From: a virus
DNA: 39,749 nucleotides
Virus record (IMG/VR): IMGVR_UViG_3300031669_000092
Span: 1 to 39,749 of that record
Direction: 5' to 3' (one strand)
Below the pieces are notes generated by a model that was not told the DNA's origin, did not search any database, and saw nothing but the letters and a program-made list of their open reading frames with translations. Made by a program: the position numbers and the translations under genes. This document shows positions 1 to 39,749 of the stretch, piece after piece (the first letter of the stretch is position 1; each line of letters begins with the position of its first letter).

Positions 1-45
1 TCATTATAAGGCTCCGAGTAACTCATCGGGAGGACATAACCCCTG
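1..45. repeat. Left arm of 45-bp inverted repeat (fold-back)
   Basis: This segment is the exact reverse complement of 87-131, with a 41-bp spacer. The other end of the contig (39583-39623) does not contain it, so it does not fit the circular map. The four bases CCTG at 42-45 belong both to the fold-back arm and to the real sequence, a microhomology junction typical of amplification or assembly chimeras. A true terminal hairpin is the less likely alternative. Confidence 0.9.
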
Positions 46-167
46 GAAGTCAGGGTATCAATTTATTATGGGAGCACCCTTTATTTCAGGGGTTATGTCC
101 TCCCGATGAGTTACTCGGAGCCTTATAATGACTTTCCATACGAGGTGACAATCACAGCCATCTGCGG
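42..167. repeat. 126-bp terminal direct repeat, left copy
   Basis: Identical to 39624-39749 over 126 bases and diverging at base 41. It lies inside the tail hub gene, and the reading frame runs on across the join. The simplest reading is a circular or circularly permuted genome of about 39,582 bp. Confidence 0.95.
87..131. repeat. Right arm of 45-bp inverted repeat
   Basis: Reverse complement of 1-45. This arm is the authentic copy because it also occurs at 39669-39713 in the same tail-gene context. Confidence 0.9.
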
Positions 168-2364
168 ACTCGGAGCCTTAAAGAACATCAAATATGACAA
201 TGCCGGAACTCCCTATACCGGAAGGAAATATGAAAGCCAGATCCTGCTGGACATACTCGCCAAAATAGGAGCGACACAGTTCACGGAGATCATCAATATC
301 TATGAAGATAACATGGATGACGACACCGGGGACTCGCCCCTGGATCAGGAGAAGATCGATGTCATCAAAGATGCTGACATGTATTGCTATGAAGTGCTTG
401 AGAAGCTTTTAAATAAATGGAACGCTCTGATCAGGCATCGGGGAGGTGAGTTTTTTATTTACCGCCCCACAGAAATGGTGGGTACAACTTACTACCGGAC
501 ATTTACCGCTGCAACCACAAAGAGCGGATCCTCAATATCATCAGTCGCCAAATTGCTCCGTTCCACATCCGCTACGGCAGACCTGAGAGATCACAATGGG
601 GGAGCTATGATGCTAATACCACCGGCAAAGAAGCTGACACTTACCCTGGACTATGGACATAAGGAGAGCTGGTTCTCAAAATGGGATTTTCTCCCGGAAG
701 ATTTTGATGGAGCCACGGATACCATGGACGGATGGGATAAGATCAATTCTGCTGATCTGAATATGCTCCATATCAGCGAACTGCTCGTAAACGAAAAACA
801 GGGGCTCGCCATTAATACGGTGGACCCATATGATCCGGCAGGGATAAGCCAGATAAGGACTCTGGCAATTTACAGCACTATAGATAAATTTGTTTTATCT
901 TTTGAATTTGGATGGTTTAATGACTCCGGATCCGGAGTGACAGCTTCTAATATTTTAGTTCAGATAACATGCGGAGCTTATTACCTCTCTGAAGTTGACG
1001 ATACGACTGCAGAATGGACGCTGACTCCTACCAGCATAAGCATCCTGCCCGTGGACGTGCTCGGCTCAGCAACGGTCCCGGACGGATGGGCCGGATGGTT
1101 TGAATATATCAGAGAAGTCGTCGGCATACCCCAGAACGGGGATATTGAAGTGAAAGTTATGGCCCAGATTTACGGGGATGTTTATAACTGCTATAAATAC
1201 ATGAAATTTTATTGCAGCTCCTTTGCAGCAAGGCAATACCAGAAGAGCGCATCAGGAAAACTTATCAGACGGGAAAGGCAGTCCGCTGAATCCGTGAAGT
1301 GGAATGAATTATACGGCCTTATTTATAAGCCGGTAGAGGTAATGCTAAAGGAATATATTATAACAAATGCATTGAATGGCATCGAAAAGGCCGATGACTA
1401 CCTTAATGGAGATGTCTCCGACACCGGGATAGATAATATCTTGAACCAGTTTGCCGGATCCCTATCCAGAAGTCTTGCAACACTCACAAAGGTCGCTGCC
1501 AAATTTGTGACAGATTGGGCAGCCACTTACCTGGTAGGGGGAGTGGTCGTCACTTCAGACGGGGAGGATATAATATTCACTTCAAACACTCCGGGCGTAG
1601 CGTTCACAGGGGCCACTACTATAACCGACAAATCAGGCGACCTTGACGGATCGGTAGCGAACACCCAGGCGAATGTGACCGCACAGACAGAGATAGACAC
1701 CGTGACAATAACAGGAACCGGGGGGACGGCAAATATAACATGCAACGGAGTGACAAGGCTGGCAACCTTTGACTTTGACATAGCGACTACATGCTCGAAC
1801 TTTGAAACTGCCTGGGCAGCAGCCTTTGACGCTGCCGGAGTGATCCTTACCGCCGGCCTTAATAGCGTGATCTTTGAAGCCAAGGTAGCAGGAACACCCT
1901 TCTCAGGGAATACAACCATCGTGAATGTCTCAGGAGACCTCACAGGATCAAAAGAAGACACTCAGGCAAACAGGGTAGCAGTAGCTCAGATAGACACGGT
2001 AACCCTGACAGGGGCCAGCGGTACAGCCGATATCCTCTGTGACGCCGTAACAAAAGAGGCGACATTCGATGAACAGCCAACAGCCACATGGCACACCAGG
2101 GGAAATGCTGAAGGGGAGGCTTTGCTTCAGATCACGGGGGCAGAGCAGGGAGTGCAGATGGCAAGACCAAGACAGATGCTCGCAGGATTCCCGGTTTATG
2201 ACCTTGATGTTAATGATACGGATCCTCATGTCGATGTGATCGGGTGCTTTGAAGATGACCTGAACCAGACAGGAGGCAATAACCGGGTATTCGCTTTCAA
2301 CAAGGGAATCTTTGACATGAAAAACCGGCACTGGGATATTGATCTAATAGAAATTGTAGAATGA
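106..2364 (+). CDS. Tail hub / baseplate protein, C-terminal part (gene starts at 39379)
   Basis: A large virion protein that directly follows the tape measure gene on the circular map, the usual place of the distal tail or hub protein. The ATG at 106 is internal. The open frame reaches back to base 42, which equals 39624, and continues from the start codon at 39379, giving about 855 residues when the ends are joined. The N-terminal part is rich in beta-strand-like sequence. Near the C-terminus is a degenerate two-copy repeat of the phage VTLTGxxGTA type (nucleotides about 1534-2076). The terminal residues (GCFEDDLNQTGG onward) look like a compact structural end. No enzymatic motif is visible. 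The function is inferred from position and size, not from a recognised domain. Confidence 0.75.
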   Translation: MSYSEPYNDFPYEVTITAICGLGALKNIKYDNAGTPYTGRKYESQILLDILAKIGATQFTEIINIYEDNMDDDTGDSPLDQEKIDVIKDADMYCYEVLEKLLNKWNALIRHRGGEFFIYRPTEMVGTTYYRTFTAATTKSGSSISSVAKLLRSTSATADLRDHNGGAMMLIPPAKKLTLTLDYGHKESWFSKWDFLPEDFDGATDTMDGWDKINSADLNMLHISELLVNEKQGLAINTVDPYDPAGISQIRTLAIYSTIDKFVLSFEFGWFNDSGSGVTASNILVQITCGAYYLSEVDDTTAEWTLTPTSISILPVDVLGSATVPDGWAGWFEYIREVVGIPQNGDIEVKVMAQIYGDVYNCYKYMKFYCSSFAARQYQKSASGKLIRRERQSAESVKWNELYGLIYKPVEVMLKEYIITNALNGIEKADDYLNGDVSDTGIDNILNQFAGSLSRSLATLTKVAAKFVTDWAATYLVGGVVVTSDGEDIIFTSNTPGVAFTGATTITDKSGDLDGSVANTQANVTAQTEIDTVTITGTGGTANITCNGVTRLATFDFDIATTCSNFETAWAAAFDAAGVILTAGLNSVIFEAKVAGTPFSGNTTIVNVSGDLTGSKEDTQANRVAVAQIDTVTLTGASGTADILCDAVTKEATFDEQPTATWHTRGNAEGEALLQITGAEQGVQMARPRQMLAGFPVYDLDVNDTDPHVDVIGCFEDDLNQTGGNNRVFAFNKGIFDMKNRHWDIDLIEIVE
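1534..2076 (+). repeat. Degenerate protein-level tandem repeat in tail hub
   Basis: Two copies align over about 75 residues. Shared elements in order are GxxFxGxTTI, SGDLxGS, TQAN, IDTVTxTGxxGTAxIxC and VTxxATFD. Between them, once, is a spacer rich in Ala and Phe. The pattern recalls Ig-like or beta-sandwich repeats found in phage tail proteins. Similarity at DNA level is weaker, so the duplication is old. Boundaries are approximate. Confidence 0.75.
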
Positions 2365-2378
2365 AATAACATACAGAC

Positions 2379-2693
2379 ATGGCAGGACAGACATTAACAA
2401 TAAAAAAAGGCGATGCGGACACCTTCACCGAGACCATCACGAACCTAACATCGCTCAGCGGGTACACTGCAAAGATGTATATCTATGACGAGGAAGGGAC
2501 GGAACTGGACACTATCGACGGCAACATTGACGAGCTGGACATAACCTATGACCTGGTGAACGAATCCAGTAAGACATATACCGTCGGGACGTATTACTTT
2601 GAGACGAAGATCTGGGACGAGAGCGATCATGTATATACACCCAGCTCAGGGCTTTTTATCATTGAACCAACTCAGGAGGAAGATCCAAGCTGA
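2379..2693 (+). CDS. Small virion protein, beta-sandwich-like
   Basis: This 104-residue protein sits between the tail hub and the fibre and overlaps the fibre gene start by one base (TGATG). It opens with GQTLTIKKGD and alternates short polar beta strands (TAKMYIYDEEG, YYFETKIWDE) without cysteine or membrane segments. That layout resembles the N-terminal domain of baseplate upper (BppU-like) proteins that link the hub to receptor-binding proteins. I infer a baseplate or fibre-attachment role from its position. No family-defining motif was recognised. Confidence 0.65.
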   Translation: MAGQTLTIKKGDADTFTETITNLTSLSGYTAKMYIYDEEGTELDTIDGNIDELDITYDLVNESSKTYTVGTYYFETKIWDESDHVYTPSSGLFIIEPTQEEDPS

Positions 2694-4894
2694 TGGGCAG
2701 GATTTACGGAACCATATCACAAAAGGGAGTCGCTGGCTCGATAACCCAAAAAGGAGTGAGGGGGAGTATTGTGGAATCCGGTGCTTTCAACTGGTCAGCC
2801 TGGTGGGCGACACGAACTCCGTCAGGATTAGAGACAACTGCAATTTCTGACACATCCATTCAGGTTGACTGGACAGACGGAGCAGAAGCAGCAGATGGTA
2901 TTCATGTTTATGTTGATGGGGTACTAACAGAAATAGCCGCCTATGGTGATGAAACAGTTACCTTAACTGGATTAACAGCAGGAACAGAATATACTATTAC
3001 TGTTGTTGCTTATAGCGGAAGTCAGGAAAGCCCCGCCATTACAGGAACTCAATATACTTTCAATATTGCCGGATTTATTGCTTATCTCACCACCGAGGGT
3101 ATTTGGGCAAAACTTGACCTTGTTAATCTTGCGATGGCCGGGACTTCAGGATATAAAAATCTCAAAGACGATGCAGTTGTAGCTTCGTTATCAGATGCGG
3201 GCAAGGCATTCCTTGAAAATAATGTAGGATTTTTTACAAATGCTTTTGATGGTTATATAGTATATGATTGGAAGCCGTCTGAGGTGGGTAATAATTATTC
3301 TGTAAATAGTGCATATTTCGGGGTATATAATTGGATGCCTATTTTTGAAAATACTCCTATCGCTGGATGCTATGACGGAACAAATCAACTGACGTTACAG
3401 ATTTTAAGAAATAATAATCAGTTGCGCTATGCAATTAATATGGGGGCGAGTACTAAAAATATTGCCTATACAGGAGCGTCTGATGGGCTTATTTCTTTAA
3501 GAAAACTCAATAATGATGTAACTGTCTCTCGTAATGGAGTTGAAATAAATACATCTGCCATAACAACTACTAATGTACCTACTGTTAAACTTTGGGGATG
3601 TTGTAATAATAATAATGGGGCATTAATTTCCCCTTCCTATCGCAAATTAGGAGCAGTAATCACTGGAGCCTACCTGACTAATGCAGAAGATTTAAAGATT
3701 AAATATGCACTTGATACATACATTTTATCAGCCATTAACTATCCTGATTATTATGATTCAGGGTCAGTTAGATATTCTATTGTAGGGCATGATATTAAGA
3801 ACATAAAATGTGTTGACGGTGATTATATGTTTGCAGTTACCTCAGGATATGTGTGGTATAGTAGTAATGCAGGGTCAACATGGACATCAAAAGCATTTAC
3901 AGATGCTTTATATGTTGATTTTGTAAAATTTTGGGATACAGGTACTGTTAGTTTTGCTGCCTACAATAAGATTTACCGAAGTGATGATGCTTTAACAACC
4001 ATAGTAGAAGTCATTACACAATTACCTGATACTTCTCCCTATACAATCCACGTACCTGTCAATGCCACATATCCGGGAACGTATTATTGGTTGATTGATG
4101 CAACTAAAAAGATGTATCGTTCAGGGGCAGAGATTTTTATATGGGGTAATTATGCTAATGTAAATAGAGGGGCTGCGCCAGTTAATGTTTATGAATTGTC
4201 TAATGATGGTCAGGTCTGTACTGTGATTTATCAATTTGGTCAGAATCCTTTTTATAAAGATGACGGTACAACTGATGGGGGGACGACAGGGAATTTACTT
4301 GGAGATGCTACAAATCCCGAATATGTAAGGCATATTCATTCGGTTTGTTGGGATGAAACAAATGCAACTGTATATTTTTGTACCGGGGATTTTGATAGAG
4401 CAGGGCCTATTTATGAAGTAAAGTGGGTGAAATTAGTTTATTCTTTGGGTGTTTATACCCCGACTATTTTAGTAGAGGCTACGTATGCGAGTTGCTATAA
4501 GGCCACGGGGCTTAATGTTATTAATGGGTATGTTTATTATGCGGCGGACATTGATGCCCCGCTTGCAACCAGAGGAGTGTATAAAGTAGCTATTGCAGAT
4601 ATAGCAGACATAAATAAACACACTTTATTGTACTATACACCCAATACATTTATGAGTCTTGTACGTGATGGTAATAATTTAATTGCAACAACCTTTTCAG
4701 GTACTCAATTTGTGCTAATAAGTAAAGATTTAGGAGTCACATGGGAAGAAGTGCTTCTTGAAAAGATGCCCGGTTATTCCAGCAACGGCAGGATGCAGTG
4801 TATTGGCAATAAGGATAGTGATGGTTACTTTTGGTATTATCATAATTATAATGATTGGTCTTATAACATGAAGATTAAAGTAAAGATAATCTGA
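2693..4894 (+). CDS. Tail fibre / receptor-binding protein with FN3 and Asp-box repeats
   Basis: This 733-residue protein starts with a short conserved-looking attachment segment (GxIYGTISQKGVxGSI). It is followed by a fibronectin type III domain at about residues 42-122, with the typical TGLTAGTEYTITVVAY strand. Residues about 125-350 look like a lectin-type or concanavalin-like beta sandwich. The remainder contains Asp-box-like motifs (SSNAGSTW near 390, SKDLGVTW near 680) of the kind that mark sialidase-type beta propellers. The first 300 bases match the GC-richer virion genes, then composition becomes clearly AT-rich. This suggests that the receptor-binding part was swapped in by recombination. 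Role: host surface recognition, possibly glycan binding. Catalytic activity cannot be claimed. Confidence 0.8.
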   Translation: MGRIYGTISQKGVAGSITQKGVRGSIVESGAFNWSAWWATRTPSGLETTAISDTSIQVDWTDGAEAADGIHVYVDGVLTEIAAYGDETVTLTGLTAGTEYTITVVAYSGSQESPAITGTQYTFNIAGFIAYLTTEGIWAKLDLVNLAMAGTSGYKNLKDDAVVASLSDAGKAFLENNVGFFTNAFDGYIVYDWKPSEVGNNYSVNSAYFGVYNWMPIFENTPIAGCYDGTNQLTLQILRNNNQLRYAINMGASTKNIAYTGASDGLISLRKLNNDVTVSRNGVEINTSAITTTNVPTVKLWGCCNNNNGALISPSYRKLGAVITGAYLTNAEDLKIKYALDTYILSAINYPDYYDSGSVRYSIVGHDIKNIKCVDGDYMFAVTSGYVWYSSNAGSTWTSKAFTDALYVDFVKFWDTGTVSFAAYNKIYRSDDALTTIVEVITQLPDTSPYTIHVPVNATYPGTYYWLIDATKKMYRSGAEIFIWGNYANVNRGAAPVNVYELSNDGQVCTVIYQFGQNPFYKDDGTTDGGTTGNLLGDATNPEYVRHIHSVCWDETNATVYFCTGDFDRAGPIYEVKWVKLVYSLGVYTPTILVEATYASCYKATGLNVINGYVYYAADIDAPLATRGVYKVAIADIADINKHTLLYYTPNTFMSLVRDGNNLIATTFSGTQFVLISKDLGVTWEEVLLEKMPGYSSNGRMQCIGNKDSDGYFWYYHNYNDWSYNMKIKVKII

Positions 4895-4895
4895 A

Positions 4896-4976
4896 ATGGA
4901 AGAAATTATTGCAATAGCAATGGAGATTTATAATTCAAAGACTCCGGAAGAACTTAATGAACTTGATTGGTTTTAA
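4896..4976 (+). CDS. Possible 26-residue peptide
   Basis: A short acidic reading frame (MEEIIAIAMEIYNSK, ending ELDWF) begins one base after the fibre stop codon. It would be an amphipathic helix. Its only support is the tight spacing and the absence of another use for the segment, so it may be non-coding. Confidence 0.3.
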   Translation: MEEIIAIAMEIYNSKTPEELNELDWF

Positions 4977-4982
4977 TATTAA

Positions 4983-4994
4983 CTTAAATTTAAG
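4983..4994. promoter_or_regulatory. 12-bp perfect palindrome CTTAAATTTAAG
   Basis: A fully symmetric AT-rich palindrome lies 11 bases before the start of the next gene. It could be an operator or simply an AT-rich coincidence. No -33/-7 promoter pair is obvious beside it. Confidence 0.25.
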
Positions 4995-5005
4995 ATTATG
5001 CCAGT

Positions 5006-5440
5006 ATGAGTGAACCCTGTATTTATAAAGATCAGATTGACAAACTTGTTGATTCAGTACCGAGATTGGAGGAAAAAATAAACAATCTCAACACGGCTGT
5101 TGCCTCACATACGGTTGTGATAACAAGGCTTCTTGAATTTCAATCACAATTAAATGGCGAAGCAAAAGGTAAAAAAGAACTTGAAGCCAGATTATTGATC
5201 GCAACCGAACTTAAAGCAACCCAAAAAAGAGATAAGCGCCAATGGATATTCATTTATGCTATGGTCGCTATTGCAGCAATAGGATTGGCATTTACAGCAT
5301 ATTTCGGATTTAAAAACTCTAAAACACCTGAAATAGTAAGAGAAAGCATTGACAATATGGAAGGCATTTCAAAAGTAACGAGGGGCGGTTATGTCAGGTA
5401 TAATGATCAGGGTTTAAGTGATTCAGTAAAAGTTAAATAA
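5006..5440 (+). CDS. Membrane-anchored coiled-coil protein of the lysis region
   Basis: This 144-residue protein has an N-terminal cytoplasmic coiled coil (about 8-75, heptad-rich and charged), then one transmembrane helix at about 80-102 (WIFIYAMVAIAAIGLAF), and a short polar C-terminus. The stop overlaps the endolysin start by one base. Proteins of this shape often lie next to phage lysins and may act as holin accessory or regulator. I do not recognise a named family. The start is fixed by MSEPCIY after an A-rich stretch. Confidence 0.65.
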   Translation: MSEPCIYKDQIDKLVDSVPRLEEKINNLNTAVASHTVVITRLLEFQSQLNGEAKGKKELEARLLIATELKATQKRDKRQWIFIYAMVAIAAIGLAFTAYFGFKNSKTPEIVRESIDNMEGISKVTRGGYVRYNDQGLSDSVKVK

Positions 5441-5907
5441 TGGAAACACGTGAATTGCATTGGTTAGAGTTAATGAAGTATCACGGGTTAAAGGAGATTC
5501 CGGGGCCCGTTGATAATCCGGTCATTGTAGCCTGGTTTAAGGAGATGGGCTACGCGGAGATCCAGGATGATGAGACGGCCTGGTGTTCGCTTACCATAAA
5601 CATCATGGCTAAGCGTTGTAGATTGGAATACACCGGCAAGCTTGATGCACGGAGCTGGATGAAGGTTGGTTTACCGGTAACGGAGCCGAAGATAGGTCAT
5701 GTTGTAGTGTTCTGGCGGGAGAAGAAGGATGGATGGAAGGGGCATGTAGGGCTTTTTGCCGGGTTCAGCAGGGACAAGACGCAGGTATTCACTCTTGGGG
5801 GCAATCAGAATAATATGATAGGTATAAGGGCCTATCCTGTTCAGGCTGCCGATTTCGGATTACTCGGTTACAGGGAGCTCAATAAAACATACGAAGATAT
5901 TCATTAG
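5440..5907 (+). CDS. CHAP-like / TIGR02594-type endolysin
   Basis: A 155-residue peptidoglycan hydrolase expected to cut the peptide part of the cell wall at the end of infection. The catalytic triad reads as Cys49 (in DDETAWCSL), His102 (in KGHVGLFAG) and Asn122 (in TLGGNQNN), the order used by NlpC/P60-CHAP cysteine peptidases. Length and motif spacing match small phage lysins annotated as TIGR02594 family. There is no signal peptide, so release would depend on the adjacent holin-like membrane proteins. The gene overlaps its upstream neighbour by one base. Confidence 0.85.
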   Translation: METRELHWLELMKYHGLKEIPGPVDNPVIVAWFKEMGYAEIQDDETAWCSLTINIMAKRCRLEYTGKLDARSWMKVGLPVTEPKIGHVVVFWREKKDGWKGHVGLFAGFSRDKTQVFTLGGNQNNMIGIRAYPVQAADFGLLGYRELNKTYEDIH

Positions 5908-5910
5908 GCA

Positions 5911-6051
5911 ATGAAATTCTCAAATACATACAGACTTTTTAAGATTAAAAAGGCCCTGAAATTGATCGGCCAGTTTTTCAAAGACTGGTGGTATGTTATC
6001 GGGATCGGAATTGCTATTTATTTATTCACTAAAATAGACGAAATATTATGA
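5911..6051 (+). CDS. Small single-pass membrane protein (holin-like candidate)
   Basis: This 46-residue protein has a basic N-terminus (FKIKKALKLI) followed by one hydrophobic helix (WWYVIGIGIAIYLF) and a short charged tail. It starts three bases after the endolysin stop, and its stop codon overlaps the next start (ATGA). Its size, topology and location suit a small holin or antiholin-type protein. The function is inferred from context only. Confidence 0.65.
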   Translation: MKFSNTYRLFKIKKALKLIGQFFKDWWYVIGIGIAIYLFTKIDEIL

Positions 6052-6380
6052 AAGCATGGATTTTGTTTTTCCTCGGAACGCTTGCATACTTTTTATATAA
6101 ATACATAAACAGGAGCAAGAAGACAATAGGCTTTAAAATCGGCTTCTGGTTCAAGGATAACTGGCCGGAACTGGTTTTATCTTTTGTCGTGGACTTTGGC
6201 ATGGCCCTGGTTTTTCTCGACAAAACCCCGGCTATTGATTTCTCACAGATTGCATGGATACCGGCATGGCTTAAAGCCAGGGCTGTATTGCAATTATTCG
6301 CTTTCTTCCTCGGTTACGGAGGAGGGCTGGTTGTTTATAATATTCTTAAAAAGAAAGTGAAGGATGCTAATGGGAATTAA
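6048..6380 (+). CDS. Holin-like multi-pass membrane protein
   Basis: This 110-residue protein has three predicted membrane segments: residues 2-18 (AWILFFLGTLAYFLYKY), about 38-57 (WPELVLSFVVDFGMALVFL) and about 80-100 (LQLFAFFLGYGGGLVVYNIL). It ends with a lysine-rich cytoplasmic tail. The three-segment layout, the size, and the place just after the endolysin are those of class I holins. It overlaps both neighbours slightly. The exact family was not recognised. Confidence 0.65.
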   Translation: MKAWILFFLGTLAYFLYKYINRSKKTIGFKIGFWFKDNWPELVLSFVVDFGMALVFLDKTPAIDFSQIAWIPAWLKARAVLQLFAFFLGYGGGLVVYNILKKKVKDANGN

Positions 6381-7002
6381 AACATTTATAGGAAAGATCA
6401 CTTCGGCAAAGATACTGGCCATTTTGCTGGCAGCGGGTATCTTCACAGTCGCCATCCTTGCCATGAAGCTGACCAGGGCCCAGTCAGAAAGAGACCGGTA
6501 CCATAATAACTACGAGGTCCTTAATACAGGGCTGGAGCAGATCATCATTGCAGACTCGCTCCGGGGAGTGAAGATCCGGCAGCTGGAACTGGATAAAGAA
6601 GAGCTCCGGGAATATTACGACGGGGAGCTCATGAAAACCCTGAAGGACATGGATATCAGGCTGCGGAAGATGGAAGGATTCAGCACCGTCGCCACAGAGA
6701 CCGAGAATAACATAAATACCTTTTTCAGGGATACGGTGATCAGAGACACGGTGCGCATAGAAAAACTGGAATACCGATCCCGCTGGTTTGACATAGACAT
6801 CATAAAACAGGGACAGGAAGCAAATATAAGAGCATTCTCCCGTGACAGCTTGATCCAGGTCGTCTATTGGGACCGGAAAGGATTCTGGCCTCTTAAATGG
6901 ACTAAAAAGAAGGAATATTTTCAAAACATAATATCGGCCAACCCTGACAGTCGAATAACATATAGCCGTTATATCGTCCCGGAAAGAAAACGAACCAAAT
7001 AG
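6364..7002 (+). CDS. Membrane-anchored periplasmic coiled-coil protein, spanin-like
   Basis: This 212-residue protein has an N-terminal signal anchor at about 13-34 (AKILAILLAAGIFTVAILAM) followed by a long charged coiled coil (about 38-105). After that comes a mixed region with paired aromatic and charged residues (WDRKGFWPLKWTKKKEY), and a basic end. This matches the topology of an inner-membrane spanin (Rz-like), though it is longer than coliphage Rz. A second start, MGIK at 6370, is equally possible. It is the last gene before a strong terminator. No separate outer-membrane lipoprotein partner was found. Confidence 0.6.
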   Translation: MLMGIKTFIGKITSAKILAILLAAGIFTVAILAMKLTRAQSERDRYHNNYEVLNTGLEQIIIADSLRGVKIRQLELDKEELREYYDGELMKTLKDMDIRLRKMEGFSTVATETENNINTFFRDTVIRDTVRIEKLEYRSRWFDIDIIKQGQEANIRAFSRDSLIQVVYWDRKGFWPLKWTKKKEYFQNIISANPDSRITYSRYIVPERKRTK

Positions 7003-7041
7003 GTTTATTTCATGGTTTAAGTTTTAGGTTAGGATCAGGGT

Positions 7042-7072
7042 AGCCCCGGGGTGGTTCACCGGGGCTTTTTTT
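7042..7072 (+). terminator. Strong intrinsic terminator after the lysis genes
   Basis: The hairpin AGCCCCGG (7042-7049) pairs with CCGGGGCT (7059-7066) and runs into seven T residues. It ends the long late operon. Confidence 0.92.
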
Positions 7073-7084
7073 GCCCTGAAAGCA

Positions 7085-7100
7085 GTACCATTGCACGACC
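7085..7100 (+). repeat. 16-bp direct repeat, likely integrase arm site (copy 1)
   Basis: GTACCATTGCACGACC occurs here and again at 7321-7336, on either side of the tRNA-like att core. Flanking direct repeats are the usual form of arm-type binding sites for tyrosine integrases. The role is inferred. Confidence 0.75.
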
Positions 7101-7152
7101 ATTAATAAATAACGGGAATCTGCGAAACTCGCAACCCCCCGTCTTTTCTATG

Positions 7153-7198
7153 TCGGGGTGATCTGACTCGAACAGACGACCCCTTGCACCCCATGCAA
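7153..7198 (-). other. attP: Phage attachment site core: 3' half of tRNA-Pro(GGG)
   Basis: Read on the minus strand from 7198 to 7153, this is the 3' half of a tRNA. It contains an anticodon arm TTGC-ATGGGGT-GCAA with anticodon GGG, variable loop GGGGTCG, and a T arm with loop TTCGAGT. The acceptor strand CACCCCG and discriminator A follow. The 5' half (D arm, acceptor 5' strand) is absent, so it is not a functional tRNA. Phages that integrate into tRNA genes carry just this part in attP. The 3' side towards 7151 continues with CA. The outer anticodon-stem pair is mismatched, which marks where homology to a host tRNA gene probably ends. Confidence 0.82.
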
Positions 7199-7300
7199 CC
7201 CGCATAGGGTTTTTTATATCCCTTAATTATTGCCGTTCTCCTGCCCTTATTGCGCCGATTAGCTCTTTTAAAAAACAAATCACATATATCATAATTTGTT

Positions 7301-7309
7301 TATATTTGC
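7301..7309 (+). promoter_or_regulatory. Possible Bacteroidota -7 promoter element before integrase
   Basis: TATATTTGC fits the TAnnTTTG -7 consensus and lies about 31 bases before the integrase ATG. A matching -33 TTTG at the usual distance is not clear, so the support is weak. The 7003-7339 gap otherwise holds the terminator, the att core and the two arm repeats. Confidence 0.35.
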
Positions 7310-7320
7310 CTTAATTGTTT

Positions 7321-7336
7321 GTACCATTGCACGACC
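7321..7336 (+). repeat. 16-bp direct repeat, likely integrase arm site (copy 2)
   Basis: Exact copy of 7085-7100. It ends three bases before the integrase start codon, so bound integrase could also repress its own gene. Confidence 0.75.
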
Positions 7337-7339
7337 TTT

Positions 7340-8158
7340 ATGGCATCTCTGAAACCAGTCATTCGTAAGTCAAAGATCAAAATTGACCATAAATGTACGA
7401 TATATATTCGTATTTGTCAAGGCAGGAAAGTGTCTTATATCAAAACCCCCTGGTCAATTGAACCGAAATTTATGGGAGCGGACGGCAGGATCAGGCCCTC
7501 CTACCCGGGTTATACCACATTGAACAAGGCGATTTACAGGCTTCTGGTACAATATAACACCATAATAGAAGACCTGGGTCCGGAAGTTATATTTATAGAT
7601 ATCAACACACTTATCAACAAATTAAGGGGCCATGGAGACTCCGGGGCCGACTTCATAGTTTATGCCAGGGAGAGAATAGCCCGTCTGGAGGCAGAGAAAC
7701 GCCTCTCCTATGCGGAAAGCTACCAGGTCATGCTGACACACCTCAAAAGGCACACCGCGAAGGAAGGCCTCTTATTTAAAGAAATAACGGTAGATTTCCT
7801 GCAGGGCTTTGAACACTACCTTTTTTTACAGGGGTGCAAGGTGAATACAAGGAGGATCTATCTTAATAACATCCGGGCCATTTTCAATCATGCCATAGAC
7901 AGTGACGTGATAAAACAGGACCTCTTCCCGTTCAGGAAGTTCAAGATCAAACAGGAGCAGACACAAAAGAGATCGCTGGGGATCCTGCCCATACGGGAGC
8001 TGATGACCGGATCATACCTCCCGGCCCAGCACGAAGAGCCAGGAGCAGCTTATTCATTCTTTCGGAGTCAGTCATCTTATTTAGAATCGCTACAAATTAT
8101 GAATATTCGTCAATTAAATTTGTTTAATCGGATAATCTTTTATAATATTGTACCATAA
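7340..8158 (+). pseudogene. int: Tyrosine integrase lacking its catalytic domain
   Basis: The 272 residues from ATG 7340 contain the two N-terminal modules of a Bacteroidota-type phage integrase. First is an arm-DNA-binding domain (about 1-85, KIDHKCTIYIRICQGRKVSYI). Then comes the SAM-like core-binding domain (about 95-200), with the typical FEHYLFLQGCKVNTRRIYLN and IRAIFNHAID helices. After KRSLGILPIREL, where family members enter the catalytic domain, the sequence becomes unrelated (AYSFFRSQSSYLESL) and stops. Residues Arg, HxxR and Tyr of the active site are absent here, and I found no detached catalytic domain elsewhere. Normal length is near 380-420 residues. The att site and arm repeats next to it are intact. 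It could act as a DNA-binding fragment. Confidence 0.82.
8113..8150 (+). promoter_or_regulatory. Putative early promoter with overlapping inverted repeat
   Basis: TTTG at 8119-8122 and TAATATTG at 8143-8150 are 20 bases apart, close to the Bacteroidota -33/-7 arrangement (one mismatch in the -7). ATTAAA (8113-8118) and TTTAAT (8123-8128) form a small inverted repeat over the -33 box, a possible operator. The next gene starts at 8181. The promoter lies inside the divergent tail of the truncated integrase. Confidence 0.45.
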
Positions 8159-8180
8159 ACAATGCAAGTTAAAACTAATT

Positions 8181-8402
8181 ATGACAAAAAACAATACCAC
8201 AAACACAGGATTTGCAGATGCATTTTATAGCCTGCCTGCAAATAAGCTCATTGATGTAAGGCTGGAGATCTGCGAAGAGATGGGATGGCATTATACCACC
8301 TTTATCAGTAAGCGGGCCGGAAGACGTAAGCTCAAGAAACCTGAAAGAGCCGTCCTGCAGGATATCTTCCGGAGACACGGGATAGAATTTAACGGCGAAT
8401 AA
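8181..8402 (+). CDS. Small helix-rich regulator-like protein
   Basis: This 73-residue protein is the first gene of the early operon. The preferred start is ATG 8181, because the frame upstream begins only with TTG and would overlap the promoter. The pattern FYSLPANKLIDVRLEICEEM, then TTFISKRAG and a basic LKKPERAVLQDIFRRHGI helix, is that of small helical DNA-binding proteins frequent in Bacteroidota phages. A role in early regulation is inferred; I cannot name the family. Confidence 0.6.
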   Translation: MTKNNTTNTGFADAFYSLPANKLIDVRLEICEEMGWHYTTFISKRAGRRKLKKPERAVLQDIFRRHGIEFNGE

Positions 8403-8404
8403 TC

Positions 8405-8587
8405 ATGGAAGCCTCCGGCTCACATATTGAATCCAGCCTCTCTGCCAGGGAGAAAACCATAGCGAAGCTCCTCGCCTGGGGATATACGCAAAAGGAAATA
8501 GCCAGACAGGCTTCAAGGACTGTGAGATCGGCCAGGGCCAGAAGATACGAGAATGTATTTGATCTCCATTTAGCGCTGGCCACATGA
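8405..8587 (+). CDS. Minimal LuxR/GerE-type helix-turn-helix protein
   Basis: This 60-residue protein consists of little more than a GerE-like HTH: LSAREKTIAKLLAWGYTQKE leads into IARQ and RTVRSARARRYENVF. It starts three bases after the previous stop, and its stop overlaps the next start (ATGA). No sensor domain is present, so it may be constitutively able to bind DNA or work with a partner. A transcription regulator is the most likely function. It is the only gene in the early module with a recognisable regulator fold. Confidence 0.7.
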   Translation: MEASGSHIESSLSAREKTIAKLLAWGYTQKEIARQASRTVRSARARRYENVFDLHLALAT

Positions 8588-8763
8588 ACAGAAAACGTAA
8601 ATATTACTGCCGTCACTGCGAAAAGCCACACGACACAGCATATATGGCCGGGATTTGTTTTGACCTCGACATGAAGGTCCTCCATAGTAGTAATCCATCA
8701 CAGACAAGCATAACCAAAATCACAGACAATGAAAATCGAGTTAATGAGCCTCTCTCTTCATAA
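8584..8763 (+). CDS. Small zinc-ribbon-like protein
   Basis: A 59-residue reading frame begins in an ATGA overlap with the HTH gene and ends inside the next gene. It opens NRKRKYYCRHCEKPHDTAYM with a CxxC pair, followed by His16 and Cys25, as in a small zinc finger. Its overlap of 35 bases with the ATPase gene is longer than usual, so either that overlap or a later ATPase start needs checking. Function unknown, probably nucleic-acid binding. Confidence 0.5.
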   Translation: MNRKRKYYCRHCEKPHDTAYMAGICFDLDMKVLHSSNPSQTSITKITDNENRVNEPLSS

Positions 8764-10663
8764 TTTCATGGGGGAGAAGGACAAAACATTCAAATTCGGA
8801 AGCCAGACAACAATATCCGGCTCCAACGCCACAGGAAAAACAAGGATATTCAATGCCTTTCTCTGGTTACTTTTTGGCAAGGACATAGAAGACAGGAAGG
8901 ATTTCAGCATCAAATCCCTGGACCAGAATAACGAACCGATCCACCGGGTGGATTATTCCGTTAATGCCACCCTTTTAATTGATAACATAGAGACCACCCT
9001 CGAGAGGATCTACCGGGAGAAGTGGGTAAAGAAAAGAGGGGAAGAGGCCCAGGAGTTCTCCGGGCATGAAACCCTTTACTTCGTCAACGGAGTACCGCAT
9101 AAGCAAGGTGAGTACCAGGCAAAGGTGGACGGGATAGTTTCAGAAAGGCTTTTCAAGCTCCTGACGAATCCGTTCTATTTCAACCAGATGATGAACTGGA
9201 ATGAGCGCAGGGAAATACTTTTCAGGATCACCGGGAATATTGATAGCAAAGAGATTGCTGATGCACATCCGGAACTTATGAATCTTATGGAGATCCCCAA
9301 CGGGAAAACCATAGATGAATATCGCAAAGAGCTGGCTTTCAGAAAGAGTAAACTTAATAATCAACTTTCAGAGATAGCTCCCAGGACCGACGAAGTGAAC
9401 AAGGGGATCATCCCGGACCCGGATTACAAACAGATCGAGGCCGAAATCCAGAAATCAGATACAAGGCTTAAGGAGATTGATACCCTGATAGCCTCGGCAT
9501 CCAAAAGAGCTGAGAAGAAAAACATGGAGGATCTTAAAAAGCAGGCCCGGATCCTGGAACTGAAGCAACAGATATCCACCCTTGAATACCAGGCAAGTGA
9601 AACCACTACCAAGGCGATCAATGATGCCAGAAGCAGGCAAAACAGATTAAAAGCCGATATCGGAATTATAGAAAGGGAAATACAGGACCTGAAATATGAG
9701 GAATCCCAGATTGAAAAGAGGAAAAAAGAGTTCCTGCAGGATAATGATAAGTTAAGGAATGAGTGGGGCCTCATAAACGAAAAACAAATCTTCTTTAAAG
9801 ATGATCAGTTCAACTGCCCGGCCTGTAATAGGAAACTCCCAGAAAAAGATGTAGAGGTACAGAAAGCAGAACTCACCTCTTTATATAATGAAAATAAGGC
9901 TCAAAGCCTGGAGAGAATATCAGAGACGGGAAAGCAAAACAAGGCAGAGATCCAAAAGATAGATGACCGGCTGCAGAAAATAAAGGCATCCTCAGAGAAT
10001 AAAGAATCTGAGAAAGAGATACTCACCGGACAATTAAGCAAGGTAAAGATACCCGAACCAACAGCCATAGAAACGGATCCATCCATACCTGGACTCCAGG
10101 CTGAGATGCTGGAGCTGGAGAAATCCCTCACCCCTGTAAAGGAGAAGGAAAATTCAGCACTCCAGACTGAGAAAGCTGAGATATCAACAAGGCTCGATGA
10201 GCTGAAAAAGATATTAACAATTCGGGAAAACAATGAAGGATTACGGGAAAGGCTCCGGGATTTGAATCTAAGACAGAGGGATCTGGCAAAGCAGATAGCT
10301 GAGTTGGAGAGGTCGGAATTTACATGCGAAACCTTCATCAGGGCCAGGGCAGAAATGATAGAGGACAAGGTTAACGGCCTTTTCAATGTGGTGAGATTCA
10401 AACTTTTCAGACCGCTTATCAACGGAGGGATGGAGGAGACATGCGAGGCCCTGATTAGTGGAGTGCCCTTCCCGGATGCCAACCATGCTGCAAAAATTAA
10501 TGCAGGGATTGACATCATAAAGACACTTTCCGGGCATTTTGACATCCAGGCTCCTATTTTCATAGACAATGCCGAGGCAGCAAACGAGATCCTGGAGACC
10601 GACTCGCAGATGATAAAACTGTTTGTGACCAGGGATAAAGAACTTAAAGTATCCATCAATTAA
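8729..10663 (+). CDS. Rad50/SbcC-like AAA ATPase with zinc hook
   Basis: This 644-residue SMC-type ATPase has Walker A GSNATGKT at 31-38 and a long coiled coil on either side of a zinc hook CPAC at 363-366. The C-terminal ATPase half carries a Walker B-like APIFIDNAE near 608-616. A canonical ABC signature motif was not found, and no SbcD/Mre11 nuclease gene is present. Such stand-alone ATPases occur in phage recombination modules beside RecT and an MBL-fold hydrolase, as here. The likely role is handling DNA ends for annealing. The N-terminus KIELMSLSLHNFMG is typical of this group. Confidence 0.87.
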   Translation: MKIELMSLSLHNFMGEKDKTFKFGSQTTISGSNATGKTRIFNAFLWLLFGKDIEDRKDFSIKSLDQNNEPIHRVDYSVNATLLIDNIETTLERIYREKWVKKRGEEAQEFSGHETLYFVNGVPHKQGEYQAKVDGIVSERLFKLLTNPFYFNQMMNWNERREILFRITGNIDSKEIADAHPELMNLMEIPNGKTIDEYRKELAFRKSKLNNQLSEIAPRTDEVNKGIIPDPDYKQIEAEIQKSDTRLKEIDTLIASASKRAEKKNMEDLKKQARILELKQQISTLEYQASETTTKAINDARSRQNRLKADIGIIEREIQDLKYEESQIEKRKKEFLQDNDKLRNEWGLINEKQIFFKDDQFNCPACNRKLPEKDVEVQKAELTSLYNENKAQSLERISETGKQNKAEIQKIDDRLQKIKASSENKESEKEILTGQLSKVKIPEPTAIETDPSIPGLQAEMLELEKSLTPVKEKENSALQTEKAEISTRLDELKKILTIRENNEGLRERLRDLNLRQRDLAKQIAELERSEFTCETFIRARAEMIEDKVNGLFNVVRFKLFRPLINGGMEETCEALISGVPFPDANHAAKINAGIDIIKTLSGHFDIQAPIFIDNAEAANEILETDSQMIKLFVTRDKELKVSIN

Positions 10664-10674
10664 AATACATTACC

Positions 10675-11637
10675 ATGACAGAAAAACAGAAATCAACGAA
10701 GAAGCCAGGGGAGGCAGCACAGCAATCCCAGGCAATCGCTAACATTCAGAAAACCATAGCAGACAGCGTCCTGCTGAGGGTGCAGACCTTCGTAGCAAAC
10801 AAGGACATTCGGCTGCCACCGGGATATGTCGCAGAAAACGCTGTCAAGAGCGCATGGCTTATCCTTCTGGAGACAAAGGATAAGAACCAGGCCCCCGTCC
10901 TTCAGGTTTGTACCAGAGACAGCATAGCAAATGCCCTCTTTAATATGGTCATCCAGGGACTGAACCCCGTGAAAAAGCAATGCGATTTTATCGCTTACGG
11001 GGACAAACTTCTGATGCAAAGGGAATACCATGGCACACTGGCACTGGCGAAACGATATGGAGGGATCCTTGAAGTCGTGGGAACCGTGATCTATGAAGGC
11101 GACGAGTTCGGATATTCTATCGACGAGAGGGGATATAAGAAAGTCGTTAAGCATATCCAGGAACTGGATAATGTGGATGTGAATAAGATCAAGGGAGCCT
11201 ATGCCACAGTATTATTTGAGGATAAGGAGAGGGCTCCATACGTTGAGGTGATGACCATGGCCCAGATACGGCAGTCCTGGCAACAGGGAGCTACAAAGGG
11301 AGCCAGCCCGGCACACAAGAACTTCCCAGACCAGATGGCAATAAAAACAGTCATCAGTAGGGCCTGCAAGCTATTTATTTCCAGCTCCGATGACTCGGCC
11401 CTTTTCGAAGAGGGAGAAGAGGTGGATCATGTCTCCATAGCCAGGGAGAAGATTCAGAAACATGCCAACAAAGAAGAAATAACCATCGACACCATAGCTA
11501 CAGAAGTGAAAAATGGCGAAGATAACAAGCCGGCAGAAGAGAAGCAGGGCGAAAACAGGGATCCAGAGCCTGCTGAAGTAATACCCGACGAAACCGGATC
11601 GGAGAAAAAGGGATCAGAAAAACTACCGGGATTTTAA
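10675..11637 (+). CDS. recT: RecT family single-strand annealing protein
   Basis: A 320-residue homologue of phage RecT/Bet-type annealases. The N-terminus is polar. The core runs about 35-245, with the RecT landmarks AxxNALFNMVIQGLNPVKKQ, CDFIAYGDKL, and the YHGTLALAKRYGGI segment followed by KIKGAYATVLFED. DQMAIKTVISRACKLF then closes the core. The last 75 residues are acidic and low in complexity, as in many SSAPs that contact host SSB or a partner nuclease. It sits between the Rad50-like ATPase and the MBL-fold protein with 11- and 3-base gaps, so the three probably act together in end-directed recombination. Confidence 0.92.
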   Translation: MTEKQKSTKKPGEAAQQSQAIANIQKTIADSVLLRVQTFVANKDIRLPPGYVAENAVKSAWLILLETKDKNQAPVLQVCTRDSIANALFNMVIQGLNPVKKQCDFIAYGDKLLMQREYHGTLALAKRYGGILEVVGTVIYEGDEFGYSIDERGYKKVVKHIQELDNVDVNKIKGAYATVLFEDKERAPYVEVMTMAQIRQSWQQGATKGASPAHKNFPDQMAIKTVISRACKLFISSSDDSALFEEGEEVDHVSIAREKIQKHANKEEITIDTIATEVKNGEDNKPAEEKQGENRDPEPAEVIPDETGSEKKGSEKLPGF

Positions 11638-11640
11638 ACC

Positions 11641-12384
11641 ATGAAACTGATCGTTCTGGGATCCAGCAGCTCTGGAAACGGATATATCCTGCTCGATTCA
11701 TCAGGGGAAGCCCTGGTGATCGAGGCAGGAATTAAGCTCTTGGATCTAAAGAAAGCCCTCAATTTCCGGATTAACATGGTAGCCGGATGCCTGATCAGCC
11801 ACAGCCATAATGACCATGCAAGGCATGCATCGGAATATCAAAAAACAGGGATGAGCCTTTATATGGGAGTGGAGACCAGGCAGCAGTTATTCAAAGAGAA
11901 GCAATATTATAACATAAAAGAGCTGAAGGAGAAAGAGCAGATTGTCGTGGGGCCATTCTGGATCAAGCCTTTTCTGCTGGCCCATGATGTCGCCAATTTC
12001 GGATACTTGATACATCATTATGAATCCGGCCTCATTTGCTTTTTGACAGACACCCATTACTGCCCTTTTACCTTCAAAGGATTGAACAATATCCTCATGG
12101 AATGCAATTATTCCCTGGACATCCTGGACAAAAATACCAGCCAGGGATACATCCCCCTCCTGGTCCGGAACCGGGTGATTTATTCCCATATGGAGCTGCA
12201 GACAGTAAAGGATTTCCTGCAGGCCAACGACCTGCGAAAAGTTAACAATATCGTCCTCCTCCATCTTTCCCAGGGTAACTCGGACCAGAAGCAATACATC
12301 AAAGATATCCGGGAGCTCACCGGGAAGAGCGTACATATAGCAGACAGGGGACTGAAAATAGACCTAAACCGAACAGCAATATGA
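11641..12384 (+). CDS. MBL-fold metallo-hydrolase, WalJ/YycJ-like putative exonuclease
   Basis: This 247-residue protein has the metallo-beta-lactamase signature SHSHNDH (His54, His56, Asp58, His59). Further metal ligands are at His115 (LLAHDV), Asp137 (FLTDTHY) and His208 (VLLHLSQGN). These match the YycJ/WalJ subgroup, members of which are DNA exonucleases. In Gram-positive phages such genes often sit beside RecT and may supply the 5'-3' resection step. No classical lambda-type exonuclease is present here, which strengthens that idea. The nuclease activity is inferred. Confidence 0.87.
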   Translation: MKLIVLGSSSSGNGYILLDSSGEALVIEAGIKLLDLKKALNFRINMVAGCLISHSHNDHARHASEYQKTGMSLYMGVETRQQLFKEKQYYNIKELKEKEQIVVGPFWIKPFLLAHDVANFGYLIHHYESGLICFLTDTHYCPFTFKGLNNILMECNYSLDILDKNTSQGYIPLLVRNRVIYSHMELQTVKDFLQANDLRKVNNIVLLHLSQGNSDQKQYIKDIRELTGKSVHIADRGLKIDLNRTAI

Positions 12385-12743
12385 AAGTATTCACAATACA
12401 GGGACAAATAGCAGGCTACCGATCCCTGGCAGACAAATCGCTGAGGCTGACATTTGACACACAGGAACCAGACCCGGAGACAGTGACAAGGATTCAGGCA
12501 AGCCTGCAGATGCCAGGATTTATCGCCTTTAAACCGGATGAATACCTGAAGAGAGAGCTGGACGAGATAGACAAGACAAAGCTTGAGCTGGACGACAGCC
12601 GAAAGAGCCAGAGCTGGAGAATAAGGGTTCACCTTTATAAGCTATGGGAGCAGAACAATGAAGGCTTTGATTCATTTGAATATTACTACCATCACCATAC
12701 CGAGAAATACATTAACAACCTTAAAAGCAGACAATTGCCATGA
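12381..12743 (+). CDS. Conserved phage protein of the recombination module
   Basis: This 120-residue protein overlaps the MBL gene by an ATGA junction. It begins with a beta-rich half (KVFTIQGQIAGYRSLADKSL, then LRLTFDTQEPDPE), continues with a charged helix, and ends with SQSWRIRVHLYKLWEQ, then FDSFEYYYHHHTEKYINNLK. The SQ-x-x-R-x-x-LYxLWEQ tail is a pattern I associate with small proteins accompanying phage RecT genes. A nucleic-acid-binding or replication-accessory role is inferred. The biochemical function is unknown. Confidence 0.65.
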   Translation: MKVFTIQGQIAGYRSLADKSLRLTFDTQEPDPETVTRIQASLQMPGFIAFKPDEYLKRELDEIDKTKLELDDSRKSQSWRIRVHLYKLWEQNNEGFDSFEYYYHHHTEKYINNLKSRQLP

Positions 12744-12964
12744 CAGAACAGGAAGTAAAAGACAAAATAATGGAGGGCCAGAAACAGTTGATCACAGAAC
12801 TGCTGAAAGAGCTCAGGAGGCTTCAACTCAAAAACCTGAAACTCAGGCTACACATGCAAGTGTTGGTCAGCCATCCGCTGATCAAGGAGGCCAGGAAGCT
12901 CCGGGCTAAATATGCAAGGGAGAAAGAGGTATCAAGAGATTTATTAACAGGATCAATGAACTAA
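12740..12964 (+). CDS. Small coiled-coil protein
   Basis: A 74-residue, highly charged, almost wholly helical protein with leucine-spaced LLKELRRLQLKNLKLRLHM and further basic heptads. It overlaps the previous gene (ATGA). It has no cysteines or membrane segment. It may be an oligomerising accessory protein. No family recognised. Confidence 0.6.
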   Translation: MTEQEVKDKIMEGQKQLITELLKELRRLQLKNLKLRLHMQVLVSHPLIKEARKLRAKYAREKEVSRDLLTGSMN

Positions 12965-12967
12965 GTT

Positions 12968-13150
12968 ATGACAAATACACAAAGAACAATTTATGAAGAT
13001 GCGGTGGACCTCCTGGAGAGGATCAACAGCGAGCTGAAAGATGTCAAAAACCTCGATACCATAAACATCAAAATGGTGGGCGTGGTAAAGGACCTCAATA
13101 ATGTACGCATAGAGAAGATAATAGGAAAGGAAGCAGGAGAGCAGGCATGA
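12968..13150 (+). CDS. Small helical protein, unknown
   Basis: This 60-residue protein (MTNTQRTIYEDAVDLLERIN at the start) is predicted to form two helices around an INIKMVGVVKDL segment. It begins three bases after the upstream stop and overlaps the next start (ATGA), so it is part of the same transcript. Nothing further can be said about its function. Confidence 0.6.
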   Translation: MTNTQRTIYEDAVDLLERINSELKDVKNLDTINIKMVGVVKDLNNVRIEKIIGKEAGEQA

Positions 13151-13425
13151 GCGACCTCATAACCATAGAACGCTCCGAGATACAGGATATAGTTGATCAA
13201 GCAATCACCCGGACACTGACCGAGCTCGGCATTAAGGCAAAGGATATAAGCCCCTGGATCTCGCAGAACAAAGCATCCAAGCTCGTGGGCCGGGTCCGCC
13301 TTGAGAGAGCTATGCGGGACGGACTGGTAGAATGGCGAAAAGATGATATCGGCAGGCCACACAGCCGGGTGTGGATAGCATATAAAGACATTATAAAACT
13401 AATTAAAAACCCACAGAAGAAATGA
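13147..13425 (+). CDS. Helix-turn-helix / excisionase-like DNA-binding protein
   Basis: This 92-residue protein has an N-terminal helix (IERSEIQDIVDQAITRTLTE) followed by WISQNKASKLVGRVRLERAM, then DGLVEWRKDD and RVWIAYKDIIKLI. This is the helix-turn-helix plus beta-wing order of MerR-like or excisionase-like winged helix proteins. It overlaps both neighbours by an ATGA-type junction. A directionality factor for the att region is possible but unproven, since it lies far from the integrase; transcription control is equally plausible. Confidence 0.6.
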   Translation: MSDLITIERSEIQDIVDQAITRTLTELGIKAKDISPWISQNKASKLVGRVRLERAMRDGLVEWRKDDIGRPHSRVWIAYKDIIKLIKNPQKK

Positions 13426-14177
13426 AAACAGAAGAAATGAAAACCCTTAGCGAGCATCTAATTGATGCTATCAACAGGGAAGATTTAACAACTCGACAGG
13501 CAGCGGAATATTTAGGACTGAATCCCGGCTATATAAGCATGGCAAAGAACCCGAAATTATGGGACAGCATGTCAAAAGAAGCTTGGTATCGCCTTACATT
13601 CTGGCATAACAGCAAATGCAAACTTAGTGAATATAAGATTGTGGAAGATGCAGAAGTATATCAGCCGAAAGAGAAAGCCGACAAAAAGACGGAGCAAAAA
13701 GATACCCCCGTCCCGCCGGAATTTCCACCTGACAGGAAAGAACTAAAAACAGATCCATCAAAACCGGAGAAAAAAGAGAAGCAGGGGAAGAGCGTGAAGC
13801 TGGTGATCAACCAGGCAGAACTCGATGAACTAAGAGAGAAAATCAGATTTATGGAAAATGATTTTAAGGAAATGGTCAAAATTAACCAATCTAATTCCAT
13901 CTATATTAATGAAGAGTTTTATTCTCAAATCGAGGGACTAAAGAAAAAAGACGATGCCAGGGGAAACCAGATTATGGAGCTTTACAAAATGCTTGATATT
14001 CAGGGCAAAGCAATTAAGGAAATGGGTGATGATATCCCTTCATTCAAAACCATACAAACAATCATAATAAGAATTGATGAACTGGAAAAAGCTGCAAAGC
14101 CAACCGGGATATTAAAAATTCCTGAATTACAAAAGCCTGGGATAGTCATTTTTCAGCGAAACATTTACCCAAAATGA
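13422..14177 (+). CDS. HTH and coiled-coil protein
   Basis: A 251-residue protein in three parts. Residues about 6-65 form an HTH-like domain (LTTRQAAEYLGLNPGYISMA). Residues about 75-125 are a lysine, proline and glutamate-rich linker. Residues 130-235 form a coiled coil (LDELREKIRFMENDFKEMVK). It may start at 13437 instead of 13422. Composition is more AT-rich than its upstream neighbours. A DNA-binding protein that oligomerises through its coiled coil is the best description. It could support replication, since the two following genes are initiator-like. Confidence 0.65.
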   Translation: MKTEEMKTLSEHLIDAINREDLTTRQAAEYLGLNPGYISMAKNPKLWDSMSKEAWYRLTFWHNSKCKLSEYKIVEDAEVYQPKEKADKKTEQKDTPVPPEFPPDRKELKTDPSKPEKKEKQGKSVKLVINQAELDELREKIRFMENDFKEMVKINQSNSIYINEEFYSQIEGLKKKDDARGNQIMELYKMLDIQGKAIKEMGDDIPSFKTIQTIIIRIDELEKAAKPTGILKIPELQKPGIVIFQRNIYPK

Positions 14178-14482
14178 GCTCCCAACTTGACATTTACTTC
14201 CCGACGACCGATCTCACGGAGCAGGAGGTGAGGCAGCGGAAGCTCCGGGCCGGATTTCAGAACGCTGAGATCCTGAAGATATTCCAGAGTCACCCGGACC
14301 AATCATTTACACCATTTGAGATAAAAAATATATGGTTTGCCAGGGGCTACCGGCCCGTACCTCATACCAGCATACGGAGAGCAATAACCTCCCTGACAGA
14401 CCTGAAATATCTGGTCAAAACCCGGGAGATGCGTAAGGGAGAATATGGCGAAAACAATCATACATGGAGGCTAAAATTATGA
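14174..14482 (+). CDS. Winged-helix protein
   Basis: This 102-residue protein carries a winged-helix-like domain over most of its length. AEILKIFQSHPDQSFTPFEI is followed by SIRRAITSLTDLKYLVKTRE, and a short beta wing HTWRLKL ends the chain, as in MarR-like or phage replication-organising proteins. It overlaps the gene before it (ATGA) and the initiator-like gene after it. A role in replication control is inferred from position. Confidence 0.6.
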   Translation: MSSQLDIYFPTTDLTEQEVRQRKLRAGFQNAEILKIFQSHPDQSFTPFEIKNIWFARGYRPVPHTSIRRAITSLTDLKYLVKTREMRKGEYGENNHTWRLKL

Positions 14483-15300
14483 GTAAAGAACTCCCCTATT
14501 TCAGATTTACAGCTTTTGAATGGCTGGAGGGTGATATTAGCCTTGAGGACTATAAAACAAAAGGAGTATTTTCTGACATCTGCGCTTATTACTGGTTTAA
14601 GGATTGTAGTATAACTAAAGCAATGCTTGAGAAACGCTTTAGCAATGCTTTAACAGAGATAAAAACATTGATTGAGGCTGAAATTATTAAGTATAAAAAT
14701 GGAAATGAATTTTTGACAATTTCCTTCCTTGATGAACAATTTGACCAATTATCTGAATTACGCAAAGCCAGACAGGAAGCGGGACGGAAGGGTGGAAAGC
14801 AAAGCTTAAGCAAACCCAAAGCAAAACAGAAGCAAAAGCCAAGCTATAAAGATAAAGATAATAATAAAGATAAAGATAATAATAAAGATAAAGATAATAA
14901 TAATAGTGAATCAATAATACTAAAACGAGAAGATAAATTCAAGAGTGAAGTATTTGAATTTTTAGATAAATACCCGGAAGCAATGCTTAATAAGTTTTGC
15001 AATTACTGGACTGAAAAGAACAGAAGCAAAACTAAAATGCTATGGGAACTGAAACCAACTTTTGAAATAAGCAAGCGCCTTGCGACCTGGGCATCAAATA
15101 ATACAGAAATTGTTAAGAATAAAGAAAGCATACCATCTTATAAAACTTTTACATGGGATCAGATGCTTGAAAAACTTGATAAGGCCGGGGGTGTAAAATC
15201 ATTTTGGGACTCTTACAAGAAAGTCAAGTTAAATGGTTTGCCCACTGATGTTTGGATCCATGTTAACGACATTGCAAAGTACAATATTAAAAACGACTGA
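14479..15300 (+). CDS. Putative replication initiator (DUF4373/Lin1244-like N-terminus)
   Basis: This 273-residue protein begins at ATG 14479 in an ATGA overlap; an upstream ATG at 14464 adds five residues. The N-terminal domain (about 1-85: YFRFTAFEWLEGDISLEDYK, then FSDICAYYWF) resembles the winged-helix domain of phage initiator-like proteins in Bacteroidota and Firmicutes. A low-complexity Lys/Asp/Asn linker at about 120-145 is encoded by three perfect 18-bp repeats. The C-terminal domain (about 155-273) is helical and contains FCNYWTEKN and RLATWASN, seen in such proteins. Having iterons inside an initiator gene parallels lambda O. Function inferred. Confidence 0.65.
   Translation: MSKELPYFRFTAFEWLEGDISLEDYKTKGVFSDICAYYWFKDCSITKAMLEKRFSNALTEIKTLIEAEIIKYKNGNEFLTISFLDEQFDQLSELRKARQEAGRKGGKQSLSKPKAKQKQKPSYKDKDNNKDKDNNKDKDNNNSESIILKREDKFKSEVFEFLDKYPEAMLNKFCNYWTEKNRSKTKMLWELKPTFEISKRLATWASNNTEIVKNKESIPSYKTFTWDQMLEKLDKAGGVKSFWDSYKKVKLNGLPTDVWIHVNDIAKYNIKND
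14848..14901 (+). repeat. Three 18-bp iteron-like tandem repeats (candidate origin)
   Basis: AAAGATAAAGATAATAAT occurs three times without a mismatch, embedded in an AT-rich stretch of the putative initiator gene. Each unit also contains two AAAGAT hexamers. Candidate origin by analogy with lambda-type origins inside initiator genes. The alternative is replication slippage in a disordered linker. Confidence 0.85.
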
Positions 15301-15301
15301 T

Positions 15302-15886
15302 ATGAACCCGGCCCTCGTCATAATACCCGTGACATGCGGAACCATTAACAGGGACAAATACCTGGCAGAATGTATGAAGCATGTAATGAACTCCGGACAT
15401 TTCCCGCTTTCAAAGGATGTTTATGGCAGTTATATGAACGTGGATCCGGACAAATTCACAAAAACAATGCTCGGACTTTGCGAGACGGCTTATCTGTTTA
15501 TTGACTTTGGGATGAGTGATAAAATGAGAGAGATGGCAGAACAAGCTATAAAAAGCGATATCCCGGTGACCTATGTGAAGATATTCAATAACGAACCGCC
15601 GGGAATATTCCTTTGCTCATTGAATGACATCCTCCAGGATGTAAGCTACAGAACAAAAGTACCGATAGAGAGCATGAAGCGGAAAACCCGGAAAAGAGAG
15701 ATTGTGGATGCTCGTTTTATTTACTTCAGAAGAGCCAGGGATGTATTTGGAAAGAAAATATCACTTGCCAAAATAGGCATGGAGATAGGTAGGGATCATG
15801 CAACGGTAATGCATGGTATAAAAGAAGCAACCGAGACAAAAGAAGTTGTCGATCAATACAGGCAGTACTATGGAACAGGGGAATAG
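15302..15886 (+). CDS. DnaA domain IV fused to deoxyribosyltransferase-like domain
   Basis: This 194-residue protein starts at ATG 15302, two bases after the upstream stop. Residues 1-100 resemble a Rossmann-like nucleoside 2-deoxyribosyltransferase/DUF4406-DUF7768-type domain (LVIIPVTCGTINRDKYLAEC, then AYLFIDFGMSDKM). Residues about 118-180 match DnaA domain IV: IVDARFIYFRRARDVFG, ISLAKIGMEI, and the DnaA-box-reading signature GRDHATVMHG at 163-172. The AAA+ domain of DnaA is absent. It could recruit or compete with host DnaA, or regulate at DnaA boxes. The DnaA part is strong; the N-terminal assignment is moderate. Confidence 0.83.
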   Translation: MNPALVIIPVTCGTINRDKYLAECMKHVMNSGHFPLSKDVYGSYMNVDPDKFTKTMLGLCETAYLFIDFGMSDKMREMAEQAIKSDIPVTYVKIFNNEPPGIFLCSLNDILQDVSYRTKVPIESMKRKTRKREIVDARFIYFRRARDVFGKKISLAKIGMEIGRDHATVMHGIKEATETKEVVDQYRQYYGTGE

Positions 15887-16262
15887 CATATATGAATATT
15901 ACGAGAAGATAAGCTACCGGTTTTTCCTTGCCAGAGAAAAGGGGCTGAAGAGGCAGCATTGCTGGGAACCGATGGCGCGAGAGATCAAAATACCGGGATA
16001 TAAGGAATTTGATTTTTTCCTTTTACCTGAAGGACAGGGGAAAAATAAGCTTTGTGAAGGATTGTCCGGGGCCTGCATTATTGACCAGCAGGAGCTCCCT
16101 CATAGATGGCAAAGAAGATATAAACAATACTATTTTATCAGATCCCTGCCAGAACTCCTCCATGAACTCGGAGGCAGGGGAGCCATTAACCAGGCGATTA
16201 TAAACTTCATCTTTGATAACGACCAGCATATATCACCGAGATATAAAACCAAGAAACCATGA
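15870..16262 (+). CDS. Conserved phage protein, unknown
   Basis: This 130-residue protein starts at ATG 15870, overlapping the previous gene by 17 bases; the only upstream alternative is a TTG. It contains YYEKISYRFFLAREKGLKRQ and ends with INQAIINFIFDND. Aromatic and basic residues are frequent and no catalytic motif stands out. Its stop overlaps the start of the methyltransferase (ATGA). Function unknown. Confidence 0.55.
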   Translation: MEQGNSIYEYYEKISYRFFLAREKGLKRQHCWEPMAREIKIPGYKEFDFFLLPEGQGKNKLCEGLSGACIIDQQELPHRWQRRYKQYYFIRSLPELLHELGGRGAINQAIINFIFDNDQHISPRYKTKKP

Positions 16263-16981
16263 CAAAACTTTTCAATATAGATTGCATGATTAAGATGGCA
16301 GAATATCCTGACAAATACTTTGATCTGGCTATTGTTGACCCTCCGTATGGGATAGACGTGGCACAAATGGCATATACACAAGAAGAAAATCGCCCATGCA
16401 AACAAAAGAACGGCTCAATATTAAGAGTTAAAAAACTTAGATATAAACACGGTGATTGGGACAAGACGCCACCGACACAGGAATATTTTGATGAGTTATT
16501 CCGAATAAGTCGCCATCAAATTATTTGGGGCATAAATTACGTGACTCATTTAATCAGGAATAAGGGTGGGGGCAGGATTAAATGGGATAAATTAGTTCCC
16601 GAAGGTATGAGTTTTAATAGATACGAGTATGCTTATTGTAGTTTAATAGATAATGAGGTTGTGTTCAAATATCTTTGGGCGGGGATGTGCCAAGCGAAAT
16701 CACTCAAAGAGCCGACAACCCAACAGGGCAATAAAAAATTAAATGAAGAGAGAATACACCCCACCCATAAGCCTATAAATCTTTACAAATGGCTTTTAAA
16801 GAACTATGCCAAGCCTTCCGATAAAATTATAGACACTCATTTAGGTTCCGGTTCATCCGCTATTGCCTGTTACGACTTTGGGATAGCTGAATTTGTAGGA
16901 TGTGAAATTGACAAAGATTACTACGGTGCAGCGGTCAAGAGATTTGAGAACCATAAGTTACAACAACAGATACAATTTTAA
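16259..16981 (+). CDS. DNA adenine/cytosine-N4 methyltransferase, DPPY type
   Basis: This 240-residue class beta amino-methyltransferase has the catalytic DPPY at 27-30 before the SAM-binding motif DTHLGSGSS at 192-200. The HPTHKP element at 167-172 is the usual neighbour of the SAM motif. The target recognition region (about 35-165) is short, so this is a phage-type orphan enzyme with no restriction partner nearby. Likely role: modifying phage DNA to evade host restriction. AT-rich compared with the next gene. DPPY favours adenine-N6. Confidence 0.9.
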   Translation: MTKLFNIDCMIKMAEYPDKYFDLAIVDPPYGIDVAQMAYTQEENRPCKQKNGSILRVKKLRYKHGDWDKTPPTQEYFDELFRISRHQIIWGINYVTHLIRNKGGGRIKWDKLVPEGMSFNRYEYAYCSLIDNEVVFKYLWAGMCQAKSLKEPTTQQGNKKLNEERIHPTHKPINLYKWLLKNYAKPSDKIIDTHLGSGSSAIACYDFGIAEFVGCEIDKDYYGAAVKRFENHKLQQQIQF

Positions 16982-16984
16982 AAC

Positions 16985-17551
16985 ATGAACAAACTACCCA
17001 TCCACAGGCATGACTTTGCCAGGGACCGATGGAGCTGGAGACGGTACCAGTTCACCCTGGTCTTTATGAAGAGACATATCCCGCAAGGGAAAGTGGTATT
17101 TGATCTCGGCACAATTAATGGCCTTAGCATCTTTATGAAAGAAAATGGCTACAAGGTTTTTAATACCATTGGGGAGGACTTTGATTTGGAAATGCCATAT
17201 CAACTTATGGATGCCGACGTGACAACAGCCTTTGAAATCATTGAACACCTTATGAATCCGCTTTTATTACTCAGGGCATTGAAAACTAAAAAACTTTTGG
17301 CTTCAGTACCCTTGAGATTATGGTTTGCTCCGGCCTTCAGGCATCCAGACAATCCGGCAGGCCGACATTTTCACGAATTTGAACAATGGCAGATGGACTG
17401 GCTCCTGGAGAAAGCAGGATGGAAGATCATAGCCAGGGAGAAGCATACCGGGCCGACATTCCAGATCGGGATCCGGTCCATACTGAGATGGATAACACCC
17501 AGATATTATTTGATTTACGCGGAAAGGGAGGGGCAATGCAAAAGCATCTAA
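16985..17551 (+). CDS. SAM-dependent methyltransferase (glycan-cluster type)
   Basis: A 188-residue class I methyltransferase-like protein. The SAM-binding motif is degenerate: VVFDLGTINGLSIFM replaces the usual GxGxG loop. The later FEIIEHLMNPLLLLRALK and LLASVPLRLWF segments fit the Methyltransf_11/23 fold found in polysaccharide and LPS gene clusters. Its composition is GC-richer than the DNA methyltransferases on either side. It overlaps the following gene by 16 bases. Substrate unknown; a sugar or small molecule is more likely than DNA because no DPPY or PCQ motif is present. Confidence 0.65.
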   Translation: MNKLPIHRHDFARDRWSWRRYQFTLVFMKRHIPQGKVVFDLGTINGLSIFMKENGYKVFNTIGEDFDLEMPYQLMDADVTTAFEIIEHLMNPLLLLRALKTKKLLASVPLRLWFAPAFRHPDNPAGRHFHEFEQWQMDWLLEKAGWKIIAREKHTGPTFQIGIRSILRWITPRYYLIYAEREGQCKSI

Positions 17552-18381
17552 ATCTCGTATCATATTTTGGAGGAAAATATCCACATCTTAAATGGTTGAT
17601 CAGTAAATTTCCTGCAGGCAATTATCATTTTATTGATATCATGTGCGGAAGTGCAAATATTGCTCTTAATGTCAAATATCCCCTTGTTACTGTGAATGAT
17701 ATCAATAATGAAATTATAAACTTGTTCAATGTGCTCAGGGATCATTATGATGAATTTATTCGTGTCCTTTATTTTACGCCGTTTTCCAGAGAGGAATTAA
17801 ATAGAATAATTACCGATAGTATTAACGGAGTTCAGTTGCCCGATATTGAAAGAGCCAGAAGATACTTTGTTAAATGCCAGTTAGGTTATGGTGGCAATGG
17901 ATCACAGAACAATCATTATGGCGCTGGCTTTGAATGGGTTTTGCACGAGACTAATTATTACCATGTCGATAATTGGAATTTAAAATTAAAGCGACTTGCA
18001 AAGATTGTTGCCAGACTTCGCCAATTTCAGATAGAGAATCGCAATGCATTTGATCTGTTCGATAGAGTAAACCATAAGGGCAATATTGTGTATTTCGATC
18101 CGCCTTATTTATTAAGTCTAAGAAAGTCAAAAAGGAAGAGATATCGCTATGAACAGGACAATAATTTTCATATTCGTTTAGCAGAAAAAATTAGTGAAGC
18201 TAAATGTTTTGTTGCAATCTCAGGATATAATTCTCTATTGTATGATGAGATTTTCTCAAAGATGTGTAAATCAATGGATTTGGCAAAAAGAAGCAATATG
18301 GGGAAACATATTACAAGAGAATGTCTGTGGACTAATTATGATCCTGAAGCAGTCAATGGGATTTTAAAATTAAATCTATGA
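17536..18381 (+). CDS. D12 class DNA adenine-N6 methyltransferase (Dam-like)
   Basis: This 281-residue protein starts at ATG 17536; the open frame extends upstream only into the neighbouring gene. It shows the D12/alpha class order: FGGKYP (11-16), SAM motif FIDIMCGSANIAL (32-44), and catalytic DPPY at 188-191. Family members methylate adenine, often in GATC. It probably protects phage DNA or mimics host methylation. It is AT-rich and interrupts the GC-richer glycan genes. Confidence 0.9.
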   Translation: MQKHLNLVSYFGGKYPHLKWLISKFPAGNYHFIDIMCGSANIALNVKYPLVTVNDINNEIINLFNVLRDHYDEFIRVLYFTPFSREELNRIITDSINGVQLPDIERARRYFVKCQLGYGGNGSQNNHYGAGFEWVLHETNYYHVDNWNLKLKRLAKIVARLRQFQIENRNAFDLFDRVNHKGNIVYFDPPYLLSLRKSKRKRYRYEQDNNFHIRLAEKISEAKCFVAISGYNSLLYDEIFSKMCKSMDLAKRSNMGKHITRECLWTNYDPEAVNGILKLNL

Positions 18382-19109
18382 TATTTAAAAAACACCAGAA
18401 CCCGGAGTTTACGGCCGTGAGGTACAAAGAGATCCTCCATTATTGGAAGGGAAGATTCGGGATCATCCCACTTGGATCACCGCACAGTGAAATCGGGATC
18501 CTGCTCCGTCATGACATAGACGACGACCTTGACCGGGCAGTACGCATGGCAGAAGTGGAGGCAGGGATAGATAACGACCTCAACCGGGCCATGTTTCAGC
18601 ATGGCGATATCGCCCTCTGCAGAAGCACTTATTTTGCCCTCAATACAGCGAAATACTGGAAAAGTAAGGAGTGTTTTGAGGCACTACGGTATATTCAGGA
18701 CCTCGGCCATGAGATAGGATGGCATAACAACGCCCTGGCATCCTGGTACCGCTCCCTGGACGTGTCTATAAGACCACACATAATAAGGCCCCTCGATGAA
18801 TTGAGATCCCACGGTCTGATAATAAAGGGAACGGCAGCACATGGAGACCGGCTATGTCGGGAGTTCAGGTTTATGAATTATAACATCTGGGGACTGCGGA
18901 GTCCAGGCTGGCTCTGGAGTGGGCTCCAATTCGGAGGCTTTAAACTTGAGGATTTCGGACTGGAATATGAAGCCTACCACATACCCTTTGATGATTACCT
19001 GACAGATAACGGAGGAAGGTGGTGCAAACCATTTGAAGATACCGCGAAAAAATGGATAGCAGGGAAAAGATACCAAGTAATAATTCACCCACAGCACTGG
19101 GATCTATGA
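18378..19109 (+). CDS. Polysaccharide deacetylase-like protein (NodB-related)
   Basis: A 243-residue protein with the signatures of the NodB-like deacetylase fold: LLRHDIDDDLDRAV (metal-binding HD-x-DD), STYFAL, LGHEIGWHNN, the GTAAHGD segment, and the terminal VIIHPQHW. These are the positions of the metal-binding Asp/His residues and the final His loop. Homologues occur in capsule and LPS clusters. Here it would act on a sugar intermediate or cell-surface glycan. No signal peptide, so it is cytoplasmic. It overlaps both neighbours by ATGA junctions. Confidence 0.75.
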   Translation: MIFKKHQNPEFTAVRYKEILHYWKGRFGIIPLGSPHSEIGILLRHDIDDDLDRAVRMAEVEAGIDNDLNRAMFQHGDIALCRSTYFALNTAKYWKSKECFEALRYIQDLGHEIGWHNNALASWYRSLDVSIRPHIIRPLDELRSHGLIIKGTAAHGDRLCREFRFMNYNIWGLRSPGWLWSGLQFGGFKLEDFGLEYEAYHIPFDDYLTDNGGRWCKPFEDTAKKWIAGKRYQVIIHPQHWDL

Positions 19110-20050
19110 GACATGGTTCGCTATTTTCAGGTATCGGGGGGTTTGACTTGGCTGCACAATGGATGGGATGGGAGAATGTTTTTCAGGTTGAAAACGATAA
19201 ATTCTGTATAAAAGGTTTAGAGAAGAATTTTCCAAATGTAAAAAGATATGGAGACATTAAAGAATTTGACGGGACAAAATATAGAGGACTTATTGACATT
19301 CTCACAGGCGGGTTTCCATGCCAGGGGTTCTCTGTTGCCGGGAAGCAAAGAGGCAAATCAGATCCTCGCTGGCTCTGGCCGGAAATGTTTCGAGTTATAC
19401 GGGCGATACGTCCACCTTGGGTCGTTGGTGAAAATGTTCCTGGAATCATCAAACTGGCAATCGAAGATATTTGTATTGCGCTGGAAAGTGAAGGCTATGC
19501 CGTCCAGCCGTTTATTATTCCATCTGCGAGCATCGGAGCATGGGACAAAAGGGACAGGGTATGGATCATTGCTCACTTTAACGGCAACAGAAAGGTGGTG
19601 CAAAGACGAAACGGAGATAGTAATAACAAAGAACGGCACAGCACGAAGGAAATACAAGAACGGATCAACAAGCAGTTTGGGATTATCAAGTCAAATACAA
19701 AGAGCAATCCCAACCCTAACAAACTCAACAGCGACAATGCAGGACATAATTCAGGCACAATACCACAGCAGCAAAAGACCGAAGTACAGTTCAATAAAAA
19801 CATTACAAGCATCGGACGGGAAAACAGCATATATGGGAAAAAACAGAAAAGGAAAACAGATAAATTTTACCACAGACCTACGGGAAATGACTGGTGGGAA
19901 AAAAACTGGATTGAAGTTGCATCCGAACTTTGCAGAAGTAATGCAAGGGTTCCCAATAGGATGGACAGAATAAAAGCATTAGGTAACTCGGTTAATCCGT
20001 ATGTTGTCTATGAGATATTTAAAGCAATAGAACAATATAGCAATCTATGA
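19106..20050 (+). CDS. dcm: DNA cytosine-5 methyltransferase
   Basis: This 314-residue C5 methyltransferase starts at ATG 19106 in an ATGA overlap. Motif I is SLFSGIGGFDLA (5-16), the catalytic PCQ loop is at 71-73 (GGFPCQGFSVAGK), motif VI ENV is at 109-111, and motif VIII is KRDRVW at 148-153. The C-terminal motifs are RVPNRMDRIKALGNSVNPYV. The target recognition region (about 158-265) is polar and low in complexity. A second long frame (+1) lies wholly inside this gene. Probable role: anti-restriction or epigenetic marking. No cognate endonuclease is visible. Confidence 0.93.
   Translation: MRHGSLFSGIGGFDLAAQWMGWENVFQVENDKFCIKGLEKNFPNVKRYGDIKEFDGTKYRGLIDILTGGFPCQGFSVAGKQRGKSDPRWLWPEMFRVIRAIRPPWVVGENVPGIIKLAIEDICIALESEGYAVQPFIIPSASIGAWDKRDRVWIIAHFNGNRKVVQRRNGDSNNKERHSTKEIQERINKQFGIIKSNTKSNPNPNKLNSDNAGHNSGTIPQQQKTEVQFNKNITSIGRENSIYGKKQKRKTDKFYHRPTGNDWWEKNWIEVASELCRSNARVPNRMDRIKALGNSVNPYVVYEIFKAIEQYSNL
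19248..19973 (+). CDS. Overprinted +1-frame protein inside the cytosine methyltransferase gene
   Basis: A 241-codon frame without stops lies wholly inside dcm. Its translation is not random. GRKCFELYGRYVHLGSLVKM, then LRWKVKAMPSSRLLFHLRAS and GTGYGSLLTLTATE, and the end LHPNFAEVMQGFPIGWTE, follow the pattern of a phage protein family usually annotated as DNA-methylase-associated (WKxxATPSGRLLFRLxPS, TPTAT, LNPxFVEWLMGFPIGWT). So both frames carry motifs of known families over the same DNA. It may be a real overprinted gene, a frameshift product with the methyltransferase N-terminus, or a database-wide shadow family. Expression is unproven; the start at 19248 is nominal. Confidence 0.45.
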   Translation: METLKNLTGQNIEDLLTFSQAGFHARGSLLPGSKEANQILAGSGRKCFELYGRYVHLGSLVKMFLESSNWQSKIFVLRWKVKAMPSSRLLFHLRASEHGTKGTGYGSLLTLTATERWCKDETEIVITKNGTARRKYKNGSTSSLGLSSQIQRAIPTLTNSTATMQDIIQAQYHSSKRPKYSSIKTLQASDGKTAYMGKNRKGKQINFTTDLREMTGGKKTGLKLHPNFAEVMQGFPIGWTE

Positions 20051-20784
20051 AAACCCTCCTGATAACATATTACTGGCACCCTTACCTGAGCCCCGGAGCC
20101 CTGAGATGGTTAGGCTTTGGTGGGCATATGGACTTTGATGTTTTGACTTGCTGGAGGCCTCTGCGGGACAAAAAAGACGAAACTATGCCGTCGCTGGAGC
20201 GGAAGGTCCTCCGTTTCGGGTACCGGATCCCGGCAATAATATGGGGAGTACTGGCCACATTGCCGGCGCTTTTCATGAAGAGGGACCTCTATATTTTCAC
20301 AGCCCCCCCGGAGGCCCTATTCATCCCGGCCTGGATATTACAGAAGCTCGGCAGGAAAGTGCTCCTGGACCTAAGAGACAGCATAACAAGGGAGAGACGG
20401 CCCCACAAATGGCTCACCGGACTATGGATCAGGATATATTCACAGATCAGCCAGGTGGTGGTTTGTGCCAGGATTGTGGACCAGGGGAAAAGAGTGATCT
20501 ATCACGGCCATGACGGGATCCGGAGGGATTCCAGGGCAATGGATCCTCCGGTATATTACAGCTCCCAAGTGAATTATGAGACATACATGCTCCTTTTAAG
20601 GCATGGCTTTATAAAAGATTTCTCAGGAAAGCCCTGGGGCTATGGAGCCAGCTCCTATCATAACATCAGGCATCTGGGCTATGAGGTGAACATCTCACTT
20701 GCCGAAGACGAATATGGACAGCACAGCTGGGAGGAGGAGGCCGGGAAATTGAAGGAAATAATTAAAAAAATAATGAAGTGCTAA
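20047..20784 (+). CDS. Glycosyltransferase family 4-like protein, N-terminal domain only
   Basis: This 245-residue protein resembles the N-terminal Rossmann half of GT4 enzymes. It has a LLITYYWHPYLSPGALRWLG start, DLYIFTAPPEALFIPAWILQ, and VLLDLRDSI, which corresponds to the LVLDxRD strand. The C-terminal sugar-nucleotide-binding half with its E-x7-E motif is missing and replaced by an unrelated tail (YGASSYHNIRHLGYEVNISL onward). It may be a truncated or repurposed enzyme, or the partner of the full GT4 gene at 21440. It is GC-rich and overlaps dcm by ATGA. Confidence 0.6.
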   Translation: MKTLLITYYWHPYLSPGALRWLGFGGHMDFDVLTCWRPLRDKKDETMPSLERKVLRFGYRIPAIIWGVLATLPALFMKRDLYIFTAPPEALFIPAWILQKLGRKVLLDLRDSITRERRPHKWLTGLWIRIYSQISQVVVCARIVDQGKRVIYHGHDGIRRDSRAMDPPVYYSSQVNYETYMLLLRHGFIKDFSGKPWGYGASSYHNIRHLGYEVNISLAEDEYGQHSWEEEAGKLKEIIKKIMKC

Positions 20785-20801
20785 GGGAATCAAAAGGCAA
20801 T

Positions 20802-21443
20802 ATGTATAGTTGGATAACACATACATGGAATCCAATAAAAGGTGAATGTCCGCATAATTGTACTTACTGTTATATGAAGCGATGGGGCAAACAGAAGCCA
20901 GTTCATTTTGACGAGGAGGAACTTAGAGTTAATATAGGCACTGGCAATTTTATTTTTGTCGGATCGAGTTGTGATATATTTGCTGATGAAATTTCCAGTA
21001 TTTGGATTACAGATACTCTTAAAAAATGCGATTTTTTTACTGGCAACCGATATTTATTTCAGAGCAAAAATCCACGGCGCTTTATGGAATTTATTAATTA
21101 CTTTCCAGACGGGCGAAGGACTCGTTTATGTACGACAATAGAATCTAATAGGCGTTATCATCAAATGGGATTATCGCCCATTCCTGAAATGAGAGCTGAT
21201 GCAATGTTTCATATAGAGGGATTTAAAAAATATGTAACCATTGAACCTATTATGGATTTTGATTTAGCCCCATTGGTTGATATGATTTGGATGTGCAAAC
21301 CAATACAGGTTAATATCGGTGCTGATTCCGGGAACAATAATTTACCCGAACCTTCAAAAGAAAAGATATTAGAACTTATTGATGAACTTAAAAAGTTTAC
21401 AGTTATAGACCAGAAAAGAAACCTTAAAAGGCTTTTGACATGA
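20802..21443 (+). CDS. Radical SAM protein of the phage Gp37/Gp68-like (DUF5131) type
   Basis: This 213-residue protein, taken from ATG 20802 (a GTG at 20778 is possible), begins MYSWITHTWNPIKGECPHNC and continues TYCYM. Cys16, Cys20 and Cys23 form the CxxxCxxC iron-sulfur motif of radical SAM enzymes. FIFVGSSCDIFADEI and YLFQSKNPRRFMEF are conserved in phage Gp37/Gp68-like proteins. Their substrate is unknown; spore-photoproduct-lyase-like DNA chemistry has been suspected because of the sequence kinship. Its place among DNA methyltransferases suggests nucleic-acid modification, which is an inference. AT-rich. Confidence 0.78.
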   Translation: MYSWITHTWNPIKGECPHNCTYCYMKRWGKQKPVHFDEEELRVNIGTGNFIFVGSSCDIFADEISSIWITDTLKKCDFFTGNRYLFQSKNPRRFMEFINYFPDGRRTRLCTTIESNRRYHQMGLSPIPEMRADAMFHIEGFKKYVTIEPIMDFDLAPLVDMIWMCKPIQVNIGADSGNNNLPEPSKEKILELIDELKKFTVIDQKRNLKRLLT

Positions 21444-22573
21444 AAATCTTAATGCTACTTGAAAACAATTATCCCGGAGATCTCCGGGTGGAGAATGAGA
21501 TCCGGGCACTTGAAAGATCCGGGCATATGATCAGATTAATTTCAGGGACTGAGACAATGCCGGAGCTGATCCGGAAGAGCTTCATAGCCCATCCCTGGCT
21601 TCCTATGTACGAAAACTGGTGGAGAAAGCGAGTCCGGGAATTGATAAAAGGGCAGGAATTTGATGCCATCCACATCCATGACCTCCCGCTGGCAAGGCTG
21701 GGATATGAGACATCCAGGGCAAAGAAGATCCCCTTCATATTGGATCTCCATGAGAACTACCCAGCCCTGCTCAGGGATGCCACGCACACAAAGAAACCAC
21801 TGGGCAGGATCCTGCACAGCGACAAAGCCTGGAGGAGGTTTGAGAGGGACTATATCCTGACCGCTGACAGGATTATTGTCACTTGCAAGGAGTCATCTCT
21901 CAGAATAAGGGGAGAATATCACAGAGTGGCATGGATCATTCAGAACACCCCAGACCTTTTGCGAATCCCAAATATGGAAGATAAAAAACCATTCAGGGAT
22001 GGGATACTGAAAATATTCTATGCTGGGGCCATCAATAAGCACCGGGGCCTGCAGACAGTTATTGAAGCGATCCGGATCCTTTATAACAAACATGACATAA
22101 TCGCCTGGCTGACCATTGCCGGGGAGGGAAGCTACAAAAAAGAACTGCAAAGGCAAGCCTCCACATTACCAAGGCAGCCGGCAATAATGGTCCGTTTTGT
22201 CGGGCAGCAGTCCTTTGATACGATATTCAGGATGATGAGGGAGCACCACATCGGGATAATTCCACACCTCAGAAACGAGAATAATGATGCCAGCTCGCCA
22301 CACAAGCTATTCCAATACATGGCAACCGGGATCCCCATCCTGGCATCCGACTGCCCCTCGGTAGCGAGAATCGTAAAAAACAACGGGGCCGGATATGTTT
22401 ACGAGGCTGGAAATGCAAGAGATCTGGCAGACTGGATCAGACGAATAGACGAAAACAGGGATCTCCTGGATATAGGGGATATGGGGATTAGGGCAGTTTA
22501 TAACAAATACAACTGGATAAACGACTCCCAGGGATTAATCAACCTTTACAATAATGGAGTATCTGGCTTATAA
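21440..22573 (+). CDS. Glycosyltransferase family 4 (GT-B fold)
   Basis: A complete 377-residue GT4. The N-terminal acceptor domain begins MKILMLLENNYPGDLRVENE and contains FDAIHIHDLP and ILDLHENYPALLRD. The C-terminal donor domain contains FYAGAINKHRGLQTVIEAIR, LTIAGEGSYKKEL, and the nucleotide-sugar-binding NDASSPHKLFQYMATGIPIL, followed by GYVYEAGNARDLADWI. Cytoplasmic, possibly membrane-associated. It may glycosylate host surface polysaccharide (serotype conversion) or modified phage DNA; context alone does not decide. It overlaps the radical SAM gene by four bases. Confidence 0.88.
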   Translation: MKILMLLENNYPGDLRVENEIRALERSGHMIRLISGTETMPELIRKSFIAHPWLPMYENWWRKRVRELIKGQEFDAIHIHDLPLARLGYETSRAKKIPFILDLHENYPALLRDATHTKKPLGRILHSDKAWRRFERDYILTADRIIVTCKESSLRIRGEYHRVAWIIQNTPDLLRIPNMEDKKPFRDGILKIFYAGAINKHRGLQTVIEAIRILYNKHDIIAWLTIAGEGSYKKELQRQASTLPRQPAIMVRFVGQQSFDTIFRMMREHHIGIIPHLRNENNDASSPHKLFQYMATGIPILASDCPSVARIVKNNGAGYVYEAGNARDLADWIRRIDENRDLLDIGDMGIRAVYNKYNWINDSQGLINLYNNGVSGL

Positions 22574-22700
22574 ATACATGGAATGGGTAGAGAACACCCT
22601 GCCCGGCAACTGGACCGGAGCGATCATTTGCATAATTATCTCGATCGGAATATTGATGCTTTTAGATGCTATCACGAAAAAGGACAATAATACTAACTAA
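22554..22700 (+). CDS. Small single-pass membrane protein
   Basis: A 48-residue protein that starts inside the end of the glycosyltransferase gene. It has an amphipathic N-terminus (EYLAYKYMEWVENTL), one hydrophobic helix (AIICIIISIGILMLL) and a polar tail ending in KKDNNTN. It could tether the glycosyltransferase to the membrane or act on its own, for example in superinfection exclusion. Function unknown. Confidence 0.55.
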   Translation: MEYLAYKYMEWVENTLPGNWTGAIICIIISIGILMLLDAITKKDNNTN

Positions 22701-22711
22701 TAAACTATGAT

Positions 22712-22975
22712 ATGAAAACAATTAAAGAAACAAAGTATTTAACCTTTGACTCACAGAAGTCATTTGGTAGAAAAACAAACACCGTTTACGTATGTAATAG
22801 ATCATCAGGACATGAAATTGCTACAATAGAATGGTATGGCGCATGGAGACAGTATTGCTTTTTCCCAAGTTTAGATTTTGATACTGTCTGGAATAATACT
22901 TGCTTAAAAGATGTTCTGGAAGTAATTGATATACTAATGAAAGAAAGACAAATTGAAAAACCCAAAGGAGAATAA
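22712..22975 (+). CDS. Conserved small phage protein
   Basis: This 87-residue protein is the first of the AT-rich island. It contains VCNRSSGHEIATIEWYGAWR followed by QYCFFPSLDFDTVWN, a pattern common in small accessory proteins of phages and prophages. It ends with helix VLEVIDILMKERQ. No catalytic residues are apparent; a compact beta-alpha protein seems likely. The start follows ATGAT in an A-rich context. Confidence 0.65.
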   Translation: MKTIKETKYLTFDSQKSFGRKTNTVYVCNRSSGHEIATIEWYGAWRQYCFFPSLDFDTVWNNTCLKDVLEVIDILMKERQIEKPKGE

Positions 22976-22977
22976 TT

Positions 22978-23238
22978 ATGAAAGACGCAATTTTGAAAAT
23001 AATAAACGAGAAAATTAAGTTAGGCAAAGATGATCCAATTATGTTATGTACTATTAATGGCAAAACCGATTGTGCTTCCGAACTTGCTGGGATGATGGAG
23101 GAATTTAATGAATGGAAGGACGAACGCCTATCCTTTGGTAAGATACTTTGGGTAAATGGATTTTATTTCTATGCTCAAAAATATACAACACATGGTGGTC
23201 TTTTCAACTATTGGCACGAGAAAATTTGGAAGAAATAA
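22978..23238 (+). CDS. Small accessory protein, unknown
   Basis: This 86-residue protein begins two bases after the previous stop. The N-terminal helix KDAILKIINEKIKLGKDD is followed by a central beta part and an aromatic C-terminus (WVNGFYFYAQKYTT and YWHEKIWKK). The FYFYAQKY and FNYWHEKIWK pattern recurs, in part, in the last gene of this island (YQYWIENI), hinting at a shared origin. Function unknown. Confidence 0.6.
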   Translation: MKDAILKIINEKIKLGKDDPIMLCTINGKTDCASELAGMMEEFNEWKDERLSFGKILWVNGFYFYAQKYTTHGGLFNYWHEKIWKK

Positions 23239-23255
23239 ACTATAAAAACTGAGCT

Positions 23256-23792
23256 ATGAAAAAAGATGTAATTATTAAAAAGTTAAAATTCTATCTTAAA
23301 ACAGAAGTAGAAGAAGGCAGGATGACAGTAGCGATATATAACACGCTTATTGAATTAATTTCCGAGCTTTCCGATAAAGAGGCTCAATTCCAGCAACCGA
23401 TAACGGATGAGATGATTGAGAAAATAATTAATGATGAACCTGAATTGCCTGGGATTATGCCTGATGAAATATGGTTGGCTGCACAAGATAAACAATCATT
23501 ATCTGAGGTATTAAGATTAACTGTTAGAGAAACAAAGAATGGTATTTTAAATCGATACAAATCTTTATCCCTGAAAGCACAGAAAGATGAAAGCAAGACT
23601 ATTGATCATTGTATAATCCTTCATTCTGGACGACCATTGCGTAATAGGATATTTACATCAGTTGATAGTGCCAGAAACTATATTAAGATGCAATATTCTA
23701 AAAGGAAATTTTCTGAACCGGAAGCTAATATATTTATGGATAAGAGCTATGGAGCAAAATTTGAAATAGTAACATTAAATTCTGAAGCATGA
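23256..23792 (+). CDS. Accessory protein with repeated N-terminal module
   Basis: This 178-residue protein has an N-terminal module that resembles that of the gene at 24527: MKKDVIIKKLKFYL, a helix with ELISELSDKEAQ, then QFQQP. It continues with DEMIEKIINDEPELPGIMP and a basic C-terminal half (AQKDESKTIDHCIILHSG). The gene starts after an ACTGAGCTATG leader resembling those of its neighbours. Function unknown. Confidence 0.6.
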   Translation: MKKDVIIKKLKFYLKTEVEEGRMTVAIYNTLIELISELSDKEAQFQQPITDEMIEKIINDEPELPGIMPDEIWLAAQDKQSLSEVLRLTVRETKNGILNRYKSLSLKAQKDESKTIDHCIILHSGRPLRNRIFTSVDSARNYIKMQYSKRKFSEPEANIFMDKSYGAKFEIVTLNSEA

Positions 23793-24085
23793 AAACATTT
23801 GATAGGATGGGATTTCATAGTGAAGATAATCTTTATTGGGATAGGCTTAAAGACGGGGTAGTTCTGATAACAAAGTTTAAAGGTGATCAGGGTGATGAGA
23901 TTGTATTTCAGCAAGCAATCCCCGCTAATATATGGGCATCAATAGTCTGTACTTTATCAAAAGCTGGTGAGGGTAGTGAACGGTGGTATAGAATGATGGA
24001 GTTTCATAATGAAACAATGGAAGAATATATCAAAAAAGCAGAAAAGTGGCTATCTGAAAATTTTAAATACTTAAAGGATAAATAA
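23789..24085 (+). CDS. Small accessory protein, unknown
   Basis: A 98-residue protein overlapping the previous gene by four bases. It has a beta-rich N-terminal half (NLYWDRLKDGVVLITKFKGD) and a helical C-terminal half (ETMEEYIKKAEKWLSENFKY). It is moderately acidic overall. No motif recognised. Confidence 0.6.
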   Translation: MKTFDRMGFHSEDNLYWDRLKDGVVLITKFKGDQGDEIVFQQAIPANIWASIVCTLSKAGEGSERWYRMMEFHNETMEEYIKKAEKWLSENFKYLKDK

Positions 24086-24088
24086 GCT

Positions 24089-24301
24089 ATGAACGCAATA
24101 GTAAATTTTAGATTATGCACATTGACAGATAAGGAATTAATCGAAAAGGTTGATAAGCTAACTGACTCAATGTATAACCGGGATAACTTAACTCGGAATG
24201 ATGGAGTGCCTATGCGACATATCCCTGCAAGGCCTGATGAAGATTATGATTTGCTTGTAGGTGAATTACTTGTAAGATTCAACCAATTAACCAGTAAATA
24301 A
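24089..24301 (+). CDS. Small accessory protein, unknown
   Basis: This 70-residue protein starts three bases after the upstream stop. It contains CTLTDKELIEKVDKLTDSMY and a conserved-looking MRHIPARPDEDYDLLVGELL segment, which recurs in small hypothetical proteins of Bacteroidota phages. Mostly helical. Function unknown. Confidence 0.6.
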   Translation: MNAIVNFRLCTLTDKELIEKVDKLTDSMYNRDNLTRNDGVPMRHIPARPDEDYDLLVGELLVRFNQLTSK

Positions 24302-24308
24302 CAGAGAG

Positions 24309-24509
24309 ATGAAAATAGCAGATGAATGTAAAAACGGGCACTCATTAGGAATTAAAGAATGGGGTAGAGATGATCAGACTGTACAGTTAAGATGTCTTGT
24401 CTGTGGCAGTATTGTATCTGTTGACAGTCGTGATTATGATGATGACATGCAAAGAATGGCAGATGACGATTGTTGCTTTGATAGTTTTGATGATGATGAT
24501 GATGAGTAA
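24309..24509 (+). CDS. Zinc-ribbon protein with acidic tail
   Basis: This 66-residue protein begins with a zinc-ribbon-like fold: Cys7 and His10 (ADECKNGHSLG) and a CLVC pair at about 29-32. It ends in a strongly acidic tail (DYDDDMQRMADDD and SFDDDDDE). The tail could act as DNA mimic or protein-binding patch, as in several small phage inhibitors. That is only a structural hint. The leader TAACAGAGAG is shared with the next gene. Confidence 0.6.
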   Translation: MKIADECKNGHSLGIKEWGRDDQTVQLRCLVCGSIVSVDSRDYDDDMQRMADDDCCFDSFDDDDDE

Positions 24510-24526
24510 TTTTAAATAACAGAGAT

Positions 24527-25153
24527 ATGAAAAAAGAAGAGATAATTGAAGTGCTGAAAAAATATCTTGTTAAAAACACTCACAATAAAAGTAATCTATA
24601 TAGAGAGAAAATAATCAGAGCTTCTGATATTGAATCTATTGCATCCGAACTCACCGAAAAGGAATCAGAGGTAAGGACTGCGGAAGAAATATTAATGGGA
24701 ATACTTGAATCATTTGATATGTATTTAAGAAAAGCATACGGAGAAATAAGGTTCAATTATGACGATGCGGCAGGTTTTGTTAAGAAACTTTATATATCAG
24801 ATGAATTTGCCTCTCAATTCCAGCAACCAGAGATAACGAACATAGAAATTATTTTAAAAAAGATTTCAGCAGGTGTTTATTTAAAATTCCACAATGAATT
24901 AAATCTATCTCTCGATGATTGTGAAAAGATTACAGAATTTATTATAAAGGAGCATGCTGATTTAATTTGGGGAGAGCAACCGAGTGAATCAAATCCTCGA
25001 ATACGCTCATTAGGTATTGCAACGACTATCGGCGAATTAAAGAAACTTATTAAAAATTATCCTGATGATACTTCATTTGGATTTAGAAATCAGCCAATGC
25101 AAAAACTATATGAAGTTAAATATGGTGATGATGTATTTGTTACATTTCAATAA
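24527..25153 (+). CDS. Accessory protein, partial paralogue of 23256 product
   Basis: A 208-residue protein that starts MKKEEIIEVLKKYLVKN with SELTEKESE, similar to the product at 23256, and has the same QFQQP element. The DNA CTCAATTCCAGCAACC is identical in both genes (23383-23398 and 24813-24828). The centre is helical (AEEILMGILESFDMYLRKAY). The C-terminus TTIGELKKLIKNYPDDTSFG, followed by FRNQP, resembles a small beta-rich domain seen in phage accessory proteins. Function unknown. Confidence 0.6.
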   Translation: MKKEEIIEVLKKYLVKNTHNKSNLYREKIIRASDIESIASELTEKESEVRTAEEILMGILESFDMYLRKAYGEIRFNYDDAAGFVKKLYISDEFASQFQQPEITNIEIILKKISAGVYLKFHNELNLSLDDCEKITEFIIKEHADLIWGEQPSESNPRIRSLGIATTIGELKKLIKNYPDDTSFGFRNQPMQKLYEVKYGDDVFVTFQ

Positions 25154-25169
25154 CAACCGGAATGGATTG

Positions 25170-25188
25170 ATACCAAGTAAAAAGTAAA
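25170..25188 (+). repeat. 19-bp direct repeat, copy 1
   Basis: ATACCAAGTAAAAAGTAAA is repeated exactly at 25366-25384, 196 bases away. The two copies bracket the small zinc-finger gene at 25193. Confidence 0.85.
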
Positions 25189-25192
25189 GAGA

Positions 25193-25387
25193 ATGTTTGA
25201 TGCAGAAACTTATTGGAGAAATCACGTACATGGGAAAAAATGTAAGCACTGTGGTAATGAGTTTTGGCCAGAATATTTCTCACAACAATATTGTTCAAGA
25301 GAAGATAATCCGGCATGTGATGACGATAGAATTAGTAAAAGATTATGGAAGCAAGGCAAACATCCATACCAAGTAAAAAGTAAATAG
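25193..25387 (+). CDS. Small zinc-finger protein in a repeat-bracketed cassette
   Basis: This 64-residue protein has KKCKHCGNEFWPEYFSQQYC, a CxxC pair followed by a third Cys and a possible fourth ligand (Cys or His) nearby, as in treble-clef or HNH-type zinc fingers. The HNH catalytic histidines are not evident. Its last codons (YQVKSK) come from the second copy of the 19-bp repeat, so the gene may have arrived by recombination between repeats. Nucleic-acid binding is likely. Confidence 0.65.
   Translation: MFDAETYWRNHVHGKKCKHCGNEFWPEYFSQQYCSREDNPACDDDRISKRLWKQGKHPYQVKSK
25366..25384 (+). repeat. 19-bp direct repeat, copy 2
   Basis: Second copy of 25170-25188. It encodes the end of the zinc-finger protein, whereas copy 1 is non-coding leader. 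Confidence 0.85.
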
Positions 25388-25414
25388 ATATTAACCTATA
25401 AATAGATAAAGACA

Positions 25415-25675
25415 ATGGAAGAGAAAATATTTGAAATATTAAATATGGCATCTGAATCAATGGTAAATGTACCATCGAAAGTAAAAAAATCTATTGCTAA
25501 AGAAATCTCTGAGCTATTTAAAGGGATGTATCCGGAAGAGTTTATTTGGTGGATGAATCGTAATCTCAATCAATATAAATATGAATGGGAAAAATCCGAA
25601 GTATTTATATATGGGAAATGGCGAACACTTCCTAATCTCTACCAATACTGGATTGAAAACATTAAAGACAAATAA
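25415..25675 (+). CDS. Small helical accessory protein
   Basis: An 86-residue protein, lysine- and tryptophan-rich (SKVKKSIAKEISELFKGMYP, then EFIWWMNRNLNQYKYEWEKS). The C-terminus ends NLYQYWIENIKDK. It lies on the same transcript as the other island genes. No recognised family. Confidence 0.55.
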   Translation: MEEKIFEILNMASESMVNVPSKVKKSIAKEISELFKGMYPEEFIWWMNRNLNQYKYEWEKSEVFIYGKWRTLPNLYQYWIENIKDK

Positions 25676-25677
25676 CT

Positions 25678-25826
25678 ATGAAAGAACAGCACTACAAAAA
25701 GGTATAGCAATATTGCTTTTTATCTGTTTTATGATAGTCAAGGACATTTCGTTATTAATATTGGGATGTACTATTGTATTACAGCTAACTATTGAAAGCG
25801 GATTTGAACAACTAAAACCCAGATAA
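25678..25826 (+). pseudogene. Two-helix membrane protein gene with apparent frameshift
   Basis: ATG 25678 opens MKEQHYKK but meets a stop after nine codons. A -1 shift in the AAAAA run at 25696-25700 restores a frame reading GIAILLFICFMIVKDISLL and then ILGCTIVLQLTIESGFEQLK up to TAA 25826, a plausible two-segment membrane protein of about 49 residues. The same frame is also open from ATG 25581 inside the previous gene. This may be a mutation, a sequencing error in the homopolymer, or a slippage site. Confidence 0.45.
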
Positions 25827-25841
25827 GACATCCCAGCCCCG

Positions 25842-25865
25842 GCCCCGATAATATCGGGGCTTTTT
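25842..25865 (+). terminator. Intrinsic terminator closing the accessory island
   Basis: Hairpin GCCCCGAT (25842-25849) with ATCGGGGC (25853-25860) and loop AAT, followed by TTTTT. It separates early/accessory genes from the packaging operon. Confidence 0.92.
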
Positions 25866-26061
25866 GTTGATAACCCCGCCTTTATAAACAATGGCAGTTG
25901 ATAACCGCCCCCAAAACGGTTCAGAGCTTTATTTGTTTTTTCGGAAAAAATAGTGTTGTATTTACTTTTAGACTTGACAAAAAAGAAAATCAAGCAACAA
26001 ACTGGCAATGAAGTAATAAGAAAAATACAGCCGGGCTTATTTTTAATGAGTCTAAATAAAA
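25866..26061 (+). promoter_or_regulatory. Intergenic region, likely late promoter
   Basis: About 195 bases without a gene between a terminator and the packaging operon. It is very AT-rich from 25925 onward. TTTG at 25932-25935 and TAGTGTTG at 25951-25958 resemble Bacteroidota promoter boxes, but their spacing (15 bases) is shorter than usual. A late promoter is expected here by position; its exact place is uncertain. Confidence 0.4.
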
Positions 26062-26742
26062 ATGGGCGTTAATAGAAAAATGGGAGATTTTGACTTTGAT
26101 ATGGACTTCGGCCTCGACAAAGAGGAGGTTATAGACCTGGAGAACAAGCCCCTGGTCCAGCAGCCTCACCGCAGGAGCACCGAGTGCCTCATGAGGGAGA
26201 CAAAAACAGTCTATCGTCGGGCATTTTCAGAAACCCAGATCCTGGACGTCCTCGGATTTCAATTTCAGGAAGGATTCAGCTACCATTGCATAACAGCCGG
26301 GGACGTAGATAGCCTCAGCTACCTGAAAGTGGTCCTCAGACAACAGGACCTTGATTACTGCCTTTTTTCAACCTGGTGCATGGCTGCAGACGACATCATG
26401 CAATTTGAAGAGTGGCTCGAAAAGGGCAAAATAAAGAAGCTCGATGCCTACCTCGGAGAGATATTCCCGCGAAGCTACAAAATGGAATGGAAGAAACTCA
26501 AAGAGGTATATGATAAATACCAGTGTGGAAGGATAGCGGTATTCAGAAACCACACAAAGATTTATGCCGGAATAGGTCCTCGCTTTGCTTTCGGAATTGA
26601 GACATCAGCGAATATAAACACCAATCCCAGGGCAGAGAATGGATGCATAACCATAGGCCGGGAGATTTATGAGTTTTATAAAAATTATTTTGATGGGATA
26701 GTCTCTTTTAAGACAGATTTTAATGAGAAGGGGGGACTATAG
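26062..26742 (+). CDS. PLD-like (HxK) domain protein upstream of terminase
   Basis: This 226-residue protein (alternative start ATG 26080) shows a layout like one half of a phospholipase D-type domain. DLDYCLFSTWCMAADDIMQF is followed by KKLDAYLGEIF. HTK at 164-166 (FRNHTKIYAGIG) and ETSANINTNPRAENG come next, resembling the HxK-x(n)-GSANxxxNPRxE pattern. The Asp of the HKD signature is not clear, so nuclease activity is uncertain. Similar proteins precede terminase genes in Bacteroidota phages. The role may be DNA processing. Confidence 0.55.
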   Translation: MGVNRKMGDFDFDMDFGLDKEEVIDLENKPLVQQPHRRSTECLMRETKTVYRRAFSETQILDVLGFQFQEGFSYHCITAGDVDSLSYLKVVLRQQDLDYCLFSTWCMAADDIMQFEEWLEKGKIKKLDAYLGEIFPRSYKMEWKKLKEVYDKYQCGRIAVFRNHTKIYAGIGPRFAFGIETSANINTNPRAENGCITIGREIYEFYKNYFDGIVSFKTDFNEKGGL

Positions 26743-26777
26743 GGGGATGAGTTCTTAAAAAGTAACACTACAGTAAT

Positions 26778-27248
26778 ATGCCAGGAGGGAAAGGAAATAT
26801 TAAGCCAGAAGATAATCCCAAACCATTCACTTCAGATTACCAACCGGAAGAGACATGGACGGAAGAAAGGGCTATTGAACTCGGTAATGAGTTGATACTC
26901 TGGCAGAAAGAAGAGGCATCACATATTTTCTGGGATGAATTTTTGGTTATTGAAAAGGGATATTATGAAGAGTTGATAGCTTATTTGTGTACAAAATTTA
27001 CGACGTTCTTAAAACTCGTTAACAAGGCAAAGAAAATACAGGAGATAAAGCTGAAGAAATACGGCACAGCAGACAAGCTTAATGCATCCATGACAAAATT
27101 CGTTTTGATAAACAATCATAATTGGAAGGATCAATCACATATAGACCACACCAATGCGGGCAATTCTTTTAACACTCTTTCTGATGCTGAACTTATCGAC
27201 AGAGTCACTCGCCTCATTAAAGCCGGAGACAAAAGCGGAGCTGGCTGA
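26778..27248 (+). CDS. terS: Terminase small subunit
   Basis: This 156-residue protein has an acidic N-terminus, a central helical domain (WTEERAIELGNELILWQKEE) and FVLINNHNWKDQ. That last element matches the KFxLxNxxGWKDK seen near the end of many phage small terminase subunits. It lies directly upstream of and overlaps the large subunit. Role: recognising the packaging site on DNA and regulating the motor. The tail ends RVTRLIKAGDKSGAG. Confidence 0.8.
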   Translation: MPGGKGNIKPEDNPKPFTSDYQPEETWTEERAIELGNELILWQKEEASHIFWDEFLVIEKGYYEELIAYLCTKFTTFLKLVNKAKKIQEIKLKKYGTADKLNASMTKFVLINNHNWKDQSHIDHTNAGNSFNTLSDAELIDRVTRLIKAGDKSGAG

Positions 27249-28455
27249 TTTGATGCAGGCGATCAAGTATCGGTGGACCTTGAATGCAAGGCCTTCCCAG
27301 CTTGTCCCCATTGGAGACTGGACCGTCTGGCTTATTAAGACTGGAAGAGGCTGGGGCAAGACCAGGACCGGAGCTGAGACCATGCGGATATGGAAGGATA
27401 GTGTGCCAATTATTCATTTTATAGGTGCCACAGCCGGGGATGCCAGGGATATAATGATCGAAGGGGAGAGCGGGATCCTTCGGGTGAGCCCTCCCTGGGA
27501 CATGCCGAAATATGAACCATCCAAGCGAAGGATAACATGGAACAATGGAGCTCATGCCATAATATTTACAGCCGATGAACCGGACCGATTAAGGGGCCCA
27601 CAATGTCATGCTGCCTGGTGCGACGAAATAGCCTCCTGGCGATATGGAGAAGATACCTGGGATAATATGATGATGGGCCTCCGGTTAGGAGATCAACCGA
27701 GGGTGATAGCAACTACGACTCCCAGGCCGACAAAGATGATAAGGGAACTGATAGAGGACTCCTCGGTTCATGTTACTTCCGGAACCACATACGAGAATAT
27801 CAGCAACCTGGCCCCTGCTTTTTTCAGAACTATCATAAAGAAATACGAAGGAACCAGGATCGGCAGGCAGGAACTTAATGCAGAGGTGCTGGAAGATATT
27901 GAGGGAGCATTATGGACCATTAGTCTTATTGAACAAGCCAGGGTGAAGGTAGCCCCGGACCTGATGCGCATAGGAATTGCAATCGATCCGGCAGTGACCT
28001 CCGAGCCAGACAGCGATGAAACAGGCATAATGGCCGGAGGGATAGACAGACAGGGAGAGATTTATATTCTGGAGGACCTATCCGGGATATTCACACCAAA
28101 CCAATGGGCAGGATTGGCATGTGACGGGTACCATAGGCTGAAAGCAGATCGGATAATAGGAGAAGCGAATAACGGAGGGGACCTCATAGAAACGGTAATC
28201 CGGAATATTGATAGGAATGTAAGCTATAAAAAAGTGATAGCATCCAGGGGAAAGGTTACAAGAGCGGAGCCGGTGGTCGCCCTTTATGAACAAAAGAGGG
28301 TGCACCATGTTGGGAATCTTCCCAAACTGGAGGACCAGATGACAACCTGGAGTGCGAAGGAAGGGGAGAAATCCCCGGACCGGGTGGATGCCCTGGTATG
28401 GCTGGTGACAGAACTCATGGAAGGATCGGCAATTGAAGACGGAGTTGTGGTTTAA
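27154..28455 (+). CDS. terL: Terminase large subunit (packaging ATPase and nuclease)
   Basis: A 433-residue motor protein. ATPase: Walker A GRGWGKT at 64-70, Walker B-like CHAAWCDE at 151-158 with Asp157 and Glu158, and coupling motif TTTPRP at 187-192. Nuclease of RNase H fold: Asp278 (GIAIDPAV), Glu337 (IIGEANNGG) and Asp412 (RVDALVWL). The segment ARPSQLVPIGDWTVWL before Walker A is typical of the GTA/HK97-like TerL group. The start is uncertain: ATG 27154 overlaps terS by 95 bases, ATG 27184 by 65, and ATG 27253 follows its stop. Confidence 0.95.
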   Translation: MRAILLTLFLMLNLSTESLASLKPETKAELADLMQAIKYRWTLNARPSQLVPIGDWTVWLIKTGRGWGKTRTGAETMRIWKDSVPIIHFIGATAGDARDIMIEGESGILRVSPPWDMPKYEPSKRRITWNNGAHAIIFTADEPDRLRGPQCHAAWCDEIASWRYGEDTWDNMMMGLRLGDQPRVIATTTPRPTKMIRELIEDSSVHVTSGTTYENISNLAPAFFRTIIKKYEGTRIGRQELNAEVLEDIEGALWTISLIEQARVKVAPDLMRIGIAIDPAVTSEPDSDETGIMAGGIDRQGEIYILEDLSGIFTPNQWAGLACDGYHRLKADRIIGEANNGGDLIETVIRNIDRNVSYKKVIASRGKVTRAEPVVALYEQKRVHHVGNLPKLEDQMTTWSAKEGEKSPDRVDALVWLVTELMEGSAIEDGVVV

Positions 28456-28464
28456 AACTTAAAG

Positions 28465-29016
28465 ATGACTTGTATAGTAGGATATATTGATAAGCAGAAC
28501 AGAAAAATCTACATGGGTGGTGATTCTGCTGGTGTTGGAAGTTATAATATCAGGACTCATAAAGACCCGAAAGTTTTTATGAGACCGCCCTTTATAATTG
28601 GATTTACAACTTCATTTAGGATGGGACAATTACTTATGTCTGATGAAAGATTTTCAATAAGAGAACAAAAAAAATTAGAATCAGAATATGATTATATCGT
28701 CTCTGCATTTATTCCTGCTATTCAGAAATTATTTGAAGAAGGGGGATTTTTAAAGAGGTCAAATGAAGTCAAATCAGGGGGTACATTTATTTTAGGTTAT
28801 AAAGATCATCTGTTTACAATTGATAATGATTTTCAGGTTGCTGAATTTGAGGAAGATTATACTGCTTGTGGTTGTGGAGAAGATTATGCTTTGGGTTCTT
28901 TATTTTCTTCATCGAATGATAAGATAGTTGATAAAATAGAACAAGCATTAAAAACAGCTGAATATTTTTCAAGTGGTGTAAGGCGACCATTTAAGATTAT
29001 TGAAATGAAATATTAA
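28465..29016 (+). CDS. Proteasome/HslV-like Ntn-hydrolase
   Basis: This 183-residue protein begins MTCIVGYI, so Met removal would expose Thr2 as nucleophile. GGDSAG provides Asp20, HKDPKVF provides Lys36, and ACGCGEDYALGSL (about 132-144) matches the GSGxxYAxxA loop of HslV and proteasome beta subunits. The T-D-K spacing (18 and 16) is close to HslV (16 and 16). There is no HslU or other unfoldase in the window. It lies between terL and portal, is AT-rich unlike both, and looks like an inserted moron. A U35 prohead protease exists separately. Role unknown; a peptidase or amidohydrolase is inferred. Confidence 0.8.
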   Translation: MTCIVGYIDKQNRKIYMGGDSAGVGSYNIRTHKDPKVFMRPPFIIGFTTSFRMGQLLMSDERFSIREQKKLESEYDYIVSAFIPAIQKLFEEGGFLKRSNEVKSGGTFILGYKDHLFTIDNDFQVAEFEEDYTACGCGEDYALGSLFSSSNDKIVDKIEQALKTAEYFSSGVRRPFKIIEMKY

Positions 29017-29027
29017 AATTCAAAGAT

Positions 29028-29177
29028 ATGGCAAAACCTAAAGGATTAAGCAAGAAGCAAAAGGAGGACCAGATCCGCAAAGACCTGACACCCTTCGCTG
29101 AATGGGCCTGGGGAAACAAGGAGACAGCCCAGGCAGTGATTGACAAGTACTTAAGGCAGAAACCGATAAGGGGATAA
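29028..29177 (+). CDS. Small basic protein between protease-like gene and portal
   Basis: A 49-residue protein (MAKPKGLSKKQKEDQIRKDL, then TPFAEWAWGNKETAQAVIDK). It ends three bases before the portal start and matches the GC-richer structural genes rather than the gene before it. It may be the original gene between terL and portal. A helical accessory or head protein is plausible. Unknown. Confidence 0.6.
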   Translation: MAKPKGLSKKQKEDQIRKDLTPFAEWAWGNKETAQAVIDKYLRQKPIRG

Positions 29178-29180
29178 GGC

Positions 29181-30506
29181 ATGGGATTGCTTCAGAACAT
29201 AGCAAACAGGATCTTTCCTCTGCGGATCACTCAGGGCAATGCTCTGGATGAATATGTGTTACGGCAGATAGCGAATCTTGCCATCTATCCGAGCACAGGC
29301 TCGGACACCTACCTGGCCGGATATAGTGGTAATGGCGACGTTTTCACCGTGATAAACAAGATCACGGAGCCGGCATCCACGCTTCCGGTTTTTCAGTATG
29401 ACAGAGATGGGGAGATCAATAAACAGGGACGGATGATACAGCTGCTGAATAAGCCAAATCCATGGATGAGCAGGACCGAGTTTATAGAAGCATCCCTGAC
29501 CTTTTACCTCATCTTCGGTGAATGCTATAATGCATATGAAACAATAGACAATGGGCTCAATGCCGGGCTCCCGCTCAGGCTTGATGTGCTGCCCCCACAA
29601 TGGATGGAAATAATCACGGGAACTTACCTTAACCCGGTCCAGGGTTACAAATTCCTGATGTCAGGCAATGTGATGGATTACGATGTTGCCCAGGTTATGC
29701 ATTGGAAAGAATTTAATCCCGACTATGACTACCAGGGAGCAGGACACCTTCATGGGATGTCCCGGCTTAAGCCCATCCTTAAGAGCGTCACCGGGTCCGG
29801 ATCAGCCTACGATTCCCTGGTCGCTACCTTTCAGCATCACGGGGCAATGGGGATCCTGACAATCCTCGGAGAAGAAGGTAAGGTACAGGGAGCGGGCAAA
29901 CCATTGCTCAGTGCTATAAAGAGCCAGTTCAAAAAGGAATATTCCGGGGCCAGCAAACATGGATCCGTGGTTATCACCAACAAGGACCATAAATGGACCA
30001 ACTTCGGGATGACAGTAGTGGAGATGAACATCCTTAAGGCCCTCAACACCTTCGGAGGGAAGATATGTGATGCTTACAATGTGCCGGCGATGCTCATGGC
30101 AGGATCCGAAGACCGGACATATGCAAACTACAAAGAGGCAAAGTCAGCATTATGGAACGATGCCATAAAGCCATCGGTGGATGCATACCTCGACAAGCTG
30201 ACCAACTGGCTGGCCCCCCGGTTCAAAGAAGAGGGACAGAAACTCGCTGCGGATTATTCAGGAGTGGATGCCCTGCAGACAGACAAGGCCTCGATGATTG
30301 CATGGATGGTATTGGCGAAGAGCTTCACAAAAAATGAGATCCGGGAAGCTGTAGGCTTTGACCAGATAAAGGATCCGAATATGGACCGGGTATATGAATC
30401 AGCCGGGACCATGCCCCTCGAGGAGCTGGGGTTCATGCCGGATATGGGACTTACAGAAGAGGTGATGAAGGCACTGCGGGTGCCTGACTATAGGATAAAA
30501 AATTAA
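29181..30506 (+). CDS. Portal protein, HK97 family
   Basis: This 441-residue protein forms the dodecameric ring through which DNA enters and leaves the capsid. Landmarks are VFTVINKITEPASTLPVFQY near 55-75, LLNKPNPWMSRTEFIEA (the LxxPNPxxS element), DVAQVMHWKEFNPDYDYQGA, the GMSRLKPI segment, and MLMAGSEDRTYANYKEA towards the end of the clip-crown. Length suits the HK97 portal family (Phage_portal, PF04860). The C-terminal tail is shorter than in some relatives. Confidence 0.92.
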   Translation: MGLLQNIANRIFPLRITQGNALDEYVLRQIANLAIYPSTGSDTYLAGYSGNGDVFTVINKITEPASTLPVFQYDRDGEINKQGRMIQLLNKPNPWMSRTEFIEASLTFYLIFGECYNAYETIDNGLNAGLPLRLDVLPPQWMEIITGTYLNPVQGYKFLMSGNVMDYDVAQVMHWKEFNPDYDYQGAGHLHGMSRLKPILKSVTGSGSAYDSLVATFQHHGAMGILTILGEEGKVQGAGKPLLSAIKSQFKKEYSGASKHGSVVITNKDHKWTNFGMTVVEMNILKALNTFGGKICDAYNVPAMLMAGSEDRTYANYKEAKSALWNDAIKPSVDAYLDKLTNWLAPRFKEEGQKLAADYSGVDALQTDKASMIAWMVLAKSFTKNEIREAVGFDQIKDPNMDRVYESAGTMPLEELGFMPDMGLTEEVMKALRVPDYRIKN

Positions 30507-30511
30507 AAGCA

Positions 30512-31261
30512 ATGCGGGTAGGACTAAACAAGGCATTGCTGAGTTCTTTGAGAAAACTATACTGGAAAAAAGGGCAAAGAGTGCTCCTTATTTTACAGCA
30601 GCCGGTTATTGATATCGCCTCCGACCTGGAGCCAGAGGAGCTGAAGAGAAGAGTGCGGTTATTGATGAAGCCGGAGCCGATGGAGCAGCATATCTCCGGG
30701 ATCTGGATTAAGACGGGATCCATGTTTGCTGTGGATACCATAAAACGGATTGAACGGGTAACCGGAAAGCAGGACCTGAATATCGACTACTGGGAGGATT
30801 ACTACCGGAGATATACCAGGGAGCGAACAGCAGCGATCACAGGGGAGATACTCGACGGGCAGGCCATAGCGGTCAATAATGTTATTGATCATTTGCTGGA
30901 AGAGGGAATGGAGAGAGGGATAGGTATTCCGGAGATACAACGGACCATGAGGCAGGACCTCCTTAGCACTTTGACCGAGATAAACATTTATCAGGCAGAG
31001 CGCATAGCAAGGACGGAATGTATAGGGGCCAGCAATACAGGGAGCTTTGATGGAGCCAATGAGACAGGGCTGGACATGAGGAAACTATGGATGACATCGG
31101 GACTGGCAGGAATAAGAGATAGCCATCTGTATTATGAATCGCTGGGAGCCGTGGAAATGGACTACGAATATGCCCCAGGATTACAATACCCAGGCGATCC
31201 TGCAGGGAGCCCGGAAGAGATAGTAAACTGCAGATGCACACAGGGATATGATGTTGATTAA
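30512..31261 (+). CDS. Head morphogenesis protein, Mu gpF / SPP1 gp7-like
   Basis: A 249-residue minor capsid protein. The helical first half ends in the conserved ERIARTECIGASNTGSFDGA. Then follow LRKLWMTSGLAGIRDSHLYY and the C-terminal cysteine motif EEIVNCRCTQ, which define the Phage_Mu_F family (PF04233). Usual position is between portal and protease, as here. Thought to help early head assembly and to be injected or bound near the portal. Confidence 0.9.
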   Translation: MRVGLNKALLSSLRKLYWKKGQRVLLILQQPVIDIASDLEPEELKRRVRLLMKPEPMEQHISGIWIKTGSMFAVDTIKRIERVTGKQDLNIDYWEDYYRRYTRERTAAITGEILDGQAIAVNNVIDHLLEEGMERGIGIPEIQRTMRQDLLSTLTEINIYQAERIARTECIGASNTGSFDGANETGLDMRKLWMTSGLAGIRDSHLYYESLGAVEMDYEYAPGLQYPGDPAGSPEEIVNCRCTQGYDVD

Positions 31262-31278
31262 CAATAAAATATGACACA

Positions 31279-32001
31279 ATGAAATTTCAGGTAAAGAGTA
31301 ACTACGAGATCAAGGATGCTGATGAGAAAACAGGCATTGTGACAGGCTATGCTTCTATATTCGGAAATATAGACAGCGACAAAGAGATTGTCGTGGCCGG
31401 GGCCTTTGCTAAGACACTGGCCGAGAGGGGAGTGGAGAGTGCCAAGCCACGGATCAAGCATCTATGGCAGCATGATAGCTGGCAGCCGATAGCCATACCG
31501 AAGGTCCTGAAGGAGGACGAGAAAGGGCTTTATTTTGAAAGCGTCTTCGGGAAAGACAGCTTTTCCCAGGACAAGCTCCAGCAGCATATTGATAAGATCA
31601 TTACTGAGCTATCGATAGGATATAACGTCATCAAGCATGAAGATGTCAATGACGGGGACGGCAACTTTGAGTACCGGAAGCTCCTGGAGCTGAAGCTATG
31701 GGAGTACAGCTCGGTAACCTGGGGGGCCAACTCACTGACAGAGGTGATCAGCGCCAAGGGAGAGATGGCCGATATTATGGCCAACCTGAATAAGAGAATG
31801 GATGCACTGAACAGGGGCCTGAAAAATGGCAAATATACCGACGAGACATGCGAACAATTTGAAGCAGAGATAGCAAAAATACAGGCGATAATAGGTTCAC
31901 TCAAGGTCATGCCGGAGCCGGCCCCCGTGGTCACTCCCGCTATCCAGGAGCCGGACACAAAACAGATACTTGAATCAATATTAACAATCTTAAAAAGTTA
32001 A
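31279..32001 (+). CDS. Prohead protease, HK97 family (U35)
   Basis: A 240-residue serine protease that trims the capsid protein scaffold domain. GYASIFGNIDSDKEIVVAGA lies near 23-42. The catalytic residues are His65 (HLWQHD), Ser112 (ITELSIGYNV) and Glu142 (LKLWEYSSVTWGAN). The C-terminal 80 residues form a helical tail rich in Glu and Lys, probably removed during maturation. Directly precedes the major capsid gene. Confidence 0.93.
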   Translation: MKFQVKSNYEIKDADEKTGIVTGYASIFGNIDSDKEIVVAGAFAKTLAERGVESAKPRIKHLWQHDSWQPIAIPKVLKEDEKGLYFESVFGKDSFSQDKLQQHIDKIITELSIGYNVIKHEDVNDGDGNFEYRKLLELKLWEYSSVTWGANSLTEVISAKGEMADIMANLNKRMDALNRGLKNGKYTDETCEQFEAEIAKIQAIIGSLKVMPEPAPVVTPAIQEPDTKQILESILTILKS

Positions 32002-32003
32002 AA

Positions 32004-33263
32004 ATGGACCCAAAAGAAATTAAGGCTCTCACGGATTCTATCCAGGAAGAGGTCAAGAAATTCAATGACACCACAACCGAGTTGAGGACACTCATTGAAG
32101 AGAAGGCCCCAAAGGATAAGATCGAAGAGCTCGTAAATAAAGCCAATGCCGGGGAGATTTCTATCAAGAAGCTCTCCGATCAATTGGATGCCATTCAGCT
32201 TGAGATGAAGGACCGTTCATTCGGGAAGCCGGTCTCGCTGTTTGGAGAATTTGAGAAGACATACAAGGAAAAGGGGCAGAAGGCCCTGCTCACAGGTAAG
32301 GAACTGACCCCTGGAGGGAGCTTCTCCTTTGAATTAAAAGGAGATCCCAGGAGAATCCTGAAGGCATCGACCATAGATACCTATACCGAACTGTCTGACA
32401 GTGATATGGGGACGGCTGTGATCGTGCCGATGCGTACTCCCGGAGTGGAAAAACTTCCTGACAGACAGGTCCTGATAATCGATGCCGTAGGCAGAGGAAT
32501 GACCGGATCGAACAGGGTGACCTGGGTAGAGAGATCTGCCAGAACTGATGCGACCGCATCAGTAGCAGAAGCAGGTCAATATGCCCAGAGCGACCTGACA
32601 TACCTGATGAAAGTTGCTGAGGTAGAGAAGATCGGGACCTTTATCAAGGTCACCAATGAGGCCCTGGAAGATTGGGATGAGATGCTCACTCAGATCAAGA
32701 ATGAGCTCTTCCCTTCGGTGGAGCGGGTTCTTGAAAATCAGGTGTACCAGGGATCGGGGACGACACCCCAGCTGGACGGGATCATCACCACCGCCTCGGC
32801 TTATGCCAGCACCTCGCTGGATGCCAGCATCCCGAAGGCCAATACCTTCGATGCCATCCGGGCTGCAGCAAACCAGATAGCGGAATACAATTACGTTCCA
32901 AACGTATGCTTCCTGGCCCCGGCAGACTTTGCCAAGCTGGAGATGACAAAAGACGACAATGGCCAGTATATCATGCCTCCATTTTCAACAGCCGGAGGAG
33001 CCAATATAGCTGGCATACGGATTGTCCAGAGCAACCTTATCACTGCCGGCACGCTGCTGGTAGGCGATTTTTCAAAGGTTACCCTCTATATCAAGAGGGG
33101 AATAGAGATTAAGATCTGGGACCAGGATTCAACAGACCCGGAATATGACCTCAAGACAATAACCGCATCAGTAAGGGCTGCCGTCAAATTCCCGGCTCCC
33201 CATATTTATGCATTTGTCTATGACGCCATTAACGACATCGTTGATGCCATAATTGCAGTTTAA
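32004..33263 (+). CDS. Major capsid protein, HK97 fold
   Basis: A 419-residue capsid protein with an N-terminal helical delta (scaffold) domain (about 1-105, heptad-rich EEVKKFNDTTTELRTLIEEK). It is followed by the HK97-fold body with LKASTIDTYTELSDSDMGTA, VTWVERSARTDATAS, and FIKVTNEALEDWDEM in the E-loop/P-domain. LDGIITTASAYASTSLDASI and IEIKIWDQDSTDPEYDLKTI come near the end. The delta domain would be removed by the adjacent protease. Length is usual for the family. Confidence 0.95.
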   Translation: MDPKEIKALTDSIQEEVKKFNDTTTELRTLIEEKAPKDKIEELVNKANAGEISIKKLSDQLDAIQLEMKDRSFGKPVSLFGEFEKTYKEKGQKALLTGKELTPGGSFSFELKGDPRRILKASTIDTYTELSDSDMGTAVIVPMRTPGVEKLPDRQVLIIDAVGRGMTGSNRVTWVERSARTDATASVAEAGQYAQSDLTYLMKVAEVEKIGTFIKVTNEALEDWDEMLTQIKNELFPSVERVLENQVYQGSGTTPQLDGIITTASAYASTSLDASIPKANTFDAIRAAANQIAEYNYVPNVCFLAPADFAKLEMTKDDNGQYIMPPFSTAGGANIAGIRIVQSNLITAGTLLVGDFSKVTLYIKRGIEIKIWDQDSTDPEYDLKTITASVRAAVKFPAPHIYAFVYDAINDIVDAIIAV

Positions 33264-33281
33264 AAGAAAGGAAATAATATT

Positions 33282-33809
33282 ATGAAAAAGTTTTTAACAA
33301 TCGCAATTATGCTGCTTTTTACAGCAGCTATGATGGCTCAGACATCAGGGACGACCTATGTACTGAGGCCGAATATCACTTCCTACACTGCATTTAATTA
33401 CACCCATACGGGAGATTGGGATGCAACCACTCTCAAGGATTCAATAGGAGGGACCGATGCCCTTTACTGGGTTTTTGATGTGGCGAAGTCCCAGGCGTAT
33501 TATTATGCCATAGCCCTGGAATACGATACCGTCCTGACCATCGGCAGAGCTGCCGGGAACCATGTGACGGTAAAGCTTTCAGGATCCATCGACGGGAGTT
33601 ACTATGTGACAATTGACACGGTTCTATTCCATCCGACGACTATGTGGCTGCCTGCTGCTCAATTGGTATCAGCGACACCGGCTGGAGTGCTATCAAACGT
33701 AAGTACCCGAACCATGTGGCGATACCTTAAGATTACAGCGACAGGAGGAGATGCGAGTGTATGCTCACTAATAACAAAGCTGGCAATTAAGATCGGACTT
33801 ACACAGTGA
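33282..33809 (+). CDS. Secreted beta-rich protein downstream of capsid gene
   Basis: This 175-residue protein has a clear Sec signal peptide: KK start, hydrophobic core FLTIAIMLLFTAAMM, and likely cleavage between Ala19 and Gln20, a form common in Bacteroidota. The mature part is rich in beta strands (YYYAIALEYDTVLTIG and VTVKLSGSIDGSYYVTIDTV). It lies between the capsid gene and a terminator, where decoration or head-fibre proteins often sit, but those are not exported. It may act in the periplasm or outer surface of the infected cell. Function unknown. Confidence 0.7.
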   Translation: MKKFLTIAIMLLFTAAMMAQTSGTTYVLRPNITSYTAFNYTHTGDWDATTLKDSIGGTDALYWVFDVAKSQAYYYAIALEYDTVLTIGRAAGNHVTVKLSGSIDGSYYVTIDTVLFHPTTMWLPAAQLVSATPAGVLSNVSTRTMWRYLKITATGGDASVCSLITKLAIKIGLTQ

Positions 33810-33840
33810 GGGCACTCGTAAAAATGCAGGACAATTAACA

Positions 33841-33865
33841 GGGAGGAGAAAGCCTCCTCCCTCTT
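33841..33865 (+). terminator. Intrinsic terminator within the structural operon
   Basis: Stem GGGAGGAG (33841-33848) pairs with CTCCTCCC (33854-33861), loop AAAGC, followed by TCTTTT. Probably partial, lowering expression of connector and tail genes relative to the capsid gene. Confidence 0.75.
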
Positions 33866-33889
33866 TTACTAACCAATAAAACGAAAATC

Positions 33890-34069
33890 ATGGCAAGAGT
33901 AAAGTTTAAATTTTCAAAGGATTACGTTCACGGCAACAAGACCGTGGACAAAAAAGGATCAACCAGGCTGGTGACAGCAAGAGCTGCCAAGTTCCTGGAA
34001 GCTAATAAGTTCGGCACTATTGCCGGAGCCAAAGAGGACAAGGATGCCGATAAAAGGGATACAAAATAA
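33890..34069 (+). CDS. Small basic protein before head-tail connector
   Basis: A 59-residue lysine-rich protein (MARVKFKFSKDYVHGNKTVD at the start) ending KDADKRDTK. The layout resembles small proteins found upstream of phage connector genes. It starts 25 bases after the terminator stem and ends six bases before the connector gene. Possible head-tail joining accessory. Unknown. Confidence 0.6.
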   Translation: MARVKFKFSKDYVHGNKTVDKKGSTRLVTARAAKFLEANKFGTIAGAKEDKDADKRDTK

Positions 34070-34075
34070 GGAGAC

Positions 34076-34627
34076 ATGGACCTCGCCGTTGTGACAACTT
34101 TGATAACCGAGCCTGTATCTGTAGCCCAGGCCAAGCGTTTCATGGGCTATACGGAAACGGACCAGGATGAGGACATCCAGAACATGATCCGGGTAGCCAG
34201 GCAGTGGATGGAGAACCGCACAGGAACCTCCTGTGTATCGAAGTCATACAAAGCTTATTTTGAAAAAGGGGACCGGGACCCGGAGGGATGGTATGAATTG
34301 CCAGTCGCTCCGGTCCTCTCGGATCCGGCAATAACTATGACCGTATGCGGGGAATCGATGACCTTCCAGCAAAAAGGGCTCAGGACGGTATCTGTGAAAC
34401 CTGATTCAACCTTCGGGACCATACGGGTGGGAGCCACAGCGGAACCCTTCTATGTGGAGGTGACATTCCAGGCCGGGGAAGGCAATGCGACGGCCAATGA
34501 ATGCATAAAACGGATAGTCTCATCGATGTTCAACAACCGGGAGGACGGTGGAGAGATATCACTCTCCAGGCTCCCGTATGACACCCTGAGACTTATCGAA
34601 ACCTTAGACACCAATACAGGACTATGA
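34076..34627 (+). CDS. Head-tail connector (gp6-like adaptor)
   Basis: This 183-residue protein begins with the helical domain of HK97 gp6-like adaptors (VSVAQAKRFMGYTETDQDED, IQNMIRVARQWMENRTGTSC). The beta-rich insertion GTIRVGATAEPFYVEVTFQA follows, then the final helix ANECIKRIVSSMFNNRED. It attaches under the portal. It overlaps the next gene by four bases. Confidence 0.85.
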   Translation: MDLAVVTTLITEPVSVAQAKRFMGYTETDQDEDIQNMIRVARQWMENRTGTSCVSKSYKAYFEKGDRDPEGWYELPVAPVLSDPAITMTVCGESMTFQQKGLRTVSVKPDSTFGTIRVGATAEPFYVEVTFQAGEGNATANECIKRIVSSMFNNREDGGEISLSRLPYDTLRLIETLDTNTGL

Positions 34628-34944
34628 GAACGGGACTGCTCAATACCACCATAACCATCAAGGAATGCACCACCTCGGTAACTGCAGGTGATGTCGCCGA
34701 GATATGGTCTGCAGGCGAAACGGTCAGGGCAGCGGTCAGGCAGATCGACGGAACCAGGTACCTGAAGAGCGAAGAGCTCGTGGACCGGGAGGTATATGAG
34801 ATCCAGACCTGGGATAAGAGCTTCGGAAACAACCTGAAGATAACCTATGGAAGCAAGACATTATACCCGGTCCGGCCTCCGACATTTACTTCAGACAGAA
34901 GTTTCAGGACGATAGTTAAAATAATTGCAGCGACAAAAGGATGA
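34624..34944 (+). CDS. Head closure / head-tail joining protein
   Basis: A 106-residue beta-barrel-like protein (TTITIKECTTSVTAGDVAEI at the start, then VRAAVRQIDGTRYLKSEELV and TYGSKTLYPVRPPTFTSDR). This matches the PF05521 stopper family that closes the connector. Position after the adaptor and ATGA overlaps on both sides agree. Confidence 0.83.
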   Translation: MRTGLLNTTITIKECTTSVTAGDVAEIWSAGETVRAAVRQIDGTRYLKSEELVDREVYEIQTWDKSFGNNLKITYGSKTLYPVRPPTFTSDRSFRTIVKIIAATKG

Positions 34945-35384
34945 TAAGTGCAAAAATAGAGGGAGGGGCTCAGCTGGCATCAGGACTGACAGCTTTTAAC
35001 AAGGAGATCGATAAAGCTATCAAGCGAGGTGTGGACCGGACGGCCCTGGTAATTGAGACTGGTGCCAAAAAGAAGCTCAAAGCTGATGGCCATATTATTA
35101 CCGGCCGGCTTTTTTCATCCATCCATGCAGAGACAAAGGAAGGGCAAAGCTTTAATTATAAAACAAAATCAGGAGCCTCCTTTGACGGATCCCTGGGGCA
35201 GAAGATCGCTGCCGATGAAGCAGTGATAGGGACCAACGTGGAATATGCCCCATGTATTGAATACGGGACAAAAAACTTTAGCGGTGATTCATTCCTGGGA
35301 TATGCTGCCCTTCAGCAAAAAGAGAAGCTGAAGGACCGGATACAGCAGGAAATAAATAAGGTGATAAAGAAATTCAGTAAATGA
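34941..35384 (+). CDS. HK97 gp10-like tail completion protein
   Basis: A 147-residue protein: N-terminal helix with KAIKRGVDRTALVIETGAKK, then HIITGRLFSSIHAE (the TGxLxxSI element), then AVIGTNVEYAPCIEYGTKNF (the GTNVxYAxxxExGT element). These define HK97-gp10-like neck/tail completion proteins. Its C-terminal helix is basic. Overlaps its neighbours by four bases on each side. Confidence 0.9.
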   Translation: MISAKIEGGAQLASGLTAFNKEIDKAIKRGVDRTALVIETGAKKKLKADGHIITGRLFSSIHAETKEGQSFNYKTKSGASFDGSLGQKIAADEAVIGTNVEYAPCIEYGTKNFSGDSFLGYAALQQKEKLKDRIQQEINKVIKKFSK

Positions 35385-35818
35385 GCACGGCACATACAGA
35401 CATAAGCGACGACCTGATAGCGGGAATTTTCACAGTACTGGACGGGAACGTGACATATTCCGAGGTTACATACCCGGTTTATAAGAGTATCCCAAAAACC
35501 CCGGAATCGGTTTATGTGCATGTACACAATGTCATCCATACTGAAAACGGGACAAAGGATAACTTCATATATGAAGGGACCGTCCAGGTGGAAGTCGTTG
35601 ATGAAAGCAAGCAAAGGGCCGACATGAAGCTGGTCAGGAAAATAAGGGGTGTGGTGCGTGGATTATTAAAGGCAACAAAAGGAGCGACATTCTCCATCGG
35701 AGACGATCATACCCTGGTGGTTTTCAGGGCAGGAGGGTCTAACGAAGGGGCTGAACTTGCAGATAATGGAATAACAAAGCTACGGCTTATCGATATATAC
35801 GAATTTATAATAGAGTAA
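35381..35818 (+). CDS. Tail terminator / tail completion protein
   Basis: A 145-residue protein fitting the gpU/DUF3168-like tail terminator position between the gp10-like and tail tube genes. N-terminal helix SDDLIAGIFTVLDG, central strands with YVHVHNVIHTENGTKDNF and GTVQVEVVDES, the helix VRKIRGVVRGLLKAT, and a final strand KLRLIDIYEFIIE. Likely caps the tail tube and joins it to the head. Confidence 0.78.
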   Translation: MSTAHTDISDDLIAGIFTVLDGNVTYSEVTYPVYKSIPKTPESVYVHVHNVIHTENGTKDNFIYEGTVQVEVVDESKQRADMKLVRKIRGVVRGLLKATKGATFSIGDDHTLVVFRAGGSNEGAELADNGITKLRLIDIYEFIIE

Positions 35819-35837
35819 TAACTTAAAAATCAATAAA

Positions 35838-36278
35838 ATGGCAGCAATTAATGGGACACTTTATGCAGCTTTCTCCGGAGCAACTCCGGGAGCTATGGCA
35901 GCAACAGAGAGGCTATTCCACTGTAAAAATGCATCACTGAATGTAAATGTAGATTTACCGGATTGCACGACAAAGGAATCAGCGGGATGGGCGAAACACA
36001 TTGACGGCATTCGTGACTGGTCAATAGACTTTGATGGAGTATTTGATGTCGGCACGATAGCCACAGAAGTAACCCCTACAGAGATACTGGCAGCAATCAT
36101 AGCCCGGAGTGCAGACACCACGATGGCCTTTATTCCGGCGATCATGGGTACAGCGACTCCCGGATGGTCGGGGCTGGGGACATTCAAGAACATAAAGATT
36201 GATGCACCGATGGAAGGACCGATGACTTTCTCGGGATCAATAGTGGGGAATGCACCACTGGCAGTGTTTGTAGCGTAA
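35838..36278 (+). CDS. Major tail (tube) protein, first paralogue
   Basis: A 146-residue tail tube protein that lacks any extra domain. It shares with the next gene the core DLPDxTxKESAGWAxHIxGxxxxxIDFDxxF and the end DAPMEGPMTFSGSIVGNAPL. Similar proteins in Bacteroidota siphophages form the tube. High expression is expected; it is preceded by an A-rich leader. Being shortest, it is probably the plain tube subunit. Confidence 0.8.
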   Translation: MAAINGTLYAAFSGATPGAMAATERLFHCKNASLNVNVDLPDCTTKESAGWAKHIDGIRDWSIDFDGVFDVGTIATEVTPTEILAAIIARSADTTMAFIPAIMGTATPGWSGLGTFKNIKIDAPMEGPMTFSGSIVGNAPLAVFVA

Positions 36279-36296
36279 TAATTAATAAATAAAAAG

Positions 36297-37082
36297 ATGA
36301 GTGCAATAAACGGTACAAGTTTACTGCTCTATTCTGAGGGCGTACTGGTGGCAATGCAGAAGGGCTTATCTATTTCGGTAGAGCAGGACCTCCCGGATGC
36401 CACAAATAAAGAGTCAGCAGGATGGGCAAGGCATATTAACGGAATGCTAAGTGCAGGGATTGACTTTGATGCTTTGTTTTCAACAGGAAAACTTTCAGAC
36501 ACTCCGGCAGTCATGGGCGCAAAGGATCTCATGGATTACATTATCAACAGGGAATCTATGCTGTTAGAGATACTGGGACTGGACTATCCGATGGTAGGGG
36601 AGGTAGATATGTCCTCGTTGAAGATAGGATCCCCTGCGGAAGGAGCCATGACATTAGCGGGAAGTCTGAAAGTCAAGGGAGAATTATATGTATTGGCATC
36701 GCTGCCGGCAGGGAAATATGCGAATCTACTGACAGACCCCGATGGTACAAGTACGGATTATGATACTTTTTCTCATTCAGGAACGACTATCACTGATGCA
36801 ATAAATCTGGCCGGCGAAGCTGATGTAAGAAGCAATACATTTGCAATCACTGATGGCGATGTCTTTAAGGTGGTAACTTTTCTCAGGCTTATCTCCGATC
36901 AGGTTCCCAGTATCGGATTGTTTAAGTTAGGCGATGACTTTAAAACCAACGTAGAAGCATTGGCTCCGGGACTTAATATAATTACATTAACAGCGACAGC
37001 ATCGGAGACAGTCGTCGCTATGCTATACAACACCGGTGCTGCCAGCTGGACGACCTCACCAATTTATATTTTCAAAGTATGA
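36297..37082 (+). CDS. Major tail protein paralogue with C-terminal beta domain
   Basis: This 261-residue protein is paralogous to the product of the previous gene over residues 1-135 (QDLPDATNKESAGWARHING, ending GSPAEGAMTLAGSLKVKGE). Residues about 140-261 are an extra beta-sandwich domain (DTFSHSGTTITDAINLAGEA, then ATASETVVAMLYNTGAASWT) resembling carbohydrate-binding-module folds. It may be a decorated tube subunit or a minor form at one end of the tail. Its stop overlaps the chaperone start. Confidence 0.78.
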   Translation: MSAINGTSLLLYSEGVLVAMQKGLSISVEQDLPDATNKESAGWARHINGMLSAGIDFDALFSTGKLSDTPAVMGAKDLMDYIINRESMLLEILGLDYPMVGEVDMSSLKIGSPAEGAMTLAGSLKVKGELYVLASLPAGKYANLLTDPDGTSTDYDTFSHSGTTITDAINLAGEADVRSNTFAITDGDVFKVVTFLRLISDQVPSIGLFKLGDDFKTNVEALAPGLNIITLTATASETVVAMLYNTGAASWTTSPIYIFKV

Positions 37083-37441
37083 AGTTAGCCTTTAAGAGAA
37101 TATTAGCATTCGGCTTTTATGAGAAGGAAGTGCCGATTATCCTCAACCTGGGGACGCTGGAAGCGATATGCAGGGCCCTCTCCATAGAGTTCTGGCAGAT
37201 AGCGGAAGCAATCAAAAAGAATAATCACGATTTTACTCTGCAGCTTTTATACCAGGGCTATATTATGGCCTGCAAGGATCGTTATAAGAAACCAAAATAT
37301 ACCATTAAGGAAGCTGCCGTATGGAAGGAATATCTGAGCCAATCCTCTCAGAAAGAATTACTTATAATGATAACCACTCTTTTCGGAGAGATAACGAAAG
37401 CTTCTGTTAAAAAAAAAGGGGCAGCCAAAAGACCAGGCTGA
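37079..37441 (+). CDS. Tail assembly chaperone, upstream product (gpG-like)
   Basis: This 120-residue protein between tail tube and tape measure is the usual gpG-like chaperone. It contains VPIILNLGTLEAICRALSIE and a helical body, and ends in KASVKKKGAAKRPG. The run of nine A residues at 37409-37417 within the KKK codons, followed by GGGG, is a slippery site giving a longer fusion. Role: keep the tape measure soluble and direct tube assembly. Confidence 0.85.
   Translation: MKLAFKRILAFGFYEKEVPIILNLGTLEAICRALSIEFWQIAEAIKKNNHDFTLQLLYQGYIMACKDRYKKPKYTIKEAAVWKEYLSQSSQKELLIMITTLFGEITKASVKKKGAAKRPG
37411..37417 (+). promoter_or_regulatory. Slippery heptamer for -1 frameshifting
   Basis: A AAA AAA in the zero frame, followed by GGGG, lies near the end of the gpG-like gene. 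A -1 shift leads into the open frame 37417-37773 without interruption. This is the conserved arrangement of tail chaperone genes in siphophages. Confidence 0.8.
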
Positions 37442-37773
37442 CCTTTAAGGAGGTCCGTTCTTTCGCATTTGGAGAGCTGGGATGGTCAAGGGATAGATAC
37501 CTCCATGCAACGGTTGATGAATTTAATGAGGCGACAAGAGGATACTGGCGAAACTGGGAGAGAAATTCGGCATTGATGGCCAGGGAGATAATCTGGACCA
37601 TAATACAATGGGCTCCATTTTTCAAAGAAGAGTGCAAGCCACGAAAGAAGACTGATATAATGAAGTTGAGCATTGATGAGCAGATAGTAAAAAAGGAAAA
37701 AGAGAAAATACCGAAGGTTACTGAAAAAGATCTGAAGATATTTGAAAAACTAAGAGATGGGATGGTTAAGTAA
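37417..37773 (+). CDS. Tail assembly chaperone, frameshift extension (gpT-like)
   Basis: The -1 frame encodes about 118 residues (LTFKEVRSFAFGELGWSRDR, RGYWRNWERNSALMAREIIW, then a lysine-rich tail). It has no suitable start upstream of an internal ATG at 37573, so it is made as a C-terminal extension of the gpG-like protein, giving a fusion of about 231 residues. Its end overlaps the tape measure start by 17 bases. In the family the T part binds the tape measure. Confidence 0.83.
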   Translation, partial: RGSQKTRLTFKEVRSFAFGELGWSRDRYLHATVDEFNEATRGYWRNWERNSALMAREIIWTIIQWAPFFKEECKPRKKTDIMKLSIDEQIVKKEKEKIPKVTEKDLKIFEKLRDGMVK

Positions 37774-39379
37774 TTTAATAGTAAAGATCAAGGGTGACAG
37801 CACCCACCTGGATGGGACGCTGAAAAAGACAAAGTCATCCGTAGGAGGCTGGGCATCCAAGATAGGAGGTTTCATCGCTGCAGCCTTTTCTGTGGGAATA
37901 CTGATAAAATTCGCAAAGAAAGTAACCGAGCTTTTTGACGTCCAGGCAAAGGCAGAGCAATCCCTGCTGATAGCCCTGAAGGGTAGAGAAGACATACAGA
38001 AATCAATTATCAAACAAGCCTCGGAATTACAGAAGATTACTCTCTTCGGTGACGAAGCAACGATTGAAGCAGCTGCCAGGCTGGCTATGTTGCTCGGTCA
38101 GGATGAAATAGCAATAAAGAGGCTTCTGCCCCTGGTTCAGGACCTGGCCCAGGCCAAATTTGAGGGCAATGTTGTCACGGCTGCAGATATGGTAGCCAAA
38201 TCCGTGGGATCATCGACAAATGCACTCTCCAGGTATGGAATAACAATCGAGGGAGCCGTCGGGAGCTCAAAACGTCTTGAGTCAGCCATCGCGGGATTGA
38301 ATGAACAGGTAGGAGGCCAGGCCCAGGCTGCAGCATTGGTAGGATTGGGAGCTCTCACACAGCTTAAGAACGCATGGGGCGATATGATGGAGACCATAGG
38401 GAAGGCCATAGTTCAGAATGAAACCTTCCAGAAACTGCTACATACATTAAAGACAACAATCGAAAAAATCAACGAGAAGCGTACCAGTCCCTTTGAAGCG
38501 ATGACCAAAGAGCAGCTCATGGCTGAGAAGACACGGCTCGAGACAGAAAAGGATATATTAGAGCTGAAAGGACAGGAACTGCAGGCAGAGAATGATGCTC
38601 TTGAGGGATTGGCAAAATACAATAAGGAGGCCAGAGAAAGGAGAAGGGATATAATCGGTATAATCAAGGAATTGGATGATCTTGATAAACAAATCCTGGA
38701 GATTGACAAACACCTTGCCTATAAGCCCCCTCCGGGATCCGCAGGAGATATTATAACAAGGGAAAAACCATTCACAGTACCCACAGGGCAATTGAAAATA
38801 CCAAGTGCTGCAGGAGCTCATGAAGAACTTACCAGCATATATACTGCCAAGGGAAAGACGAAAGGATCAAAAACGCTATTTGGCATTGGAGGGATACAGG
38901 AGGCCAATATTGTCCTTGAAAGGGAAATGACAAAGATGGAGGAGGTCCTCACCGCTGCCAGGGATATGGCCATAGACCTGGGTGCCCAGGTCGTCGAGGC
39001 CCTGGGAGAAGCCCTGGCAGGAGGCAATGTGAAAGATATAGGAAAAAACTTATTAATGGGCCTTGCAAATTTCCTCTCCCAATTTGGCAAACTCCTGATA
39101 ACCATGGGGCTGGGTATGGAGGCATTTGTAAAGTCACTGGCAACAATGAACCCGGTCTTAGCTATCGCTGCAGGAGCAGCTATGCTGGTAGCAGCCGGGG
39201 CCATTAAGGGGCTCCTCTCCGGAGGTGGGAAATCTGTAGCCACGGGAGCTGCAGGAGGAGGATATTCGGCTGCAATGGCTTCCCAGAATATTAAAATCAT
39301 AATCGAGGGCAAGCTTGTCGGAAGAGATATTTACTGGAGCAATCGCAGATATGCAAATGAAATAAACCAGGATACCTGA
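37757..39379 (+). CDS. Tape measure protein
   Basis: A 540-residue, mostly helical protein. N-terminal segment LIVKIKGDSTHLDGTLKKTK is typical of tape measures. It is followed by a membrane-like stretch (IAAAFSVGILIKFAKKV), a long region with TRLETEKDILELKGQELQAE coiled coil, and a C-terminal hydrophobic AIAAGAAMLVAAGAIKGLL. It ends with IIIEGKLVGRDIYWSNRR. At about 0.15 nm per residue the tail would be roughly 80 nm. Its stop overlaps the hub start (TGATG). Confidence 0.9.
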   Translation: MGWLSNLIVKIKGDSTHLDGTLKKTKSSVGGWASKIGGFIAAAFSVGILIKFAKKVTELFDVQAKAEQSLLIALKGREDIQKSIIKQASELQKITLFGDEATIEAAARLAMLLGQDEIAIKRLLPLVQDLAQAKFEGNVVTAADMVAKSVGSSTNALSRYGITIEGAVGSSKRLESAIAGLNEQVGGQAQAAALVGLGALTQLKNAWGDMMETIGKAIVQNETFQKLLHTLKTTIEKINEKRTSPFEAMTKEQLMAEKTRLETEKDILELKGQELQAENDALEGLAKYNKEARERRRDIIGIIKELDDLDKQILEIDKHLAYKPPPGSAGDIITREKPFTVPTGQLKIPSAAGAHEELTSIYTAKGKTKGSKTLFGIGGIQEANIVLEREMTKMEEVLTAARDMAIDLGAQVVEALGEALAGGNVKDIGKNLLMGLANFLSQFGKLLITMGLGMEAFVKSLATMNPVLAIAAGAAMLVAAGAIKGLLSGGGKSVATGAAGGGYSAAMASQNIKIIIEGKLVGRDIYWSNRRYANEINQDT

Positions 39380-39749
39380 TGGCATGGGGAACGAAATATC
39401 GTTGTGAATTTGCAGACAAGGCAGGGCTTATTTGGAAGTGGGACTTTGAATGGGACGGAGGCAGTGGCGAGACAGCCATGACCGCATCAGGTGATCCCGC
39501 TACCTATGAGCCCCTTGCAAATGCTGATGACCTTTTTGAAAATCCGGTCCGGGGCACAAAGGCCACGCTAAGGGTAATGGCAACATCTTCATTTCAATAT
39601 GTTGATTTTTATACACTTGAAGACCTGGAAGTCAGGGTATCAATTTATTATGGGAGCACCCTTTATTTCAGGGGTTATGTCCTCCCGATGAGTTACTCGG
39701 AGCCTTATAATGACTTTCCATACGAGGTGACAATCACAGCCATCTGCGG
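39379..39749 (+). CDS. Tail hub / baseplate protein, N-terminal part (continues at 168)
   Basis: The true start of the gene whose remainder is at 42-2364. It begins MAWGTKYRCEFADKAGLIWK, and its frame passes through the 126-bp terminal overlap without a stop. Joining gives about 855 residues. KATLRVMATSSFQYVDFYTL and LEVRVSIYYGSTLYFRGYVL are short beta-strand patterns seen in distal tail and hub proteins. The gene overlaps the tape measure stop. Confidence 0.85.
   Translation, partial: MAWGTKYRCEFADKAGLIWKWDFEWDGGSGETAMTASGDPATYEPLANADDLFENPVRGTKATLRVMATSSFQYVDFYTLEDLEVRVSIYYGSTLYFRGYVLPMSYSEPYNDFPYEVTITAIC
39624..39749. repeat. 126-bp terminal direct repeat, right copy
   Basis: Identical to 42-167. 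Together they show that the contig ends meet and the genome is circular or circularly permuted. Confidence 0.95.

What the first reader, a model, noticed from the sequence alone, without database searches (positions are those of the whole stretch)
15302..15886. DnaA domain IV fused to a deoxyribosyltransferase-like domain
The C-terminus has the DnaA-box-binding signature (GRDHATVMHG) without the AAA+ ATPase, while the N-terminus looks like a nucleotide-processing Rossmann domain. It could bring a phage initiator to DnaA boxes, block host initiation, or link nucleotide sensing with replication.
Basis: partly seen in the sequence, partly recalled or inferred. Interest (0 to 1): 0.65.

Follow-up and report, generated by a model that had tools for sequence, protein, structure and literature searches.

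The report
Phage DnaA-domain protein with fused Rossmann-like domain
A bacterial virus carries a small gene that joins the DNA-reading end of the bacterial replication starter DnaA to a worn-down relative of a nucleotide-enzyme domain; it sits next to the virus's likely replication start site, and the join also occurs in one related virus, so it is real, but what it does has not been tested.

Summary
The 194-aa ORF at 15302-15886 carries a clear DnaA domain IV (Bac_DnaA_C, E=3.6e-14) and no AAA+ ATPase. The fusion is not a sequencing error: an independent viral contig (L100) encodes the same architecture at 58% identity, followed by the same overlapping downstream gene. The N-terminus belongs with the deoxyribosyltransferase-like DUF7768 family (profile-profile probability 97%) but scores below Pfam's cut-off. 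It has lost that family's invariant polar residues (S, H, D, E-R) and a segment around them, so enzyme activity is unlikely.

Phage DnaA_C proteins without AAA+ are common: 46 sequence groups were collected here, some already annotated 'DnaA'. In nine loci, the window included, one lies within three genes of a replisome-organizer or primosomal gene; eight of those nine genes contain iteron-like repeats. Canonical DnaA boxes are not enriched in the window or in 43 loci.

Best reading: an accessory DNA-binding protein of the phage replication module, in which DnaA_C chooses the site and the degenerate DUF7768 domain is a protein-contact or ligand-binding part. The architecture is new to the collections searched but of a known kind. 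Host-initiation blocking and nucleotide sensing remain possible and untested.

The parts
15302..15886 (+). DUF7768-like / DnaA domain IV fusion gene, 194 aa plus stop
   Evidence: ORF; full-length relative in L100:1812-2402, 58% identity
15302..15613 (+). N-terminal degenerate DUF7768 (nucleoside-deoxyribosyltransferase-like) domain, residues 1-104
   Evidence: hhalign 97.1% to a DUF7768 alignment; custom HMM E=1.6e-4; Pfam sub-threshold; invariant residues lost
15623..15823 (+). DnaA domain IV (Bac_DnaA_C, PF08299), residues 108-174
   Evidence: E=3.6e-14, above cut-off; positions of E. coli DnaA R399, R407, D433, H434, T436 conserved, Q408 replaced by F
14464..15300 (+). gene directly upstream: predicted replisome organizer / primosomal protein
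   Evidence: phrog_29280 and phrog_19415; relatives L013:3315-3740 (phmmer 1e-19; phrog 'primosomal protein') and the L071/L064/L048 genes (phrog 'replication initiation O-like', 'replisome organizer', 'primosomal protein')
14796..14903 (+). iteron-like arrays inside that gene: 11-bp x 4.2 (14796-14842) then AT-rich 18-bp x 3.2 (14846-14903); candidate phage replication origin
   Evidence: TRF; such arrays in 8 of 9 replisome-organizer genes against 3 of 179 other ORFs of similar size in the loci
15870..16262 (+). downstream gene of unknown function, overlapping the fusion's 3' end by 17 bp; conserved partner in L100
   Evidence: L100:2377-2775 relative, E=4e-46, same overlapping order; no Pfam or PHROG match; no match in the phage collection

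Best explanation
It is an accessory, sequence-specific dsDNA-binding protein of the phage replication module. The C-terminal DnaA domain IV reads the DNA through its basic loop and helix-turn-helix. Lacking an AAA+ domain, it cannot by itself form the ATP-dependent DnaA filament that opens DNA. The N-terminal domain is a catalytically dead DUF7768-like Rossmann-type domain kept as a protein-protein (oligomerisation or recruitment) or ligand-binding part. Most likely it binds near the origin inside or beside the replisome-organizer gene just upstream and helps that organizer assemble the phage replisome, or tunes expression of that module. Shown: the two domains, the fusion's conservation, loss of the conserved polar residues, the module context and the iteron arrays. 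Inferred: DNA binding, the site bound, the N-domain's role and the effect on replication.
For: DnaA_C match and absence of AAA+. DnaA-box contact positions R399, R407, H434 nearly invariant across 42 phage DnaA_C domains and kept here, with D433 and T436 (contact assignments from my knowledge of the 1J1V structure). Fusion conserved in L100. The upstream neighbour is a replisome-organizer relative with internal iterons. In eight further divergent loci a DnaA_C gene without AAA+ lies within three genes of a replisome-organizer or primosomal gene (L013, L071, L070, L065, L064, L048, L002, L181), and L183 has a DnaB-like helicase two genes downstream. Repeat arrays lie in 8 of 9 such genes against 3 of 179 other ORFs, Fisher p=4e-11. 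DUF7768 active-site-like residues are lost. DnaA domain IV alone gives sequence-specific dsDNA binding (PMC5835720).
Against: No binding site is identified: DnaA boxes are not enriched in the window or the related loci. In the relative L100 the gene directly upstream is a DNA methylase-like gene, not a replisome organizer (the contig begins just before it). Many DnaA_C genes in other phages lie by RecE-type exonuclease or terminase genes instead, so a replication role is not general. AlphaFold models were too poor to use (mean pLDDT below 40). Only two fusion sequences are known.
Confidence: 0.5

Rival explanations
1. A phage early transcription regulator: the DnaA_C head binds operator sites and the N-domain dimerises or senses a small molecule. 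It has no direct role in replication.
For: DnaA_C is a helix-turn-helix DNA-binding domain; DnaA_C genes occur in several phage neighbourhoods (recombination, terminase, Mu-like) with no constant replication partner; fusion of a ligand-type domain to an HTH is the usual layout of regulators (general knowledge).
Against: Repeated linkage to iteron-bearing replisome-organizer genes in nine loci; no operator-like repeat specific to the fusion gene was found.
Confidence: 0.25
2. A host-takeover protein that competes with host DnaA for oriC boxes and stops host initiation.
For: Most box-contact positions are kept; a DnaA-box-binding protein without AAA+ would act as a dominant-negative competitor; boxes are not enriched in the phage, consistent with the target lying elsewhere.
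Against: Position Q408 is changed here and in most of the phage DnaA_C domains examined, unlike in the three Bacteroidales DnaA proteins compared, so specificity may differ; no host genome could be tied to this phage.
Confidence: 0.12
3. An active enzyme: the N-domain cleaves or transfers a nucleoside's glycosidic bond, and DnaA_C places it on DNA or links nucleotide supply to origin activity.
For: The N-domain is related to DUF7768 and weakly to phrog_355 nucleoside 2-deoxyribosyltransferase (L100); nucleoside deoxyribosyltransferases fused to conflict proteins have been proposed to act on DNA (PMC3710099).
Against: The DUF7768 invariants S8, H39, D48, E53, R54 are absent from both fusions and the segment around E-R is deleted.
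Confidence: 0.08

Closest known systems
DnaA domain IV (Bac_DnaA_C, PF08299) of the chromosomal initiator DnaA
   Same: Same domain family; positions R399 (basic loop), R407, D433, H434, T436 kept.
   Different: No AAA+ ATPase and no domain I; Q408 position is F and T435 position is A; fused to an unrelated N-terminal domain.
Phage DnaA_C-only proteins (e.g. Olleya phage Harreka_1 gp24, Pelagibacter phage HTVC100P gp21; PHROG 16091 unknown function, 27829 'DnaA-like replication initiation protein')
   Same: DnaA_C without AAA+, in phage early, replication or recombination regions.
   Different: Those are mostly 105-185 aa, usually with DnaA_C near the N-terminus followed by a short tail; none collected has a DUF7768-like domain.
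DnaA_C + VRR_NUC nuclease fusion (L002/L003, IMG/VR)
   Same: Phage DnaA_C joined to a second functional domain, beside a replication-initiator gene.
   Different: Partner domain is a nuclease and lies C-terminal; DnaA_C is N-terminal.
DUF7768 (PF24963), phage proteins sometimes annotated nucleoside deoxyribosyltransferase (e.g. Vibrio phage pYD21-A, Gordonia phage Huffy gp70)
   Same: N-terminal domain aligns over its whole length; P9, P35, G57 and the M of the terminal GM are kept.
   Different: Stand-alone there; the fusion lacks the family's invariant S, H, D, E-R and about 9-11 residues, and scores below Pfam's cut-off.

Membership tests
DnaA chromosomal replication initiator | Domain IV (Bac_DnaA_C) | tested here: met
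   E=3.6e-14, above curated cut-off
DnaA chromosomal replication initiator | AAA+ ATPase domain III | tested here: not met
   No AAA+ match; DnaA NCBIfam models align only at their C-terminal ends and score far below cut-off
DnaA chromosomal replication initiator | Binds DnaA boxes | not testable with these tools
   Contact positions mostly conserved; boxes not enriched in the phage
Phage DnaA_C proteins without AAA+ | Bac_DnaA_C without AAA+ in a phage genome | tested here: met
   46 of 46 collected representatives, this one included, match PF08299
DUF7768 (PF24963) | Score above Pfam's gathering cut-off | tested here: not met
   16 bits (window N-domain) and 21.1 bits (L100) against 26
DUF7768 (PF24963) | Homology over the whole domain by profile comparison | tested here: met
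   hhalign 97.1%, 97 columns; custom HMM hits
DUF7768 (PF24963) | Invariant residues of 11 aligned members (S8, P9, P35, H39, D48, E53, R54, G57, G61, G82, M83) | tested here: not met
   Only P9, P35, G57 and M83 are retained in both fusions; S8, H39, D48, E53, R54, G61, G82 are lost
Nucleoside 2-deoxyribosyltransferase | Catalytic glutamate nucleophile (Glu98, cited in PMC3710099) | tested here: inconclusive
   No Glu is shared by the two fusion N-domains, but no direct alignment to the enzyme was possible; PDB searches with the profiles found nothing
Phage replication module | Adjacent replisome organizer with internal origin-like iterons | tested here: met
   Window gene 14464-15300

The most novel reading that the evidence does not exclude
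In this phage lineage a Rossmann-type nucleotide-binding domain has taken the place of DnaA's AAA+ domain, giving a switchable origin-binding protein whose DNA binding depends on a nucleotide or modified nucleoside, so that phage replication starts only when precursors are available.
Probability: 0.08. Interest if true: 0.7.

Novelty: new variant of a known kind. Interest (0 to 1): 0.4.

Why it matters
DnaA domain IV without its motor turns up in many unrelated phages, often next to a candidate replication origin, yet I found no study of what it does in the papers searched. Fusions such as this one, and the VRR_NUC one, hint at what the DNA-reading head is used to deliver. If the protein binds the phage origin, it would show a way of marking origins without DnaA's ATPase; if it binds host oriC, it would be a simple dominant-negative shut-off of host replication. 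Both are easy to test.

Tried and rejected
Structure prediction of the fusion, alone and with its one relative: mean pLDDT below 40, so no fold search was run. PDB sequence searches for the N-domain: nothing. Fusion relatives in bacterial genomes: two scans of genome contigs gave no confirmed relative; plasmids gave one DnaA_C-region match only. More fusions in IMG/VR: only L100. DnaA-box clusters: none; the apparent depletion in 43 loci was not kept as a finding because 5.75% of permuted patterns are as rare. Human-gut 'Bacteriophage sp.' hits MT838945, MT835965, MT839331 were set aside: they encode DnaA with its AAA+ part beside housekeeping-type genes and look bacterial. A separate DUF7768 gene in the DnaA_C loci was looked for and not found. 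Literature searches found phage 'DnaA' annotations (PMC4615864, PMC6811365) but no functional study.

Full report
What is there. The window is an entire 39,749-bp linear virus record with a terminase gene and, by eye, portal, capsid and tape-measure-type genes. ORF 15302-15886 encodes 194 aa. Residues 108-174 are a DnaA domain IV (PF08299, E=3.6e-14). No AAA+ domain is present, and the DnaA models of NCBIfam match only at their C-terminal ends.

Is the fusion real? Yes. A terminase-guided search brought in L100, a 14.8-kb contig whose terminase is 83% identical. It encodes a 196-aa protein that aligns from end to end at 58% identity. The gene after it, overlapping its 3' end, is also shared (E=4e-46) and has no other relative found. 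Synonymous change is near saturation and non-synonymous change moderate (N-domain dN 0.41, dS 2.0; C-domain dN 0.29 with dS not computable), which fits selection on both halves, roughly estimated. No other fusion was found in IMG/VR, GTDB genomes, phage or plasmid records; these scans reach mainly close relatives.

The N-terminal domain. Pfam offers only DUF7768, below cut-off (window E=0.016, L100 E=4e-4). Vibrio phage pYD21-A gp18, a true DUF7768 protein (E=2.5e-26), aligns weakly with it. Eleven DUF7768 phage proteins were aligned. hhalign against the two fusion N-domains gives 97.1%, and an HMM of the eleven picks out the two fusions next after its own members. Some DUF7768 proteins are annotated nucleoside deoxyribosyltransferase. 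In the joint alignment the family's invariant S8, H39, D48, E53-R54 and G61 are lost in both fusions and about 9-11 residues around them are deleted, while P9, P35, G57 and the last M are kept.

The C-terminal domain. At the E. coli DnaA positions R399, R407, D433, H434 and T436 the protein matches E. coli; T435 is A (as in the Bacteroidales DnaA proteins compared) and Q408 is F. Across 42 phage DnaA_C domains R399, R407 and H434 are nearly invariant, while position 408 varies and Q is not among the common residues. The roles of these residues in box contact are from my knowledge of the 1J1V structure; the papers held did not list them. DNA binding is therefore likely, and binding to the canonical box less certain.

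A wider family. A DnaA_C alignment search and a DNA pattern returned 90 phage loci. Clustering at 70% identity left 46 groups of phage DnaA_C proteins without AAA+, most of 105-185 aa, and all 46 representatives scanned match PF08299. PHROGs mostly calls them unknown; two match 'DnaA-like replication initiation protein'. Published phage genomes carry the label DnaA (PMC4615864, PMC6811365; Pelagibacter phage HTVC100P). One pair of contigs has DnaA_C joined to VRR_NUC.

Context. The gene just upstream, 14464-15300, shares PHROG families with genes that match replication-initiation O-like, replisome-organizer and primosomal families. It holds an 11-bp x 4.2 array followed by an AT-rich 18-bp x 3.2 array, the arrangement of phage origins that lie inside the organizer gene, as in lambda O (general knowledge). 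In eight further loci DnaA_C genes lie within three genes of such a gene; 8 of the 9 organizer genes carry arrays against 3 of 179 other ORFs of similar length (p=4e-11). The organizer genes were chosen by me from the neighbours, so this shows that they look like origin-bearing organizers, not that DnaA_C genes prefer them. Other DnaA_C genes lie near RecE-type exonuclease or terminase genes.

DnaA boxes. TTWTNCACA occurs twice in the window (3.1 expected) and 26 times in 43 loci (46 expected); 5.75% of permuted patterns are as rare. There is no box cluster for the protein to bind on the phage.

Conclusion. An accessory replication-module DNA-binding protein is the best reading (0.5), ahead of an early regulator (0.25), host oriC competitor (0.12) and active enzyme (0.08). 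The architecture is a new variant of a known kind of phage protein.

Noticed in passing
L002:3947-4621 and L003:3947-4621 (IMG/VR): Another phage DnaA_C fusion, to a VRR_NUC nuclease domain (PF08774 E=1.8e-5), beside a replication-initiator gene.
   Followed up: partly
window 14796-14903: Two adjacent repeat arrays (11-bp and AT-rich 18-bp) inside the predicted replisome-organizer gene: candidate phage replication origin.
   Followed up: partly
L023, L046 and similar loci (IMG/VR): DnaA_C genes a few genes upstream of a ~400-aa terminase-like gene or next to a DUF3799/RecE-type exonuclease, a second recurring neighbourhood for this domain (tallies).
   Followed up: partly
L066:5736-6257 (IMG/VR): DnaA_C protein in a Mu-like phage, a few genes after MuA-like transposase and MuB-like genes.
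   Followed up: no
MT838945.1, MT835965.1, MT839331.1 ('Bacteriophage sp.', human gut): These records encode DnaA with its AAA+ part and housekeeping-type genes and look like bacterial DNA deposited as phage.
   Followed up: no
window 7319-8158: 279-aa ORF resembles the N-terminal part of a Bacteroidetes-type tyrosine integrase and seems to lack the catalytic domain; judged by eye only.
   Followed up: no
window 16259-22573: Cluster of DNA methyltransferase-like, glycosyltransferase-like and radical-SAM-like (20778-21443) genes between the replication and packaging modules; only the first (16259-16981) was checked by profile.
   Followed up: no
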